From NCBI GenBank assembly GCA_027484825.1, contig JAIXSE010000018.1, forward strand, positions 248,001-312,000: DNA of 64,000 bases, in the 5' to 3' direction. Made by a program: the position numbers and the translations under genes. Numbering within the stretch: position 1 is the first letter of the stretch; every line of letters begins with the position of its first letter. The stretch is from Rubrivivax sp. Lineage in GTDB: Bacteria > Pseudomonadota > Gammaproteobacteria > Burkholderiales > Burkholderiaceae_C. Of the stretch, positions 1 through 64,000 are shown piece after piece. The notes below the pieces were generated by a model. It was not told the origin of the DNA. It saw only the letters and a program-made list of their open reading frames with translations, and searched no databases.

Positions 1-374
1 GGCATGGCACCTGGCCGAGCAGCAGGCGACAGGCCGGGCACAGCGGCAGGCTCCGAGGCGGCCGCAGCCGCCGGGCGTGGCTGCAGTTCCGGCGCGTCCA
101 GGCTGAAAGAACGCGGTTTCGGCACGGGCGGGCTGCTGGGTGGTCCGGCGGTGGCATGCAGCGCCAGAGCGACCACGCCAGCACACACGCCGGCCAGGAA
201 AATGCGCCAGCGGCGGCAATGCACGCAGGGGGTCTCCCGGGCAAGCGCTCGCGCGGCATGGCCTGTGCGGACAGTGCCGCCCGGGCTGCTGCCGGATTCG
301 CCGATGCCATCGAGTCGATCGCCCAGCGGCCTGTCCAGCCGTGGGTCATCCCAGCGAGGAGGTCTTGCGGCCAT
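1..374 (-). CDS. Membrane-anchored protein, partial (runs off the left edge)
   Basis: An ATG at 374 opens a reading frame with no stop to the left edge, giving at least 124 residues. It starts 2 bases after the stop of the eCIS ATPase gene, so it is probably the next gene of the same operon. The visible part has a polar N-terminus of about 65 residues, one hydrophobic segment (RIFLAGVCAGVVALALHA), then a long Pro/Ala-rich stretch, which is the pattern of a single-span protein with an extended linker leading to a domain outside the window. Because the N-terminus is polar and long, it looks like an anchored rather than a cleaved protein. The family is not recognisable from this fragment. It could be an accessory, an anchor or a cargo-linked component of the injection system. 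Confidence 0.6.
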   Translation of the reverse strand, partial: MAARPPRWDDPRLDRPLGDRLDGIGESGSSPGGTVRTGHAARALARETPCVHCRRWRIFLAGVCAGVVALALHATAGPPSSPPVPKPRSFSLDAPELQPRPAAAAASEPAAVPGLSPAARPGAM

Positions 375-376
375 AT

Positions 377-1835
<1,459 letters not shown>

Positions 1836-1852
<17 letters not shown>

Positions 1853-3680
1853 GCAGCACTCCCTCCATCCATCCAAACTTCAGCACCGAATAGCCCCATG
1901 GCAGGTGATCGATCAGCATGTCGAACGGGCCGGGGTCGACCTTCAATCGCCAGCCTTCCTCCTCGCGGACCAACTGGCCGCTGCGGCGCAGGAAGGTCTG
2001 TCGCAGCCCGTTCGCCGTGGTGCTGCCCAGCACCCGCCAGTGCTGCACCACGGCGGTCAGCAGGCCGTGGATGACCAGCCGCTCCTCGGTGGTGAGCGTC
2101 CATTCGCGCGGCAGCGGGGTCTGCATCGGCAGGCCGCAGATCAGCTTGTTGAGGTCCAGCATCGTCTCCGCGGCTTCCTGTCGCAGTGGCACGATGTCGC
2201 CGTCCTCGGGCATCTCCAGCACAACGGCCTCCAGCAGCAGGGCGGCCCGCTGCGCGGCGGCCTCGTCCTTGAATCGCGGGCCGATGCTGAGTCCGAGCCG
2301 CTGGAAGAGGTGGGGCAGATACGGGTTGAGCAGCACCAGCCCGGCATTGGCCACCGCCAGCGCTGCGGGTGCGTCCGGCGCCGCATCGCCTGACGCTGAA
2401 CGGTTGGGAGCGCTCGACAGCCCAGGCTCAGGCGCTGCCGGCTCGCGACTTCTCCAGCGCAAGCCCAGCGCCCGGGCGGTGCGGGACAGCAGCGAGGTGG
2501 CCGTGTCCACCACCTTGTCGAACCAGCGCTTGGGCGCTTGCGGGCCGTCGGCGCTGCGCTCGGCCAGATGCTGGCGGACCTGGGCGGTGTAGCGCTGCGG
2601 CTCGAAGCTGCCGGTCTGGCCGCGCAGCGCGTGATCCAGGGTCGCCTGCCAGAGCAGGACCCGACGCTCCTGCGTCTCCGTGCCCGTGGCGGGGGCGGTG
2701 GACAGCACCGTCTCGATCCAGCGCTGCACTTCCTGATGCAGGGCGGTGTCCATCCACAAGGTCAGCAGCGTGGGCAGCCATTCCACCGGCAGCGCCCGGG
2801 TGAGCCGCTGACGCACGCCTTCCTGCCGGGCGGCTTCCTGCAGGGTTTCGCGCAGCCAGACGGCATCCTCGCGCATCAACTGGGTCCAGACCTCGCCCAG
2901 GGCCAGCAGCGGATCCTGCCGTGCGGACACGTCCCGTCCCAGCGCCAGGGCCACCTTAAGCTGGGTGCGTGCTCGCGACAGGCTGCCGGCCGACGCCTCC
3001 TCCGCCGACAAGGCATCGTCCAGCACCACCTCCCACAGCGGCATCAATCCCGCGGGCGCCTGACCATGCAGGCCATGCGGGGCGACCCACGCCAGCAGTC
3101 GCTGCACATGGGCCGGGCGGCCAGGCAGCAGGGCCTGCAGCAGAGCGCTCAGCCAGTGACGGTCGAACTGCAACACCAGGCGCCGCACCAGCCGCGCGCG
3201 AGCGTCTTCCTGACGCAGGGCCGCGACCAGCGCGGCCGGATCGCGCTGCAGCAGCTCCTGCGCCAGCAGGCGCGGATCTTCGCCGCGGGCCTGCCAGGGC
3301 CAGCGACCGGTGCGCAGGAAATGCATCAGCAGCGCCAGCCGGGATTGCGGCCGGCTGCGCACGCCGGATGGGCGTTGCCGCGCGCCGCCCGGGCCACGGC
3401 AGTCCTCCAGCGCGCGGCGGGCCACGATGGGCAGTTGCCGGCTCCAGGCTTCCTCCCAGTCGGCGCTGTCGACGGGGCCCAGGTCCAGGGTCAGCGAGGG
3501 CAGGGACCAGACATCGTCCGGATCGCAGGTGTTGCGGAAGTCATCGTCCAGCACTTCGTCCAGCAGCCGCAGGCCGGTGTCCTGCAGCCAGCGCGTCCAG
3601 CGCGTCTCGGCCTCTTCCGCGCAGACGCCGTGGACCTCCGCCTCGGCCTGAAGCTGTTCGATCAGATGCGGCTCTGTCAT
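1836..3680 (-). CDS. Contractile injection system tape-measure protein (Afp14-like)
   Basis: A 614-residue protein with the hallmark C-terminal stretch of the CIS tape-measure family: LVLLNPYLPHLFQRLGL around residue 480, then a helix-rich stretch, and a tail with LPWGYSVLKFGWMEG before the C-terminus. In Afp-type systems this protein sets the tube length. The N-terminal two thirds are Leu/Ala/Arg-rich helical repeats. The ATG at 3680 forms an ATGA overlap with the stop of the preceding baseplate gene. A longer in-frame start exists upstream but lies wholly within that gene and lacks support. The family assignment is firm from the C-terminal motifs; the length-setting role is from known homologues. 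Confidence 0.88.
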
Positions 3681-6460
3681 GGGGTTCCCCGGGGCGGGGT
3701 CCAGGTCAGCATGAGTGCGATCAAGCGGGCGGCCACCCGGTCGCAACGCGTCTGGGCCCGCAGGTCCTCCGGCGCGCTGGACAAGGCCAGGCGGCTGTCC
3801 AGCCACTCCTCATACAAGGTCTCGAAGGCCTGCATGTCCTCCAGCGACAGCCAGTGCACCGCCAGCGACAGATGCACCGGCGTGTGGCTGCGCAGGGTGT
3901 CCCGGGTGAACTGGCGGAAGTTCTTCTGCGCCGTCCGGGTGGTCCAGCCCGGCAGCACCGCCGTGACGCGCAGACGATGGAAGTGTGTCGGCAGCTTCAG
4001 CTGCTGATGCTCCGGAGAGTCCTTGCGCACCGGCCGCAGCAGCACATGCTCCAGCAGGTGCAGGCCTTCGCATTCCTGGTCCAGATGCAGCATGAACAGG
4101 CGCAGGCTGGCGGCGGCGCGGCGGGCCGCATCCTCGGTCTTGAATTGCCCGATCACCCACCAGCGGCCGTTCTCATCGGGCCCCAGCACCAGCCGGTAGC
4201 CCGGCGTGGGGTCGGGCTGCGGCAGTGCGAACAGGCCGGCATGCGGGGCCGGGTCATGAGCCAGGGTGGGGCTGCCGTCCGGCGGCACCTGCAGATGCAA
4301 GGTGGGGGGCGGCGTCATCGGCGCGGCCCCTGGTGGCAGCACGCGGTAACGGTCCGCCCGCGCGGCGGTGCGGGTGAGGGACACCGGCAGGCGCTGGCGC
4401 CGCAACCATGGCATCTGGGCCAGGTCCTCCTGCACCTGCTGCCGCGTGGCGGGACGCACCGAGGTGCCCGCCGCCACGCCGCGGTCCGAGAACTCCGGCG
4501 GCAGGGGCACCAGCCCGCCGCCGCCGGTGGTGATGGCGGCGGGGCTGCTGGCGCCATCGGTGTCCCCGTCTGCCGCATCGATCATGACCCGGTGGTCACG
4601 CGGCACCCGCGTCAGCGGACGGTCATGCCAGAGACGGAAACCCAGTCGCAGGCTGGCGCGGCGCTGCAGGCCGCTGCAGTTGTCCAGTTGGCCCCAGCTC
4701 GGGCGGGTCAGGTCCACGCCAGAGGCCCGGTCGCGGGCCAGGGTCACGATGTCGCGCAGCCAGGCGGCCTTGTTCTCCAGCAGCAGGGTGTCCAGCTCCT
4801 CATGCAGCAAATGGCCGCAAAACTGGCGCATGCTGTTCTGGGTGTAGGTCTCGCCGTGCAGCGCCAGCAAGTGGTCCAGCACGCGCCGCTTGCGGGCGGT
4901 GCCGACATCCAGCCGCTGCTGCTGCGCCTTTGCAATCGCCTCGGTGCTGGCCTGCGGGCGTTGGCGCAGGATTTCGTCACGCTCCGCCGGGCCGTCCAGC
5001 AACTCGGCCAGGCCGGGGATCTGCACTTCGGTCAGCGGCGGGATCCACAAGGTCTGCCGGGCGCCGCCGTCCAGTGAGAAGAGCGAACGCATCGCCTGCA
5101 ACTGGGCCAGCGCCTGGGCCAGCATCTGCTCATGCAGCAGCAGATAGGCCCTGAGCTGCTTGACCTGGGCCTTCACCTGCGGCGGCGCTGAGGGCGGCAC
5201 GCCATGCCGGCCCAGGCCGTAGATGGCGGGCAGGTGACGCTGCACCGACCGGTACTGGCTCAGGTCGCGATGGGTGCCGGTGGGCAGCAGCGCCTTGGCC
5301 TGCTCTGCCTGGTCGGCCTGCTGGCGGGACCGGCGCGCCCGTCCGGCGGTCTGCAGGTCGTTCAGGCGGCGCCGCAGTTCGCGCGGCGACACCTCCACCG
5401 TCAGCCCGCGGCGTCGCACCTCGATCTTCGTCGGGCGCTGGGGCGACGGCAGCCGCAGCGACAGCGCCCAGTCCGAGCCGAACCAGGCCACCGAGCCCAC
5501 CACGGTGTCCTCGCCGGCGGCGACGACATCTTCCCGATCCGGCTCATCCGGCACGATGGCGATCACCCGGGCATCGACCACGCCGGGCACGCCGCGCATG
5601 GCCTCCGCCACGTCCGACAGAAACAGCCGCCGCACCCCGTTGGCGCTGAGCAGGGACGGACGCAGGAAGCCGTGACGAAGCACCGGACCTTCGTAGATGT
5701 CCGCCAGGCTGCGGCCGGCGCCGAGCAGGTCGTGCAGCGTGTCGGCCACCGGCGCGCCGGCAATGAAGCGGGCGCAGCGGTCGTAGACATCGGCCAGGAT
5801 CTGCACCGCATCGCGCTCACCGTCGATGTCGATGGCCGCTTGCAGCTCGCACATCACGTCGCGGTCGCACTGCACCTGCGGCGCCAGGTCCTCGCCCAGA
5901 TTGCGCTGGGCATGCCAGGCCTTGCGGGCCTCGGCCACACGGACGGCGCACCGCGCCTGCTGGGCCGTCTGGTCGGCTTCGCTGGCTTCCCCGGCGTCCT
6001 CGTCCTCGCTCTCATCCTCGCCGACCAGCCATTCGGACGGCTTGAGCCTGAGCCGGTAGACACCCGGATCCTCCGTCAAGGGCTCCACGTTGGCATCGTC
6101 CAGGCCAGGGACGTGATCGAGCAGCCAGCGGCGCTGGTCCTCCAGCGTCGTGGCGCGGCAGGGGAACACCGTATCCGGCGGATGCAGCGACAGGGCTTCA
6201 TAGTCGATGCCGTGGCCCGGTCCGGCGAGATGGTCGGCCACCGGGAAACCGCTGCGGTAGACCACGTCGGTGAGGCCGAAGCACAACTGCTCCAGCAGGG
6301 TGATGCCAGGGTCATGCAGGTTGTGATCGGTCCAGCGTTCGCCGGCGAGCTTTTGCAGCCAGTGCAGGCCTTCCTCGCGCAGGGCCTGAAAGCCCAGCGC
6401 CAGTTCCTCGGTCGAGCGGGACCGCAGTTCGCGGCGTGGTGGTTGCAGCGTGCGCTTCAT
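3677..6460 (-). CDS. eCIS baseplate wedge-type protein (Afp12-like)
   Basis: A 927-residue protein. Near the N-terminus (about residues 42-68) it has WTDHNLHDPGITLLEQLCF, the signature of the large baseplate proteins of Afp/PVC-like systems. The middle and C-terminal parts are long and poorly conserved, with a Glu/Asp-rich stretch around residues 145-160 (EDESEDEDAGEASEAD). It probably forms, with the 1293-residue J-like protein, the wedge that surrounds the spike. It overlaps both neighbours by ATGA junctions (start at 6460, stop at 3677), so the whole baseplate block is translationally coupled. The exact Afp11/Afp12 correspondence is inferred from order and size. Confidence 0.78.
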   Translation of the reverse strand: MKRTLQPPRRELRSRSTEELALGFQALREEGLHWLQKLAGERWTDHNLHDPGITLLEQLCFGLTDVVYRSGFPVADHLAGPGHGIDYEALSLHPPDTVFPCRATTLEDQRRWLLDHVPGLDDANVEPLTEDPGVYRLRLKPSEWLVGEDESEDEDAGEASEADQTAQQARCAVRVAEARKAWHAQRNLGEDLAPQVQCDRDVMCELQAAIDIDGERDAVQILADVYDRCARFIAGAPVADTLHDLLGAGRSLADIYEGPVLRHGFLRPSLLSANGVRRLFLSDVAEAMRGVPGVVDARVIAIVPDEPDREDVVAAGEDTVVGSVAWFGSDWALSLRLPSPQRPTKIEVRRRGLTVEVSPRELRRRLNDLQTAGRARRSRQQADQAEQAKALLPTGTHRDLSQYRSVQRHLPAIYGLGRHGVPPSAPPQVKAQVKQLRAYLLLHEQMLAQALAQLQAMRSLFSLDGGARQTLWIPPLTEVQIPGLAELLDGPAERDEILRQRPQASTEAIAKAQQQRLDVGTARKRRVLDHLLALHGETYTQNSMRQFCGHLLHEELDTLLLENKAAWLRDIVTLARDRASGVDLTRPSWGQLDNCSGLQRRASLRLGFRLWHDRPLTRVPRDHRVMIDAADGDTDGASSPAAITTGGGGLVPLPPEFSDRGVAAGTSVRPATRQQVQEDLAQMPWLRRQRLPVSLTRTAARADRYRVLPPGAAPMTPPPTLHLQVPPDGSPTLAHDPAPHAGLFALPQPDPTPGYRLVLGPDENGRWWVIGQFKTEDAARRAAASLRLFMLHLDQECEGLHLLEHVLLRPVRKDSPEHQQLKLPTHFHRLRVTAVLPGWTTRTAQKNFRQFTRDTLRSHTPVHLSLAVHWLSLEDMQAFETLYEEWLDSRLALSSAPEDLRAQTRCDRVAARLIALMLTWTPPRGTP

Positions 6461-7257
6461 GGCGCGGTGCCTCCGGTGAAGTCGTCAAACCACAGCTGGG
6501 TGACCGTGGCCCGCAGCACCGCGCCGGCACCGTAGTCGCACCGGGTGCGGATCTGCAGCCGGTACACCCGCTCGGAGGTCTTGCTGGTGGCCCAGCGCAG
6601 CTCCACCTGGTCGCAGCGCCGGCCGAACCAGGCATGCTGAGAGCGAATCGGCTTGCGGTTCTGCAACCGCTGATACCAGGGCTGGGCCGGATTGAAGGTG
6701 TTCATCGCCGTCGCCTGCAGCAGGGCGAAGCGCGGCTGACGGCCCTGGGCGCTGCTGGCGCCGGCCATGACCTCGAAGGCATGACAGCCGCGCAGGTCGC
6801 CGGTCAGGTCCTGCCATTCGCCATTGGGCAGCAGGGGCAGGCTGTCCGGGCGTGCATAGCTGCCGCGGCGGCCCGGTGCGGCGATGACACCGGCCACATC
6901 CAGCGTGGCACTGGGCTCGGCCACGCCCACGCCCACCCGCATGCGGCTGTCCAGCGACAGCACCGGCGGTGCGCTCTGACGCTCATGGGCGGCGCTGGCA
7001 CGGAAGGCCAGCTGTTCGGTGCGGCCGTTGAAGCTCATCGACCACAGCGGCTTGTCCCCGCTGCGCTCCCGGTAGAAGCTGAACAGGGCGTCATGCCCCT
7101 GCGGCGCGGACACTTCCAGACCGTTGGCGGGACTCTTGCGGAAGCCTTCGTCCACCATGTTGAGGTTGGATTCGATCAGGGCCGCGAAATGATCGGCGGT
7201 GGGCAACTGGCCCTCGCCGAAGAACTTGCGTAGCGTGTCGCGGTTCTGTTGGCTCAT
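6457..7257 (-). CDS. eCIS fibre-like / accessory baseplate protein
   Basis: A 266-residue protein. The N-terminus (LRKFFGEGQLPTADHFAALI) resembles the attachment region of a small family found beside eCIS baseplate genes. The centre contains RVGVGVAEPSATLDVAG, a repeat-like motif typical of tail-fibre and adhesin stems, followed by GRRGSYARPD and a compact C-terminal domain. No signal peptide is present. Position between the two large baseplate genes, with ATGA overlaps on both sides, argues for a structural part attached to the baseplate. A receptor-binding or fibre role is inferred; no separate Afp13-type fibre gene is visible in the window. Confidence 0.6.
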   Translation of the reverse strand: MSQQNRDTLRKFFGEGQLPTADHFAALIESNLNMVDEGFRKSPANGLEVSAPQGHDALFSFYRERSGDKPLWSMSFNGRTEQLAFRASAAHERQSAPPVLSLDSRMRVGVGVAEPSATLDVAGVIAAPGRRGSYARPDSLPLLPNGEWQDLTGDLRGCHAFEVMAGASSAQGRQPRFALLQATAMNTFNPAQPWYQRLQNRKPIRSQHAWFGRRCDQVELRWATSKTSERVYRLQIRTRCDYGAGAVLRATVTQLWFDDFTGGTAP

Positions 7258-10200
7258 GCGTTGGCTCCGCGAATGACGAAGGTGCTGCCAATCGCCAGTT
7301 TTGAAATGCCGGTGGGAAGGGGCGCCGACTGGCTGAAGCCGTTGGTGTCGGTCAGCAGGTGCAGCGGCATGGGCACCGCCAGGCTCCAGGGACGGCTGCT
7401 GCTGATGTGCCGCCGGTCGTCCTTGGCCTCCCGGGCGGTATCGGCGAGCCGGTACAGGCCGTTGTCATCCTGGCTCACGCGCAGCAGCGAGAGCTGGGTG
7501 ATGAAGGCCACGCCCGGCTGCATCCGCAGCCGCGCCTCGATGTCCTCGGCCCGGATGGTCCAGTCGAAGCGGGCCGGATACCCGCCATCCATCCAGGGGG
7601 ACAGCAGCTCCACCAGACTGCGGTTGAGCCGCTGCAAGGTGGCGCCCGGATGGGCCCCGGGCTGCAGGCCCACCACACCGCGCAGCTGCAGCTGCTCATA
7701 CATCGGGTTGCGGACTTCGATGTGGGCGAAGGGCGAGGCCAGCTCCCGCAAGGCAGCGGCCATGCGGCGAAGTTGCACCGCACTGAAGCGAGGCTGTTCA
7801 CAGGCCAGCGACAGCTGGTTGCGCGGCACGGTGGGCACGGCCACCACCACCACGCTGCCGGGCGGCAGATGGTCGCCATGCTGGCCGGCATCGTCGACCA
7901 CCTCGTCCGCGGTGAGGCAGCGGGCCTTGAAGACCTCGGGGAAGCGGTCCAGCAGCAGCCGCTCCATGTCCCAGGCGGTGCTGGCCCGGTTCTTGTGCAT
8001 CAGCCGCTCACCGGCCCGGGTGTAGAGGGCGCGCACATCCTCCGCCGGCCGCAGGCCCATGGACGTGCCGACCTGCGCGACGCCGGTCACCCCGCTCAGG
8101 GTGGTGACGGCGCGTTGAATGCGGCCGGTTTCCAGCAGGCTGGGCGGTGCGGGGGGCGGTGCCTTGGCCTGCACGGCCGGCGGCGGGGCCGGCGCTCGCA
8201 CGGCGCGCAGCGCCTGGCAGCGGATGTCCCGCAGGCGGGCGAAGGTGTCAAAGCCGTCCTGGGCCCCGACGCGCAGCCAGAACAGGCCGCCCGGCATCAG
8301 CGCCTGCTCACGGCTCAGATCCCGCGGCAGGTCCAGGGTGATGATGCCGGAGGTGAGGAAGCCGTCGGTTTCGTCAGACAGCACCGCGTGGGTGGGCAGC
8401 GGGAGCCAGCGGTCGCCCTGCAGGACGGCCCACTGGGGACGGGTCAATGCCAGTTGCTGGCCGGGCCGCACCGGCGATTCCTTGAGTTCGAAGAGCAGGG
8501 TCAGCGGACCGGCGGGGTAGGACGAGCTCAGTCCGATCAGCAACTGACCGTCAAAATCAAAGCGGGGCAGCAGGGTCTGCTCGGTCAGGGCATCCGCTTC
8601 ATGCAGCGAGGTCATGCCAAAGGGCCGCAGATGCATCAGCCGTTCGCCGTCGACCCCTTCACCGGGGCCGTCGTCGCGGTCCAGGGCGATGACGGTGTCG
8701 GCGTCGTAGTCGAGACTGATGGTCTCCAGCAGCGGGGTGTAGGGCGGCTGCGGCACCGGGCGCGGATGGCGGCGCACGCGCGCATTGGCCGCCACCACTT
8801 CCGACAGCACCGACGGATAGGCCGCATGACCGAAGGCCGCCTGGGGCCCCGTCAGTTGCAGGCGCAGCAAGCCGTTGCGTGGCGGGTTCTGGCTGTCCCA
8901 CAGGGCCTCGCTGGCGCGCATCTGGTTGGCCAGCGTGGCGCTGTCGGCCTGCAGGCTCTGGTCCTCCAGCAGCCGCCCGTCGCTGTCGGTGCTGAACAGG
9001 CGGACGTTTTGCGAGCTGCCGCAGGGCACCCACTGGCCGTCGCGCAGCAGGGACAAAGCCGCGGTGAAGTCCTCGCTGCGCTGTTGAAGGCCGTAGCCGG
9101 CATAGTGGGTGGTGAAGCCGCCTGGCTCCTGGGGCAGGGCGGACCACTGCAGGTGCAGCACCAGCCGCGTGAGATTCTTCCGGGCCGCCTCTTGCGAGCC
9201 GACCGTGACGCTGGAGGACACGCGGGGCAGCGGGCCGAAAGGCATGAAGGGCTTGCTGGCGTCCAGCCGCCCCAGGCTGTTGGACAGCAGCAGCTGGCGC
9301 ACGCCGGTCACCTGGACCCGGATCACCGCCTCCTTGAAGGGCAGGTCACACAGCAGGGAATAGGCGTAGCAGCCGCCTTCCTGACCGAGTTCCAGCCGCG
9401 CCATCGGCAGCTGGGTGTCCCAGTCGGCACCGTGCAGCGCCGGATCACAGCCCACGATGGGCGGCACGGACGGCCGCAGACGCGCCTGCAACAGCAGCCC
9501 GCCGCTGGGAGACGGCGCGACATGCACGTCGGTAGCCTCCAGCCAGCCATCGCTGGCGCTGAGGAACAGGCGCAGCGCCCGCTGGAACAGGCTGCTGAAG
9601 ATCAGGTCCCGGTTGGGCTCGGGCGTGAGGCCACCGGAGCCGGGGCCGAAGAGACTCATCGGGTCGGCGGTCGACGCCGTGGGCTGCGCCCCGCGCACCC
9701 GCTTCACCACGTCCCACACGCGTTGCCAGTCCGCCGGGGTCAGGGCCGTGCGGGTGAGGGCGGTCTCGTCCGCCATCATCCAGCGCACCAGCAGTTGCGC
9801 CATGGCGCGCTGCAAGGCGGAGTCGCGTCGTTGCCGATCGTCGGGCGTGTCACCAGGCATCTTCCCCACGGTCTCGATGTCGGTCACCAGATCCTTCAGG
9901 GACCGGGCGGTGAAGGGCGTGTCCCGCCGCACCCGCAATTCGATGTGGATCAGCCGCTCGCCCTCGGCCAGCGCCAGAATGGGCGACACGATGGCCAGCC
10001 CGATGCGGGCCTGCGGCGTGGCCGGGTCGCCGCCAAAGAGTCGGAAGTCCTGTCCCTGCCCCAGGGCCAGGACACCCGCCTGGGCCCGGGTCACAAAGCC
10101 GAACTGGCTTTCCGGGGAAATGGCGCGGTCGCGTTCCAGGAACAGGCTGCGCACGCTGGCCACCCGGGTGTCGGTGACCGCCAGCGGCCGCTCGCTGCGA

Positions 10201-11135
10201 AAGCGCACCGGCCGGCCGGCCGCGTCCTTGCCGGCATCAAACAGCACCCCGGCACCGACCTGGACGTCTCCGGTGGCGCGCGGGTCGCGCTGGCAGGTGA
10301 GCAGCACCGTGTCGTCGCGCGGACCGCGCGGCAGGAAGCCCAGCACCTCGCGGTAATAGAAATCCGCATGCCGTGCGGGGAATCGGTTGATGAGGCCCTG
10401 CACCTTCTCCATCACCTTCATGAAGGCGATCAGCAGGGCCACCGCCGGTTCATGCTGGCCGGTGCCCCAGGAGGCGGGCAGCAGCTCGCGGGCCTTGGCC
10501 TGCAGGCTTTCGATGGCTCCGAGGAAGGCCACATGGCGTCGGCGCAATTGGTCCCGCTCATAGCGGGCCAGATGCCGCCCCGCCACCGGACCGCGCTGTT
10601 CCGCCAACAGCGCCAGGTCTTCCGGCGAGGGGGTCCACAGCGCACTCAGGGCGGGCACGACCGAGCGCCCCCGGAAGGTCCGCTGGGCATACCGCTGCCG
10701 GACCCAGTGCAGGTCCGCGGCCAGTTGCTGCCGCACCAGTTGCCGAAGCCGTTCCGCCAAGGCCTGCCCGGCCAGGTCGGGCGTGTCGGCCGCCTCCTGA
10801 TGCAGGGCGCTGTACCAACGGTCCAGCACCGCGGCCAGGTCGCCGATCTGCTGGCCGAGGGCTTCGACCTGTGCACTGTCCAGCTCACGCGCCAGTCGCC
10901 GCTCGCACTGTTCCAGATCGAAGGCGGCGATGCGGGCCAGCACCAGGGTGGTGTCCCGCTCCAGCAGCTCGCGCCAGTGGCCGGCGTCGTTGTGTTCGGG
11001 GTCGACGTAGCGGAGCTTTTCCGCGAGCAGCTCGACCAGGGTCACCCGGTCCTCGAAGCGCAGCGGGTCGACCTGCAGATAGCCGTCGAACAGCGCCGGC
11101 GGGAAGCGGTCGTCCTGGGTGCAGCCGCTGCTCAT
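7254..11135 (-). CDS. eCIS baseplate J/gp47-like protein (Afp11-like)
   Basis: The largest eCIS gene, 1293 residues. It corresponds in size and position to the Afp11/baseplate J-type protein, directly downstream of the gp25-like gene. The N-terminal 300 residues are rich in charged helices. A segment near residue 210 (WGTGQHEPAVALLIAFMKVME) precedes the conserved FYYREVLGFLPRGPRDD region that links to beta-rich domains. A Pro/Ala linker (APAPPPAVQAKAPPPAPP) around residue 980 separates the C-terminal J-like part, which contains the VVVVAVPTVPRN and QLQLRGVVGLQPGAHPG stretches typical of baseplate J proteins. The start at 11135 overlaps the gp25 stop by 4 bases. Confidence 0.82.
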   Translation of the reverse strand: MSSGCTQDDRFPPALFDGYLQVDPLRFEDRVTLVELLAEKLRYVDPEHNDAGHWRELLERDTTLVLARIAAFDLEQCERRLARELDSAQVEALGQQIGDLAAVLDRWYSALHQEAADTPDLAGQALAERLRQLVRQQLAADLHWVRQRYAQRTFRGRSVVPALSALWTPSPEDLALLAEQRGPVAGRHLARYERDQLRRRHVAFLGAIESLQAKARELLPASWGTGQHEPAVALLIAFMKVMEKVQGLINRFPARHADFYYREVLGFLPRGPRDDTVLLTCQRDPRATGDVQVGAGVLFDAGKDAAGRPVRFRSERPLAVTDTRVASVRSLFLERDRAISPESQFGFVTRAQAGVLALGQGQDFRLFGGDPATPQARIGLAIVSPILALAEGERLIHIELRVRRDTPFTARSLKDLVTDIETVGKMPGDTPDDRQRRDSALQRAMAQLLVRWMMADETALTRTALTPADWQRVWDVVKRVRGAQPTASTADPMSLFGPGSGGLTPEPNRDLIFSSLFQRALRLFLSASDGWLEATDVHVAPSPSGGLLLQARLRPSVPPIVGCDPALHGADWDTQLPMARLELGQEGGCYAYSLLCDLPFKEAVIRVQVTGVRQLLLSNSLGRLDASKPFMPFGPLPRVSSSVTVGSQEAARKNLTRLVLHLQWSALPQEPGGFTTHYAGYGLQQRSEDFTAALSLLRDGQWVPCGSSQNVRLFSTDSDGRLLEDQSLQADSATLANQMRASEALWDSQNPPRNGLLRLQLTGPQAAFGHAAYPSVLSEVVAANARVRRHPRPVPQPPYTPLLETISLDYDADTVIALDRDDGPGEGVDGERLMHLRPFGMTSLHEADALTEQTLLPRFDFDGQLLIGLSSSYPAGPLTLLFELKESPVRPGQQLALTRPQWAVLQGDRWLPLPTHAVLSDETDGFLTSGIITLDLPRDLSREQALMPGGLFWLRVGAQDGFDTFARLRDIRCQALRAVRAPAPPPAVQAKAPPPAPPSLLETGRIQRAVTTLSGVTGVAQVGTSMGLRPAEDVRALYTRAGERLMHKNRASTAWDMERLLLDRFPEVFKARCLTADEVVDDAGQHGDHLPPGSVVVVAVPTVPRNQLSLACEQPRFSAVQLRRMAAALRELASPFAHIEVRNPMYEQLQLRGVVGLQPGAHPGATLQRLNRSLVELLSPWMDGGYPARFDWTIRAEDIEARLRMQPGVAFITQLSLLRVSQDDNGLYRLADTAREAKDDRRHISSSRPWSLAVPMPLHLLTDTNGFSQSAPLPTGISKLAIGSTFVIRGANA

Positions 11136-11629
11136 GGGGCCTCCCGGTCATCGACGGCCGCCAGGTTCTCGTTCATCGCCACGCTGTCGGTCGACGGCCA
11201 TGCCGGCATGGGCAGGGCCACCGCCGGGCTCTGGCCATTCAGGTAGAGCGGGAACACGAGGTTGTCCGGGGTGTTGCTGCTGCGCAGCCGATAGTCCAGG
11301 CGGATGCGCAGCACGCCCTCATGCATCCCGCTGGTGTCGAACTGCACCGCTTCGAGCTCGATCCGCGCCTCGAAAAGCGCCACGGCCTGCTGGATCATGC
11401 TGCGCATCTCGGTCATCAGGCTGCTGGTGATCTGCTCGAACACCATGCGGCGCAGGCCGCAGCCGTAGGTCGGATGCATCACCCGTTCGCCGGGGTGGGT
11501 GAGCATCAGGATGCGCAGGCTCTCCCGCACATCCTGGGCGGCAGACACCAGCCCGGCCGCGCGGCTGCGGGTGTCGAAGGTGGGCGGGAAGGCCCAGCCG
11601 GTGCCGAGAAATCCAGGGTCGCTGCTCAT
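11132..11629 (-). CDS. gp25-like baseplate protein (Afp9-like, GPW/gp25 family)
   Basis: A 165-residue member of the GPW/gp25 lysozyme-like baseplate family. It begins MSSDPGFLGTGWAFPPTF, the usual start in eCIS. It contains the core LMLTHPGERVMHPTYGCGLRRMVFE (given here as a pattern: the R-V-M-x-P-x-Y-G-x-G-L motif around residues 50-70). The protein initiates contact between sheath and baseplate in phage tails. The start chosen at 11629 has an AAGGA ribosome binding site 5 to 6 bases upstream; a longer frame from 11683 has none and would overlap the PAAR gene. Confidence 0.9.
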   Translation of the reverse strand: MSSDPGFLGTGWAFPPTFDTRSRAAGLVSAAQDVRESLRILMLTHPGERVMHPTYGCGLRRMVFEQITSSLMTEMRSMIQQAVALFEARIELEAVQFDTSGMHEGVLRIRLDYRLRSSNTPDNLVFPLYLNGQSPAVALPMPAWPSTDSVAMNENLAAVDDREAP

Positions 11630-11679
11630 GGGGTGTCCTTGCAGGTGCTTCATCCGACGTGATCCGCCTTCATCCACCG

Positions 11680-11979
11680 TCATCCGCCGATGAGCACGGT
11701 CGGCAGGCCCAACGTGATCGTTCCGCCATGGGCAGTGGCGTCGCCCATCCGCCCGGCCGGACGCGAGCCGATCATCACGGTGGTGGAGCCCATCACCAGG
11801 GTGTCCGGGGGCCCGACGCAGGTCAGGCTGTCGCCCACCACGGTGGCGGGCAACTGGCCGATCAGCACGGTTGGCACGCCAGGGCCGATGACCGGTCCGC
11901 CCACATGGGGAATCGGCGGCAGGCCGGGGGTGACCATGGGGCAGACATGCAGGTCGGTGATGCGGGCGGCGGGGGGCAT
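11680..11979 (-). CDS. PAAR-like spike tip protein (Afp10-like)
   Basis: A 99-residue PAAR-family protein: MPPAARITD at the start, then repeated Pro/Gly-rich units (GGPVIGPGVPTVLIGQLPA, MGDATAHGG) ending in LPTVLIGG. Such proteins cap the VgrG-like trimer and sharpen the puncturing tip. No toxin extension follows the PAAR domain, so this is a plain tip. The start at 11979 has an AAGGA ribosome binding site at good spacing. It lies between the VgrG-like and gp25-like genes, the usual eCIS position. Confidence 0.9.
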   Translation of the reverse strand: MPPAARITDLHVCPMVTPGLPPIPHVGGPVIGPGVPTVLIGQLPATVVGDSLTCVGPPDTLVMGSTTVMIGSRPAGRMGDATAHGGTITLGLPTVLIGG

Positions 11980-11999
11980 GAGGGGTCCTTGTCGGCCAG

Positions 12000-13790
12000 T
12001 CAATTGATCATCACCATCGCGCCCTTGACGACGGTCTGGCCGGCGGCGGAGAGCTCAGCGTTGGCATTGCCCTTGGCGGTGAAACCGATCTGGGCCTCGC
12101 ACTGCACATTCATGCCGGAGGCCTTCACATCGGCCTGGGAGCTGATGCTCACCGGGCCGGTGGCGTCCAGCTTGATGCTGCCGGTGGCCTTGAGCACGAT
12201 GTCCTTGGGGCTGTTCAATTCGATGCCGGCGGTGGTGAGCGACACCTTGTTCTGGTTCTCATCCAGCACGGTGATCGACTTGTCCTTGTCGCTCAGCACC
12301 ACCTGGTTCTTGCCGGGCGTGAGGATGGTGATGACCTTGTCCTTGTCGTTGATTTCGATGCGGGCCAGGCAGCGGGTCACCCAGGCCTTGGTGTCGTTGG
12401 CCGCCTCCAGCGTGTAGGGCGGCTTGCGGGCGCTGCTGTAGAGGCTGCCCAGCACCACGGGATGGCTGGGGTCGTTGGCAAAGTAGCCCAGCACCACTTC
12501 GTCGCCGACCTCCGGCAGGAGGAAGCTGCCGAAGCCGTTGCTGGCATGGGGCTGCAGCAGTCGGGCCCAGACGCCTTCCGTGTCGGCCTGCAGCACCGGC
12601 ACCTTCACCTGCACCCGGTGCTCACCGGCCGGGTCGGCATCGAGCTTGAGCACCACCCCGACCTGCAGACCCTGCACGCCAGGCAGCAGGCCGGCCGCGG
12701 AGGGCGCAGCGACGTCGGTCCGTTCGGTGAACCAGTCCGGGGCCAAGCCGAAATCGACTTCGGTGAACCAGTTGCCGTCGGCGATCTCATGCCGCACGCC
12801 GGTGACCAGCAGCGGGCCGCTGAAGCGGCTGCCCACGCCCACCAGCTCGATCAGCCCCCCCACCGTGGCCAGGGCGCTGCCCTGGAACCGCACCCGTCCT
12901 CGCACCCGCGCCAGCCCGGCCTTGAGCTGCTGCGCCTTGGCCCAGCGGTCCAGCGCGGTCTGCTGCTGCGGCGCGCCGGCCTGCAAACGCAGCACCTCCA
13001 GGCCCACCACCTCGGACAGCGTGGCGGTGTCCAGGTTGCCTTGAGCGGGCAGGGAAGCGGGGTCGGCAGCGGTGCCCTCCAGCACCGCCTGGCCCTTGGG
13101 GTCCCAGGTGAAGGCCTGGGCGCTGCCGTACTGGTAGCGGGCGTCGATGTCCCCGTCGAACTCGATCAGGTCCTGGCCGTACGTTACTGTCAGCGCCGCG
13201 TCGCCCTGGGCTGACGGCGCCTTCACGGCGATCTCGCCGTCGGTCACCGCCACCAGCCAGCCGTTGGCATCGGCGCGGGACAGCATGAAGTCCCAGTCGG
13301 TGCAGTAGTGCTGGGCCAGCTCGGTGTAGACCACATCGCTGCTGTCGACGGTGGCCGTCAGACCGTGTCGGGACGCCAGGTCGCTCAGGATGTCGGCGTC
13401 GTTCATGTCGATGTAGTTGGCATTGCGCCGTCCCACCGTCATCTTCACCGCCACATCACTGCATTCGACGATCAGGCGCGCCTGGTTTTCGCTGACCACC
13501 TGAACCCGGTGGCGCATCACCACGCCTTCAAACAGCGTTTCGGTGCCTTCCAGGTAGCCGGCGGCGATGGTCAGCTTGGCGCCGGGCTTGAGGTCATCCG
13601 CATCACTGATCGGGAAGCGCTTGTTGGGCATGTCGCCATCGGAGAACTCCAGGCGGGCGGTCGGGATGCGGTTGGCGGCCCGGTGGATCCGGATCGACAT
13701 CAGGTCCACGGTCGCTTCGAGCGGCTGTCCGTTGACATGCAGCTCAAGCTTGACGACGCCGACGGCATTGGCGGCAGGGGAGGCGGGCAT
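12000..13790 (-). CDS. VgrG-like central spike protein (Afp8-like)
   Basis: A 596-residue spike protein of the VgrG/gp27-gp5 type. The N-terminal half has the late-control D-like fold (FEGVVMRHRVQV and WDFMLSRADANGWL segments). The C-terminal half has the gp5 OB-fold signature (VWARLLQPHASNGFGSFLLP, then EVGDEVVLGYF and DPSHPVVLGSLY), followed by a beta-helical needle of short repeats ending VVKGAMVMIN. There is no C-terminal effector domain. It forms a trimer in related systems and carries the PAAR tip encoded just downstream. It begins 3 bases after the stop of the LysM gene. Confidence 0.92.
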   Translation of the reverse strand: MPASPAANAVGVVKLELHVNGQPLEATVDLMSIRIHRAANRIPTARLEFSDGDMPNKRFPISDADDLKPGAKLTIAAGYLEGTETLFEGVVMRHRVQVVSENQARLIVECSDVAVKMTVGRRNANYIDMNDADILSDLASRHGLTATVDSSDVVYTELAQHYCTDWDFMLSRADANGWLVAVTDGEIAVKAPSAQGDAALTVTYGQDLIEFDGDIDARYQYGSAQAFTWDPKGQAVLEGTAADPASLPAQGNLDTATLSEVVGLEVLRLQAGAPQQQTALDRWAKAQQLKAGLARVRGRVRFQGSALATVGGLIELVGVGSRFSGPLLVTGVRHEIADGNWFTEVDFGLAPDWFTERTDVAAPSAAGLLPGVQGLQVGVVLKLDADPAGEHRVQVKVPVLQADTEGVWARLLQPHASNGFGSFLLPEVGDEVVLGYFANDPSHPVVLGSLYSSARKPPYTLEAANDTKAWVTRCLARIEINDKDKVITILTPGKNQVVLSDKDKSITVLDENQNKVSLTTAGIELNSPKDIVLKATGSIKLDATGPVSISSQADVKASGMNVQCEAQIGFTAKGNANAELSAAGQTVVKGAMVMIN

Positions 13791-13793
13791 GAT

Positions 13794-14600
13794 TCAGAGT
13801 CCCCGGCCTGCGCCGCTCGGCGTCGGCAGTTTCGGAAACGGGGCCGGCGCCGCAAAGCCCGGTGCCTTGTCATTGGGCGCGGGCGGGATCACCAGCGTGT
13901 CGCCCGGCTTGAGATCGGTCAGCGACGACAGGTTGTTGGCATCGGCCACCTGGGCCTGACGCTCGAAGCTGTCGTCCTTGTATTTGTCGGCGCAGACGCT
14001 GGCCACGGTGTCGCCTTCCTTGACCGTCTGGGTGCGGGTCATGGCGTTGCTGGAGGCACGCTGGTTGACCAGCTGGTTCTTGCTGCTGCTGGAGGCGCCG
14101 ACAAAGCTGAGCTCGATCTTGGCCCGCAGCGGGTCGCCGTTGGGCTTGAACAGGCTGTACTGCGTCGTCATGCTGCGCAGCCGGCCGAAGAAGATCAGCG
14201 TGCCCCAGAGCAGGCGCACATGCGGTGGCTCGCCCGCGTCGTTGACATAGTCGTAGACCACCTTGCTGAGCAGGTCGATCTGTTGCTTCACGTCGCTGGG
14301 CTGGCCGGGCACATCCTCCACCGCGCCGGTGTCGTCCAGCACGATGGAGAAGCTGATGTCCTCCGGCTCGGTGGACGCGAACTTGGGCTCGGTCTTGGCC
14401 GAACCCATGTCGGCGGTGGTGTTGTAGCCGATGCGATGGCTGTGCTTGAAGTCCGACGGATTGATCTGGGTCTCGAACTTGACCTGTTCTTCCAGGGTGA
14501 TCGCGCCGCCCTTGCCGACGGAATAACGCGTCATCAAGAGCCGCTTGAGCTGGCCCTCGTCGTCCGCGCCAGCGTCGGCCGGCAGTTCATTGAAGCTCAC
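13794..14600 (-). CDS. LysM-containing hub protein (Afp7-like)
   Basis: A 268-residue protein with a CIS-tube-like N-terminal domain (VGKGGAITLEEQVKFETQ, PSDFKHSHRIGY) and a LysM-type module near residues 190-240 (TVKEGDTVASVCADKY to DLKPGDTLVIPP). In Afp-like systems this protein joins the tube to the VgrG spike. The start is GTG at 14600, just after the stop of the small DUF5908 gene, with a GGGGAG element upstream; an internal ATG at 14590 is out of frame. The C-terminus is a Pro-rich tail. Confidence 0.88.
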   Translation of the reverse strand: MSFNELPADAGADDEGQLKRLLMTRYSVGKGGAITLEEQVKFETQINPSDFKHSHRIGYNTTADMGSAKTEPKFASTEPEDISFSIVLDDTGAVEDVPGQPSDVKQQIDLLSKVVYDYVNDAGEPPHVRLLWGTLIFFGRLRSMTTQYSLFKPNGDPLRAKIELSFVGASSSSKNQLVNQRASSNAMTRTQTVKEGDTVASVCADKYKDDSFERQAQVADANNLSSLTDLKPGDTLVIPPAPNDKAPGFAAPAPFPKLPTPSGAGRGL

Positions 14601-14601
14601 C

Positions 14602-14775
14602 TCAGCGCTCCCCGTGGACCCGCAGCCGGTCGGCCAGCCAGGTCTTGCAGTCGGCCACCACCTGCTCGCGCAGCCGCTGCAGCTCGGCAGCGTTCACGCT
14701 GGCGCGATGCTGCGCAGGGGCGGGGGCCGGATGGACCTGGGTGCGAATCAGCAACTGACGGATCTCGATACTCAT
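14602..14775 (-). CDS. DUF5908 small eCIS peptide
   Basis: A 57-residue peptide beginning MSIEIRQLLIRTQVHP, the signature of the DUF5908 family of short proteins found between tube and LysM genes in eCIS loci. The C-terminal half is a helical segment (LQRLREQVVADCKTWLADRL). Its role is unknown; it may fill a small structural position between tube and hub. It fits exactly in the gap between its neighbours and has a CAGGAG ribosome binding site before the ATG at 14775. Confidence 0.82.
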   Translation of the reverse strand: MSIEIRQLLIRTQVHPAPAPAQHRASVNAAELQRLREQVVADCKTWLADRLRVHGER

Positions 14776-14792
14776 GACGGGCTCCTGACGGA

Positions 14793-15299
14793 TCAGATGG
14801 AGCGCTCGCTGCGCGCATAGACCAGCTCGATGCGCTCGATGGCCATCTCGTTGCGCTGGCTGTTGAAGGCGTCCACATCCCACTTGACCGGATAGGCACG
14901 CGTCAGCAGCCATTGCCGCATGATGGTGCCGTCGGCCGAGAGCAGCGCCACGCGCAGATCGGCCGGGGTCAGGCGCCGGGACAAGCCGCCTTCCAGCGTG
15001 CGCTTGCACCAGCGCACCCAGTGCGAGCTCAGAGGGGCCAGGCCCCGCTTGAGCACCAGACGCGGATGCTTCACCGGCTTGGGCAGGAAATGCACGAAGT
15101 CATTGCGGCCCCCCTCCATCACGGTCTCCGTCTCCATGTCGGCGGCCATGCCGGACGCCTCCATGAAGGCGGCCTCCGGGTGGGTGACCTGCATGGTGTT
15201 GAGGGTCACCGCAAAGTGAAAGGCCGAGGACAAGGGCAGCTGACGGGGATCCGCCGCGCCGCCGGAGGCCTTCGACCCGGACGGAGAGGGGCGCGCCAT
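14793..15299 (-). CDS. Second tube protein (gp19-like, Afp5-like)
   Basis: A 168-residue member of the T4 gp19-like tail tube family, more divergent than its neighbour. It contains AFHFAVTLNTMQVTHPEAAF, an N-terminal tube strand, and KPVKHPRLVLKRGLAPLSS, the usual tube-family segment, and ends in MAIERIELVYARSE. In Afp-like systems the second tube protein lies at the baseplate end. The ATG at 15299 overlaps the stop of the first tube gene as TGATG; a GTG directly before it is the only alternative. Confidence 0.88.
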   Translation of the reverse strand: MARPSPSGSKASGGAADPRQLPLSSAFHFAVTLNTMQVTHPEAAFMEASGMAADMETETVMEGGRNDFVHFLPKPVKHPRLVLKRGLAPLSSHWVRWCKRTLEGGLSRRLTPADLRVALLSADGTIMRQWLLTRAYPVKWDVDAFNSQRNEMAIERIELVYARSERSI

Positions 15300-15757
15300 C
15301 ACTTCACCTCACAGGTGAGACCCTCGTGCACGATGACGATGGTCTCGATGGCCACTTCATTGCCCTGGGCCTTGAGGTCGGTGCCGGTGATCTTGCTGGG
15401 CCAGGCATTGGCCAGCGTCCAGACCACCGCGGCATTGCCGCCTTCGTCCTGCAAAGTGATCACCACCGACTTGCGCTTGATGGTGTTCATCTGGATTTCC
15501 TTGAACCAGTCCCAGAAGGCCTTGTCGCCCTTGAACATGCCTTTCTTCATGGTGACGTCGCTGAACTTCTTGAGTCCCGGCATCTTGGTGACCGCGAACT
15601 GCTTGCTGTTGCCGGCGCGGTATTCGATGGGCTGGGCTTCGATGTCGAGCCCGGAGACTTCCTGGAAGGACATCTCCTGGCTGTCCCACTGGACTTTGAA
15701 ACTGAACTTGGGCAGCGGCCAGGTGGTGGCCGATTGGGTAGATCCGTCGTCAGACAT
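15299..15757 (-). CDS. Main tube protein (gp19-like, Afp1-like)
   Basis: A 152-residue tail tube protein. It begins with a short acidic tail, then LPKFSFKVQWDSQEMSFQEV, SGLDIEAQPIEYRAG, and MPGLKKFSDVTMKKGMFKGD, the typical tube-protein core, ending in VIVHEGLTCEVK. It stacks as hexamers to form the inner tube through which cargo passes. The gene has a GGAGG ribosome binding site before its ATG at 15757 and a 65-base gap from the sheath gene, as expected for a highly expressed subunit. Confidence 0.93.
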   Translation of the reverse strand: MSDDGSTQSATTWPLPKFSFKVQWDSQEMSFQEVSGLDIEAQPIEYRAGNSKQFAVTKMPGLKKFSDVTMKKGMFKGDKAFWDWFKEIQMNTIKRKSVVITLQDEGGNAAVVWTLANAWPSKITGTDLKAQGNEVAIETIVIVHEGLTCEVK

Positions 15758-15822
15758 GACCTGCCTCCTTCTTGGTGGATGGTGTCAATGAGGGAGAGGG
15801 CGCGGGCGCGGGAGGCCCGGCA

Positions 15823-17466
15823 TCAAGACTTCTGCATCTGCTGCTGGAAGGTGATCTCGATGAATTCCGCCGGGCGGCTGATGGCCACCAGGACGGTGAC
15901 CCGCAAGATGCCTTCGAGGATGTCCTCGGGCGTCATGGTTTCGTTCAGCCCCACATGGACGCTGAAGGCGTCCTCGGGCACCGCGCCGGCCAGGCCGCCG
16001 CGCTTCCACACGCTGGTGAGGAAGTTGCCGATCATGGCGCGGATGGTTTCCCAGGTGTTGCTCACATTGGGCTCGAACACCATGGCCTTGGCGGCCAGGC
16101 GGCAGGACTCCTCCAGCATGATCATCGTGCGGCGCACGTTGATGTAGCGCCAGTCCAGGCTGTTGCCGTCCAGGGTCCGGGCGCCCCACACCAGCACGCC
16201 TTCACCGATGAAGCTGCGGATGGCGTTGATCGACTTGCCCTGGGTGGTGACGTTCAGGTCTTCCTGGTCTTCATGGGAGATGGAGACCGCCGGTGCCACC
16301 ACGCCGTTGATACTGACATTGGCCGGGGCCTTCCACACGCCGCGGGTGTTGTCCACCATGGTGTAGATGCCGGCCATGGCGGCCGCCGGGGGCATCAGGT
16401 TCAGCTGGTTGCGGGCCTCGCCGATGATGGTGTTGTAGAGCGGGCTGATGGCCACCAGGCTCTTGTGCAGCAGGGTCTTGTGCGTGGCCACCGCGTTCTT
16501 GAGCGCGTCCTCGGCGAGCAGCTTTTGCTTGTCCTCCGCCGACTTGTTGCTCTTGTTGATCTCGTCGGTCAGCGCCTTCTTCCAGGCCTCGTCGTCATAA
16601 CTGACCCGCGCGAGCGATTCCCAGAGCGACTGGCGGCGCAGGGCGGCGCCGGTCGTGCCCTGGGCCACCGGATCGTCTTCCTGCTTCTCCGGCAGTTGCA
16701 GGTCCTGGCGGATCAGGTCGGACAGCAGCACCGGGTTGACGATGTTGGTGTAGTCCAGATCGCGTTCCTGCACGACCGTTGTGCGCACCCACGGGTAGTA
16801 GGCGCTGGCGAAGTCCAGGAAGTTGATGCCCAGGCTGTTGCGGAAGGCCGCGACGGGGTCGCCCTTGGGATGCTTCTGGTCGCGGTGGCCGGCATAGACA
16901 TCCAGGATGGCCATGCGGTTGCGCATCTTGCCGCCGCAGTGCATGAGCATGGCCTGCTGCACGGCGACGCAGTCGTCCTCCTTCAGCAGCACCGCATCCG
17001 GAATCACCAGCATGGTGGGTTCCTGCTCCTTGACCAGGGCATCGATGCCGCGGGTCAGGTCCTCGGCACCGATGCTGCTGTCGAAGTCGCCCACCGACAC
17101 CACATAGCAGGGACCGCCGCCGTTCTGGAAGAAGTGGCGCATGCTGTGATAGAGCAGGAAGCGGCCGCCGTCCTTGCCTGCCGGCTGGTCCAGCACATAG
17201 TCCTTCTTGCCCAGGCTGAAGGCGGCTTCGTCATCGTCCGCGGTCTTGTCGCGGATGGTGAGACGGGCCGACGGCGCCAGGCCGAAGTAGGTGTGGAACT
17301 CCGCCATGGAGCTGATGCGCCAGGGGCGCCCCTTGAGCGACTTGCCGCTGTTGTCCGCCTTGGCGGTGTAGCCCACGAAGGCGGGCACCGCGGTGGCTAC
17401 CTCCACGACGGAGTTGGGAAAGGCATTCTTCTCAACGATATAGACACCGGGTGTCTTCATAGCCAT
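15823..17466 (-). CDS. Contractile sheath protein (Afp2/3-like)
   Basis: A 547-residue tail sheath protein. It opens with MKTPGVYIVEKNAFPNSVVEV and continues TAVPAFVGYT, the classic sheath N-terminus, and ends with WRYINVRRTMIMLEES and VAISRPAEFIEITFQQQM, the conserved C-terminal handle region. The middle domain (residues about 150-300) is variable. Only one sheath gene is present, whereas Afp has two or three paralogues. A GGAGG site precedes the ATG at 17466. The gene is second to last before the upstream DUF4255 and the unknown gene. Confidence 0.95.
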   Translation of the reverse strand: MAMKTPGVYIVEKNAFPNSVVEVATAVPAFVGYTAKADNSGKSLKGRPWRISSMAEFHTYFGLAPSARLTIRDKTADDDEAAFSLGKKDYVLDQPAGKDGGRFLLYHSMRHFFQNGGGPCYVVSVGDFDSSIGAEDLTRGIDALVKEQEPTMLVIPDAVLLKEDDCVAVQQAMLMHCGGKMRNRMAILDVYAGHRDQKHPKGDPVAAFRNSLGINFLDFASAYYPWVRTTVVQERDLDYTNIVNPVLLSDLIRQDLQLPEKQEDDPVAQGTTGAALRRQSLWESLARVSYDDEAWKKALTDEINKSNKSAEDKQKLLAEDALKNAVATHKTLLHKSLVAISPLYNTIIGEARNQLNLMPPAAAMAGIYTMVDNTRGVWKAPANVSINGVVAPAVSISHEDQEDLNVTTQGKSINAIRSFIGEGVLVWGARTLDGNSLDWRYINVRRTMIMLEESCRLAAKAMVFEPNVSNTWETIRAMIGNFLTSVWKRGGLAGAVPEDAFSVHVGLNETMTPEDILEGILRVTVLVAISRPAEFIEITFQQQMQKS

Positions 17467-17538
17467 GACGGCCTCCTCTCAGAAGGATTGACAAATGGGC
17501 GATACAAACGACGCTGTGGATCCATGGGCGGTCAGGCT

Positions 17539-18483
17539 TCAGCGATGCACATGGATTTCGGAGACCAGCGTCGCCGCGCCGTCGATCTCCTCGCGGGCCA
17601 GGTGCTGCGGGCCGGGAACCGGCAACCGCTTCACCAGGACTTTGGGCACCCCGGACTGGCGACATCGCAGCTGCAGCCGGGTGTCGGAGCGTTCGGCCAG
17701 CGCCAGCGGGGCGCGGGAGCGCAGGGCCAGCAGCGGGCGGCCGTCCACGCCGTGTTCAGGGACCGGCGCGTCGAAGTTCACCTGGCCGTCGGCGTCCACG
17801 ATGTCCAGTGCGTCTTCGGACCAGTCGCCGAAGAGGCAGTACTTCCAGACGAGCTGGCGGGGGGAGAGGGTCCAGCGCAGGTGCAGCGCAGCGGGGTCGC
17901 GGGATGCGGGGCGGGGGGGCGCCTGAGGCTGTGACAGGTCCAATGCAGAGGGCGGCACTTGCAGCACGGCGAACGGCGGGCGCCAGGCGGCCTCGCCGGT
18001 CAGTGGATAGTGGCCGTCCGGCACCGGTTGGTCGGCGTCGACCGGGCCGCGCCAGATCTTCATGACCTGCACCTTCGGCGCGGGTGGCGTCGCGGCCACG
18101 TCGTTCCCCGTCGCGGGTGCTTCGCCATCCGCTTCGACGGGTGCAGTCCGTTCCTGATCCGCGTCCACGGCCTCAGCCTCGGCCTCGACCACCAGCACTT
18201 CGTCGGGTCGCTGCGCCGGATCGTCGGTGTAGATCGAGAAATCCGGGTCCGTCGCCCGCACCCACCAGATCAGCGGCTCGGGGCTGTCCTCGGCAAGCGT
18301 CCCCGACGCATCGGCCGGACCCAGCAGCCACAAGGCGGCGCCGTCCTGCCGCTCCAGCAGACCGGCGCGACGCATCCGCCGAGCGGTGTCGCCGGCGGCC
18401 TCGAAGCGCAGACCGCGCGCCCGGCCGTCCGCCCAATATCGGTGGGCGACCTCCAGCTGGAGCAGCACCAGGGTACGGCTCAT
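17539..18483 (-). CDS. Unrecognised eCIS-associated protein with acidic linker
   Basis: A 314-residue protein with two parts. The N-terminal 95 residues form one small domain (VLLQLEVAHRYWADGRARGL). Then comes an Ala/Glu/Asp-rich linker, about residues 100-130 (EAEAEAVDADQE). The C-terminal part is beta-rich, with LVWKYCLFGDWSEDALDIVD and VLVKRLPVPGPQHL. I do not recognise a named family, but proteins with the same C-terminal pattern sit beside sheath genes in other eCIS loci. The start at 18483 overlaps the DUF4255 stop by ATGA, so co-translation is likely. A structural or chaperone role is possible. Confidence 0.7.
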   Translation of the reverse strand: MSRTLVLLQLEVAHRYWADGRARGLRFEAAGDTARRMRRAGLLERQDGAALWLLGPADASGTLAEDSPEPLIWWVRATDPDFSIYTDDPAQRPDEVLVVEAEAEAVDADQERTAPVEADGEAPATGNDVAATPPAPKVQVMKIWRGPVDADQPVPDGHYPLTGEAAWRPPFAVLQVPPSALDLSQPQAPPRPASRDPAALHLRWTLSPRQLVWKYCLFGDWSEDALDIVDADGQVNFDAPVPEHGVDGRPLLALRSRAPLALAERSDTRLQLRCRQSGVPKVLVKRLPVPGPQHLAREEIDGAATLVSEIHVHR

Positions 18484-19055
18484 GTCGGGCTCCCGATGCG
18501 CACTTGCGGTTCCTGCACCGCGGGACGCGTGCCCTGGCTGTGGCCGGCGTCGATGGTGATCAGCCGCAGCCGGTAGACCGCCGACGGCAGATAACGACCG
18601 CCGAAAAGCCCCCACACCTGCGACAGCTGCCCATAGTCCAGGTTCTCCAGATCCATCACCAGGCGGTCGATGCGGCGGTCCAGGTCGGGCGTGTTGTGAT
18701 GGTCGAAGAGCGGGCGGGACTGGAAAAAGGCCAGCGTGCTGGACAGCAGCTTGAGCCCTTCCTGATAGGTGGACCCGCCGAAGTTGGCGGCGATCATCAG
18801 CAGCAGGTTGAGATGCACCGGGGCCGGCTGCAGCACCTGGCGGGCTTGCGGGCTGTTGCGAGGGGAGATGCCGCCGACGGTATCCCGCTGGAGGTTTACC
18901 AGGAACAGCGCCAGCCGGTTGGCCGTGCCGGTGGACAGGCCGCCGTCACATTCATGCAAGCTGGACACCACCACCAGGTCTTCCGTCACCAGATAGGCCC
19001 GGCGCAGCGACTGATTCAGTTGCTGAGCAATGTGGGCGAGGGCGGCGTCGATCAT
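18480..19055 (-). CDS. DUF4255 tube terminator protein (Afp16-like), first gene of the eCIS operon
   Basis: A 191-residue DUF4255 protein, the homologue of the terminator that ends tube and sheath polymerisation in Afp. Supporting segments are MIDAALAHIAQQLNQSLRR, the usual start, LALFLVNLQRDTV, and PPVHLNLLLMIAANF-like residues (PAPVHLNLLLMIAANFGG). It is the first gene of the minus-strand eCIS run, so the operon promoter should lie in 19056-19300. The ATG at 19055 is chosen because the conserved family N-terminus begins there; a much longer frame upstream has no domain and would cover the intergenic region. Confidence 0.9.
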   Translation of the reverse strand: MIDAALAHIAQQLNQSLRRAYLVTEDLVVVSSLHECDGGLSTGTANRLALFLVNLQRDTVGGISPRNSPQARQVLQPAPVHLNLLLMIAANFGGSTYQEGLKLLSSTLAFFQSRPLFDHHNTPDLDRRIDRLVMDLENLDYGQLSQVWGLFGGRYLPSAVYRLRLITIDAGHSQGTRPAVQEPQVRIGSPT

Positions 19056-19226
19056 GGTGGGGCGGGGGGGAGCGAGAGAACTGGAATCGAGGGGCGGGGG
19101 ATCGAGAGAACAAGTGGCTGAACGATAGGAGTTGCAAGCCGCGCCACCCATCGGACGAAATCTGAGCTTTGGAGCTCGCCTTGCTGATTTCTCCCTCGGA
19201 ACCGTGGGTGCGTTGCCACGGGATGG

Positions 19227-19268
19227 ACGCCGACGCCGGGGGCTCCTAGACTCCACGCCGACGCCGGG
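19227..19268 (+). promoter_or_regulatory. Direct repeats in the eCIS/regulator divergent promoter region
   Basis: The 14-base sequence ACGCCGACGCCGGG occurs twice, at 19227-19240 and 19255-19268, 28 bases apart start to start. Between them is TCCTAGACTCC, which contains TAGACT, a plausible -10. The repeats end 32 bases before the regulator ATG. OmpR-type winged-helix proteins commonly bind direct repeats, so autoregulation or eCIS control from here is an inference. Confidence 0.4.
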
Positions 19269-19300
19269 AGTGCAGCTGCCGGCGCGAGGGAGAGAACAAC

Positions 19301-22300
19301 ATGAATCCGAAGACGGACGGCAGCACGGGGCCTGCTGCGGACGCGCCTCGGCCCCGTAGCCGGCAGGCGCCCGCCATGGCCTCGGACGGGGCGGCGCCTC
19401 AGGATCCGGCACGACTGAGCCTGGCCGGCACCTATCCACCCGCGGCACCCGGGCCGGCGGCGCATCTGCGTGAGGGCTTGGAGACCGGGCAGCCCCCCGT
19501 CACGGGCCGCTTGGGCGGTGCGCATGGCGACGCTCACAGCGGCGCCAGCGTCGCCGACCCCGCCGCCAACCCCGGCGCGGACGCTGTTGCCGACCCTGCT
19601 GACCGCCATGCCGACAGCGACGTCGGTGAGGCCACCCGCTTCCTGCTCGGCGACTGGCTGGTGGACGTCTCGGCCCGCCGGCTGGTGCGCGGCGACGTGT
19701 CCATCAGCCTGGAGCCGCGTCCCATGGCGGTGCTGGTCATGCTGTGCCGTCGGCCTGGCGTGGTGATGAGTGCGGAGACCCTGCTGGCCAGTTGCTGGCC
19801 GGGAGAGAGCCTTGGCGACAACCCGATCCACAAGGTCGTGGCCGGTCTGCGCAAGGCGCTGGACGACAGTGCCAGCGCCCCCCGCTTCATCGAGACGATC
19901 CGCAAGCAGGGCTACCGGGTGGTGGCGCCGATCAGCGTGCTGTCGTCCATGGGCACCCGCAGCCATGAAGGCGGCTGGCGGGGCGACTCGCCGTTCTGCG
20001 GGCTGGAGCCCTTCGACGAGGCCCATGCAGCGGTGTTTTTTGGTCGCGACGACGCCGTGGCGGCCTTGCAGCAGCGTCTGGCTGCCCAGTGGCGCCGGCG
20101 CTGGCCGATGGTGGTGTTGCTGGGCCCCAGCGGCTCTGGCAAGACCTCCCTGGTGCAGGCCGGGCTGCTGCCGGCGCTGCGGGGCGAGGGGCTGGCGTCC
20201 CGTCAGGCGTTGCTGCCCGGCGGGCTGCAGATCAGCGCCAGCGCGACGGTGGACCTGGCGTCCCTCGGTGAGCTGGACCCGTGGTCCGCGCTGGCCGGGG
20301 GCCTGCTGGACTGGGAGGCGCAGGGCCAGCCGCTGCTGTCCGGCCACAGCATCGATTCCCTGGCGCAGTTGCTGCGCGACCGGCCCGACGAGGTGATCCG
20401 GCTACTGGGCATCGCCCTGCGTGCCATGGAAGCACCGGGGCGGGCGGAGAGCAGCTCGTCCGACATGCCGCTACGTCCGCCCCTGCTGGTCCTCGACCGA
20501 CTGGAGGCCGTGCTCCAGGGCGGTGTGTCCAGCCTGGCCATGTCGGACGGCGCGCAGGCGCCTGCCGCAGGGCCGGTCTCGCCGACAGGCCCCGGGGATG
20601 CGCCGCTGGCGGTGCGCTTCATGTCGACGCTGCACGCGCTGGTGGCCAGCGGGCGGATGCTGGTGCTGGCCTTGTGCCGCAATGACTTCTATCCGGCCCT
20701 GGCCCAGCATCCGACGCTGATGCGGGACAAGGAGCAGGGCGCTCACATGGACCTGGCACCGCCGGATGCCGACGCACTCGCGCAGATGATCCGCCTGCCC
20801 GCGCGGGCGGCGGGGCTGGTCTTCGGTTCCGACGCCAGCGGCCTGAACCGGCTGGACGACCGGCTCAGCAGCGATGCGATGCAAGCGCCGGATGCGCTGC
20901 CGCTGCTGCAATACACCTTGCAGGCGCTCTACCTGAGCCGTGCGCCCGGCGATGTGCTGAGCTGGGAGGCCTACGAAGCGATGGGCGGGCTGGAGGGTGC
21001 GATCGGGCGGCATGCGGAGGCGGTGCTGGCTGCCTTGCCGGCGCCTCGTCAGGAGGCGCTGGGGCGGCTGCTGCCGCGCATCGTGAGTCTGAGCGCCGAG
21101 GACGCCACGCCGACCAGCCGATGGGCGGCCGCCGCCTCCCTGGGGGACGACGACGAGCGGGCCCTGGCGCAGGCCTTTGTGGAAGCGCGGCTGCTGGTGG
21201 CGGACCATGTGGCCGGGGCGACGGGGTTTCGGGTGGCGCATGAGGCGCTGCTGCGGCAATGGCCCCGGGTGACGGCCTGGGTGGCCCAGCACCGGGCCAC
21301 GCTGGCGCTGCGGGATGAACTGCGTCACTGGTTGCAGCGTTGGCTGGGGGGCGGCGAGGGGCCGACCTTGTTGCTGCCCGGTGGCGGGCTGCTGTGGCAG
21401 GCCTCGCGCGCGCTGCAGGAAGCGCCGTCGCTGTTTGGGGCGGATGAGCAGCGGTTCATCCGGTCGTCGCTGAGCCGGCTGCGTCGGCAGCGTCGGCTTC
21501 GCTGGGTGGCCACCGGGTTGGTGGTCTTGTTGGCGGCGGTGGCAGTGGTGGCCGCGATCGCGTACGGACGGCAGGCGCGACTGGCCGCCGACCGGGAGCG
21601 GCAGAGCCAGCGGCTGGCGTCCTTCATGCTGGGGGATCTGGCGGATCAGTTGCGGCCGATTGGGAAGTTGTCGCTGCTCAGTCGTATTGGGGAACAAGGG
21701 GTGCGGCTCTTGGCCCCCGCGGACGGCGCCGGAGAGTCACCCGCCGAAGCGCTACAGCGCGCGAAGGCGCTGGTGGTGATCGGGGAGGTCAACAGCAGCC
21801 GGGGCAAAGGACGCACGGATGTGGCCATTGAAGCGCTCGATGCGGCCCGGCGCCTGCTGCTGGATCACCCGCCGACGCCGGAGGTCGACCTCGCGGACTA
21901 TTACAAGACCTTAGGGGCTGCTGCGTTCTGGTTGGGACAGATTGCCTTGGACGTCAACGATACGGAAACAGCGATGAAATGGTTCATTGCCTATCGCGAC
22001 GCCAGCGAAGCCTGGCGCAAGGCAATGCCGGAGGATGCCAGTGCTTCAATGGAATGGGGCTATGCCGTCAACAGCCTCGGCTCGACAGCGTTCCAGCGGG
22101 GTGCATGGGCGGAGGCGCAGGGCTGGTTTGAACAGGCACTGGCACAAAAGCGCGATTATCTGAGAACGCACCCAGACCATCGAAACGCGCTCGGTTCAGT
22201 GGCCGCATCCGAACAGTGGCTGGGCAAGGTGGCCTTGGTCAGGGGGCAGCCTCGAGCGGCCTTGCGGCATCTGGACGCTGCGCGAGGCCACCTGATCACC

Positions 22301-23014
22301 TTGCTGAACAAGGATCCAGACGAGCGCTCCCGTATTTGGGATCTCGGGACTGTGGAGCTTCGGCGAGCGGATGCGCTTCGCGCAGTCGGGCAAGAGCGGG
22401 CGGCCATTGGTGTCATGGAGGAGGCGGTACAGCGAATCAAGTCTGTCGTGGGGCCGGATCCCGATAATGATTACTGGCGTCTGGAACTCGCCCACGCAGA
22501 AGCGACCTTGCTGCTGGCCAAAGCGTCCACCGATGCAACGGGGCTCGAGCCATTGAGTCGGCTGAGAACAGCACTGCAAACACGCGGGTCCGCCTCGCGG
22601 AGTTTCGCGCGTTCCGATGCGCTGGCACGGCTGGCAGTGGCGGAGGTCGTCATCGCTGTCCATCGTGGCGATTGGACGCAAGCACAAAATGCGGCCGAGC
22701 AGGCTCGTCGTGAAGTGACTCGACTGCAGGCAGAGTGGCCAAGACAATGGCAGGTTCAAGACCTCAGTGGACGGCTGGGCTTGCTTGAGCTCCAAGTGCT
22801 TGACTCGCTCAGGCCGAGCGGGAAGGTGAGTGCCTGTGCCTCGCTGGGGGAACGTCTGTGGCCCGCCGTGCGAGGAGGACAGGGCGGTGTCACCTTGGAA
22901 GCTTGGCTGGTTGCGCGCCAATGCGTGAGCCCCGGAGAGCCCGAAGCGGAGTTTCGTCGGCAGTTGGTGGAAGGTGGATATGCACCCACCCAGCTTGCCA
23001 TTTCTCAACCCTAA
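19301..23014 (+). CDS. Winged-helix / nSTAND ATPase / TPR membrane regulator
   Basis: A 1237-residue fusion. Residues 1-110 are a disordered Ala/Asp/Pro-rich head. About 113-210 is an OmpR/CadC-type winged helix (LEPRPMAVLVMLCRRPGVVMS, FIETIRKQGYRVV). About 225-720 is a STAND-class ATPase of the nSTAND1 type: CGLEPFDEAHAAVFFGRDDA, Walker A GPSGSGKT (275-282), and PPLLVLDRLEAVLQ as the Walker B region. A transmembrane span lies near 733-757 (VVLLAAVAVVAAIAYG). The remaining 470 residues are TPR-like helical repeats. The layout suggests a one-component membrane regulator: an outside sensor, an ATP switch and an inside DNA-binding head. It is divergent from the eCIS operon by 245 bases, so eCIS control is a reasonable inference. 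It could also be a defence-type STAND protein. Confidence 0.85.
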   Translation: MNPKTDGSTGPAADAPRPRSRQAPAMASDGAAPQDPARLSLAGTYPPAAPGPAAHLREGLETGQPPVTGRLGGAHGDAHSGASVADPAANPGADAVADPADRHADSDVGEATRFLLGDWLVDVSARRLVRGDVSISLEPRPMAVLVMLCRRPGVVMSAETLLASCWPGESLGDNPIHKVVAGLRKALDDSASAPRFIETIRKQGYRVVAPISVLSSMGTRSHEGGWRGDSPFCGLEPFDEAHAAVFFGRDDAVAALQQRLAAQWRRRWPMVVLLGPSGSGKTSLVQAGLLPALRGEGLASRQALLPGGLQISASATVDLASLGELDPWSALAGGLLDWEAQGQPLLSGHSIDSLAQLLRDRPDEVIRLLGIALRAMEAPGRAESSSSDMPLRPPLLVLDRLEAVLQGGVSSLAMSDGAQAPAAGPVSPTGPGDAPLAVRFMSTLHALVASGRMLVLALCRNDFYPALAQHPTLMRDKEQGAHMDLAPPDADALAQMIRLPARAAGLVFGSDASGLNRLDDRLSSDAMQAPDALPLLQYTLQALYLSRAPGDVLSWEAYEAMGGLEGAIGRHAEAVLAALPAPRQEALGRLLPRIVSLSAEDATPTSRWAAAASLGDDDERALAQAFVEARLLVADHVAGATGFRVAHEALLRQWPRVTAWVAQHRATLALRDELRHWLQRWLGGGEGPTLLLPGGGLLWQASRALQEAPSLFGADEQRFIRSSLSRLRRQRRLRWVATGLVVLLAAVAVVAAIAYGRQARLAADRERQSQRLASFMLGDLADQLRPIGKLSLLSRIGEQGVRLLAPADGAGESPAEALQRAKALVVIGEVNSSRGKGRTDVAIEALDAARRLLLDHPPTPEVDLADYYKTLGAAAFWLGQIALDVNDTETAMKWFIAYRDASEAWRKAMPEDASASMEWGYAVNSLGSTAFQRGAWAEAQGWFEQALAQKRDYLRTHPDHRNALGSVAASEQWLGKVALVRGQPRAALRHLDAARGHLITLLNKDPDERSRIWDLGTVELRRADALRAVGQERAAIGVMEEAVQRIKSVVGPDPDNDYWRLELAHAEATLLLAKASTDATGLEPLSRLRTALQTRGSASRSFARSDALARLAVAEVVIAVHRGDWTQAQNAAEQARREVTRLQAEWPRQWQVQDLSGRLGLLELQVLDSLRPSGKVSACASLGERLWPAVRGGQGGVTLEAWLVARQCVSPGEPEAEFRRQLVEGGYAPTQLAISQP

Positions 23015-23050
23015 GGTCCGCAATCATGGACCGTTCAGTCACCATTAAAA

Positions 23051-23548
23051 ATGGCCAGCATCGACACCAGCATCACCAACTACTTCGCTATTCCGGTGAA
23101 ACGCATTGGCGCACCGGATCCCACTCTGATTGAGAAGTGCGCCTATTTCGACCGCAATTGGCAGCCGGTAGGCTCCAAGGACCTCTACGACACCGAGCAT
23201 CAGAATTCAGTCTGTCTGCGTCAGTGCGGGATCCGCCTCATTCCGGAAAAAGCGCTTTCGGAGATCGCTTCCGCAGGTTTTGAAGTCAACAACGATGTCA
23301 CGCTGTTTGCAGCCACCGCCAAGACGCTCGGGGGCTCTGGCGGCATGCCGAATCAGTTCCTAGCCCGTGAGGAGTCGGTGGCGCTGGTCAACGGCGATTC
23401 GGCAGCCGCGTGGTCTGTCACCATCCCGCTGGCTCCGAACACCCGACGCGGTGTCATTCTGGTATTCCAGTTCCTGGCGCAAGGGTCCATCCCGCAACAA
23501 CTTATTGCCACGGCTGACCCGGAGGTGGGCAACGGCAGCAGCAACTGA
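23051..23548 (+). CDS. Unrecognised 165-residue protein downstream of the STAND regulator
   Basis: The gene starts 36 bases after the regulator and is probably cotranscribed. The protein has no signal peptide or membrane span. It looks like a compact mixed alpha/beta domain (FAIPVKRIGAPDPTLIEKC, ESVALVNGDSAAAWSVTIPL, RRGVILVFQFLAQG). The C-terminus is PEVGNGSSN, closely matching the PEVEGGSSN end of the convergent 54-residue peptide at 23635-23799. GC is lower than in neighbouring genes. I do not recognise the family. Options include a cargo or partner protein of the injection system, or a substrate of the same exporter as the small peptide. Confidence 0.65.
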   Translation: MASIDTSITNYFAIPVKRIGAPDPTLIEKCAYFDRNWQPVGSKDLYDTEHQNSVCLRQCGIRLIPEKALSEIASAGFEVNNDVTLFAATAKTLGGSGGMPNQFLAREESVALVNGDSAAAWSVTIPLAPNTRRGVILVFQFLAQGSIPQQLIATADPEVGNGSSN

Positions 23549-23550
23549 CG

Positions 23551-23579
23551 ATTTGCCCTGCATCTCATGCAGGGCAAAT
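23551..23579. terminator. Bidirectional terminator-like hairpin
   Basis: A perfect 12-base inverted repeat (ATTTGCCCTGCA / TGCAGGGCAAAT) with a 5-base loop, directly after the stop of the 165-residue gene and before the end of the convergent peptide gene. It could end both transcripts. The downstream T-run on the plus strand is weak (GCTGTCTTT). Confidence 0.7.
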
Positions 23580-23634
23580 GCTGTCTTTCCAGATCACTTA
23601 ACTTGGAAGTGTGGAAGATCAGTGAGGCATTCAA

Positions 23635-23799
23635 TCAGTTGGAAGAACCGCCTTCGACTTCCGGGCCACCCGCCACGGCTTGCAACTCAGCAAGCGTGAG
23701 TTCCACCGGCGCAGTCACCTTTTGCGTGGCGGGATCGATCACCCAGAATTCCTTCGCAGCGTTGACTTCATCCTGAAAGCGTTGTTCGTTCGTGTTCAT
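23635..23799 (-). CDS. Double-glycine leader-type peptide (bacteriocin/RiPP-like)
   Basis: A 54-residue peptide. The middle carries VELTLAELQAVAGG, the double-glycine leader motif recognised by C39-peptidase exporters, and only nine residues (PEVEGGSSN) follow the GG. The ATG at 23799 has a GAGAGA element upstream. The same tail ends the 165-residue protein encoded convergently. No exporter, peptidase or modifying enzyme is visible nearby, so export would depend on genes elsewhere. It follows the HK-RR-DUF4239 genes on the same strand. Such a short core is unusual for a bacteriocin; signalling is as likely. Confidence 0.6.
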   Translation of the reverse strand: MNTNEQRFQDEVNAAKEFWVIDPATQKVTAPVELTLAELQAVAGGPEVEGGSSN

Positions 23800-23815
23800 G
23801 GTTCTCTCTGTTGAT

Positions 23816-23833
23816 GCCCCGGTTGTCCGGGGC
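23816..23833. promoter_or_regulatory. GC-rich hairpin in the leader of the peptide gene
   Basis: GCCCCGG-TTGT-CCGGGGC is a perfect 7-base stem with a 4-base loop, 16 bases upstream of the peptide start on the minus strand and 99 bases after the DUF4239 stop. There is no T-run. It could be an attenuator, an mRNA-stability element or a weak terminator that separates the peptide from the DUF4239 gene. Confidence 0.45.
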
Positions 23834-23932
23834 TGATTTCGGCCTCCCCAATGGGATGCCGCGCGCAGTATTCCCGAGGGTGGGAACATCCGCAACGAAT
23901 GCTCCGTGCAATGCTGCACTGCCTCTGAACAC

Positions 23933-24742
23933 TCACGGCGGTGACCGGATGCGCATTGTCTGCGCATCCCACCGCTCCATCCGCTGCAGCACCTTCTCAT
24001 ACGGCTCCGACGCCGGGCAGTCACTCCGGCAGAACGGCCGGTCCAGCGAGATCGCCAGAAACAGCCCCAGCCCCAGCAGCAACGCCGCCAGTACCAGCAA
24101 CGCCCGGCCCGCCCGATGCGCCGGAAGCAGGCTCAGGAAGCCCAGCGTCAGCCCGGTGCTGGCCGTGGTCACCGCCCACAGCGCCACGGGCACCACCGGC
24201 TGGGTCGCCTGCAGCCGGGCCTGGCGCAGTTGCAGCAACTGAAACGCCCCTTGCCAGACCTCCGGCATCAGCGCCCGCTCTGACGGGCTGCCGGGCTGAA
24301 TGCCGGAAAGCGACCGGAACAGCGTGTCAAAGGCGTCCCAGGTGGTCAGGCTGGAATGGCCGCCCTGCATGGCCGGCCATTCTTTCAAGATCACGGAACG
24401 GGTGTACGCGCGCAACTGCTCCCGCGCCAGCCGGGATTCATCCGGCCCCATCACCGCCAGGCTCCGGCCCAGCGCCGCGATGGCGCCGGCTTCCTGCTGC
24501 ACCATGCGCTCGGTGCGTCCGGCCGCCTCCCAGCCGGTGGCGGCGCACAGGCCCAGCAGCAGCAGCGACAGCAGTACCAGCAGCACGCCCACGCCGGTCA
24601 GCAGCCCGTCCTCCCGTCGCGACACTCGCAGTCCGCACCAGCGGCGGCGCAAGGTCTGGCCCGCGACCGCCAGGCCGACACATCCTCCCACCATCATCAA
24701 CCCGATCAACCAGTCCGGCATGTTGTAGATCCATAAGGGCAT
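23933..24742 (-). CDS. DUF4239 (bestrophin-like) membrane protein
   Basis: A 269-residue inner-membrane protein with two hydrophobic segments in the first 70 residues (IGLMMVGGCVGLAVAG, GVGVLLVLLSLLLLGLC) and two near 180-230. Between them lies a cytoplasmic helical domain (EAGAIAALGRSLAVMGPDE, EQLRAYTRSVILKEWPAM), and near the end LAISLDRPF, both typical of DUF4239. The family is suspected to form channel-like structures, but its function is not established. It starts 16 bases after the response regulator stop and is thus in one operon with the two-component pair. Confidence 0.75.
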   Translation of the reverse strand: MPLWIYNMPDWLIGLMMVGGCVGLAVAGQTLRRRWCGLRVSRREDGLLTGVGVLLVLLSLLLLGLCAATGWEAAGRTERMVQQEAGAIAALGRSLAVMGPDESRLAREQLRAYTRSVILKEWPAMQGGHSSLTTWDAFDTLFRSLSGIQPGSPSERALMPEVWQGAFQLLQLRQARLQATQPVVPVALWAVTTASTGLTLGFLSLLPAHRAGRALLVLAALLLGLGLFLAISLDRPFCRSDCPASEPYEKVLQRMERWDAQTMRIRSPP

Positions 24743-24758
24743 GGGCGCTCCGGACGGT

Positions 24759-25436
24759 TCAGGCAGCCACGCTGGGGTCGACTGTGCTCAGTCCTTCCCG
24801 CACGGCATAACGCGTCAGGCCCGCCACGCCCCGCACACCCAGCTTGCGGGTGATGTTCTCGCGGTGGGTGGCCACCGTCTTGGCACTCAGGTGCAGCCGC
24901 TCGGCGATGTCCTGCGTGCTGAGGTCCTCCGCAAACAGCTGGACGATCTCCCGCTCCCGCGCCGTCAAGGTCTGCGGCGGGCGCAGCGGGGTGACGGCGT
25001 CCAGTTGACGGTAGTGCTGGCGAAGTTCGTCGACCACCGCACCCATCAGGCCCTGGCTGAGGAAGATGCGGCCGGCGGCCACATCCCGCACCGCCTGCAG
25101 CAGCTCGTCGGCGGAAGCGTCTTTCAGCACAAAGCCCGACACGCCGGCATTGAGCGCCGTCACCACCGTCCGCTGGTCCCCGTGCATCGACAGGCAGATC
25201 GACGCCACCAGCGGCTGCTGCTGCTTGACACGCCGCACCGCCTCCAGTCCGTTCAGCCCCGGCATGGCCACGTCGGTCACCAGCACGTCCGGCTCCAGCT
25301 GGCGCACAAGGCGCACGGCGGCGGCGCCGTCCTCCGCCAGGCCGATCACCTCCATCCCGGGCTCCCGCCCCAGCAAGGCGGTCAAACCTTCGCGCACCAG
25401 TTGATGGTCGTCGGCAAGCACGATGCGAATGGTCAT
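24759..25436 (-). CDS. NarL/FixJ-type response regulator
   Basis: A 225-residue response regulator with an N-terminal receiver domain (acidic pocket ADDH at 8-11, phosphoacceptor Asp55 in VLVTDVAMPG) and a C-terminal LuxR-type helix-turn-helix (LTAREREIVQLFAEDLSTQD, LSAKTVATHRENI). It should be phosphorylated by the kinase encoded immediately upstream, whose stop overlaps its ATG by 4 bases, and then bind DNA as a dimer. The palindromes at 26430-26473, ahead of the kinase gene, are candidate binding sites. Confidence 0.93.
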   Translation of the reverse strand: MTIRIVLADDHQLVREGLTALLGREPGMEVIGLAEDGAAAVRLVRQLEPDVLVTDVAMPGLNGLEAVRRVKQQQPLVASICLSMHGDQRTVVTALNAGVSGFVLKDASADELLQAVRDVAAGRIFLSQGLMGAVVDELRQHYRQLDAVTPLRPPQTLTAREREIVQLFAEDLSTQDIAERLHLSAKTVATHRENITRKLGVRGVAGLTRYAVREGLSTVDPSVAA

Positions 25437-26338
25437 GGATGGCTCCCTTGGGGCAGTTCAACAATGGAAGAGGCGGACGCTTGCAGGTGGCCGGGCAATG
25501 GCACCAGCACGGTGGCGCAGGTGCCGCGGCCGGCCTCCCAGCGAAGGTGCAGCGAGCCTCCGATGGCTCGCAATTGCGCGCGGGATCCGGCCAGACCCAG
25601 GCCGCCGGAAGCGCTGTGGCGGCGCAAGCCGATGGAAGGCGCGGCGGCGGGCGGTGTTGCCCCTGTACCGGCGCTGATCACACTGGTGGCATTCGCGGCG
25701 GGGGGGGCATTGGCCGGATCGGGCAATCCCACGCCGTCGTCCTGCACCTGAATGCACAACCAGCCGTCGACCAGCCGGGGGGTGATATCCAGGCGGCGCG
25801 CCTTGGCATGCTTGAGCACGTTCAGGCACAGCTCCCGCACGACCCGGCAGATGAGCGCGCGCAGGGGTTCGGGCACGTCGAAGTCCGGGCCGCCGGTCTC
25901 CACCCGCACCAGCGGCCCCTGGGCGTCCAGTCCCAGGCCCAGCTCATGGGTCATCGCCTCCAGCGCGCCCGCCAGCCCGCCATGCCAGGCGGGCGGCGCC
26001 AGGGCGGTGGTGAGGGTACGGACGGTGTGAGACAGCTTGCCGATCCAGGCGCACATCTCGTCGACTTCCGGCGCTGGCAAACGCGTGGGACCGTGGCGCC
26101 ATTCACTCATCCGAAGACGGATGCGGACAATCAGGGCGCCCACTTCGTCATGCAACACCGTGGCAATCCGCTCGCGTTCGCGACCTTCGGCGGCACTGAG
26201 GGCACGGGCCACGGAGGCCGGCCGCCCAAGCCCGGTGACGGGCCGGGTGCCCGTGGGTTGAGGCAGACGGCAGGTGGCGCTGCGCCGCACAAGGGTCACG
26301 CTGTGCCTGCGTCCGGAAGGAGGGGGCAGGGTGATCAT
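25433..26338 (-). CDS. NarL-family sensor histidine kinase without membrane sensor
   Basis: A 301-residue kinase with the HisKA_3 phosphoacceptor helix (RERIATVLHDEVG, His63) and a HATPase domain (RELCLNVLKHAKARRL as N-box, QVQDDGVGLP, GLGLAGSRAQL as G-box). The 50 residues before the His helix contain no membrane span or recognisable sensor. A Pro/Ala-rich insert of about 30 residues interrupts the ATP-lid region between the DDGVGL and GLGLAG motifs. It is therefore probably cytoplasmic and depends on a partner for its signal; the DUF4239 membrane protein two genes downstream is a candidate. Confidence 0.85.
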   Translation of the reverse strand: MITLPPPSGRRHSVTLVRRSATCRLPQPTGTRPVTGLGRPASVARALSAAEGRERERIATVLHDEVGALIVRIRLRMSEWRHGPTRLPAPEVDEMCAWIGKLSHTVRTLTTALAPPAWHGGLAGALEAMTHELGLGLDAQGPLVRVETGGPDFDVPEPLRALICRVVRELCLNVLKHAKARRLDITPRLVDGWLCIQVQDDGVGLPDPANAPPAANATSVISAGTGATPPAAAPSIGLRRHSASGGLGLAGSRAQLRAIGGSLHLRWEAGRGTCATVLVPLPGHLQASASSIVELPQGSHP

Positions 26339-26429
26339 GGGGAATTCCTCTCAAAAGGGGTGCGGGCCGGGAGGCCGGTCGGAACCCAGGCTCCGATGGG
26401 TTGAACGGTAGGGCGCGCCGCCTGTTGAG

Positions 26430-26473
26430 ACCTTCCGGAAACCTTCCGAGGGTGAGGAAACCTTCCGGAAGGT
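26430..26473. promoter_or_regulatory. ACCTTCCGGAA repeat cluster, probable operator
   Basis: ACCTTCCGGAA lies at 26430-26440, the variant ACCTTCCGAG at 26441-26450, and the perfect 14-base palindrome ACCTTCCGGAAGGT at 26460-26473. A related TCCGGA follows at 26485-26490. The cluster sits 92-135 bases upstream of the kinase start. Autoregulation by the NarL-type regulator is an inference. Confidence 0.5.
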
Positions 26474-26694
26474 GGAGAGAAGGGTCCGGAAGATTGGGAA
26501 GGAATCCTTTTTCAGTTGGAAGAGGACTCTGCGTTGATGGTCATTGAATGGAATTGCTGAGGGTTGATGACAGATCGACTCCCATGTTGGATGAGACCCC
26601 ATTCCATCGACGTCTTGGCGCATAGAGCCCGGGACCCGCGTTCTCTCATTAGGGTCTGCACCAAGCCATTGCATGCCCTGCTGTTGGAGAATTC

Positions 26695-26707
26695 AAAACA
26701 ACGTTCC
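26695..26707. promoter_or_regulatory. Possible KdgR-like operator before kdgK
   Basis: AAAAC-AAC-GTTCC matches the KdgR-type pattern GAAAC-N3-GTTTC at 8 of 10 arm positions and ends 15 bases before the kdgK ATG, where binding would block initiation. The match is imperfect and the call is tentative. Confidence 0.3.
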
Positions 26708-26722
26708 AAAAATGAGAGATTC

Positions 26723-27655
26723 ATGACCCAACGCGTGGCCGTCATTGGCGAATGCATGCTGGAATTGCAGGGCCAGGCCTTTGGGCCAATGACCCAGAGC
26801 TACGGGGGCGACACGCTCAATACCGCGGTGTATTTGCGGCGCTGTGGGCAGAGTGCCGGCATTGAGGTGGCCTATGCCACTGCGGTGGGCGAAGACAGTC
26901 TGAGCCAGGGCTTGCTGGACCGCTGGACGGCGCAGGGGCTGGACACCCGACTGGTGCGGCGCATTCCTGGTCGGCATCCTGGCCTTTACATGATCCAGGT
27001 GGATGAGCGCGGTGAGCGCAGCTTCCATTACTGGCGCGACACGGCCGCCGCCAAAGCGTATTTCGAGGTGGCGCAGACGCCCCTGGAGTTGGAAGCGGAC
27101 GGGTACGACTGCCTGTACCTGAGCGGCATCACCCTGGCCATCCTTCCCCCGGCCGGACGGGATCGACTCCTGGACTTGATGGCACGGATGCGTTCGCGGG
27201 CCACGGTCGTGTTCGACAACAACTACCGCCCCCGGCTCTGGCCGGACCCGGCGCAAGCGCGCGACGCTTTCCAGCGGGCGTTCAGCCTGGCCACCGTGGC
27301 GCTGGTGACGGCGGACGACCACCAGGCCCTGCTGGGATTGGACACACCGGAAGCGGCGCTGGCCCATGCCCAGGCCCTGTCCACGCCCGAGGTGGTGATC
27401 AAGCGCGGCGCGGCGCCGACCCTGGTGCGGAGCCCCGAGCAGCCGGGCCGCTGGCTGACCGCAGCGACCGAGCAGGTCGCCCGGGTGGTGGACACCACTG
27501 CTGCCGGCGACTCCTTTGCGGGCGGCTATCTGGCCCGGCGCCTGGCGGGCGCATCAGCGGTGGAGGCGGCCACCCATGGCAATCGGGTGGCGGCGCGGGT
27601 GATCCAGCATCACGGAGCCGTCATTCCCGCCGAGGCGATGCAGGACCTGATTTAA
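26723..27655 (+). CDS. kdgK: 2-keto-3-deoxygluconate kinase
   Basis: A 310-residue PfkB-family sugar kinase. It shows the N-terminal glycine motif (GGDTLNTAVYLRRCG) and the C-terminal ATP/anion-hole signature DTTAAGDSFAGGYLA with catalytic Asp263. It should phosphorylate KDG to KDPG, the step that follows KduD in pectin breakdown and feeds the Entner-Doudoroff aldolase. The start at 26723 is chosen because MTQRVAVIGECMLE is the usual PfkB N-terminus; the longer frame upstream is poorly composed. PfkB specificity is not certain from sequence, but the pectin-gene context supports KDG. No kdgA aldolase gene is in the window. Confidence 0.85.
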   Translation: MTQRVAVIGECMLELQGQAFGPMTQSYGGDTLNTAVYLRRCGQSAGIEVAYATAVGEDSLSQGLLDRWTAQGLDTRLVRRIPGRHPGLYMIQVDERGERSFHYWRDTAAAKAYFEVAQTPLELEADGYDCLYLSGITLAILPPAGRDRLLDLMARMRSRATVVFDNNYRPRLWPDPAQARDAFQRAFSLATVALVTADDHQALLGLDTPEAALAHAQALSTPEVVIKRGAAPTLVRSPEQPGRWLTAATEQVARVVDTTAAGDSFAGGYLARRLAGASAVEAATHGNRVAARVIQHHGAVIPAEAMQDLI

Positions 27656-27836
27656 CCCCTCGCAGTCCAGGCTCCGCCACGTGCGGGACCTTCATCAGCT
27701 CGGTGCAACGACCTTTGCCGCCGTCAACGTCTGGCCAAGGTCGTGGCGTGCGGGGCACTGCATGCCGCCCGGACCCAGCGCTATCTGGGAGGGACAATGC
27801 GGCGCGCCCGGAACGTCTCGGGGAGGCAATCAATGA

Positions 27837-28379
27837 ATGGAACCATCGATGCGCGTCCAGACAACGCTTGGAATGACTGCTCTGATCTTGGTCGCTGCGT
27901 CTGCGGCCATGGCCGCGGCGGTGACGCGCCCCTATGAAGGCATGAATGCTTTTTCCATCAAGTGTCTCGGGGGCAAAGGCTACGGGTTGAGACCGGTGGT
28001 GAACGGGGATGCCAAGGGAGTTCTTGGCGCATTCCTGCAGAACCGGCCCGATTCGGTCGCGATTGAAATACAGCGCAGATTCGTGGGGGAGGGCGGCGAA
28101 GTCGACAATGAGTTCACGGAGCTGATTGGCTTGAGTTTTCCCCCAGCGCTCACGGTTGAGAGTGACAAAAAACTGGAGCTTGCTCCGAAGGTCGGCAAGG
28201 TCGCCTACGCCGACGCAGTGGGCCGGGCGCGGGCCTCAGGGGCCGTGAATGTGGCGCGGTCAAGGCTGGTGATGACCCGCGTGGGCGACAGTGGCGTGCT
28301 GCTGAGCGGGAGCCTTGTTGTGGAGCGACCCAACGAAGCCGCTTCCACCCTCCAGGTCTCCTGCGTCGCCCCGCTGTAG
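27837..28379 (+). CDS. Unrecognised exported protein
   Basis: A 180-residue protein with a signal peptide (TTLGMTALILVAASAAMAAA, cleavage near residue 28). The mature part has two Cys, one in IKCLGGKG and one in QVSCVAPL at the C-terminus, which could form a disulfide. It looks like an all-beta periplasmic protein. A GGGAGG ribosome binding site lies 10 bases before the ATG at 27837. I do not recognise the family. It sits between kdgK and the acetylesterase, but gene order alone does not tie it to pectin. Confidence 0.65.
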   Translation: MEPSMRVQTTLGMTALILVAASAAMAAAVTRPYEGMNAFSIKCLGGKGYGLRPVVNGDAKGVLGAFLQNRPDSVAIEIQRRFVGEGGEVDNEFTELIGLSFPPALTVESDKKLELAPKVGKVAYADAVGRARASGAVNVARSRLVMTRVGDSGVLLSGSLVVERPNEAASTLQVSCVAPL

Positions 28380-28513
28380 CCCCGAGCCAATCTCGCGGCG
28401 ACCCCTCAGGCCTGCGGTTCACGCGGGATGCAACGACCAAGGGCTACTACAGCGGTGGGCGCTACTCCGTGGACAAGGCGACGGTCGGATATCTATTGAT
28501 GGCGATTGGACGA

Positions 28514-29335
28514 CTACTGAGGGCCTTGCGGCTGAGCCTCTGTGGTCCCGATCCAGTGGCGGATCTCCGGCATGCGCGCCTGCAGCAATTGCAGGACCAT
28601 GCCCGAGAACACCTGCGCCCCCTTGGGGCCGAGGTGGGTGTAGTCAAACCCCGGATTGTTGGCGCCTACCGAGGAAGCCGGTGAGGCCGGCGGACCTGGC
28701 GGACGCGGCAGCATGGCCAGTGTGTCGGCTTCGTCGGGGCCCATGGCCTGCACCGCCGCGTGGCTGACGGCATTGAGATCCAGCACCGGCACCGCCTGCT
28801 CGCGGCCCACGCGCAAGGTCGTCTCGGCCCAGGGCCGCAGGTCGTTCCGGAGCGCGCGTGACGCGTCGCCGGCCACGGACGCCGATGCCTCGAAGCTTCT
28901 GCGGGTCAGGGGCGTCAGAAACACCAGCTGCGCGCCAGTCGGCGCCACGTCCTGCGCATACGCTTGCAGATTGGCCGGAAACTCCGTGGCCAGATCGGTC
29001 GACCGGCCTGGCTTGCCGGGCTGGTCGTTGTGGCCGAACTGCATCAGCACCAGATCGGTCTGTCCGGCGGGCCGCTCCCGCAGCAGCGCCATCACTGCGT
29101 CCCACAGGCCTTCGGCGCGATAGCTCTTGGTGCTGCGCCCGCCCTTGGCCAGATTGAGGCATTGCACCTCAGGCCGGAAGCGGGCGCACAAGGCGTCTCC
29201 ATAACCGCTGCGGGGTGCCATGGTGGAGTCTCCCACCAGAATCACCCGGAGCGAATCCGCATGGGCGCTGCCGGTCTGGAGCGCTGCGGCCAGTGCGAGC
29301 AGCCGCCAGACTCCCTTGAATCGAATCGCGCCCAT
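28514..29335 (-). CDS. Rhamnogalacturonan acetylesterase (SGNH hydrolase)
   Basis: A 273-residue exported esterase of the CE12 type. The signal peptide ends at SAHA-DS. SGNH blocks are clear: VILVGDSTMA with nucleophile Ser37, GGRSTKSYRAEG (block II Gly), FGHNDQPG (block III Asn) and DYTHLGPKG, supplying the Asp-His pair. The enzyme removes acetyl groups from rhamnogalacturonan, opening pectin to lyases. The start at 29335 gives a clean signal peptide; a longer frame upstream overlaps the receptor gene. It begins 19 bases after the TonB receptor stop, so both are likely in the kdgF-receptor-esterase operon. Confidence 0.87.
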   Translation of the reverse strand: MGAIRFKGVWRLLALAAALQTGSAHADSLRVILVGDSTMAPRSGYGDALCARFRPEVQCLNLAKGGRSTKSYRAEGLWDAVMALLRERPAGQTDLVLMQFGHNDQPGKPGRSTDLATEFPANLQAYAQDVAPTGAQLVFLTPLTRRSFEASASVAGDASRALRNDLRPWAETTLRVGREQAVPVLDLNAVSHAAVQAMGPDEADTLAMLPRPPGPPASPASSVGANNPGFDYTHLGPKGAQVFSGMVLQLLQARMPEIRHWIGTTEAQPQGPQ

Positions 29336-29354
29336 GGTTGACCAGTCTCCCGAC

Positions 29355-32300
29355 TCAGAACTTGTAGGCCATACCCACCAGGTACTCGCGGCCGGTGACG
29401 TTGTAGACCACCGGGCTGTTGCGGGCCCGTGAGATGAACTGGTCATTCACCTCATTGGTCAGGTTGACGCCCTCCAGCGTGAAGCTCAGCCGATCGCTGT
29501 ACTTGTAGCTGATCGACGCATCCACGTTGGTCGAGGCATTCTTGCCTTCCACGTCGTTGTTGTTCTGGCCCGGCACGCGGGTCAGGAAGGCGGAACGACG
29601 GGAGGCCGACACCCGGGCATTGATGACGCCGTCGTCATAGTAGAGCGTGGCATTCCAGGAACGCGGCGACATGTTCAGCAGGTCGTCGGTGATCACCGAA
29701 TTGCTGGTCGGCGAGACCAGGTAGGTGATCTTGCTCTTCACATAGGTGTAGTTGAGCACCGTGCCGAAGTTCTTGCCCCAGCTGGGCAGGAAGCTGAACG
29801 GCTGCTGGAAGTTCAGCTCGATGCCGCGCAGCTTGCCCCCCGGGGTGTTGATCGGGGAGGTGATCTGGAAGACTTCTTCACCGGTGAAGTTGGACGGCAA
29901 CAGCGACAGCGGCAGGCCGGTCGTGTTGAACGGCACGTTGGTGCGCAGGCTCTGGATATAGGTGTCGATGTTCTTCTGGAAAAGACCGATGCCCACGAAG
30001 GCGTTGCGACCGTGGTACCACTCCAGGCTGCCGTCGAAGGTCTTGGCGCGGAAGGGCTTGAGATAGGGGTTGCCGCTGGTGATGGACAAGGTGCCGGTGG
30101 TGCTGATGGTGCCGCCCGGATTCAGGTTGCCCAGCTGCGGACGGGCCATCACCTTGGCCGCAGCGAAGCGCGCCACCAGGTTGCGGGTCAGGTTGGCCGA
30201 CACGTTCAGCGAAGGCAGCCAGTCCTTGTAGCTCTGGCCCACCACCACTTCGGTGCCGCCACCGGTGGCCAGGTAGCCGGTGGCTTCCTGCTCGGTCTTC
30301 ACATAGCGCACGCCGACATTGCCCATCACCTGGATGCCCAGCACACGGGTGTCGAAGTCCGCCTGTACAAAGCCGCCGGTGTCGGTTTCCGAGACCTTGC
30401 GGTTGTTGCCCCGCGCATTGCCGTTGGTGATGGACGACAGGGTGAAGTCGCCGGGGCCGCCGGCCGGGCCGCTCTTGATGCAATTGCAGTAGATGTCGTA
30501 GGCGGCGGCAATGGCATTGAGGTCGGGCATCACCCAGGACGTGGCGGTGCCGCTCGGCAGGCTGAGATTGCGGCCGAAGCCGGTCAGCATCGTCGTCAGG
30601 CCGGTCATGCCGTTGGTCGGCGCGAAGATGGTGTCGTTCTGGTTGACGCGGCGGAATTCGTAGGTGTCGAAGGTGTAGCGCTTGTAGTCGGCGCCGGCCT
30701 TGAGCGTCAGCGTATCCGGAATCCAGTCCCAGGCCAGTTCCACATGCCCGACGTCATTGCGGTTGTTGGCGCCTTGCGGACGGATGCGGATTTCGCTGGT
30801 GGTCGTGTTGGCGACGGTGGTGGCCTGGCTGCCGCTGGTGCGCGGCACGCCCACGATGGTCAGCGGATTGCCGGTGGTGGCGGCCGGATCGAACGGGTAG
30901 GTGATGACCGGCAGACGGTCATTGCCGCGGAAGTCCAGCGCATAGCCGTTCACATTCAATGCATCCAGCGTCACCGTCGTCTGCACCGGATTGCGGAAGC
31001 GAGATTCCGCGCGGCCCCCGGAGGCCGACAGCCGCAGGCGGTCCGTGATCTCCTGGTCGATCTTGAGGCTGGGCTGGGTGAATTCGGTGCTCAGCTTGTC
31101 AAAGCGGGATTCAGCCCGGATGTCCACGCCGTTGTAGCGGCCATAGAGCAGCGCGCCGTTGGTGTCGTACTGCGCCTCCACCACGCTGGTCTGCGGCTTG
31201 CCACCCTGGCTGGCGGTGCGGCTGAAGGAGATCGCCTCCAGGAAGTCTTCCTGGCGGGTTGCCTTGAGCTTCGAGTAGAGCATGTCGCCAGTGATCAGCG
31301 TCTTCTCGAAAGGCTTGAATTGAATCGAGGCGGTCATGCCCAGGCGGTCCTGGTCATGGGTCAGGCGGCCGTACCGGGGCAGACGGGGATGGAAGTTGTC
31401 CGCGCTGTTGGCGGCGTTGTAGGCGTCGGTCGCGCCTTGCGAAGCGGGCAGGCGGGGCACGCCTTGCGCAGCCGGGCCGCAGGTGGTGGCGGTGGTGGTC
31501 GGGTTCAGCGGGGAGACGCCGATCGGCGAGCACCAGCCACCGGACGAGGGACCGTTGTCCCAGCGCACCGTCGAGAAGCCTTCTTCCAGCAGACGGCGCT
31601 TGGAATACGCGCCCGAGACCAGCACGCCAAAACGCTTGTCCGGCGTGACGTCGCTATAGAGGAAGGCGACGCGCGGATCGTTCTTCTGCGACAGGTCGTT
31701 GTAGCGACCCTTGACCGAGGCGGTGATCACCCGCTTGTTGAAGTCGAAGGGGCGGGCGGTCTGCAGGTCGACGGTCGCACCGAGGGAGCCTTCATCCACA
31801 TCCGCCGAGCTGCTCTTGCGCACGGTGATGCTGTTGAACAGTTCCGAGGCGAAGACGTTGAAGTCAAAGCCGCGCGAGCGGTTGGCACCGCCGGAGCTGT
31901 CCGTGCCGCCGGTGGTGGCCAGAGCCTCCACGCCATTGATGCGCACGCGGGTGAAGTCGGCGCCCAGCCCGCGGACGGTGATGTTGCGACCTTCGCCGGC
32001 GTCGCGGTCGATCACCACGCCCGGCACGCGCTGCAGCGATTCGGCCAGGTTGGTGTCGGGGAACTTGGCGATGTCCTCGGCCTTGACCACGTCCACGATG
32101 CCGCGGTCCTGACGCTTGGCATTCAGGGCGCTCTCCAGGGACGCGCGGATGCCGGTGATGACCACGGTGTCCAGCGACTTCGCGCTGTCATTGCCACTGG
32201 CTGCGGCAGAGGCCGCGGTGTCCGGTGCGGCGGGGGCCTGCGACTGGGCCAGCGCCCAGCCGGGCAGCACGGCCGTGCCCAGCAGGCAGGCCAGCAGGGG

Positions 32301-32390
32301 TGTCAGGCGGGAGGGCGGCACCAGCTGAGCGGCTGCGGGGGCAGGGGCGGACGCATGCGTCCCGAGGCGGTTCCCAAAGTGTTGGGGCAT
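29355..32390 (-). CDS. TonB-dependent outer-membrane receptor for pectin oligosaccharides
   Basis: A 1011-residue receptor. A signal peptide ends near residue 48 (LPGWALAQ). A TonB-box-like LDTVVITG precedes the plug (EDIAKFPDTNLAESLQRVPG, ITVRGLGADFTRVRINGVE), and a 22-strand barrel follows, ending with a terminal aromatic residue in LVGMAYKF. The plug type is that of carbohydrate receptors in Xanthomonas and Caulobacter relatives. Position between kdgF and the acetylesterase points to uptake of oligogalacturonate or rhamnogalacturonan fragments. The substrate is inferred from context. Confidence 0.88.
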   Translation of the reverse strand: MPQHFGNRLGTHASAPAPAAAQLVPPSRLTPLLACLLGTAVLPGWALAQSQAPAAPDTAASAAASGNDSAKSLDTVVITGIRASLESALNAKRQDRGIVDVVKAEDIAKFPDTNLAESLQRVPGVVIDRDAGEGRNITVRGLGADFTRVRINGVEALATTGGTDSSGGANRSRGFDFNVFASELFNSITVRKSSSADVDEGSLGATVDLQTARPFDFNKRVITASVKGRYNDLSQKNDPRVAFLYSDVTPDKRFGVLVSGAYSKRRLLEEGFSTVRWDNGPSSGGWCSPIGVSPLNPTTTATTCGPAAQGVPRLPASQGATDAYNAANSADNFHPRLPRYGRLTHDQDRLGMTASIQFKPFEKTLITGDMLYSKLKATRQEDFLEAISFSRTASQGGKPQTSVVEAQYDTNGALLYGRYNGVDIRAESRFDKLSTEFTQPSLKIDQEITDRLRLSASGGRAESRFRNPVQTTVTLDALNVNGYALDFRGNDRLPVITYPFDPAATTGNPLTIVGVPRTSGSQATTVANTTTSEIRIRPQGANNRNDVGHVELAWDWIPDTLTLKAGADYKRYTFDTYEFRRVNQNDTIFAPTNGMTGLTTMLTGFGRNLSLPSGTATSWVMPDLNAIAAAYDIYCNCIKSGPAGGPGDFTLSSITNGNARGNNRKVSETDTGGFVQADFDTRVLGIQVMGNVGVRYVKTEQEATGYLATGGGTEVVVGQSYKDWLPSLNVSANLTRNLVARFAAAKVMARPQLGNLNPGGTISTTGTLSITSGNPYLKPFRAKTFDGSLEWYHGRNAFVGIGLFQKNIDTYIQSLRTNVPFNTTGLPLSLLPSNFTGEEVFQITSPINTPGGKLRGIELNFQQPFSFLPSWGKNFGTVLNYTYVKSKITYLVSPTSNSVITDDLLNMSPRSWNATLYYDDGVINARVSASRRSAFLTRVPGQNNNDVEGKNASTNVDASISYKYSDRLSFTLEGVNLTNEVNDQFISRARNSPVVYNVTGREYLVGMAYKF

Positions 32391-32565
32391 GACTTGTCTC
32401 CGTATGGTTCTTCTGCCACCGGGGCGGGATCGTGGCCCGCCGCTCTGGTGGCTGCTTGTCAGTCACGGGCGCACGTAGGGCGCCGAGGCACGGAGCGGCC
32501 GCCGCTGCAGTGCGGCGCCGCCTCGGTACTGCGGTTACTTCTTCGGGGTACTGCGAGAGGGGCGA

Positions 32566-32587
32566 GAGGCCGGCGGGGCCGGACCTC
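32566..32587. promoter_or_regulatory. Hairpin after kdgF
   Basis: GAGGCCGGC-GGG-GCCGG-A-CCTC can pair in 9 positions with one bulged A, 13 bases after the kdgF stop on the minus strand. There is no T-run. It may tune expression between kdgF and the receptor gene. Confidence 0.3.
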
Positions 32588-32599
32588 GGGGACGCCGCC

Positions 32600-32932
32600 T
32601 CAGAGGTAGTCGTCGCGGCGCGGCGAGAACTGGTCCAGCAAGGTGCTGTCCTGTTCCAGCGCCACCACGCCGTGCTGTCGCCCGTGAGGCGCCACGAAGG
32701 CGTCACCAGGCTTGAGCACTTTCTTCACACCGCCGACCTCGCATTCAAACGAGCCGCGGATCACGTAGGCGATCTGGTCGTGGATCTCATGCGCGTGGGG
32801 CGTGCCGATCGCGCCTTTGTCGAACTGCACCAAAACGGACATCAGCTGTTCGGTGTGCCCGACGATCTTGCGGCGGATGCCGTCACCCAGGTCAGTCCAG
32901 GGCGTGGCCTCAGAGTCGAAATAAGGGTTCAT
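32600..32932 (-). CDS. kdgF: KdgF, unsaturated-uronate processing cupin
   Basis: A 110-residue single-domain cupin. It matches KdgF closely in pattern: LGDGIRRKIVGHTEQLMSV, FDKGAIGTPHAHEIHDQ with metal-binding His residues, HGRQHGVVALE with the second cupin His, and the C-terminal FSPRRDDYL equivalent to the family's PREDFL end. KdgF speeds the conversion of 4,5-unsaturated galacturonate to the linear keto form used by KduI. The gene is divergent from kduI, and two KdgR-like palindromes lie in the 190-base gap between them. Confidence 0.87.
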   Translation of the reverse strand: MNPYFDSEATPWTDLGDGIRRKIVGHTEQLMSVLVQFDKGAIGTPHAHEIHDQIAYVIRGSFECEVGGVKKVLKPGDAFVAPHGRQHGVVALEQDSTLLDQFSPRRDDYL

Positions 32933-32986
32933 GAGACAGCGGTGTAACCAGTGGATGCGAGCAACTATAGCGACATCGCAGAAAAA

Positions 32987-33001
32987 TGAAACGGCGGTTC
33001 A
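32987..33001. promoter_or_regulatory. KdgR-type operator 1
   Basis: TGAAAC-GGC-GGTTCA fits the enterobacterial KdgR pattern TGAAAC-N3-GTTTCA at 11 of 12 arm positions, with the same 3-base spacer. It is 54 bases from the kdgF start and 121 from kduI, so one bound KdgR could repress both directions. Confidence 0.6.
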
Positions 33002-33008
33002 CTAGATA

Positions 33009-33022
33009 GAAACCATAGTTTC
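33009..33022. promoter_or_regulatory. KdgR-type operator 2
   Basis: GAAAC-CATA-GTTTC is a perfect 5-base inverted repeat with a 4-base spacer, 7 bases after operator 1. The arms are identical to the KdgR core, but the spacer is one longer than in the enterobacterial consensus. Confidence 0.55.
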
Positions 33023-33122
33023 GTGAGTCCGCGGAGACGCTTACGCTTCGCCCCATCAAGCCGCAGACCGCACCCGATTGGGGAGGCTGCGTGCATGGCT
33101 GGCATCAATACCGAGGACAAGC

Positions 33123-33959
33123 ATGGACATCCGCCAACCCCTGCACAGTGAACACGCCCGCACCCTGGATACGGAAGGCCTGCGCCGCCATTTCCTGGTG
33201 GAAGAGATGTTCCTGCCGGACCAGGCCACCCTGACCTACAGTCAGATCGACCGCATCATCGTCGGCGGCATCATGCCGGTGACCCGACCGGTCACCTTCG
33301 CGCCCGAATTGGGCCGCCACACCGGCACCGATTTCTTTCTGCAGCGCCGTGAACTGGGCCTGATCAACATCGGCGGCGCCGCCCGCGTGCTGGTGGATGA
33401 CCAGCAGTTCGACATCGGCCCGCGCGAAGCACTCTACATCGGACAGGGCGCCCGCATCGTCGAATTCAAGAGCGTGGACAGCAGCCAGCCGGCCAAGCTG
33501 TATTTCAATTGCGCGCCCGCTCACACCGCCTATCCGCATCGCAAGGTCACGCTGGCTGAAGCGTCGCCGGAGACGCTGGGCTCCCCCGAGACCAGCAACC
33601 GCCGCACCATCTACAAATTCCTGGTGCCGGACGTGCTGCCCACCTGCCAGTTGCTGATGGGCATGACCCAGCTGGAGCCGGGCAGCCTGTGGAACACCAT
33701 GCCGTGCCACACGCATGACCGCCGCATGGAGGTCTATTTCTACTTCGACATGACCGAGAACGCGGTGGTCTTCCACATGCTGGGCGAGCCGACCCAGACG
33801 CGCCATCTGGTCGTGCGCAATGAACAGGCGGTGATCAGCCCGAGCTGGTCGATCCATTCCGGGGTCGGCACCCAGGCCTACACCTTCATCTGGGGCATGG
33901 TCGGCGAGAACCAGGTGTTCAAGGACATGGACCACGTGCCGATGACCGCGCTGCGCTGA
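33123..33959 (+). CDS. kduI: 5-keto-4-deoxyuronate isomerase
   Basis: A 278-residue cupin-type isomerase that turns 5-keto-4-deoxyuronate (DKI) into 2,5-diketo-3-deoxygluconate (DKII). The zinc ligands of E. coli KduI are present at the same numbers: His196, His198 and Glu203 in [14 protein letters not shown], and His245 in [10 protein letters not shown]. Length and start match the family (278 residues, [13 protein letters not shown]). It is the first gene of a long plus-strand run kduI-kduD-tog-ogl-lyase-kdgR and lies just after the KdgR-like operators. Confidence 0.97.
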
Positions 33960-34013
33960 GCGTCGCTGTCTCGCGAAGCCTCTCTCATCGGTTCACTCTT
34001 AGGAATTCTCAAC

Positions 34014-34775
34014 ATGATCCTGGATCAATTCCAGCTGGATGGTCGCGTGGCCATTGTCACGGGCTGCAATACCGGCCTGGGGCAGGGCATGGCGGTGGCA
34101 CTGGCACAGGCCGGTGCCGACATCGTCGGTGTCAATGTGTCGGACCCGGTGCAGACCCGGGCAGAAGTCGAAGCCCATGGGCGCCGTTTCCTGGACCTGC
34201 GGGCCAACCTGGGCGACATCAGCTGCATCGAAGGCCTGGTGGCCGAAGCCCGCACGCTGACGGGGCGGGTGGACATCCTGGTCAACAACGCCGGCATCAT
34301 CCGCCGCGAGGACGCCATCCGCTTCAGCGAGCAGGACTGGGACGACGTCATCAACCTCAACCTGAAGACGGTGTTCTTCTTCTCGCAGGCGGTCGCCCGC
34401 CAATACCTGGCGCAGGGCAGCGGCGGCAAGATCATCAATGTGGCGTCGATGCTGTCCTTCCAGGGCGGCGTGAGGGTGCCCTCATACACCGCCAGCAAAA
34501 GCGGCGTGATGGGCATCACCCGCCTGATGGCCAATGAATGGGCGTCCCACGGCATCAACGTCAATGCGATTGCCCCCGGCTACATGGCCACCAACAACAC
34601 AGTCGCACTGCGTCAGGACGAGGCCCGCAATGCCGCCATCCTGGAGCGCATTCCCGCAGGCCGCTGGGGCGTGCCGGACGATCTGGCCGGGCCGGTGGTC
34701 TTCCTCGCGTCCAAGGCGTCGGACTACGTCAATGGCTACACCGTGGCCGTCGACGGGGGCTGGCTCGCACGTTAG
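34014..34775 (+). CDS. kduD: 2-deoxy-D-gluconate / DKII 3-dehydrogenase (SDR)
   Basis: A 253-residue short-chain dehydrogenase that reduces DKII to 2-keto-3-deoxygluconate. The NAD(P)-binding TGCNTGLG (16-23), NNAG (91-94), and the catalytic Ser145, Tyr158 and Lys162 (YTASK) are in place. It begins MILDQFQLDGRVAIVTG, as in KduD proteins. AGGA precedes the ATG. It follows kduI by 54 bases. Confidence 0.95.
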   Translation: MILDQFQLDGRVAIVTGCNTGLGQGMAVALAQAGADIVGVNVSDPVQTRAEVEAHGRRFLDLRANLGDISCIEGLVAEARTLTGRVDILVNNAGIIRREDAIRFSEQDWDDVINLNLKTVFFFSQAVARQYLAQGSGGKIINVASMLSFQGGVRVPSYTASKSGVMGITRLMANEWASHGINVNAIAPGYMATNNTVALRQDEARNAAILERIPAGRWGVPDDLAGPVVFLASKASDYVNGYTVAVDGGWLAR

Positions 34776-34944
34776 GCTCGCAGCGCCATGCCGGACTCAC
34801 GCGCTGCCAGACATAACAAGGGCGCGGAGTCTGTTCATGCCGGTGCGCCCCTGAGGGGGACGCCGGACCGGATGCGAGCGTCTGCGGCAGGTCTGCACGA
34901 GGCAGGCCCGCCGCAGGCCGACCGATGAGACAACGGGAGGCCGC

Positions 34945-35832
34945 GTGTACGAGAACAAAAAACTGGGGTTCCTTTTCGTCCTGCCGTTTGTGCTGGGCGT
35001 GCTGCTGTTCAAGCTGTTCCCCTTCGTGATGAGCTTCGCGCTCAGCTTCACCCAATACGATTTGATCGACCCGCCGCAGTTTGTGGGTCTGCAGAACTAC
35101 CGCGAACTGGCGACGGACGATCCGCTCTTTCGCAAGTCCCTGGGCGTGACGCTGCTGTTCGCGGTGCTGGCCGTGCCGCTGCGGGTCGGCTTTGCGCTGT
35201 TCATTGCGCATGTGCTGAACTTCAAGCTGCGCGGCATCAACTTCTTCCGCGCGGCGTTCTACATCCCGTCCATTCTGGGCGGGTCCATCGCCGTGGCGGT
35301 GCTGTGGCGCTTTGTGTTCGCACGGCAAGGGCTGGTCAACCTGGTGCTGGCCCGCTTCGGCATCGACCCGATTCCCTGGCTGGCGGACGAGCACTATTCC
35401 ATGTGGACCATCGTGCTTCTCTTCACCTGGCAGTTCGGCTCGGCCATGGTCATCTTCCTGGCGGCCCTTCAGAACGTCTCCATCTCGCTGTATGAAGCAG
35501 CGGAATGCGACGGTGCCAGCAAGATGCAGCAGTTCTGGAAGATCACCGTGCCGCTGATCACGCCGGTCATTTTCTTCAACGTGATCATGCAGATGGTGCA
35601 CGCCTTCCAGGAATTCAACGGCCCTTACATGATCACCGAGGGCGGGCCGCTGCACTCCACCTATGTGCTGGCGCTCTACATCTACGACCAGAGCTTCCGC
35701 TTCTTCAATCTGGGCTATGGGGCGGCGCTGTCGTGGGTGCTGTTCGCCCTGGTCGGCGGTCTGGCGCTGCTGTCGTTCTGGAGTTCCCGCTACTGGGTCT
35801 TCTACTCCGGCGAGAAGGAGCAGAAGCGATGA
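34945..35832 (+). CDS. togM: Oligogalacturonide ABC transporter permease (TogM-like)
   Basis: A 295-residue inner-membrane permease of the CUT1 carbohydrate class with six membrane segments, the first being LGFLFVLPFVLGVLLFKLF. The EAA loop is YEAAECDGASKMQQFWKITVPLI, shown here as the E-A-A-x3-G core near residues 185-197. The start is GTG at 34945 with GGGAGG 4 bases before. It is followed by a second permease through an ATGA overlap, then ATPase and binding protein, the same order as Dickeya togMNAB. The substrate is inferred from the flanking kduID and ogl. Confidence 0.85.
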   Translation: MYENKKLGFLFVLPFVLGVLLFKLFPFVMSFALSFTQYDLIDPPQFVGLQNYRELATDDPLFRKSLGVTLLFAVLAVPLRVGFALFIAHVLNFKLRGINFFRAAFYIPSILGGSIAVAVLWRFVFARQGLVNLVLARFGIDPIPWLADEHYSMWTIVLLFTWQFGSAMVIFLAALQNVSISLYEAAECDGASKMQQFWKITVPLITPVIFFNVIMQMVHAFQEFNGPYMITEGGPLHSTYVLALYIYDQSFRFFNLGYGAALSWVLFALVGGLALLSFWSSRYWVFYSGEKEQKR

Positions 35833-36752
35833 GCCGCGTGCAGGCAGATCCCGGACGGCCGGGAGGGACAGGCAAGATGACCGAGACAGGCAGCGCACCG
35901 GCACCGCTGGTGCTGGTCCGCGACCAGGGCAACCGGTGGCTGCGTTATGCAGCGCTGGGCGTGGTCGCGGTGGTGATGCTGTACCCGCTGCTGTGGCTGG
36001 TGGGCGCATCGTTCAAGAACAATTCGGAGATCTTCAGCTCGGCCGGCTTCTGGCCCAGCCGGCTGGACTTCGACGCCTATGCCAAAGGCTGGAAGACCAG
36101 CACCGAATACACCTTCGCCACCTACTTCCTCAACAGCTTCCTCATCACCATTCCCCGCATCATCGTCACGGTGATCTCCTGCGTGATGGTGGCCTATGCC
36201 TTTGCACGGTTCGAGTTCTGGGGCCGCAAGCTGCTGTTCAGCATCATGATCGCCACGATGATGCTGCCGCTGATCGTGCTGCGACTGCCGCAGTACCTGG
36301 TCTTCCGCGAGATCGGCTGGCTGGATTCCTACCTGCCGCTGATCGTGCCCTCGGCCTTTGCCACCGACACCTTCTTTGTCTTCATGCTGGTGCAGTTCCT
36401 GCGCGGCATTCCGCGAGACATGGAGGAGGCCGCCCAGATCGACGGCTGCAATGCCTGGCAACTGCTCTGGCACATCATCGTGCCGCTGCTCAAGCCGGCC
36501 ATCATTTCCGTGGTGGTGTTCCAGTTCATCTGGACGATGAATGACTTCATGGGCCCGCTGATCTATCTGGCCTCGGTGGAGAAGTACCCGGTGTCGCTGG
36601 CGCTGAAGATGAGCATCGGCGCCACGGAGGAAGTGGAATGGGCGAATGTGATTGCCATCTCGGTGGTGGCGCTCATTCCCTCCGTGGCCGTTTTCTTCGC
36701 CGCGCAAAAGCACTTCATTGAAGGTGCGACCTCGTCCGGGGTGAAGGGGTGA
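35829..36752 (+). CDS. togN: Oligogalacturonide ABC transporter permease (TogN-like)
   Basis: A 307-residue CUT1 permease. Membrane segments include LGVVAVVMLYPLLWLVGASF, IIVTVISCVMVAYAFARF and ISVVALIPSVAVFFAA. The EAA loop is MEEAAQIDGCNAWQLLWHI. The first ATG at 35829 overlaps the togM stop; a second ATG at 35877 would remove a 16-residue polar tail and is also possible. It pairs with TogM to form the channel. Confidence 0.86.
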   Translation: MSRVQADPGRPGGTGKMTETGSAPAPLVLVRDQGNRWLRYAALGVVAVVMLYPLLWLVGASFKNNSEIFSSAGFWPSRLDFDAYAKGWKTSTEYTFATYFLNSFLITIPRIIVTVISCVMVAYAFARFEFWGRKLLFSIMIATMMLPLIVLRLPQYLVFREIGWLDSYLPLIVPSAFATDTFFVFMLVQFLRGIPRDMEEAAQIDGCNAWQLLWHIIVPLLKPAIISVVVFQFIWTMNDFMGPLIYLASVEKYPVSLALKMSIGATEEVEWANVIAISVVALIPSVAVFFAAQKHFIEGATSSGVKG

Positions 36753-36830
36753 GGGGCTGACGGCCCTGCGCCCAACCCAGCCCAACCCGGACACCGTTCG
36801 CCCACAAAAAAGCATTTGGAGAGAGACAAG

Positions 36831-37970
36831 GTGGCAAGACTTTCGCTGAACAAGGTCGAGAAGACCTATCCCAATGGCTTCAAGGCGGTCCACGGGGTGG
36901 ACCTGGAAGTGCGTGACGGGGAATTCATGGTGTTTGTCGGTCCGTCCGGCTGCGCCAAGTCGACCCTGCTGCGCATGATCGCCGGGCTGGAGAGCATCAC
37001 CGCTGGCGAGCTGCGCATCGGCGAGAAGACCGTCAACAGCCTGGCGCCCAAGGAGCGCGGCATTGCCATGGTCTTCCAGAACTATGCGCTGTATCCCCAC
37101 ATGAAGGTCTACGACAACCTGGCCTTCGGCCTGAAGCTGGCCACGACCCCGGCTGCGGAGCTGGACCGCCGTGTGCGGCATGCCGCCCGGCTGCTGGAGA
37201 TGGAGCATCTGCTGGACCGGTATCCCAAGCAGCTGTCGGGCGGGCAGGCGCAGCGGGTGGCCGTCGGACGGGCCATCGTCAAGAAGCCGGATGTGTTTCT
37301 GTTCGACGAGCCGCTGTCCAACCTGGATGCCAAGCTGCGCGCCGCCATGCGGGTGCGCCTGACCGAGCTGCACCGCACCCTGCGCGAGAGCGACCAGCCC
37401 GCCACCACCGTCTACGTGACCCACGATCAGGTGGAAGCCATGACCATGGGCGAGCGCATCTGCGTGCTCAAGGACGGCGTCATCCAGCAGGTCGACACGC
37501 CCACGGCGCTGTATGAACGTCCCGCCAATGCGTTTGTGGCCGGTTTCATCGGCTCCCCGGAAATGAACCTGTTGCCCGCCCGCCTGGAAGCGACCGACAA
37601 CGGCCTGACCGTGCAACTGGGCGGCACCCGGCTGCGCTTGCCGGCCGCCCGGGTGGCTGCCCTGGGCGGACTGGCCCAACGCGCCGATGGCAGCGTCACC
37701 CTGGGCCTGCGTCCCGAGCATCTGACGCTGGCCCCCCGCGCACAGGGCGACAGCGAGCCCCTGGCCGCACGGCTGCGGTTCACCGAGCACATGGGCTCCG
37801 AAGTCTATCTGCATGTGGACCTTGGAGAGCTGATCCTGACCGCCCGCATTCCCGCCGAACAGGCCGTGCCGCTGGAGGGCCTGCAGCGCGGCGATCCGGT
37901 GACGCTGCATGCCCAGATGTCGGCGGCCCATCTCTTTGATGCCGACACCGGCGTGAGCCTGCTGGCATGA
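36831..37970 (+). CDS. togA: Oligogalacturonide ABC transporter ATPase (TogA-like)
   Basis: A 379-residue MalK/UgpC-type ATPase: Walker A at 37-44, signature LSGGQAQRVAVGRAI, Walker B VFLFDEPLSNLD, H-loop YVTHDQVEAM, and a C-terminal OB-fold regulatory domain (FIGSPEMNLLPARLE). Walker A reads GPSGCAKS; the Gly normally just before the Lys is Ala42. The GTG start at 36831 has a GGAGAGA ribosome binding site; an in-frame TTG 15 bases upstream overlaps that site and is rejected. It energises the TogMN channel. Confidence 0.88.
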   Translation: MARLSLNKVEKTYPNGFKAVHGVDLEVRDGEFMVFVGPSGCAKSTLLRMIAGLESITAGELRIGEKTVNSLAPKERGIAMVFQNYALYPHMKVYDNLAFGLKLATTPAAELDRRVRHAARLLEMEHLLDRYPKQLSGGQAQRVAVGRAIVKKPDVFLFDEPLSNLDAKLRAAMRVRLTELHRTLRESDQPATTVYVTHDQVEAMTMGERICVLKDGVIQQVDTPTALYERPANAFVAGFIGSPEMNLLPARLEATDNGLTVQLGGTRLRLPAARVAALGGLAQRADGSVTLGLRPEHLTLAPRAQGDSEPLAARLRFTEHMGSEVYLHVDLGELILTARIPAEQAVPLEGLQRGDPVTLHAQMSAAHLFDADTGVSLLA

Positions 37971-39295
37971 CCGCGACCCGTCGACAACTGCTGGGCGCCG
38001 CAGCCGGTGCCGCCGTGGCTGCTGGCGCCGGCCTGGCCCTGGCACCCGCCTTCCTCAAGGCGCAGGAACCGCGCGTGCTGCGGTTTGCCTGGTGGGGCGG
38101 GGCAGGGCGCCATGAAGCCACGCTCAAGGCCCTGGCACTGTTCGAGCGCCGCTACGGCGTGCGGGTCAAGGCCGAGTACATGGGCTTCAACGGCTACCTG
38201 GAGCGGCTCACCACCCAGATCGCCGGCGGCTCCGAGCCGGACGTCATGCAGATCAACTGGGCCTGGCTGGCGATGTTCAGCAAGCGCGGCAACGGGTTCT
38301 TCGACCTGCGCCAGCACCAGGCCCTGATGGACCTGAGCCAGCTGGAGCCGGAAGACCTGGCATACGGCGATGTGGCCGGCAAGCTCAATGCCCTGCCGGT
38401 GTCCTTCAGCGCGCGGGTGATGCTGTGGAACGAAGCGGCCTTCCAGCGCGCCGGCCTGGCCCTGCCCACCACCTGGGACGAGCTGTTTGCCACCGGCCCC
38501 GCGTTCCGCAAGGCGCTGGGCGAGGACGCCTATCCGCTGGACGGCGAGCTCTACGACATGATGCTGCTGGCCCAGGCCTGGGTGCAGCAAAAGCATGGAA
38601 CGCCCTATGTGGACCCGCACCAGCCCCGCGTGGCCATGAGCGATGCCGCGGCGCTGGACTGGGTGCGCATCTACCGGCGGCTGATCCAGGAGCATGTGGC
38701 CACGCCGCTGCCGCTGCGGGCGAGCCTGGGCGGCGCGGAGAAACCCACCGAGCAACAACCCGACTGGGTCAACGGTCGCTGGGCCGGCAACTACACCTGG
38801 GATTCGGTCATCGGCCTGCGTTCCTCCACGCTGGACAAGCAGCAGCGCCTGACGCTGGGCGAGTTTCCGACCCTGCCGGGCGCCCATGAAAGCGGCATGT
38901 TCGGTCGTCCCACGGTGATGTATGCCGTCAGCCGACATGCCGCCACCCGGGGCCATTCGGAAGAAGCCGCGCGACTGGTGAATTTTCTGCTGACCGACCT
39001 GGAAGCGGCCTCGCTGCTGGGCCGGACCCGCGGCCTGCCGTCGGCCCGCGGGCCTTTTGAGCAACTGCGCAATGGCCCCGGCGTTCCCGCGCTGGAGCTG
39101 GCCGCCCATGAGCAGATCCGCGAGCAACGGCTGGCAGGGCGGCTGACACGGCCCGCGCCGCTGTTCGAGCATGCTCGCCTGCACAAGTTCATGCGCGAGG
39201 TCTTCGAGACCGTCGCCTACCGCAAGACCACCGACGAAGCAGCTGCGCAGCGTCTGGTGACCGAGGGCCAAGCCCTGCTGCAACGTATCAAGTGA
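37967..39295 (+). CDS. togB: Oligogalacturonide-binding periplasmic protein (TogB-like)
   Basis: A 442-residue family-1 extracellular solute-binding protein. The N-terminus has a twin-arginine-like motif (TRRQLLGAA) followed by a hydrophobic stretch ending PAFLKAQ, so Tat export is possible. The mature part shows AWWGGAGRHEATLKALALFE and GSEPDVMQINWAWL, standard features of sugar-binding proteins. It overlaps togA by ATGA. It would collect oligogalacturonides brought through the outer membrane by the TonB receptor. Confidence 0.85.
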   Translation: MTATRRQLLGAAAGAAVAAGAGLALAPAFLKAQEPRVLRFAWWGGAGRHEATLKALALFERRYGVRVKAEYMGFNGYLERLTTQIAGGSEPDVMQINWAWLAMFSKRGNGFFDLRQHQALMDLSQLEPEDLAYGDVAGKLNALPVSFSARVMLWNEAAFQRAGLALPTTWDELFATGPAFRKALGEDAYPLDGELYDMMLLAQAWVQQKHGTPYVDPHQPRVAMSDAAALDWVRIYRRLIQEHVATPLPLRASLGGAEKPTEQQPDWVNGRWAGNYTWDSVIGLRSSTLDKQQRLTLGEFPTLPGAHESGMFGRPTVMYAVSRHAATRGHSEEAARLVNFLLTDLEAASLLGRTRGLPSARGPFEQLRNGPGVPALELAAHEQIREQRLAGRLTRPAPLFEHARLHKFMREVFETVAYRKTTDEAAAQRLVTEGQALLQRIK

Positions 39296-39322
39296 AGCCG
39301 CGCCCCGCCGCGTGAAGACCGT

Positions 39323-40474
39323 ATGAAAGCCACCGAACGTCAACTCCGCTTCGTCACCCGCCAGGACCCGGACACCGGCGCCCGCGTCACCCGGCTGACG
39401 CCCACCGATGTCACCTGCCATCGCAATTACTTCTACCAGAAGGCCTTCACCAACGACGGCCAGCGCCTGATCTTCGGGGCGGAGTTCGGTCCGGGCAGCA
39501 GCTGGAACTACCACCTGCTGGACCTCGAGAGCCAGGTGGCCACTCAGCTGACCGACCAGCCCGGTGAGAACACCTTCGGCGGCTTCCTCAGCCCGGACGA
39601 CCGGCATCTCTACTTCGTGCGCGCCGAGCGGCAACTGATCCGGCTGTCGCTGTCCGACCTGAGCGAAGAGGTCGTCTACCGCGTGCCGGAAGGCTGGGTG
39701 GGTTATGGCACCTGGGTGGCCAATTCGTCCTGCACCCGCATGGTGGGCATCGAGATCGCCGCCAGCGACTGGTTCCCCTTGAGCGACTGGCAGAAGTTCC
39801 ACCAGATGTTCCATGCGAAGCCGCGTTGCCGCCTCATCCGCATCGACCTGGCCACCGGTGAGCGGGACGTCATCCTGGAGAAGCAGGGCTGGCTGGGCCA
39901 TCCACAATACCGCCCGTTTGATGATCACACCGTCGCCTACTGCCATGAAGGCCCGCACGACCTGGTGGATGCGCGCATGTGGTTCATCAACGAGGACGGG
40001 ACCAATATCCGCTGCGGCCGGCAGCAGGATCCGGGCGAAAGCTGCACCCATGAATTCTGGGTGCCGGATGGCTCGGCGATGATCTATGTGTCCTATCTGA
40101 AGGGCCAGCGGGACCGCTGGATCTGCTCGCTGGATCCGGTGACGCTGGAGTCCCGCCGCCTGACCCGCATGCCGCCTTGCTCGCATCTGATGAGCAACCA
40201 CGACGGCAGTCTGCTGATCGGCGACGGCTGCGACTCGCCGGCCGATGTGGCGGACACCGGCAGCCATCAGATCAAGACCGACCCTTATCTGCATCTGTTC
40301 GATATGAAGGCCGGCACCGAGCGCAAGGTGGCGCGGCACGACAGCAGCTGGCGCGTCTACAAGGGCAACCGGCAGGTGACGCATCCGCATCCGTCCTTCA
40401 CGCCGGACGAGCGGCAGGTGCTCTTCAGCGCCGATGCTGAAGGGGAACCGGCGCTGTATCTGGCGGATCTGTGA
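39323..40474 (+). CDS. ogl: Oligogalacturonate lyase
   Basis: A 383-residue cytoplasmic PL22-type enzyme with a seven-bladed propeller, which cuts short oligogalacturonides into 4,5-unsaturated monomers. Family segments include VTRLTPTDVTCHRNYFYQKA near the N-terminus, WNYHLLDLESQVATQLTDQ, GHPQYRPFDDHTVAYCHEGP with the catalytic His residues, and PHPSFTPDERQVLFSADAEG near the end. No signal peptide. It follows togB by 27 bases and its product is the KdgF/KduI substrate. Confidence 0.94.
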   Translation: MKATERQLRFVTRQDPDTGARVTRLTPTDVTCHRNYFYQKAFTNDGQRLIFGAEFGPGSSWNYHLLDLESQVATQLTDQPGENTFGGFLSPDDRHLYFVRAERQLIRLSLSDLSEEVVYRVPEGWVGYGTWVANSSCTRMVGIEIAASDWFPLSDWQKFHQMFHAKPRCRLIRIDLATGERDVILEKQGWLGHPQYRPFDDHTVAYCHEGPHDLVDARMWFINEDGTNIRCGRQQDPGESCTHEFWVPDGSAMIYVSYLKGQRDRWICSLDPVTLESRRLTRMPPCSHLMSNHDGSLLIGDGCDSPADVADTGSHQIKTDPYLHLFDMKAGTERKVARHDSSWRVYKGNRQVTHPHPSFTPDERQVLFSADAEGEPALYLADL

Positions 40475-43248
40475 TGAGGACGGGGGCGGGACGGCCTGCT
40501 GTGCGGAACCACGGGCATGCGGCAACTGGCGAGCAGCGCCGGCCTGCGGGCGGGTGTCGGCAGTTGCAGTGGGAAGGGGCATCGCAACGGCCCTGGCAAC
40601 TGCGACGCCAAGTGCAACGGCACTGGCTGTTGGCGGCGATCGTGGCCGGATGCGGCGGGATGTTCGGTATGAACGTCGCTGCCGCTGCTGATGGAGAGCC
40701 CGCTCGCCAGGCCAGCGGCCAAGCGGCGTTGGCAGTGACCGTGGCGGCACCGCCGACCGCTGCGGCGTCCGTTCCCTGGGACGCGCCGCCGCCTGCCGGG
40801 GTGCCGGATCCCCGGGCGGCTGCTCGGCCCCAACTCACTGCGTCGCAGGCGGCGCAGCTCACGCTGGACCGCTATCTCGGGGACTGGAAGCCGGTCGATC
40901 TCGCTCCACCCGCAGAGCTTCGGCCTGATTTCATCGTGGCTGCCGACGGCAGCGGCACCCATCGCACCGTGCAGGCCGCGCTGGATGCGGTGCCCGCTGC
41001 GGGCGGGGCGGAGCGCCGCATCAACATCCTGGTGCGCCCGGGTGTGTATCGGGAGGCGGTGTGCGTACAGGGCAAGGCCCCGTTCCGCTTGTATGGCCTG
41101 GGTGAGGCCAAGGACGTGGTGATCGTGGCAGGCCGCTATGCCGGGCTGCCGCGCCCGATGCCGGCTGCGGCCACGGCCGAAGATCGACGCGAAGCCTCCG
41201 ATCAGGTGCGACGTGTGGCGCTGCCCGACGGCTGCCAGGTGCCGCTCGGCACCTGGGCACCGACATCGACCCCGACACCTGCGCCCACGCCTTCGCCGAC
41301 ACAGCCGGCAACAGCGTCCCCGACCCCAGCCGCGCAAGCCGCCCTTGGCGCCGCTGCCGCGACGACGCCCGCTACGCCCCCCGTCCCCACCTACGGCACG
41401 CCCGGCAGCGCCAGCGTCACCCTGTTGACCGACGACGTCCAGCTCCAGCGCCTGACCATCGCCAATGACGCGATGGACGCCGTTCGTGGCGGCGAGGGCT
41501 ACCCACCTGGCGCCGGCGAAAAGGGCGGCGCCCAGGCCGTTGCGCTGCTGACCCGCGGCGACCGGCTGCAACTGGAAGACGTCCGGCTGATCGGCCACCA
41601 GGACACCTTCGAGGCCGAACGCGTCCCTGGACGCCCGGGTCGTGTGCTCGTGCGCCGCAGCGAGATCCGCGGCGACGTCGACTTCATCTTCGGCGGCGCC
41701 ACGCTGGTGATCGACAACAGCCTGATCGTCACCCGCGCCGGCCGTCGCCAGCCGGGCAATGGCGGCCATGTGATCGCCCCCAGCACGCCGCAGAACGAGG
41801 CCTTCGGCTTCCTGATCCAGCGCAGCCGCTGGCTGGCCGATCCCGGCGTGACGCCCGGCAGCATCAGCCTGGGCAGGGCCTGGGACCGAGGCGTCACGCC
41901 GGGCACCTGGCAGCCCGGCACCACCGTGCCCAACGGCCAGGCCCTGCTGCGAGACAACCTGCTGGGCCCGCATCTGACCGGATGGGCCGCGTCAACCTCC
42001 CGCCGCCCGTTCAGCACCGAAGGGCCTGCCGCCAACCGCATGGCGGAGCATCAGAACCAGGCACTGCCCCTGGCCGCCTTTGAGCGCCTGCCCGACGGCA
42101 ACGGCTGGGCCAGCGTGGACGACGGCACCCGCGGCGGGGCACAGGCCTCGCTGGCGTCCATCCGCTGGGTGCGCACCCGTGCGGAGCTGGATGCGGCTCT
42201 GGCGCTGGGGGACGTGCCCAAGATCATTGCCGTGGCCGGCCGCATCGACCTGGCCTCGGACGCCGCGGGACGGCCTCTGGGCATCGACGCCTTCCGCGAT
42301 CCGGACTTCGATCTGGACGCCTTCGCCAAGGCGTACGACCCCACCACCTGGGGCCGTCGCCCACCGGAAGGGCCGCTGGAAGACGCGCGCCGCCGCTCAG
42401 CCCGCAAGCAGGCCGCGCAGGTGATGGTGCGCATCCCGTCCCACACCACGGTCATCGGCATCACGCCGGACGCGGGCTTTGACAACGGCTCGCTGATGCT
42501 GGAGCGGGTGAAGCAGGTGATTCTGCGCAACCTGCGCTTCTCCGATGCCTACGACTATTTCCCGGCCTGGGACCCGCTGGACAACGGCCACGGCGAGTGG
42601 AATTCCGAATACGACACGGTGTCGCTGCGTGAGGCGGACCAGGTCTGGGTCGACCACTGCAGCTTCGATGACGGCCAGCGCCCGGACCGCAGTGAACCCA
42701 CGGTGCTGGGCCGACCGCTGCAGCGTCACGACGGTTTGCTGGACATCACGCGCCAATCCGATCGCGTCACCGTGTCCTGGAACGTCTTCCGCCAGCACGA
42801 CAAGACCATGCTGATCGGCGGCAGCGACAACCATCGCGACGACCGGGGCCGCCTGCGGGTCACCCTGCATCACAACCTCTGGGAAGCGGTGAAGGAACGG
42901 ACTCCCCGCGTGCGCTACGGACAGGTGCATGTGGCCAACAACCTCTATGTGGTGCGGGCCGACCAGCCCGAGGGCTACACCTATTCCCTGGGCGTGGGCT
43001 TCGAGGCCCGCCTGCTGAGTGAAGCCAACGCCTGGGAACTGCCGCCCACCGTGCCCGCGGGGCAGATCGTCCGGGTGCTCAAGGGCCATCGGTTCGAAGA
43101 CCACGGCTCCTTCCTCAATGGCCAGCCGGTGGACCTGCCGACGCTGCAACCGGTGGGCTGGACCCCACCGTACGCGTGGCGCCCAGATCCCACGTCTGAA
43201 GTCGCCACCCGTGTTCGCCAGGGGGCGGGCGCGGGTCGGCTGTGGTGA
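40474..43248 (+). CDS. Pectin methylesterase (CE8) / pectate lyase (PL1) fusion
   Basis: A 924-residue exported two-enzyme protein. A hydrophobic export segment lies near residues 50-72 (HWLLAAIVAGCGGMFGMNVA) after an unusually long polar head. The CE8 half (about 150-520) has ALLTRGDRLQLED, GHQDTF with Asp377, GDVDFIFGG with Asp403 and LGRAW with Arg468 and Trp470. The PL1 half (about 560-905) has WVDHCSF, VSWNVFRQHDKTMLIGGSDN and the catalytic RVRYGQVHVANN region. A Thr/Pro/Ala-rich linker of about 45 residues (around 265-310) lies inside the CE8 domain rather than between the two enzymes. Demethylation by CE8 makes the substrate of PL1. The start overlaps the ogl stop as TGATG; the true start could be nearer the export segment. 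Confidence 0.9.
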   Translation: MRTGAGRPAVRNHGHAATGEQRRPAGGCRQLQWEGASQRPWQLRRQVQRHWLLAAIVAGCGGMFGMNVAAAADGEPARQASGQAALAVTVAAPPTAAASVPWDAPPPAGVPDPRAAARPQLTASQAAQLTLDRYLGDWKPVDLAPPAELRPDFIVAADGSGTHRTVQAALDAVPAAGGAERRINILVRPGVYREAVCVQGKAPFRLYGLGEAKDVVIVAGRYAGLPRPMPAAATAEDRREASDQVRRVALPDGCQVPLGTWAPTSTPTPAPTPSPTQPATASPTPAAQAALGAAAATTPATPPVPTYGTPGSASVTLLTDDVQLQRLTIANDAMDAVRGGEGYPPGAGEKGGAQAVALLTRGDRLQLEDVRLIGHQDTFEAERVPGRPGRVLVRRSEIRGDVDFIFGGATLVIDNSLIVTRAGRRQPGNGGHVIAPSTPQNEAFGFLIQRSRWLADPGVTPGSISLGRAWDRGVTPGTWQPGTTVPNGQALLRDNLLGPHLTGWAASTSRRPFSTEGPAANRMAEHQNQALPLAAFERLPDGNGWASVDDGTRGGAQASLASIRWVRTRAELDAALALGDVPKIIAVAGRIDLASDAAGRPLGIDAFRDPDFDLDAFAKAYDPTTWGRRPPEGPLEDARRRSARKQAAQVMVRIPSHTTVIGITPDAGFDNGSLMLERVKQVILRNLRFSDAYDYFPAWDPLDNGHGEWNSEYDTVSLREADQVWVDHCSFDDGQRPDRSEPTVLGRPLQRHDGLLDITRQSDRVTVSWNVFRQHDKTMLIGGSDNHRDDRGRLRVTLHHNLWEAVKERTPRVRYGQVHVANNLYVVRADQPEGYTYSLGVGFEARLLSEANAWELPPTVPAGQIVRVLKGHRFEDHGSFLNGQPVDLPTLQPVGWTPPYAWRPDPTSEVATRVRQGAGAGRLW

Positions 43249-43276
43249 AATCTCCTCTTTGACCAGACACACGCGC

Positions 43277-44086
43277 ATGGATGACGAACTGAACGATGGC
43301 AAGCAGCAGCCCGAGTCGGTGGCCGCCGTACTCAAGGTGTTTGCCATCCTGCAAGCCTTGTCCGAGCGCAGCGACACGGGCATCTCGGAACTGTCGGTGC
43401 GCCTGGCCATGCCCAAGGCCACGGTCTACCGCTTCCTGCAGACGATGAAGACCCTGGGCTATGTGCGCCAGGAGTCGGACAGCGAACGTTATGGCCTGTC
43501 GATGAAGGCCTTCGAGCTAGGCGCCAAGGCGCTGCAGTATCCGGACCTGGTCGACCTGGCCAAGCACCACATGCAGATGCTGGCCGATGCCACCGGCGAG
43601 ACGGTTCACCTAGGCACGCTGATCGACAGCGAAATCATCTACGTGCACAAGGTCGACTCGCGGCACATGCTGGGCATGTATTCGCGGGTGGGGCGCCGGG
43701 CGCCGCTGCATTGCACCGCCATCGGCAAGGTGCTGATGGCCTGGGAACATCCCGACCGTCGTCAGCGCATTCTGGCGGGTGCCGAGTTCAAGCGCTTCCG
43801 GGACAAGACCATCACCGATCTCAAGGACTTCCAGGTGGAACTGGACCGGGTGAAGGCGCAGGGCTTCGGCGAAGACCGCGAGGAATTCGACGACCACATC
43901 CGCTGCCTGGGCGTGCCGATTTTCGACCGCCTTGGTCAGCCGATCGCAGGCATGAGCGTGAGCTTTCCGACCTTCCGCTATGACGAGGTGAAGGCGCCGG
44001 AAGTGGTGCAGATGCTGCAGGACGCCAGCCGGGACATTTCCGCGCGGCTGGGCTGCGTCAGCTTCCCGCTGGACGCGAAGAACTGA
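43277..44086 (+). CDS. kdgR: IclR-family pectin regulator KdgR
   Basis: A 269-residue IclR-type repressor. The winged helix is at about 18-80 (SVAAVLKVFAILQALSE, LAMPKATVYRFLQTMKTLGY) and the effector domain follows (GETVHLGTLIDSEIIYVHKV, LHCTAIGKVLMAW, GVPIFDRLGQPIAGMSVSFP). It resembles enterobacterial KdgR throughout. KDG is the usual inducer. It ends the plus-strand pectin run and should bind the palindromes at 32987-33022. Confidence 0.9.
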   Translation: MDDELNDGKQQPESVAAVLKVFAILQALSERSDTGISELSVRLAMPKATVYRFLQTMKTLGYVRQESDSERYGLSMKAFELGAKALQYPDLVDLAKHHMQMLADATGETVHLGTLIDSEIIYVHKVDSRHMLGMYSRVGRRAPLHCTAIGKVLMAWEHPDRRQRILAGAEFKRFRDKTITDLKDFQVELDRVKAQGFGEDREEFDDHIRCLGVPIFDRLGQPIAGMSVSFPTFRYDEVKAPEVVQMLQDASRDISARLGCVSFPLDAKN

Positions 44087-44090
44087 ACCC

Positions 44091-44492
44091 TCAGGCCGCC
44101 GGCGGCGTCGTTCCCACCGCCTTGAGGGCCGAGAGCGCGCGCGCATGGGCCTCGACCAGCTCGGGCGAGCCGTCGAAGTGGGTCAGATACCGGACCATGA
44201 AGGGCAGGGTGCTGTCCCGGTCCAGCGCCAGCAGCTCGCGGGCCCGCTGCGCCACTGGTAGCGGTGTCAGGTCGGCATCGCCCTTGCCGTCCAGCGCTTC
44301 ATCCAGCATGACGATCAGGCGGCTGAGCGGATCCAGCCAACGCATGTCGTCGGAATAGGCCATGACCTGCAGAAAGTCGCCTGCGCCCAGCGGGCCGTTG
44401 CGCTTTTCGTAGTCGCGGCGTTCGAGCGCGACCAGGGTGCGGTGAAGATCGAGCAGGCTGGTGCGGAGATGGCGGCAGGTGTCGAAGGCCAT
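44091..44492 (-). CDS. Conserved hypothetical protein
   Basis: A 133-residue cytoplasmic helical protein (FDTCRHLRTSLLDLHRTLV, LLALDRDSTLPFMVRYLTHF). Its stop is 4 bases from the convergent kdgR stop. I know of similar small proteins in Burkholderiales without an assigned role. No catalytic motif, membrane span or signal peptide is seen. Confidence 0.65.
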   Translation of the reverse strand: MAFDTCRHLRTSLLDLHRTLVALERRDYEKRNGPLGAGDFLQVMAYSDDMRWLDPLSRLIVMLDEALDGKGDADLTPLPVAQRARELLALDRDSTLPFMVRYLTHFDGSPELVEAHARALSALKAVGTTPPAA

Positions 44493-44571
44493 GGGTTGGG
44501 ACGTGCAGGCGAAGGAGGAGCCGCGTAGGGTAGCGCAGCATCGCCGGCTTGGACGGAATGTCAGGCTTGCA

Positions 44572-44589
44572 CTCTCCCATTTGGGAGAG
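44572..44589. promoter_or_regulatory. 18-base palindrome upstream of the hypothetical gene
   Basis: CTCTCCCA-TT-TGGGAGAG is a perfect 8-base inverted repeat, 80 bases before the start at 44492 and 85 bases after the LysR stop. It could be an operator or the LysR terminator; there is no T-run. Confidence 0.35.
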
Positions 44590-44674
44590 CGTGGGGCACC
44601 GCCGCCGCCGATTGCGAGTGCGGGTGCGAGTGCGCTGCGCTACCGGGATCGGGATCGGGATCGGGCATCCTCGC

Positions 44675-45622
44675 TCAAAGCGGGGCCGGCTTCGCGTTGG
44701 CGCTGTCCTGGCGCATCAGCAGCCCCACAAACGCCTGCAGCGCGGCCGTCGGCTGCTTGTCCCGGTGGACCACCAGATGACATTGCCGCAGCAGGCGGGG
44801 CAGGGTGGTCTGAAGTCGGCGCAGCCGCCCGGCGTCGAGCGCTTCCTGCACCGCCCAGGTGGAGAGGCAACCCACCCCGAGACCTTCCGCCGCAGCGTGC
44901 TTGATCGCCTCCGAACTGCCCAGTTCGATGCAGCGTCGGTAGGCGTTCAGGTGAGGCAGCAAGGCCTGGTCGGTCGACTCCCGGGTGCCGGAGCCGGGTT
45001 CGCGCAGCAGCCAGACCTCTTCCCGCAGGTCCCGCACGGAGATCCGCTCCCCGGCCTCGCTGCGCCGGGCCAGGGGGCTGTCCGCAGCGGCAACCACCAC
45101 CAGTTCATCCTTGAGCCACGGTGTCACGGCCAGCGACGACTGATGGCTCGGACCTTCGATCAGGCCCACGTCCAGGTCGAAGGACGCCACCGCATCGCAG
45201 ATGGCCGCTGTGTTGCCGATGACGACCCGCGAGCGCCAGGCAGTGGCGCTGCGCGGCGGTTGCGGGCGCAGGAAGCGCGCCAACAGGCCCGGCAGTACAT
45301 AGTTGCCCAGCGTGGTGCTCGCACCGATACGCAGGGACTGCACCTGGTCGCCCGCCTCCTGGGCCATCTGCTCGATGCCGGCGGCCGCGTCCAGCATGGC
45401 CAGCGCCCGGGGCAGCAGCGCGCGGCCGTTGTCGTTGAGCAGCAGCCGCTTGCCGGAGCGGTCGAACAGCCGCAGGGACAGCATGCGCTCCAGCTCATTC
45501 ACCGCAGAGCTGGTAGCGGACTGGGACAGGGCGATCGCCTCGCTGGCCGCCGTGGTGCTGCCGGTATTGGCCACCGCCACGAAGATCTGAAGCTGGCGTA
45601 GGGTGAGGCGAAGGACATCCAT
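44675..45622 (-). CDS. LysR-type regulator (YeiE-like), divergent from the YeiH transporter
   Basis: A 315-residue LysR protein: N-terminal helix-turn-helix (LTLRQLQIFVAVANTGSTTAASEAI) and a substrate domain (LRIGASTTLGNYVLPGLLARF). LysR genes placed divergently from yeiH, as here, are typically YeiE-like and respond to sulfite in enteric bacteria. The start MDVLRLTLRQ at 45622 is the family norm. It should act on the 164-base gap to the transporter gene. Confidence 0.88.
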   Translation of the reverse strand: MDVLRLTLRQLQIFVAVANTGSTTAASEAIALSQSATSSAVNELERMLSLRLFDRSGKRLLLNDNGRALLPRALAMLDAAAGIEQMAQEAGDQVQSLRIGASTTLGNYVLPGLLARFLRPQPPRSATAWRSRVVIGNTAAICDAVASFDLDVGLIEGPSHQSSLAVTPWLKDELVVVAAADSPLARRSEAGERISVRDLREEVWLLREPGSGTRESTDQALLPHLNAYRRCIELGSSEAIKHAAAEGLGVGCLSTWAVQEALDAGRLRRLQTTLPRLLRQCHLVVHRDKQPTAALQAFVGLLMRQDSANAKPAPL

Positions 45623-45786
45623 GAGGCGGCGGTCTTTATAACGATTCGGTAGATTGATATTACACAAACAACCTGTTGGACCGGCAAAGCGGCGATGCCT
45701 AGAGTGCGGGCTCAAGGGGGTTGCGGTCGCGACGCCCCATTGTTCCGGCGATCAACCTGCGGGTTGGCCGTACGCCCGTGCCTCAC

Positions 45787-46899
45787 ATGCCCTCCTCGTC
45801 GACTTTCGCCTCTCCCGTACTCCCTTTATCCTGGCACCGACTGCGTCCACTGGCGCCGGGCCTGGCGCTGTGCCTCGCTCTGGCCACCCTGGCATGGCTG
45901 CTCGGTCAATGGCCATGGCTGCAGGCACATGGATTCAGCGTGCTGACCCTGGCGATCGTGCTGGGCATGGTGGTGGGCTGGGGCTGTGCACGGTTTGCGA
46001 ACCTGACGGAGCCGGGCGTCCAGTTCAGCCGGCAGACGCTGCTGCGGCTGGGCATCGTGCTCTACGGCCTGAAGCTGACGGTGCAGGACATCGGCCAGAT
46101 GGGCGTTTCCGGTGTGCTGACCGACGCCCTGGTGCTCAGCTCCACCCTGGTGCTGGGCGCCTGGGTCGGGCGGCGGTGGCTGAAGCTGGACCGCGAACAA
46201 GCGCTGCTGATCGGCGCCGGCAGCGCCATCTGCGGCGCCGCGGCGGTGATGGCCGCCGCGCCGGTCGTCAAGGCGCGCCAGGAGCAGATCGCACCGGCCA
46301 TTGCCACGGTGGTGGTGTTTGGCACGCTGGCCATGTTCTTCTACCCGTGGCTGTATCACTGGAACCAGGCTTTGGGCTGGATCCCGGGCGGTGATCGCGG
46401 TTTCGGGCTCTACACCGGGGCCACGGTGCATGAGGTGGCGCAGGTCGTGGTCGCGGGACGCGGCATGAGCGCTGAAGCCGCGGATGCGGCCGTCATGGCC
46501 AAGATGGTCCGGGTGATGATGCTGGCGCCGTGCCTTCTGGGCTTGAGTATGTGGGTGGGGCGATGGGAGCGTCGCCAGGCCCCAGACAGCCGCGAGGCGG
46601 GCCCCAATGCGGACGCCAAGCGCCGCTGGGGCGCGGTGAGCATCCCCTGGTTTGCCTTTGCCTTCATCGGCATGGTGCTGCTGAACTCCTGGTGGACGCC
46701 TCCCGCCCGTCTGGCTGCCGAGCTGGCCGACCTGGACACCCTGCTGCTGGCCATGGCCATGGCTGCCCTGGGCCTGGGCACCCAGTTCAGCGCCGTGAAG
46801 CGCTCAGGCGCCGGGCCGCTGTGGCTGGCGCTGCTGCTCGCGGTCTGGCTGGTGGTGGGGGGCGGGTTGATTCAGCGGGCGGTCGCCCTCATCGGATAG
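45787..46899 (+). CDS. yeiH: YeiH family putative sulfate/anion exporter
   Basis: A 370-residue membrane protein (UPF0324) with about ten hydrophobic segments. Family motifs are LLRLGIVLYGLKLT, GAGSAICGAAAVMAAAPVV, FGLYTGATVHEVAQVVVAG and ALGLGTQFSAVKR. Family members are linked to export of sulfite, sulfate or related anions; the substrate here is unproven. The ATG at 45787 gives the family-length protein; a TTG frame further upstream has no support. Confidence 0.88.
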   Translation: MPSSSTFASPVLPLSWHRLRPLAPGLALCLALATLAWLLGQWPWLQAHGFSVLTLAIVLGMVVGWGCARFANLTEPGVQFSRQTLLRLGIVLYGLKLTVQDIGQMGVSGVLTDALVLSSTLVLGAWVGRRWLKLDREQALLIGAGSAICGAAAVMAAAPVVKARQEQIAPAIATVVVFGTLAMFFYPWLYHWNQALGWIPGGDRGFGLYTGATVHEVAQVVVAGRGMSAEAADAAVMAKMVRVMMLAPCLLGLSMWVGRWERRQAPDSREAGPNADAKRRWGAVSIPWFAFAFIGMVLLNSWWTPPARLAAELADLDTLLLAMAMAALGLGTQFSAVKRSGAGPLWLALLLAVWLVVGGGLIQRAVALIG

Positions 46900-46937
46900 A
46901 GGGAGCTTCCCCGCGCTCCAAGACCGAAGCGTCACAC

Positions 46938-46972
46938 CCTGCGGGGCGTTCCTTGTTGATACACCCCGCAGG
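46938..46972. terminator. Hairpin between convergent genes
   Basis: CCTGCGGGG at 46938-46946 pairs with CCCCGCAGG at 46964-46972 across a 17-base loop. It lies 39 bases after the yeiH stop and 16 bases before the end of the convergent gene. No T-run follows. Confidence 0.4.
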
Positions 46973-46987
46973 TCGCCATGGGCTATT

Positions 46988-47908
46988 TCATCGGCGATCC
47001 AACAGGGCAGCATCGCGGCCCAGCACGCGGGTGATGGGCTGCAGGGTCTGGTTTTGCAGATAGCTGGTCCAGTCATCCAAGGTGTTGTTGAAAGCTGGGC
47101 TGATGTGCGGGTGGATCTGTTCTGCCGCTGCCTTCCTTGGGTCACCGACGGTGGATGACACGGCGGTGGATGGCGCAGCGGTGCCGGTCTCGCCCGATGC
47201 GGACCGGGCCTGTGCCCACCACAAGGTCAGCGCGGCGCCCGCACGCGTTTTGTCGACCTGCGCCGCACGGATGGCGAAGATCGCAGGCTCCGGTCCTTGC
47301 GGCGACAGGATGAAGGCGCCGCTCAGGGCGGAGGGGAAGTGGGACTTCGTGCCGCCCAGCCAGACCTCAAACAAGGGCAGATTGTCCCGTTGTGCGGGTT
47401 TGAGAATGTCGCGCGAATAGATCGGATCTTCTTCCTGGGAGGCGGGGCCCTCATGACAGAACACCAGATAGAGCGGGTCCATGCGCTTGTACCGATTCAT
47501 CAGGGCGTGTGCCCGGGCCAGTTGTGCCTCATCGATATCCGTCTGCCCGTATTTGCGAAACGGGGTCGGTCGGTCCGGGGTCATGATGACTTCGGTCCCG
47601 GGCAGCGTGCGCTCCATGGCCCACTGGACGGCCACGGCCGCCTTGCGCGGCTCCGCGCCCTCCGGGACCGCCACACAGCCTTGCGTGGCGAGGGTGGACA
47701 GGAGTTGCAAGGCTCCGTGTTTGGTGGAGGAAGAGAGATGGCTGGCCTGCTCGATTTCGCGACCACAGGCCTGGATCGCCGCGCTGGACTGGCCGCCGGT
47801 CAAGGGCCCAGTGGTGACCGAGGTGACCGCATCCGCCGTTGTGTCCCACGCCTGTGCAGGATCGTTCACGCTGGACGGACTGGTCGAGGGCAGGGAAGGG
47901 GAGAACAT
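46988..47908 (-). CDS. Unrecognised protein with effector-like N-terminus
   Basis: A 306-residue protein. The first 45 residues are Ser/Thr/Pro-rich with no acidic residue before position 17 (MFSPSLPSTSPSS), a composition often seen in type III secretion signals. The body includes VQWAMERTLPGTEVIMTPDRP, MDPLYLVFCHEGPAS and a C-terminal helical stretch. No membrane span or known catalytic motif is seen. The start at 47908 has only a weak ribosome binding site. I do not recognise the family. No type III machinery or PIP/Hrp-box-like sequence is visible here, so secretion is speculative. Confidence 0.6.
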   Translation of the reverse strand: MFSPSLPSTSPSSVNDPAQAWDTTADAVTSVTTGPLTGGQSSAAIQACGREIEQASHLSSSTKHGALQLLSTLATQGCVAVPEGAEPRKAAVAVQWAMERTLPGTEVIMTPDRPTPFRKYGQTDIDEAQLARAHALMNRYKRMDPLYLVFCHEGPASQEEDPIYSRDILKPAQRDNLPLFEVWLGGTKSHFPSALSGAFILSPQGPEPAIFAIRAAQVDKTRAGAALTLWWAQARSASGETGTAAPSTAVSSTVGDPRKAAAEQIHPHISPAFNNTLDDWTSYLQNQTLQPITRVLGRDAALLDRR

Positions 47909-48032
47909 GGAGCAGGCGCGGGCAGGAAGGGCTGCGCGCAGGTTGTGTCGATGCGCGTCAGTGGCGCCGTCGCCGGTTTCGGTGCGCTGCAACCGATGCC
48001 ATGTGCGGCGCTGCTGACGCCGCGCCAAACCC

Positions 48033-48785
48033 TCAGAGCGTCGGCCGCCAGCGCGCCCGCAGGTCGTCCAGCACCGGCACCAGGGCCAGTGTGGCCAGCA
48101 CCACGGCCAGAGGCACCGTCGACACATAGCCCAGGCGCTGAAAACCGAATGCACCGACGACGCCGCCCCCGAGGAAACACATCAGCAGGCCCGAGAGCAG
48201 CTTGAGCCGGTCCTGGTTGGCCCGCACCGGTGGCAGGTCCGTGGCGGGCCGGTTGAGGTAGACCATCTTGCCGAGCTCGATGCCCATGTCGGTGACGATG
48301 CCCGTCATGTGCGTGGTGCGGATGACGGCATTGGAGACCTTGGTGATGACGGCATTCTGCAGGCCCATGATGAAGCACAGCAGCACCACGGTGAGCGGAA
48401 CGAAGAGGGCTTCGTTGTGCGCCAGTTGCGCGCCCATCAGCCCGAAGACCAGGATGAGCAGCGCCTCCAGCAGCAGGGCCGTGGCGTATTCACTGCGCAG
48501 CCGTCGGCGCCGTGCCCAGTTGACCAGCACCGCGCAGGTCATGGCGCCCAGCAGGAAAGACAGCACGCCGGCGATGGCGTCGACCACCAGGGCCCAGTCG
48601 CCCAGCACCAGGTTGTCCGCCATGGACGACACCGCCCCGGTCACGTGGGAGGTGTATTGCCGCACCGCCAAGAAGCCCCCCGCATTCAGTGCGCCCGCCA
48701 CGGTGGCCAGCAGCAAACCCAGATGACGGTCCGCTCGCTGGGAGCGCTCCGGTCCGGTCAGTTGGCGGGCGAAGGCGATGGGCAT
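48033..48785 (-). CDS. DUF1275 (YoaK-like) membrane protein
   Basis: A 250-residue protein with six hydrophobic segments. The DUF1275 signature is clear: AGALNAGGFLAVRQYTSHVT, SFLLGAMTCAVL, FIMGLQNAVITKVSNAVIRT and THMTGIVTDMGIELGK. Function of the family is unknown. The gene starts 125 bases beyond the effector-like gene and faces the hipBA module across a 208-base gap. Confidence 0.9.
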   Translation of the reverse strand: MPIAFARQLTGPERSQRADRHLGLLLATVAGALNAGGFLAVRQYTSHVTGAVSSMADNLVLGDWALVVDAIAGVLSFLLGAMTCAVLVNWARRRRLRSEYATALLLEALLILVFGLMGAQLAHNEALFVPLTVVLLCFIMGLQNAVITKVSNAVIRTTHMTGIVTDMGIELGKMVYLNRPATDLPPVRANQDRLKLLSGLLMCFLGGGVVGAFGFQRLGYVSTVPLAVVLATLALVPVLDDLRARWRPTL

Positions 48786-48874
48786 TCGGGTCAGTGGTCA
48801 GCAAGCGGTGGCGTGTGTGGGGCCAAGGATAACGCCCGCCAGCGGCACCCCATAGCGCATCGAGCCCGGCAAGG

Positions 48875-48917
48875 TCTACCAAAGCAGAATGCATACACGA
48901 TATTCTGCTTTAGTAGA
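48875..48917. promoter_or_regulatory. Large inverted repeat before hipB (operator 1)
   Basis: TCTACCAAAGCAGAAT at 48875-48890 is repeated in inverted form at 48902-48917 (ATTCTGCTTTAGTAGA), 15 of 16 bases matching, with an 11-base spacer. It is 76 bases upstream of hipB, as expected of a HipB/HipBA autoregulatory site. The TCTACT core recurs in operator 2. Confidence 0.65.
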
Positions 48918-48948
48918 CATTTCTGAGATGACATTCGCCTCCAAAATG

Positions 48949-48964
48949 GTCTACTAGAGTAGAC
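48949..48964. promoter_or_regulatory. Second palindrome before hipB (operator 2)
   Basis: GTCTACT-AG-AGTAGAC is a perfect 7-base inverted repeat sharing the TCTACT half-site with operator 1. It lies 29 bases before the hipB ATG, where it could cover the promoter. Confidence 0.65.
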
Positions 48965-48993
48965 TAATCACACGTTGTTCTAGTAAATCAGAC

Positions 48994-49305
48994 ATGAACT
49001 CCATCACCGACGTCTCCAGCGAGCTGCGTCGGCAGCTCAAACGCAGCGGCCGCACCGGTCAATCCGTCCGGGAAGCGGCCGGCCTTTCGCGGCAGACCTT
49101 CGCCAACGTCATGAGGGGCGAGAGCGACTTCAAGCTCAGCACGCTGCTCGCCGTGGCCGACCGGCTGGGGCTGGAACTGCTGCTGCTGCCCAAGGGCGCC
49201 TCCCGCGGTCTGGCCGCCGACCCTGCCCCTCCGGTCGTCGAGACGCTGGTGGACGCGGCCCGGCAACGCGCCGCCGGTGACCCGCCAGCACCCCGCAACT
49301 CATGA
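48994..49305 (+). CDS. hipB: HipB-like antitoxin/repressor (XRE helix-turn-helix)
   Basis: A 103-residue XRE-type DNA-binding protein (SVREAAGLSRQTFANVMRGES, KLSTLLAVADRLGLELLLLP) with a disordered Pro/Ala-rich C-terminal tail. It overlaps hipA by ATGA, the standard antitoxin-then-toxin order. No good ribosome binding site is seen; TAGTAA at 48981 may act as a -10 for a very short leader. It should bind the TCTACT palindromes upstream and be released under stress. Confidence 0.85.
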   Translation: MNSITDVSSELRRQLKRSGRTGQSVREAAGLSRQTFANVMRGESDFKLSTLLAVADRLGLELLLLPKGASRGLAADPAPPVVETLVDAARQRAAGDPPAPRNS

Positions 49306-50699
49306 ACGTCAAAGGCTTGACCGTCCTGCTGGGGGAGCGCCGTGTGGGTGTGCTGTTCCAGTACCCGCTCTCGCATGACCACACGGTGCATCGCTTCGTG
49401 GCGGATGAGGACTTCCTGAACGACCCGCAGCAACCCACGCTGTCCCTGTCCTTCCGGGCGCGCGACCCGCAGGCCCAGGCAGCGTTCTGGAAGGCGATCA
49501 CCTCGGGGCCACTCAATGGCGGTTTGTCCAAGGATGCGCAGCGCGGCTGGCTGCTGCCGGCCTTCTTCCAGAACCTGTTGCCGGAAGGGCCCCTGCGCAC
49601 CCGCATTGCCGACATGCGGGGCTGCAGCCCGAATGATCATTTCGAACTGCTGGCGGCCACCGGCAAAGACCTGCCGGGCGACGTGCACGCCATGCCCGCC
49701 ACGCTGGACCGCAGCGAGCTCGAACGCCTGATCACCCAGAACAATGACGCCCTGGAAATGTCGGTGGTGGCCGCGCCGATGGACGACGCCATCTCCGTCT
49801 CCGGCGTGCAGGCCAAGCTGGCCGTGCTGCGCGACCAGGGCGGCCGTTTTGTGGCCCGGACCAAACTGGCGGACGACACCGGGGTACGGCATGTGATTGC
49901 CAAGCTGCCGGTCGCGGAATTTCCGCAACTGCCGGAGCTGGAAGACCTGTCCCTGCGGCTGGCCCGGGCGGCCGGCGTGCAGGTGGTGGACGCGGAGCTG
50001 GTGCCGCTGGACCTGCTGGCGGCGGAGCATCACTACGACCTGGGCGACGTCAACGGGCGCACCCGCTTCCTGGCCGTCTACCGTTACGACCGCGATGCCG
50101 ACACCCCCACCCAGCGCATCCACTGCGAAGACTTTGCCCAGATCCTGAGCGTGCAGCCGGAGGACAAATACACCCTGGACTACCTGACCGTGGCGGCGGT
50201 GATGATGACGGTACCGAGCCTGGGCGAGCCGGCGGTGCATGAACTGCTGCGCCGCATCCTGGTCAGCGACCTGATGGGCAATCCGGACATGCACCTCAAG
50301 AACATCGGGGTGCGCTACACCGACGTGCAGGCGCCGGACCTGCCGCCCGCCTACGACCTGGTGGCCTATGCGGCCTATCCGATCGGCGCCAGGGGCAGGG
50401 CCTTGGCGCTGATGCCGTCGGCGCCGGGTCCGGATGGTTCCTCGCGACGCAGCCGAGCCGCCGGCGCCACGACCGATCCACGGGCGCCGCTGGGGCCGGT
50501 GGTGGTGCGCGAGTTCTGCGCCCGTCTGGGCCTGCCGGAAAAGCCGGCCTGGACGGCGCTGCGGCGCTGCGCACAACGGGCCTTCGACCTGTGGCCGGCA
50601 CTCATCCGGGAGGCCGACATCACCGACAAGATGAAGGAGCGGCTGCTGGCCCGCCTGGCGACTTATGCGCCCGCAGGCAAGGCCGGCCAGGCCGCTTGA
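49302..50699 (+). CDS. hipA: HipA-like serine/threonine kinase toxin
   Basis: A 465-residue HipA-type kinase. The N-terminal couple_hipA domain (VLLGERRVGVLFQYPLSHD) is followed by the kinase body: ISVSGVQAKLAVL as the P-loop region, HVIAKLPVAEFPQLPELED, the catalytic Asp329 in NPDMHLKNIG and the metal-binding Asp352 in PAYDLV. The motifs for activity are intact. In E. coli HipA phosphorylates GltX and causes growth arrest; relatives have other targets. A Ser/Arg/Ala-rich stretch near residues 378-395 extends a loop in the C-terminal lobe. Confidence 0.9.
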   Translation: MNVKGLTVLLGERRVGVLFQYPLSHDHTVHRFVADEDFLNDPQQPTLSLSFRARDPQAQAAFWKAITSGPLNGGLSKDAQRGWLLPAFFQNLLPEGPLRTRIADMRGCSPNDHFELLAATGKDLPGDVHAMPATLDRSELERLITQNNDALEMSVVAAPMDDAISVSGVQAKLAVLRDQGGRFVARTKLADDTGVRHVIAKLPVAEFPQLPELEDLSLRLARAAGVQVVDAELVPLDLLAAEHHYDLGDVNGRTRFLAVYRYDRDADTPTQRIHCEDFAQILSVQPEDKYTLDYLTVAAVMMTVPSLGEPAVHELLRRILVSDLMGNPDMHLKNIGVRYTDVQAPDLPPAYDLVAYAAYPIGARGRALALMPSAPGPDGSSRRSRAAGATTDPRAPLGPVVVREFCARLGLPEKPAWTALRRCAQRAFDLWPALIREADITDKMKERLLARLATYAPAGKAGQAA

Positions 50700-50705
50700 C
50701 CATCC

Positions 50706-51989
50706 CTATCGCACCACAAGGGCTGACGGCGTTGCGCCGGTGGTCACCGTTCCGACAAAACTCAGCGCGCAGGCCGTGCCGACCGAATAGGCGGTGAGGG
50801 TGCCGTCGCCGCTGTTGGTGGCATAGACATGCGCGCCGTCGGGGGACACCGCCACCGCGCTGACATTCGCGCTGGCCCCGATGGTAGAAGGGGCCAGGGC
50901 CGTCAACAGCCCGTTGGTGACGATGTACTGGGAGATCGTGGCGTCGCCGGTGTTGGCGGCATAGGCGCAATTGCCTGCGGGTGTGAGCGCGATCGAGGAC
51001 GGAGTGGTGCCTGCCACCACGCTGGCCGGTGAGGCGGCCGTCAACGCGCCGGTGCTGCCGATGGAGAACTGCGCGAGGCGGCCGCTGCCCTTGAGCGTCA
51101 CGTAGAGCGTCTTGCTGTCCGGGCTCACGACCAGCGCCTGCGGCTGAGTGCCGCTGCCGGTGCTGACGGTGGCCGGCGTCAGGGCCGTCAGGGCGCCGTT
51201 GCTGCCCACGGAGAACTGCGAGACGGTGTTGTCGCCCTGGTTGGTCACATAGGCATAACTGCCGCTGGGCGTCACCGCCACGGCCATGGGCGTGCTGCCG
51301 GTCGCCACCTTGGCCACGCTCAAGGGACTGAGCGTTCCGCTGCTGCTGATGGCGAACTGCGACACCGATTTGTCGGAATAGTTGGTCACATAGACGGTGG
51401 CATTGCCCGGACCGACGGTGAGGCCCCGGCTGTCCGCCACCGCGGTGCTGGTGCCCAGCGCTGTCAGCGCGCCGGTGCCAGACACGCTGAAGGCGCTGAC
51501 CGTGCCGTTTTCCCGATAGGACGCAAACGCAAAACGCCCGTCGGATGTCAGCGCAAGGCCGGCGGGTTGCAAGCTCCCGGTGCTGGTGGTGGCGGTGCTG
51601 GTCAGCGCGCCGCTGCTGCCCACGGCATATGCGGTCACGTTGGCACTGCCGGTGTTCGCGCTGAGCGCCAGATAGTTGCGGCAGACGGCCGTGACCGACG
51701 TGACATCGGCATTGGCGCTGCCGCTGGCGTTGCTCAGGGCGCAGGTCTGGCCGACCGGCTGGGCGCTGATGCTCACCGCATAGCTGCCACTGACCGGCGT
51801 GGTGAAGGCGAAGCTGCTGGCGTTGGCGGCCACGCTGATCGTCTCGCTGCCGTTCGACAGCACCAGGCCGCTGGTGGTGAGCCCGCTGACGGTGCCCCCG
51901 AGGGTGTAGGAACCGTCGCTGCCGCCGCCACCGCAGCCGGCCAGTGCTGCCGCGGCTGCCAGGGCGGCGAGGGTCAGTGCCGCTCGCAT
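50706..51989 (-). CDS. Beta-propeller lipoprotein (lactonase/YVTN-like)
   Basis: A 427-residue lipoprotein. The lipobox is LAGC after a short hydrophobic signal, with a GGGGS spacer. A Gly-Ser-Thr-rich domain (residues 25-110) leads to about seven propeller blades with repeated cores such as DGRFAFASYRENGTVSAFSV, SGSYAYVTNQGDNTVSQFSV and DGAHVYATNSGDGTLTAYSV. Such proteins often bind or scaffold rather than catalyse; the 6-phosphogluconolactonase-like label is by fold only. A longer frame upstream lacks a signal peptide at its start and is rejected. Confidence 0.82.
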   Translation of the reverse strand: MRAALTLAALAAAAALAGCGGGGSDGSYTLGGTVSGLTTSGLVLSNGSETISVAANASSFAFTTPVSGSYAVSISAQPVGQTCALSNASGSANADVTSVTAVCRNYLALSANTGSANVTAYAVGSSGALTSTATTSTGSLQPAGLALTSDGRFAFASYRENGTVSAFSVSGTGALTALGTSTAVADSRGLTVGPGNATVYVTNYSDKSVSQFAISSSGTLSPLSVAKVATGSTPMAVAVTPSGSYAYVTNQGDNTVSQFSVGSNGALTALTPATVSTGSGTQPQALVVSPDSKTLYVTLKGSGRLAQFSIGSTGALTAASPASVVAGTTPSSIALTPAGNCAYAANTGDATISQYIVTNGLLTALAPSTIGASANVSAVAVSPDGAHVYATNSGDGTLTAYSVGTACALSFVGTVTTGATPSALVVR

Positions 51990-52409
51990 CGCGCTCTGTG
52001 TCCGACGCACCGGGCCGCCATGGGGCAGGGAAAACCGGGCTGACACACGGGCGGAAGCGGTGGATGAGCCGCTGACGCGGGGCCTCGACGTTGAGGCCAA
52101 CGGGGCCTGGCGGCGAAGTGTCTGGGCGCAATCAACAGGAAGCATGAGACGGGACCGAAGTGGCAAGTGGAGCGCAGTCTATGCAGCCGCGCGCCCGTTC
52201 AAGCCTGCAACTGAGCCATCATTTCAGCGGGTTTTACATTGCGTCAGCGGGTGTGTCCGCTTCATTGCGGGTTCATTGCCCATATCCCCCACGCGCCGGT
52301 AAAACACCTACAGGCAGTGACCGAAATGGCTGGCATCAGGGTGCGTAGGGCCCCGATCGGCAAAGCGCGCGGGCCGTCGCATGATGACGCTCAACAGGGA
52401 GTCGTCCTC
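51990..52409. other. Intergenic region between the propeller lipoprotein and receiver genes
   Basis: This 420-base gap holds both divergent promoters. A hairpin GGCCTC-GACGTT-GAGGCC lies at 52081-52098. CAGCGGGT is present twice near 52227 and 52248. No credible gene is seen. Confidence 0.5.
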
Positions 52410-52790
52410 ATGAAAATCGTTCTGGTCGAAGATTGCGCCATGCTCCGCCGCCTGATGGTGAGCCGCTTGCAAGCCGAGGGCAGCATCACCGTCGTTGGAC
52501 AGGCCGATTGCGAAAGCGCAGCGGTGGCCATGGTGGCGCTGAACCAGCCCGATGTGGTGCTGGTGGACCTGTCGCTGTCGGTTGGAACGGGCCTGGGCGT
52601 CATCGCTCGCATTCGTGCCGATGGCTTTCGGGGCAAGATCTTGGTGCTCAGCGCCGAAGACAGCCGGGTCTACGCCCCGCAGGTGATTCACCGTGGCGCC
52701 GATGGCTTCTACGACAAGGCCTGCCAATTCGAGCAGCTCATCACCGACCTGGGTGGCCTGCTGCACAGCGGTTGGATGGCTGCGGCCTGA
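52410..52790 (+). CDS. Single-domain response regulator (receiver only)
   Basis: A 126-residue receiver domain: acidic pair Glu7/Asp8, phosphoacceptor Asp53 (VLVDLSLSVG), Ser81 and Lys103 (GFYDKACQ). No output domain. The ATG at 52410 has AGGGAG at 8-base spacing. It may act by phosphorylation-dependent protein contact, or in a relay. No kinase gene is adjacent. Confidence 0.88.
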   Translation: MKIVLVEDCAMLRRLMVSRLQAEGSITVVGQADCESAAVAMVALNQPDVVLVDLSLSVGTGLGVIARIRADGFRGKILVLSAEDSRVYAPQVIHRGADGFYDKACQFEQLITDLGGLLHSGWMAAA

Positions 52791-52915
52791 AACGGCGCGA
52801 GGCGTCCGTTGCGCGCCCTGCGCCCCTCGCGTCCCCGGAAAGACTCACGCCCGCGCCAGCGCAGCGAGGGGAATGGCCAATAATCCCCTGCACCCATCCC
52901 CCTCTGGAGACGTTG

Positions 52916-54631
52916 ATGCGTGTGCGCTTGATGCTGGCAGGGCTGACCCTGTCCTTCGCCCCTTTGACCCAGGCCGCGTCGGTCGCCCCGGTCGCCGCAG
53001 AAAACGGCATGGTGGTCACGGCCCAGCATCTGGCCAGCCAGGTGGGCGTGGACGTGCTCAAGCGCGGCGGCAATGCGGTCGACGCCGCGGTCGCCGTCGG
53101 ATATGCACTGGCCGTCGTCTATCCGGCCGCTGGCAACCTCGGCGGGGGCGGTTTCATGACCGTTCAGCTGGCCGATGGCCGTAAAACCTTCCTGGACTTC
53201 CGGGAGAAAGCGCCGCTGGCCGCCACCGCCGGTATGTATCTCGACGCCAACGGCAAGGTCATCCCCGGCTTGAGCACCCATGGCCATCTGGCCGTCGGCG
53301 TGCCCGGCACCGTCTCCGGCCTTGAATACGCCCGTACCCGTTACGGCAGCATGAAGCGGCAGGCGCTGGTGGCGCCGGCGATCCGGCTCGCGGAGAAGGG
53401 CTTCGCGCTGGACCAGGGCGACATCGAGATGCTGCACACCGCCACCGCCGACTTCCGCAAGGACCCGGCCTCGGGCGCGATCTTCCTGCGCAAGACCGGC
53501 GAGCCCTACCAGGTCGGTGACACGCTGGTGCAGAAGGACCTCGCACGCACCCTCAAGGCGGTGAGCGACAAGGGCACATCCGGCTTCTATCAAGGCAGCG
53601 TCGGCGCGGCCCTCGTGCAGTCCAGCCGCACCGGTGGCGGCATCCTGACCCAGGCCGACCTGGATCAATACAGCACCCGCGAGCTGGCCCCGGTCGAATG
53701 CGACTACCGCGGCTACCACGTGGTCTCCGCACCGCCGCCCAGCAGCGGCGGCGTGATCATCTGCGAGATGCTCAACATCCTGGAGGGGTATCCGCTCAAG
53801 GAGCTGGGCTTCCGATCGGCGCAGTCGGTGCACTACCAGATAGAGGCCATGCGCCATGCCTATGCCGACCGCAACAGTTATCTGGGCGATCCGGACTTCG
53901 TGAAGAATCCCATCGCGCGCCTGACTGACAAGGCCTACGCCGCCCGCATCCGTGCCGTCATCCAGCCCGACAAGGCCGGCATCTCCCAGGACATCAAGCC
54001 CGGCGTCGAGCCGCATGAAGGCAGCAACACCACCCACTATTCGATTGCGGACCGCTGGGGCAATGCGGTGTCCGTGACCTACACCCTCAACGACTGGTTC
54101 GGTGCCAAGGTCACCGCCGCTGGCACCGGCGTGCTGCTGAACAACGAGATGGACGACTTCACCGCCAAGCCGGGCGTGCCCAACATGTACGGGCTGGTGC
54201 AGGGCGAGGCCAATGCCATCGCACCGGGCAAGCGTCCGCTGTCCTCGATGAGCCCGACCATCGTCAGCAAGGACGGCCAGCCGGTGATGGTGGTCGGCAC
54301 ACCCGGCGGCAGCCGCATCATCACCGCGGTGCTGCACACGCTGCTCAATGTGATCGACTACGGCATGACGGTGCAGGAAGCGGTCGACGCGCCCCGGTTC
54401 CACCAGCAGTGGCTGCCGGACGTGACCAACGTCGAGCCGTTTGGCTTGTCGCCGGATACCCAGGCGCTGCTGGTGGCCAAGGGCCAGAAACTGGGACCGC
54501 CGCAGCCGGCCAATCATGTGGTGGCCATTCTGATCGGCGCGCCCACCCTGGGCGGCGCGCCGGTGGGCAAGAACCGCTTCTACGGCGCGAACGACCCACG
54601 CCGCAATACCGGCCTGGCGCTCGGCTACTGA
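52916..54631 (+). CDS. ggt: Gamma-glutamyltransferase
   Basis: A 571-residue periplasmic proenzyme that hydrolyses or transfers the gamma-glutamyl group of glutathione. The signal peptide ends near TQAA. Family motifs are GGNAVDAAVAVGYAL, NLGGGGFM, FREKAPLAA and the autocleavage site SNTTHYSIAD with nucleophile Thr372. The small subunit has GTPGGSRIITAVLHTLLNVID. All the expected residues are present. TGGAGA precedes the ATG. The stop touches the AraC gene stop with no gap. Confidence 0.95.
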   Translation: MRVRLMLAGLTLSFAPLTQAASVAPVAAENGMVVTAQHLASQVGVDVLKRGGNAVDAAVAVGYALAVVYPAAGNLGGGGFMTVQLADGRKTFLDFREKAPLAATAGMYLDANGKVIPGLSTHGHLAVGVPGTVSGLEYARTRYGSMKRQALVAPAIRLAEKGFALDQGDIEMLHTATADFRKDPASGAIFLRKTGEPYQVGDTLVQKDLARTLKAVSDKGTSGFYQGSVGAALVQSSRTGGGILTQADLDQYSTRELAPVECDYRGYHVVSAPPPSSGGVIICEMLNILEGYPLKELGFRSAQSVHYQIEAMRHAYADRNSYLGDPDFVKNPIARLTDKAYAARIRAVIQPDKAGISQDIKPGVEPHEGSNTTHYSIADRWGNAVSVTYTLNDWFGAKVTAAGTGVLLNNEMDDFTAKPGVPNMYGLVQGEANAIAPGKRPLSSMSPTIVSKDGQPVMVVGTPGGSRIITAVLHTLLNVIDYGMTVQEAVDAPRFHQQWLPDVTNVEPFGLSPDTQALLVAKGQKLGPPQPANHVVAILIGAPTLGGAPVGKNRFYGANDPRRNTGLALGY

Positions 54632-55543
54632 TCAATCCCCCGGGCTGCTGTCCCACCGCCTGGCGAGCGACCCCGCCAGGCTGACCTGCTGCCGCCACGC
54701 CAGATCCAGGTTGCCCTTCGGGGCCGCCAGGCGTCCGCCAAAGAAGGCCGAGGGGCACATGCCATAGCAGCGCTGCCAGACCTTGGCCAGATGCGCGGAG
54801 TCCGCAAAGCCGCACAGCTGCGCGATATCGGTCAAGGGCCGACTGCTGCCGAGAAACATCGCGGCGCGCCGGATCTTCTCGGCCAGCGCGTATTGCCGCA
54901 CCGTCAGCCCCAGCGCCGACACAAACAGCTGCGACGCACGCCGCGCGGGCATGCCCACCCGGCGACTCAGCACCCCCAGATCGGACGCAGGATCCATCCG
55001 CACCGCCGCCATCATCTGCAGCACCGGCGGCGAGACCGGCACTTCCGGCCCGATGCTGTCCGCCACGTCCGCCACATGCAGGCAGACGGCCGCGCGCAGC
55101 TGCGATCCGGTCAGGCGCTGGTCCGCAAAGCCCTGCACGCAACCCAGCAGGCCGGCGAAACGCACGCTGTCCAGCTCGGTGACGGTGGCCTCCGGCCCCT
55201 GCCGGCTGAAGGTGTTGTAGCGCGGGTGGGACGGCTCCAGATCGATCAGCGCCACCGGCTCGCGTCCGGTGTCCACCGCCCGTTTGAGGAAGGGGCGTAT
55301 GGCCAGCAGCCGCCCGCGCCATCGCTGGTCGCCCACCGTGATGGTGAGCGGCTCCGGGCCGATGGCGCAGGCCAGGGTCACGGAATGCCGACACACATCC
55401 GCCTGGATGTTGGGGCCGGCATAGATGAAGCTGTCTCCCAGCAGCCCCAGGCGGGGCGTCGCCAATGTCTTGTGCATCGTGGCGGCATGCTCCGGCACGC
55501 CGCCGGGCCCGTCAAGGCGGAACCCTGTTGCCCGCGGTGTCAT
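54632..55543 (-). CDS. AraC-type regulator, probable polyesterase activator
   Basis: A 303-residue regulator with a C-terminal AraC DNA-binding domain (VGMPARRASQLFVSALGLTVRQY, LTDIAQLCGFADSAHLAKVWQRCYG) and an N-terminal sensing domain of about 200 residues. It lies 32 bases after the second polyesterase gene on the same strand and is probably cotranscribed. The repeated element before both polyesterase genes is its most likely target. An in-frame ATG at 55477 is a possible alternative start. Confidence 0.85.
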   Translation of the reverse strand: MTPRATGFRLDGPGGVPEHAATMHKTLATPRLGLLGDSFIYAGPNIQADVCRHSVTLACAIGPEPLTITVGDQRWRGRLLAIRPFLKRAVDTGREPVALIDLEPSHPRYNTFSRQGPEATVTELDSVRFAGLLGCVQGFADQRLTGSQLRAAVCLHVADVADSIGPEVPVSPPVLQMMAAVRMDPASDLGVLSRRVGMPARRASQLFVSALGLTVRQYALAEKIRRAAMFLGSSRPLTDIAQLCGFADSAHLAKVWQRCYGMCPSAFFGGRLAAPKGNLDLAWRQQVSLAGSLARRWDSSPGD

Positions 55544-55575
55544 CAAGATGCCACCGCGGGCCGGGCCAATGCGCC

Positions 55576-56445
55576 TCAGTAGGGGCAGTTCTGGCTGTAA
55601 CGATCAAACACCAGGGCGGTGGCGTACGCGTTGTGCTCCGCGCCGCACAGGAAGCTCGAATACCGCGTGTCCCCGTCCACAAAGCGCTTCATCCAGGTCA
55701 CGCCATAGCGCCCGATCGGGGTGTTGGTGGTGTTGGGCGTGAAGTGGGTGGCGAGGTTCAGTTCGGCATAGGCCTTTCGGACCGAGCTGGGCAAGCTCGC
55801 ATAGAAGGGCCTCGCATGCACTGCTGCCGGGGCAACGGTGTCACCGTCGGCGCCCACGATCAGCGTCGGCACCTGCACATCGCTGAAGTTGGTGGTGAGG
55901 TTCCAGGGCGTCAGTGGCAGGGCCGCCTTGAGGCTGGGATTGTTCTCCGCCGCGATCAAGGCACCACCGCCGCCCATCGAATGCCCGGCCACCGCGCGCC
56001 GGTTCGGATCGACCCGGCTGCGCACCGTGCTGCTCGCACTGTTCACCACATGATTGAGCGCCGCCATCAGCTGGGTGGCGCGGCTGGCGGGCTGGTCCAG
56101 CGTGGTGAGTGTGTTGATGGTGACCACGACGAATCCATGCGTGGCCAGCCGTCGGCCCAGCCAGGCGATGCTGGACTCGGTGGCGGTGAAGCCGGGGCTC
56201 ATCGCCACCACGCCATATTGGCCGGCTGTTGTGGGGTAGTAGATGGTGCCGCCGCCAAACCCCACCGGCGCCAGCACCGACGTGCTGCTCACGGCAAAGG
56301 GGCCGGCGGTCGCATTGAGCCCGGCAGAGGTGGGGTCCGGGCCGGTCTGCTGGGCGCTGGCGGGAAGGGCCAAGCCGATGAGGGCCGCAGCAGCCGCCAG
56401 GGCGGCGACGCGCGTCTGACGACGCAAGCTCGAGGTGAGGGTCAT
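55576..56445 (-). CDS. Extracellular polyester hydrolase (PETase/cutinase family), copy 1
   Basis: A 289-residue secreted alpha/beta hydrolase of the family that includes PBSA depolymerase and IsPETase. Signal peptide cleavage is near ASA-QQ. The triad is Ser156 (GHSMGGGG), Asp202 (GADGDTVAP) and His234 (LATHFTPN). The Trp in TPWNLTTNF and the Met in GHSMG match the aromatic-polyester binding site. A C-terminal Cys pair (267 and 287) can form a disulfide; the second disulfide of IsPETase is absent, and GHSMG rather than GWSMG is used. AGGGAGA precedes the ATG at 56445. Substrate is likely an aliphatic or aliphatic-aromatic polyester; PET activity is not shown by sequence. Confidence 0.9.
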
Positions 56446-56534
56446 GATGTCTCCCTGTGATGTCACGTTGGACGATGCCGCGTGTCATCGGTGCAGGCGG
56501 GAAACGCCTGACCCCGTTGCGCTGCGGCCCGGCC

Positions 56535-56572
56535 AGTCTAGGAATCCCGTCCCGGGATGCCTTGTATTGGGA
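56535..56572 (-). promoter_or_regulatory. Polyesterase promoter/operator element, copy 1
   Basis: In plus-strand coordinates AGTCTAGGAA-N12-ATGCCTTGTATTGGGA. The identical pair with the same spacing lies before the other polyesterase gene (58387-58424). Read on the minus strand it gives a TAGACT -10 with CCCAATACAAGGCAT overlapping the -35 position, as expected for an AraC-type activator site. It is 90 bases before the ATG. Confidence 0.65.
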
Positions 56573-56650
56573 GACCCCCGTGCCCCCTAGCTCCGATCGG
56601 GACAAACCCCCCGTGCCTGCGGAGGCCGGCACGGGAGGCCTCTGTCGCCG

Positions 56651-57385
56651 TCAGGGCTGGGCGCCGTTGCGCTCAAGGTCGTAACGGGCCTGCGCCCGCA
56701 CGGCCTTGTCCGACATGGACAGGTTGGGGGAGGGGTCCTCCCGCATCAGCTCCAGCAGACGCCGGGACACGGCATCGTCCTGCGCAAACATCTGCCGCGC
56801 GTTGTCCGTGCCGAGGTAGGTGGCGCGCAGAGACTGCAAGGCGTTGAGCTGGGCCAGCCCTTCCTCGGGCACCAGTGGTGCCTGGTCCGGCGGAAAGGCT
56901 TGACGCTGCGCCTCCTGGTAACTGGCGAACTGGCTCAGCAGTTGCCGCGCCTGCGCAGCCGCTGCGGCGGGCAGCTCGGACAGTTGCGCCTCCAGGGCGG
57001 CGGTCTGTGCAGCGCCTTGATGCAGCGCCAGCAGCGACTCGAGCTCCAGTCTCAGGGTCTGGTCGGTCACGAGCTGCCCCTGCGCGTTGACCCGGAAGGC
57101 CCGTGGTCGTGGGCCACCCGCGCCCCCGGCCCCATCGGGGTCTCCTGCACCGGTGGCGGCCATCGCTGCCAGCTCGGTCGCGGAGAGCCCCGCCGTGCCC
57201 TGGGCGCCTGCGGTGGCGCCAGGCGTGCCGGGCGTCTGTGCCCACGGGAATTGTTGATTGGCAACGACGTGCTCCGGGGAGGTCGCATCCGCCATCCAGG
57301 CATACAGCCCGGCGGCGCCCAGCCCTGCGATCAGGGCCAGGCCAAAGATGCGCCAGCCGGGTCCCCGCTTGTGCGGATTCGGCAT
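56651..57385 (-). CDS. Divergent lipase-chaperone (foldase)-like membrane protein
   Basis: A 244-residue protein, shorter than the usual 340-residue Lif foldases. A membrane anchor lies at 11-31 (WRIFGLALIAGLGAAGLYAWM), then a Gly/Ala-rich linker. The helical body matches the foldase pattern: FRVNAQGQLVTDQTLRLELE at 97-116 and LNALQSLRATYLGTDNARQMF at 180-200. The foldase hallmark R-x-x-F-D-Y-F-L-S is degenerate here (RLELESLLA at 112-120). It starts 12 bases after polyesterase copy 2 and precedes copy 1, so it may help both enzymes fold in the periplasm before secretion. The role is inferred. Confidence 0.65.
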   Translation of the reverse strand: MPNPHKRGPGWRIFGLALIAGLGAAGLYAWMADATSPEHVVANQQFPWAQTPGTPGATAGAQGTAGLSATELAAMAATGAGDPDGAGGAGGPRPRAFRVNAQGQLVTDQTLRLELESLLALHQGAAQTAALEAQLSELPAAAAAQARQLLSQFASYQEAQRQAFPPDQAPLVPEEGLAQLNALQSLRATYLGTDNARQMFAQDDAVSRRLLELMREDPSPNLSMSDKAVRAQARYDLERNGAQP

Positions 57386-57397
57386 GGCGGACCTCCG

Positions 57398-58270
57398 TCA
57401 GTACGGGCAGTTCTGGCTATAGCGGTCGAACACGGTGGCCGTGGCATAGGCCTGATGTTCCGCACCGCACAGGAAGGTGGAGTAGCGGGTGTCGCCGTCG
57501 ACGAAGCGCTTCATCCAGGTCACGCCGTAGCGTCCGATGGGCGTGTTCACCCCGCTGGTCGGCGTGGAGTGGGTGGCCATGTTCAGCTCCCCATAGGCCT
57601 TGCGCACGGTGCTGGGCAGGCTGGCGTAGAAGGGCCGTGCATGCGAGGCCACCGGCGCCACCGCATCACCGTCAGCACCCACGATCAGCGTGGGCACCTG
57701 CACGCCGCTGAAGTTGGTGTTCAGGTTCCACGGGGTCAGCGGAAGAATGGCCTTGAGGCTGGGGTTGTTCTGCGCGGCGATCAGGGATCCGCCGCCGCCC
57801 ATCGAGTGCCCGCCCACCGCACGGCGAGCGGGGTCCACGCGGCTGCGCACGGTGCTGTTCGCGTTGTTGGCCACGTAGTTCAGCGCGGCGATCAGTTGCG
57901 TCGCCCGGCTGGCCGGTTGGTCCAGCGTGCTGTTGGTGTTGATGGTGACCACCACGAACCCGTGGGTGGCGATCCGGCGCCCCAGCCAGGCGACGCTGCT
58001 TTGGGTGGCGGTGAACCCCGGGCTCAGGGCCACGACGCCATACTGACCGGCGGTGGTGGGGTAGTAGATGGTGCCGCCACCAAAGCCGACCGGCGAGGTC
58101 ACCGTCGACGTGCTGACCGCAAACGGGCCGGCGGTGGCATTGAGGCTGGCGGAGGTGGGGTCGGGGCCGGTCTGCTGGGCAAAGCTGCTGCCCGCCGACA
58201 GTGCCAGCGCGGCAGAGGCCGCGAGCGCGCAGGCGCGCGCATGGCGACGCCAAAGGGTCGTGAAGGTCAT
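57398..58270 (-). CDS. Extracellular polyester hydrolase (PETase/cutinase family), copy 2
   Basis: A 290-residue close paralogue of copy 1. The signal peptide ends SSFA-QQ. The triad is Ser156, Asp202 and His234, and the C-terminal Cys pair is 268 and 288. Differences cluster in loops near the active site (THSTPTSGVN against [17 protein letters not shown] against NTLTTLDQ), which suggests a changed substrate preference. The ribosome binding site AGGGAGACAAC is almost the same as in copy 1. It is the first gene of the polyesterase-chaperone pair. Confidence 0.9.
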   Translation of the reverse strand: MTFTTLWRRHARACALAASAALALSAGSSFAQQTGPDPTSASLNATAGPFAVSTSTVTSPVGFGGGTIYYPTTAGQYGVVALSPGFTATQSSVAWLGRRIATHGFVVVTINTNSTLDQPASRATQLIAALNYVANNANSTVRSRVDPARRAVGGHSMGGGGSLIAAQNNPSLKAILPLTPWNLNTNFSGVQVPTLIVGADGDAVAPVASHARPFYASLPSTVRKAYGELNMATHSTPTSGVNTPIGRYGVTWMKRFVDGDTRYSTFLCGAEHQAYATATVFDRYSQNCPY

Positions 58271-58578
58271 GTTGTCTCCCTGTTTCGTGACATTGGCTGC
58301 CACCGCGTCCCGTCTGCACAAGGGTCTTGCAAGGGGAAGCCGGTCCCACGGTGCAAGCGGAGCCGGGCGCGCACGGCGGCCGGATGAGTCTAGGAACCGT
58401 TCGCCGGAATGCCTTGTATTGGGATGACCTGACCCCCCTAGATTCACATGCGGGGAAACCCACCCGGCCAACAGCGTCATCCGGCGCGTCACCGATGCGC
58501 CGTGCGGCGGCGCTGTAGAGTGGGGTCATCTTCGTTACAAACCGGGTGGCCTGCTTGTGGCCATCCGCTGGACCGACC
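58271..58578. other. Intergenic region between polyesterase copy 2 and the aldehyde dehydrogenase
   Basis: This 308-base gap contains the polyesterase promoter element annotated at 58387-58424 and must hold the divergent promoter of the dehydrogenase. No credible gene is seen. Confidence 0.5.
58387..58424 (-). promoter_or_regulatory. Polyesterase promoter/operator element, copy 2
   Basis: The same AGTCTAGGAA-N12-ATGCCTTGTATTGGGA pair as at 56535-56572, with identical spacing although the 12 bases between differ. A CCCCCTAG follows 14-15 bases further out in both. It is 117 bases before the ATG at 58270. Confidence 0.65.
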
Positions 58579-60021
58579 ATGAGTGCAAGTTACCCCGACA
58601 CCCAGCTGCTGATCGCCAATGAATGGGTGGACGCCAGCAGCGGCCGCAAGATCGACGTGCGCAATCCGGCCACCGGCCAGGTGATCGGCACCGTGGCCCA
58701 TGCAGGCAAGGACGACCTGGACCGTGCGCTGACCGCCGCCCGCAAGGGCTTCGAGGCCTGGCGTGACGTGCCAGCGCACGAACGTGCGGCCACCATGCGC
58801 CGCGCCGCGGCCCTGCTGCGTGAGCGTGCGCCGGAGATCGCCCGGCTGCTCACGCAGGAGCAGGGCAAGCCGCTGGCGGAAGCCAAGGTGGAAGTGCTGG
58901 CAGGGGCCGACATCATCGAATGGTTCGCCGATGAAGGTCGGCGTGTGTATGGCCGCATCGTGCCGTCTCGCAACCTGGCGGCGCAGCAGCTGGTGATCAA
59001 GGAACCGGTGGGCCCGGTGGCCGCGTTCACGCCGTGGAATTTCCCGGTCAACCAGATCGTGCGCAAGCTGGGTGCGGCACTGGCCACCGGCTGCTCCTTC
59101 CTGGTGAAGGCGCCGGAAGAAACGCCGGCCTCGCCAGCGGCGCTGCTCAAGACCTTCGTCGACGCCGGCGTGCCGGCCGGCACGGTCGGTCTGGTGTTTG
59201 GCGACCCGGCCGAAATCTCCAGCTACCTCATTCCGCATCCGATCATCCGCAAGGTGACCTTCACCGGCTCGACCCCGGTGGGCAAGCAGTTGGCCTCGCT
59301 GGCCGGCGCCCACATGAAGCGGGTGACGATGGAGCTTGGCGGCCATGCCCCGGTCATCGTGGCGGAGGACGCCGATGTGGCGGTGGCGGTGAAGGCAGCC
59401 GGCGGCGCGAAGTTCCGCAATGCAGGGCAGGTGTGCATTTCGCCCACCCGGTTCCTGGTGCACAACAGCATCAAGGCGGCGTTCACCGAAGCGCTGGTGG
59501 CCCATGCCCAGGGGCTGAAGCTGGGCGACGGCCTAGCCGAAGGTACCACCCTGGGCCCGCTGGCCAATGAGCGGCGCGTGGCCGCCATGACCAAGATCGT
59601 GGCCGATGCGCGCCAGCGCGGCGCCCGCATTGCCGCCGGCGGTGAGCGGGTGGGGGAGTCCGGCAACTTCTTTGCGCCGACCGTGCTGGCCGATGTGCCG
59701 CTGGATGCGGCCGTGTTCAACGACGAACCCTTCGGCCCGGTGGCCGCCATCCGCGGCTTCGACACCCTGGAAGAGGCCATCGCCGAAGCCAACCGTCTGC
59801 CCTTCGGTCTGGCCGGTTATGCCTTCACCCGTTCCATCAAGAACGCGCATCTGCTGTCGCAGCGGGTGGAAGTGGGCATGCTGTGGATCAACCAGCCGGC
59901 CACGCCGTCGGCCGAGATGCCGTTTGGCGGGGTCAAGGATTCCGGCTACGGCTCCGAAGGCGGACCGGAAGCGCTGGAGGCTTATCTCAACACCAAGGCG
60001 GTGTCGATTCTGGGCGTCTGA
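58579..60021 (+). CDS. NAD(P)-dependent aldehyde dehydrogenase (succinate-semialdehyde dehydrogenase-like)
   Basis: A 480-residue aldehyde dehydrogenase: [18 protein letters not shown], catalytic Glu252 (MELGGHAP) and Cys286 (RNAGQVCIS), and [17 protein letters not shown] near the C-terminus, the pattern of the GabD/SSADH group. It would oxidise an aldehyde to its acid; the exact substrate cannot be told. Its location next to polyester hydrolases could fit oxidation of diol-derived aldehydes such as those from butanediol, but this is inference. The start [10 protein letters not shown] at 58579 is the family norm. Confidence 0.88.
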
Positions 60022-60127
60022 CCGCGCGGCGGCGGGGCCTGCCGCGCTGACGGCACTGCCGACTTTTGCGCATTCCCCGCCCGGTGAACGCCGGACGGGG
60101 AACCATCCCGCCGGGTCCGAGGGACTA

Positions 60128-60152
60128 GGGGGCACCGCACTGTGGTGCTCCC
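60128..60152. promoter_or_regulatory. Hairpin upstream of the cysteine-cluster gene
   Basis: GGGGGCACC at 60128-60136 pairs with GGTGCTCCC at 60144-60152 (one G-U pair) over a 7-base loop, ending 12 bases before the ATG at 60165. It could end the dehydrogenase transcript or limit ribosome access. TTCCCCG at 60073-60079 and CGGGGAA at 60096-60102 form a second hairpin upstream. Confidence 0.35.
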
Positions 60153-60164
60153 CGCCCTTGGACC

Positions 60165-60551
60165 ATGAACTTTCCCTGCACCTCCTGCGGCGCCTGTTGC
60201 CGCCATCTTCCCGCGCATTCGGCACTCAATGCCGGCGACGGCCTCTGCATGCATCTGGATGCGACCACGCAGCAATGCAGCGTGTATGCGCAGCGGCCGC
60301 TGATCTGCCGCGTGGATGATCTTTATCAACAGCGGCTCGCCACCCAGCTGACGCCCCGGGTCTACTACCTGGTGCAGGCCGAGGGCTGCGTGACGCTGGA
60401 TGCGCGCAATCAGTCGTTGCCGGAGGTGGTGCGGAAGCAGCTGGCGGCGGAGCAGGGCGGGGTGATGCCGGAACCGCTGTCCGATGAAGAACTCGAGCAA
60501 GGCCTGAAGGTCGTGCTCACCGAAGCGGCGCCGCTGGTCGCCGGCATGTGA
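60165..60551 (+). CDS. YkgJ-type cysteine-cluster protein
   Basis: A 128-residue protein with the CxxCGACC motif at its N-terminus (FPCTSCGACC), then LCMHLD and QCSVYAQRPLICR, the set of Cys residues that defines the YkgJ/zinc-or-iron-chelating family. The role is unknown, with metal binding expected. The rest is helical with an acidic end. Confidence 0.85.
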   Translation: MNFPCTSCGACCRHLPAHSALNAGDGLCMHLDATTQQCSVYAQRPLICRVDDLYQQRLATQLTPRVYYLVQAEGCVTLDARNQSLPEVVRKQLAAEQGGVMPEPLSDEELEQGLKVVLTEAAPLVAGM

Positions 60552-60620
60552 AGCTTGATGGCCGGTTCAGACGGGCCGTGCTGGCGGTCAGCGCTGGCGG
60601 CATCATGCGCCGGGAGCGGA

Positions 60621-60729
60621 GCCTGCTTTCTCAGCCTGCTTTCTCAGCCTGCTTTCTCAGCCTGCTTTCTCAGCCTGCTTTCTCAGCCTGCTTTCTCAGC
60701 CCGCTTTCTCAGCCCGCTTTCTCAACCGG
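60621..60729. repeat. 13-bp tandem repeat (eight copies)
   Basis: GCCTGCTTTCTCA repeated about eight times, period 13, with the last two units carrying CCCG instead of CCTG. The array ends inside the 3' end of the PEP-CTERM gene, whose stop codon is formed by the first repeat unit read from that gene. The unit is not a multiple of three. Confidence 0.95.
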
Positions 60730-61347
60730 TTCCTCACGACGGCCGACGCGGCGGCTGCGCCAGCCGAGCCAGCCCAGACCGGCCACGATCAAGGCATAGG
60801 ACGACGGCTCCGGCACCGCAGCCACCGCCGACAACCCGTCCAGGGTGACCACAGCAGCGCCACCTTCGCTGTCCAGCGACCGCAGGCTCCAGGCGAAGGT
60901 GGAACCCGCCGACACCGTCAGCGACTGCCGTCCGCTCTGCAAATCCAGAAAGCTCAGCCCGTCCCGGCTGAGCTGCGTGAACACGCCATTGATCGTGTAG
61001 CCGAAGACATCAAAGCTGCTGCTCATGTCGTCGGTGCGGTAGTGCCAGTCGAAGGACAGCTGAGTGTCCTGCGTCACCGTGATGGCATGGCTGAGCCACG
61101 ACTCCACCGGCAGTGCATCCACCAGACTGAAGTCGGAGGAGGTCATCTCCACGCTGTCCGGCGTGGCCACGACGCTGCCATTGCCGCCTGCGGTGTTGGT
61201 GGTGGTCCAGTGGCCGGTGCCGTAGTCGCCGGTCAGTGCGGCAAATGCGGGGGTGGACAGGCCGGCCGCCAGGGCCAGGACGGAAATGGCCTGGGTGGCC
61301 CGGGCGGCCTGGGTGGCCTGGGCCATGCGGAGGGTCAAGGGCTTCAT
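60709..61347 (-). CDS. PEP-CTERM sorted exported protein
   Basis: A 212-residue exported protein with signal peptide ending near AFA-AL, a beta-sandwich body with a stretch of aromatic and Asp residues (QLSFDWHYRTDDMSSSFDV), and the PEP-CTERM signal at the C-terminus: VPEPSSYALIVAGLGWLGW then RSRRVGRR. PEP-CTERM proteins are sorted to the outer surface by the exosortase system, often with exopolysaccharide. It overlaps the phytase-like gene by ATGA. The last residues (EKAG) are encoded by the first 13-bp repeat. Confidence 0.87.
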   Translation of the reverse strand: MKPLTLRMAQATQAARATQAISVLALAAGLSTPAFAALTGDYGTGHWTTTNTAGGNGSVVATPDSVEMTSSDFSLVDALPVESWLSHAITVTQDTQLSFDWHYRTDDMSSSFDVFGYTINGVFTQLSRDGLSFLDLQSGRQSLTVSAGSTFAWSLRSLDSEGGAAVVTLDGLSAVAAVPEPSSYALIVAGLGWLGWRSRRVGRREEPVEKAG

Positions 61348-62726
61348 TGGGGCAGGGTCTGAGGAGTGAAGACGGATCCGCCGAGGTCGGCGTCGGTGAA
61401 GGCAAAGACGAACCACTGGTTGGGGTTGCTCAGGCCATCGGCGGTCACCGCCAGGAAGTCGTTGTCGTTGGCGATGTAGAGCGTGTGCTTGACCACGCCG
61501 TCCACGACGATGTCGGGGCCGAAGGCCATGCCTTCGAGCTTGGCCGGAATCTGCTTGGCCGCCATGCCGTAGCTGCTGAGGCTGGAGACGATGTCCAGGA
61601 ACAGCGTCTTCTTCACCGCCAGCGGCAGCAGGGTGCTCTCACCACTCAGGCCGGTGATGTCCGTGGCGCCCGCCAGGTCGATCTTGTAGAGGCGCTTGAC
61701 GACGGCTTTGGAGCCATCGCCGCGCCCCTTGCCATCGCGCTCCAGCACCAGCAGTTCGTGGCTGTTCAGGGCCAGCAGCTCGCTGCTGCCGTAGGTCTTG
61801 CCGGTGTCGGGCAACAGGTTGTCGTAGGCAAACTGACGGACGCGACCGGTGGCCAGTTCCACCTGCACGATGCGGTTGACCCGTGCCCCGTCGCCGCCGT
61901 CCTGGGCCAGCGCGCTTTGCATGAAGCCCCGCAGCACGGTGCCGTCCGGTGAAATCGCCAGGCCCTCCATGCCCTTGTTGGCGACACGTCCGGTGCTGTT
62001 GCCGGCAATCTCCGTGCTGCCGCGGGCCGACTTCACGGCCACTGCCAGCTCCGCCGGGAGGCGCAGCGTGCGCACGCGCTGGCCGGTGGCGCGGTTGAAG
62101 ATGGAGAGGTAGGGGCCGTATTCGTCGGAGATGTAGACGTTCAGGCCGTTGGCCGAGAGGCGGATGCCTTCCGGGTCGAAGCGGGCGTCATTGACATCGG
62201 CAGAGGAGGTGTCGCCGGCGAAGTTGTCGGAGCGGCCACTGAAGTAGAACCGGGTGGCCGTGTTGGCCGACGGCACGGCCGGGAAGCCACCGACCGTTCC
62301 GCCGTAGTTCAGGGGCGTGCGGGCGTAGAGCAGGGTGGTGGACACCAGACTCGGCGTGAGCGTCCAGGGCAGGCCAGTGCTGCGGTCCGGGGTGGCCTGC
62401 AGGGCCAGGTTGAGGGTGTGGAAACGGGGGGTGTAACTGGTGGTGTCGTCCAGGCTGGTGTTCCAGGCCACCGCATTGGGGCCGCGGTCCGGCACGGCCA
62501 GGAAGGTGCTACCGCCGGCCCAGGCCAGACCCGACCCCAGTCCCCCCAGCAGGTCGCCACGGGCGCCGTTTTCCAGGGTGCCGCTCTGGCCGGAGAAGTC
62601 CGCCCCATTGCCGTCGAGCGAACCGATGGCGATCAGTTGGGGCGCCGCCTGGACGTTGACGGCCACGGTCAGACAGAGGGCGCCCAGGGTCAGGGCGGCG
62701 CACAGGGGGCGGGGGAGACGCGTCAT
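61344..62726 (-). CDS. Esterase-like phytase-family secreted protein
   Basis: A 460-residue exported protein of the esterase-like-activity-of-phytase family. The signal peptide ends VQAA. Family segments include GLGSGLAWAGGSTFLAVPDRGPNA near residue 65-88 (shown in part: AVPDRGPNA), ARFDPEGIRLSANGLNVYISD and KLEGMAFGPD. It forms a propeller-type fold. The true substrate is unknown. It is cotranscribed with the PEP-CTERM gene. Confidence 0.83.
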   Translation of the reverse strand: MTRLPRPLCAALTLGALCLTVAVNVQAAPQLIAIGSLDGNGADFSGQSGTLENGARGDLLGGLGSGLAWAGGSTFLAVPDRGPNAVAWNTSLDDTTSYTPRFHTLNLALQATPDRSTGLPWTLTPSLVSTTLLYARTPLNYGGTVGGFPAVPSANTATRFYFSGRSDNFAGDTSSADVNDARFDPEGIRLSANGLNVYISDEYGPYLSIFNRATGQRVRTLRLPAELAVAVKSARGSTEIAGNSTGRVANKGMEGLAISPDGTVLRGFMQSALAQDGGDGARVNRIVQVELATGRVRQFAYDNLLPDTGKTYGSSELLALNSHELLVLERDGKGRGDGSKAVVKRLYKIDLAGATDITGLSGESTLLPLAVKKTLFLDIVSSLSSYGMAAKQIPAKLEGMAFGPDIVVDGVVKHTLYIANDNDFLAVTADGLSNPNQWFVFAFTDADLGGSVFTPQTLPQ

Positions 62727-63065
62727 GGTGGGAAGTCGCAGCAGGGAAGACGCCGGATGTTCGGCATCGGGCGTGACGGTTCCGTGACGGGATGCCCCCA
62801 GGTTCAGGGGACGTGAGGCCTGCGGCGGTCGGTCGGGCGCTGTCTTGGTCTTTAGTCATACGGCGTCTTCAGACGCCCCCTTTATCATCCCAACAGGCGC
62901 CAAAGCGCCGGTGCCGCAGGGGCGGGCGCTGAATGCTTCCTGCATGCGGATACATGCGTTGCCGATGGTTGCCGGGCGTGATTCCCGGGCGCCGGGCGTG
63001 GGCGCTACCCTCGTTGTTTGTCCCCTGTTGATCTGACTGAGTTGCGCCCGAGAGCCTTCTGCCTG
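62727..63065. other. Intergenic region upstream of the phytase-like gene
   Basis: A 339-base gap between divergent genes. GGCGTC-TTCA-GACGCC at 62862-62877 is a small hairpin followed by CCCTTTAT. No credible gene is seen. Confidence 0.5.
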
Positions 63066-63821
63066 ATGCTTCACACACCGCCCTGGGTGCGCTTCCATGA
63101 CGCCGGACGACTGCACTTCCGCTGGGAAGACGCGGTGCTGAGCGCGCGCGATCTGGGCGGCGACGCTGTGTGTCAACCCGTCCTGCGCACGGCCCAGCGC
63201 ATTGAACCCCGCGCCCGGTTGGCGCTGGCGATTGCCCTGACCGAATGGATCGTCTGGCGCTTTGACGGTCTGCATACCCGCACGGAGCCCGGCGCGTTTT
63301 TGGAAGCCGCCTGGTGCGCAACCGCGGACCCGCGTTATCTGCGATCGTTCGAACTGCTGCGGGCCGACTGGCGCGGCCCCGTGGACGGCCCCTTGTGGTG
63401 CGCGCTGACGCATCTGGGGCATGCCATCTCCCGCGGCGTCGACTTTCCGCGCCACCTCTACGATGCCCTCAGCTACCTCACGCGTCTGGCCCTGCACGTG
63501 CAACCCACCGCCGGGCCGCTGATGGCCTGGCTGCCGCTGGTGCTGGACCGGCTGGCCCTGGTCTATCCGGCTGCGCCGGAGGATCCGCTGGAGGCGGACC
63601 TGTTTGCCCGCGACGCTGCCGCCCGGCTGGGCCGCTGGGTGCCGCGCGAAGTCTTTGATCTGGCCATTCCCTTCGATGGCAACACGGGTCGGGCCTTCCT
63701 GGAGTCTGTCCTGGCCACCGCCCGGTGGGAGGAGAACCCGTTCCTCATGCGGCCGGAGGAATTGCGCACGGCACGCTTTCACGGCAAGCCCTACGAACTG
63801 ATGCGACTCGCGGAGCGCTGA
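63066..63821 (+). CDS. Conserved hypothetical protein
   Basis: A 251-residue protein with no signal peptide and no clear membrane span. It is rich in Trp, Leu and Arg (LALAIALTEWIVWRFDGLH, LRADWRGPVDGPLWCALTHLG). The C-terminal part (LAIPFDGNTGRAFLESVLA) looks helical. I do not recognise the family. The ATG at 63066 is preferred; TTG at 63018 is possible but unsupported. Confidence 0.65.
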   Translation: MLHTPPWVRFHDAGRLHFRWEDAVLSARDLGGDAVCQPVLRTAQRIEPRARLALAIALTEWIVWRFDGLHTRTEPGAFLEAAWCATADPRYLRSFELLRADWRGPVDGPLWCALTHLGHAISRGVDFPRHLYDALSYLTRLALHVQPTAGPLMAWLPLVLDRLALVYPAAPEDPLEADLFARDAAARLGRWVPREVFDLAIPFDGNTGRAFLESVLATARWEENPFLMRPEELRTARFHGKPYELMRLAER

Positions 63822-63843
63822 AACGGTCTCCACTTCGGCGAGA

Positions 63844-64000
63844 ATGCAGCGCTTCTTCTCGACGACCGTCTCTCCCGCTTCCTCCATGCGCTGGCCTCGC
63901 CGCTTCGTCTCTGCCTGGTGGCTGACCCTGATTGTGGTCAGCTGCCTGTTTGCACGGCCGATGCACGAGTGGCTGGATGCCCGGCAAGCGGCTCACGCGG
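63844..64000 (+). CDS. Membrane protein, partial (runs off the right edge)
   Basis: An ATG at 63844 opens a frame without a stop to the right edge (52 residues visible). It contains one hydrophobic segment (AWWLTLIVVSCLFA) after an Arg-rich start, so this is a signal peptide or membrane anchor. An in-frame ATG at 63886 directly before MRWPRRFVSAWW is an alternative start. The gene begins 22 bases after the preceding stop and is probably in the same transcript. Confidence 0.5.
   Translation, partial: MQRFFSTTVSPASSMRWPRRFVSAWWLTLIVVSCLFARPMHEWLDARQAAHA

Follow-up and report, generated by a model that had tools for sequence, protein, structure and literature searches.

A Lif-like gene without MD2 beside PETase-family hydrolase genes in Roseateles and other proteobacteria

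Lipase-specific foldases (Lif) have been grouped with CpaB as membrane-bound type II chaperones in the available text of Harding et al. 2016 (PMC4713064). In a true Lif, the tyrosine of the FDY motif is required for activation, which is abolished by its loss, and the isolated MD1 binds weakly, as reported in the accessible part of PMC7046727. Stable client contacts are ascribed to MD2 and the extended helical domain (EHD) of LipH in the accessible part of PMC13381987, according to which MD1 contacts the C-terminal helix of the lipase only transiently. We analysed a stretch of 64 kb of DNA (the window) in which, as noticed previously in a sequence-only reading, two genes for PETase-family hydrolases flank a gene resembling a lipase chaperone. 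As shown in Table 1, all three were indeed found at that place and on the minus strand.

The trio and its two hydrolases

Table 1. Coordinates of the trio and of neighbouring features in the window
Feature	Position	Strand	Basis
AraC-type regulator gene, after PETase-B	54632-55546	(-)	
PETase-B, predicted secreted PETase-family hydrolase, 289 aa	55576..56445	(-)	Pfam PETase, likeness to PETase-A
Upstream block of PETase-B, matching that of PETase-A	56529..56593	(-)	counterpart upstream of PETase-A
Lif-like protein without MD2, 244 aa	56651..57385	(-)	Pfam, NCBIfam, profiles, hydropathy
Gap from PETase-A to Lif-like gene, 12 nt, GGAGG ribosome-binding site	57386..57397	(-)	sequence reading
PETase-A, predicted secreted PETase-family hydrolase with signal peptide, 290 aa	57398..58270	(-)	Pfam PETase, sequence reading
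Upstream block of PETase-A, CCCAATACAAGGCAT...TTCCTAGACT	58381..58445	(-)	counterpart upstream of PETase-B
Succinate-semialdehyde-dehydrogenase-like gene, divergent from PETase-A	58546-60021	(+)	

Both hydrolases matched the Pfam PETase model (PF12740; 360.4 bits for PETase-A and 366.5 for PETase-B, cut-off 28, E about 1e-108), and scored 364.5 and 352 bits with the NCBIfam BHET hydrolase model, under its cut-off of 520. The nearest solved chains to PETase-A in a PDB search were PET hydrolases and cutinases. A signal peptide and a C-terminal pair of cysteines could be read in both sequences, as could a candidate triad formed by Ser (GHSMGG), Asp (GADGD) and His (ATH), residues that we assign on the assumption that general knowledge of PETases applies. 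This agrees with the earlier view that both triads are intact. The same reading had proposed that the paralogues differ mostly in their active-site loops, and this did not hold. PETase-A and PETase-B were identical at 236 of 289 aligned residues. Of the columns in which they differ, 22 belong to the signal peptide and N-terminus (positions 1-60) and 7 to a stretch of 20 positions surrounding the catalytic His; the remainder are scattered. The residue preceding the nucleophile is His in both paralogues, whereas it is Trp in IsPETase (GWSMGG). Directly after the catalytic His, PETase-A has Ser whereas PETase-B has Phe, at a site that presumably shapes the pocket of IsPETase.

Because the blocks upstream of PETase-A and PETase-B match, the duplication that gave rise to the two genes seems to have included the promoter region. 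A 10-base core of this block was present near a PETase gene, with at most one mismatch, in 7 of 12 loci scanned. Only 3 of the 11 PETase-bearing Roseateles genomes contained a second PETase, so that the trio of the window looks like a duplication on top of an older pair of PETase and Lif-like gene. The closest named relatives of the Lif-like gene were found in R. terrae CECT 7247 (90%) and R. depolymerans DSM 11813 (86%), which belong to the same genus as the window genome, a Roseateles, as indicated by the genome search. The same trio is present in R. depolymerans DSM 11813, and there it is also flanked by the same AraC-type regulator and succinate-semialdehyde-dehydrogenase-like genes.

The Lif-like protein and its missing domain

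The middle protein scored 27.2 bits with Pfam Lipase_chap (PF03280; cut-off 25.7), over model positions 1-84 of 192 only, and 39.9 bits with the NCBIfam lipase secretion chaperone model, the cut-off of which is 285. All 11 Roseateles members matched the Lipase_chap family at E values of up to 0.01, the R. depolymerans copy scoring slightly below the cut-off (24.6 bits) in the genome search. Searching the PDB with the single sequence of the window protein yielded chance matches only, and with an 11-row profile MD1 was found at E=0.26, behind two unrelated chains. A profile of 18 rows retrieved the Lif chain 9g8u_B with an E value of 1.3e-10 (chain residues 23-179 of 302) and the P. aeruginosa MD1 structures 6gsf and 5ovm with E values of 1.8e-4 and 5.3e-4. 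Profile-profile comparison with six full-length proteins gave 99.3%. These profile matches bear out the Lif-like character that had been attributed to the middle gene, and indicate that its product shares ancestry with lipase-specific foldases along MD1 and roughly half of the helical arm.

The domain plan comprises a membrane helix (residues 13-31 approximately), a variable linker, MD1 from about residue 97 and part of the EHD. The hydropathy of the window protein reached 1.79 at residues 13-31 and nowhere exceeded 0.74 after residue 60. An N-terminal hydrophobic segment with a mean hydropathy of at least 1.6 was present in 31 of 33 PETase-linked Lif-like proteins, the values for the other two being 1.40 and 1.56. 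An AlphaFold model, computed from the window protein and two close relatives (three rows), was helical, with a mean pLDDT of 46.6 and a pTM of 0.25; it was too poor to be used for a fold search.

At the position of the RxxFDY motif the window protein reads RLELES, in agreement with the previous description of the motif as degenerate. FDY was found in none of 34 rows lacking MD2 and in 8 of 10 canonical rows. It was also absent from four further full-length Lif-like rows (from G614 and G743), and its loss is therefore not unique to the short form.

The absence of MD2, a point that the sequence-only reading does not mention, was apparent from the alignment of the window protein to a full-length profile, which stopped at position 214 of 337; two full-length proteins outside the profile model (L140 and L142) aligned up to positions 332 and 335. 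No MD2 was detected downstream of the short Lif-like genes in any of 26 loci, with as much as 900 nt scanned if the locus was long enough (less in L147 and L121). Three full-length controls, all of them rows of the model, were detected in the same search. The C-terminal end was common to all 11 Roseateles proteins. A frameshift, an assembly error or a relic as the source of the missing MD2 was disfavoured by this shared end, by the dN/dS values (below) and by the downstream search. A tree of Lif proteins was compatible with a single origin of the MD2-less form, at a deciding branch with a support of 0 where long branches meet. Since the middle protein lacks three features of lipase-specific foldases (FDY, MD2 and a family I lipase as partner), we do not count it among them but class it as a variant that derives from Lif and has a new family of partners.

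Recurrence of the pairing in other genomes

The Lif-like gene was found in 11 of 16 Roseateles genomes, and the same 11 contained a PETase (E <1e-100). In each of these 11 loci, the Lif-like gene started 12-23 nt past the PETase stop. The other five genomes had neither a match to the window Lif-like protein nor a PETase that passed the cut-off; weak matches to the PETase model, below the cut-off, were seen in three Roseateles genomes without the Lif-like gene (G400, G405 and G409). One genome of this genus without a strong PETase (G407) encodes a different Lif, of 306 aa, after a lipase-like gene (L146:3307-5134 (+)); its alignment to the Pfam model leaves out the central part. In 39 of 55 Roseateles pairs, and with dS often near saturation, dN/dS amounted to 0.03-0.34 for the MD1-EHD part, 0.11-0.83 for the linker and 0.04-0.26 for the PETases. 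Both genes are thus under purifying selection in this genus. The distances of Lif core and PETase were correlated (r=0.88, 55 pairs), but this value is uncorrected for species descent and carries no weight here.

In a sample of 399 genomes of the family, a PETase (E <1e-30) was present in 12, each of which had an MD2-less Lif-like gene beside one or more of its PETases. This neighbour was downstream and on the same strand in G000, G413, G404, G695, G641, G766, G562 and G473, and head-to-head with the PETase in G464, G614, G743 and G750. These last four pairs came from reading the neighbourhoods of the PETase genes: the A1 genome search, in which at most six candidates per genome were scored, did not recover the Lifs linked to PETase in G464 and G750, and its matches in G614 and G743 were other, full-length copies only. 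The PETase of G464 was identical over 290 of 290 residues to PDB chain 6qgc, named poly(ethylene terephthalate) hydrolase, which we take to be IsPETase; this makes Ideonella sakaiensis the most likely identity of G464.

At the level of the class, 2 of 203 genomes contained a PETase, namely the window genome and G938. In the order of the latter, PETase was present in 6 of 109 genomes, all from one distant gammaproteobacterial genus, and a Lif-like gene lay downstream of it in all six. At the level of the order, G364 and G080 had matched weakly, but neither match was reproduced when they were searched again. Altogether we counted 39 PETase genes in 26 genomes (14 in Roseateles, 19 in other genomes of the family and 6 in the genus of G938), and for 38 of them an MD2-less Lif-like gene adjoins either the PETase gene itself or another PETase gene to which it is joined in tandem. 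The sole exception (G562:C1:3070051, locus L151) occurred in a genome with two other pairs. A Lif-like neighbour is thus the rule in the proteobacterial PETase loci examined. The search in other genomes, which had been suggested as a check, thereby showed a link much wider than the trio had led the sequence-only reading to see; it also weakens the premise that enzymes of this family are chaperone-independent, as far as these loci are concerned.

On a plasmid of Piscinibacter gummiphilus (RefSeq), a gene annotated as 'lipase secretion chaperone' adjoins one annotated as 'poly(ethylene terephthalate) hydrolase', and a second 'lipase secretion chaperone' gene has no PETase directly beside it. The name is therefore already in use in databases for such genes. 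A near-identical block made up of PETase, Lif-like gene, dihydroorotase gene and regulator was observed in L147, L149, L152 and L154. That it is shared by the presumed Ideonella, G614 and the Piscinibacter plasmid, which bears IS1071, suggests a recent transfer. Behind the Lif-like gene of G938 lies another small gene, whose product likewise has a helix at the N-terminus (L155:2084-2803 (-); Lipase_chap 14.9 bits, below the cut-off), and related frames were seen in L159 and L161.

Short Lif-like genes were also found beside other enzymes. G458 and G567, the two genomes examined of another genus, each have a PHB-depolymerase-type esterase gene directly followed by an MD2-less Lif-like gene (L127:4293-5977 (-) and L128:3464-5109 (+)). 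These esterases scored 100.4 and 105.2 bits with Pfam Esterase_PHB, and that of G458 264.7 bits with NCBIfam NF050058 (cut-off 150). Both genomes have a full-length Lif elsewhere; with G766, this makes three genomes in which full-length Lifs occur in the same genome as, or beside, short ones, and the short form is therefore not the leftover of a lone Lif. An order-level search of 300 genomes with A2 gave nine further genomes; among the eight examined (G188 was left out), seven had full-length Lifs and the eighth a short Lif-like protein beside GH43. In L138:3147-5018 (+), a GH43 glycosyl hydrolase gene is followed after 6 nt by a short protein with weak likeness to Lif (17.3 bits in Pfam and 37.2 in NCBIfam). 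In L125:3272-8364 (-) and L126:4336-10426 (-), Lif-like proteins of full length have LDS where FDY would be expected, and their genes adjoin those of secreted proteins of 286-294 aa. The two neighbours that were searched, both from L125, had no family match in Pfam or NCBIfam; the secreted neighbours are possible further partner enzymes of Lifs.

Proposed role and comparison with known systems

The association between PETase and Lif-like genes is strong. Its recurrence beside nearly every related enzyme gene examined, apparently that of IsPETase included, suggests an overlooked helper protein for PETases. The product of the middle gene is probably a periplasmic chaperone or escort, anchored in the membrane, dedicated to hydrolases of the PETase family and derived from Lif in a reduced form. 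The proposal builds on the homology, the absence of MD2 and of FDY, the recurrent adjacency and the purifying selection in Roseateles; the steps of the mechanism that go past homology, gene order and selection are ones that we infer. After reaching the periplasm by the Sec route, the PETase would be met by a Lif fold of which the membrane helix, the linker, MD1 and a portion of the helical arm are left. This short Lif would hold part of the enzyme (the C-terminal part, if it behaves like MD1 of a true Lif), limit its misfolding or aggregation and pass it on for type II secretion, of which GspE scored over the cut-off in the window genome. With MD2 and FDY missing, its contact with the client would be expected to persist, but to be looser than that of a true Lif and to lack the classical activation step. 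That the helix, MD1 and half of the EHD have been kept while MD2 and FDY were lost leads us to read the protein as an escort, which would aid yield, folding and secretion of the PETase, and not as an obligate activator.

The finding of both operon and head-to-head orders speaks for this reading. IsPETase can be obtained in active form from E. coli in the absence of the short Lif, which is thus not strictly needed for this enzyme. Such activity, together with the low solubility of IsPETase that is named as a hindrance in the available text of PMC13072736, agrees with an escort. Against a chaperone speak the loss of FDY and MD2, the best-known working elements of Lif, the PETase of L151 that has no such neighbour and the one Lif-like gene of the Piscinibacter plasmid that has no adjacent PETase.

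Retention of the membrane anchor and of the client-contacting MD1, with loss of the activation motif and of MD2, would also fit a periplasmic inhibitor or holdase, which would keep the PETase inactive or unfolded until export and so protect the envelope, without a role in folding. We regard this as unlikely, as no sequence feature indicates blocking of the active site and true Lifs are folding factors. A secretion adaptor, which would dock the folded PETase to the type II machinery without acting as a chaperone, appears quite improbable: the homology is to a folding factor, and we know of no adaptor role for Lif. In its favour, GspE is present in the window genome, and secretion depends on membrane-bound type II chaperones such as CpaB, according to the available text of PMC4713064. 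The near-identical blocks in Ideonella and Piscinibacter, one of them on a plasmid with IS1071, could mean that the genes are merely carried along jointly on mobile blocks and do not cooperate; this is very unlikely, since the pairing is kept in two gene orders, in several genera and in a distant order, and both genes are under purifying selection in Roseateles. Finally, a decaying Lif that has lost its partner lipase, to which the weak similarity to true Lifs and the loss of motif and domain might point, is hardly credible in view of the C-terminal end shared by 11 of 11 Roseateles proteins, the low dN/dS, the occurrence across distant groups and the full-length Lifs that coexist with the short form in G766, G458 and G567.

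A broader proposal can also be put forward, though only tentatively. Proteobacterial PETases as a class, IsPETase included, may have evolved with a dedicated minimal membrane foldase devoid of MD2 and FDY, the absence of which would explain part of their poor soluble yield in foreign hosts. As MD2-less Lifs also follow PHA-depolymerase-like esterases in another genus, they might form a wider family of escorts for polyester hydrolases. IsPETase and its kin have been heavily engineered and are usually produced without a partner protein. Should a dedicated chaperone adjoin the gene, co-expression would offer an easy way to influence yield, secretion and activity; we found no report of co-expression of a PETase with a neighbouring chaperone in the literature searched. 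The short Lif also raises the question of how a steric chaperone could work without MD2, the site of stable client contacts in LipH (PMC13381987, accessible part), and lacking the tyrosine on which activation depends (PMC7046727, accessible part).

None of the matches listed in our literature search, which left subscription journals mostly outside, linked a PETase with a lipase chaperone, and nothing was found in the literature searched on R. depolymerans with a chaperone and an esterase. For PETase with foldase, the sole match was a paper on a surface-display plasmid, judged from the part available. The same tandem PETase-type genes presumably correspond to Est-H and Est-L in R. depolymerans TB-87, reportedly the subject of work by Ahmad et al. 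in 2019.

Compared with known systems, the window protein resembles lipase-specific foldases (Lif, LipB, LipH; PF03280) in its N-terminal membrane helix, variable linker, MD1 and first part of the EHD, and in the position of its gene beside that of a secreted ester hydrolase. It differs from them in having neither MD2 nor FDY, and its partner is a PETase-family enzyme rather than a family I lipase. With the type II chaperones of the Lif/CpaB class it shares a single N-terminal membrane helix and a gene beside that of a secreted enzyme; unlike it, CpaB is described with an SRPBCC-type domain and serves a protease (PMC4713064, available text). The closest arrangement is that of G464 (L147) and Piscinibacter gummiphilus (L154), where a PETase likewise has an MD2-less Lif-like neighbour. 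However, the two genes are divergent there, with a gap of 216 nt, instead of forming an operon as in the window, and the Lif-like protein is closer to full-length Lif (Pfam 59.9 bits).
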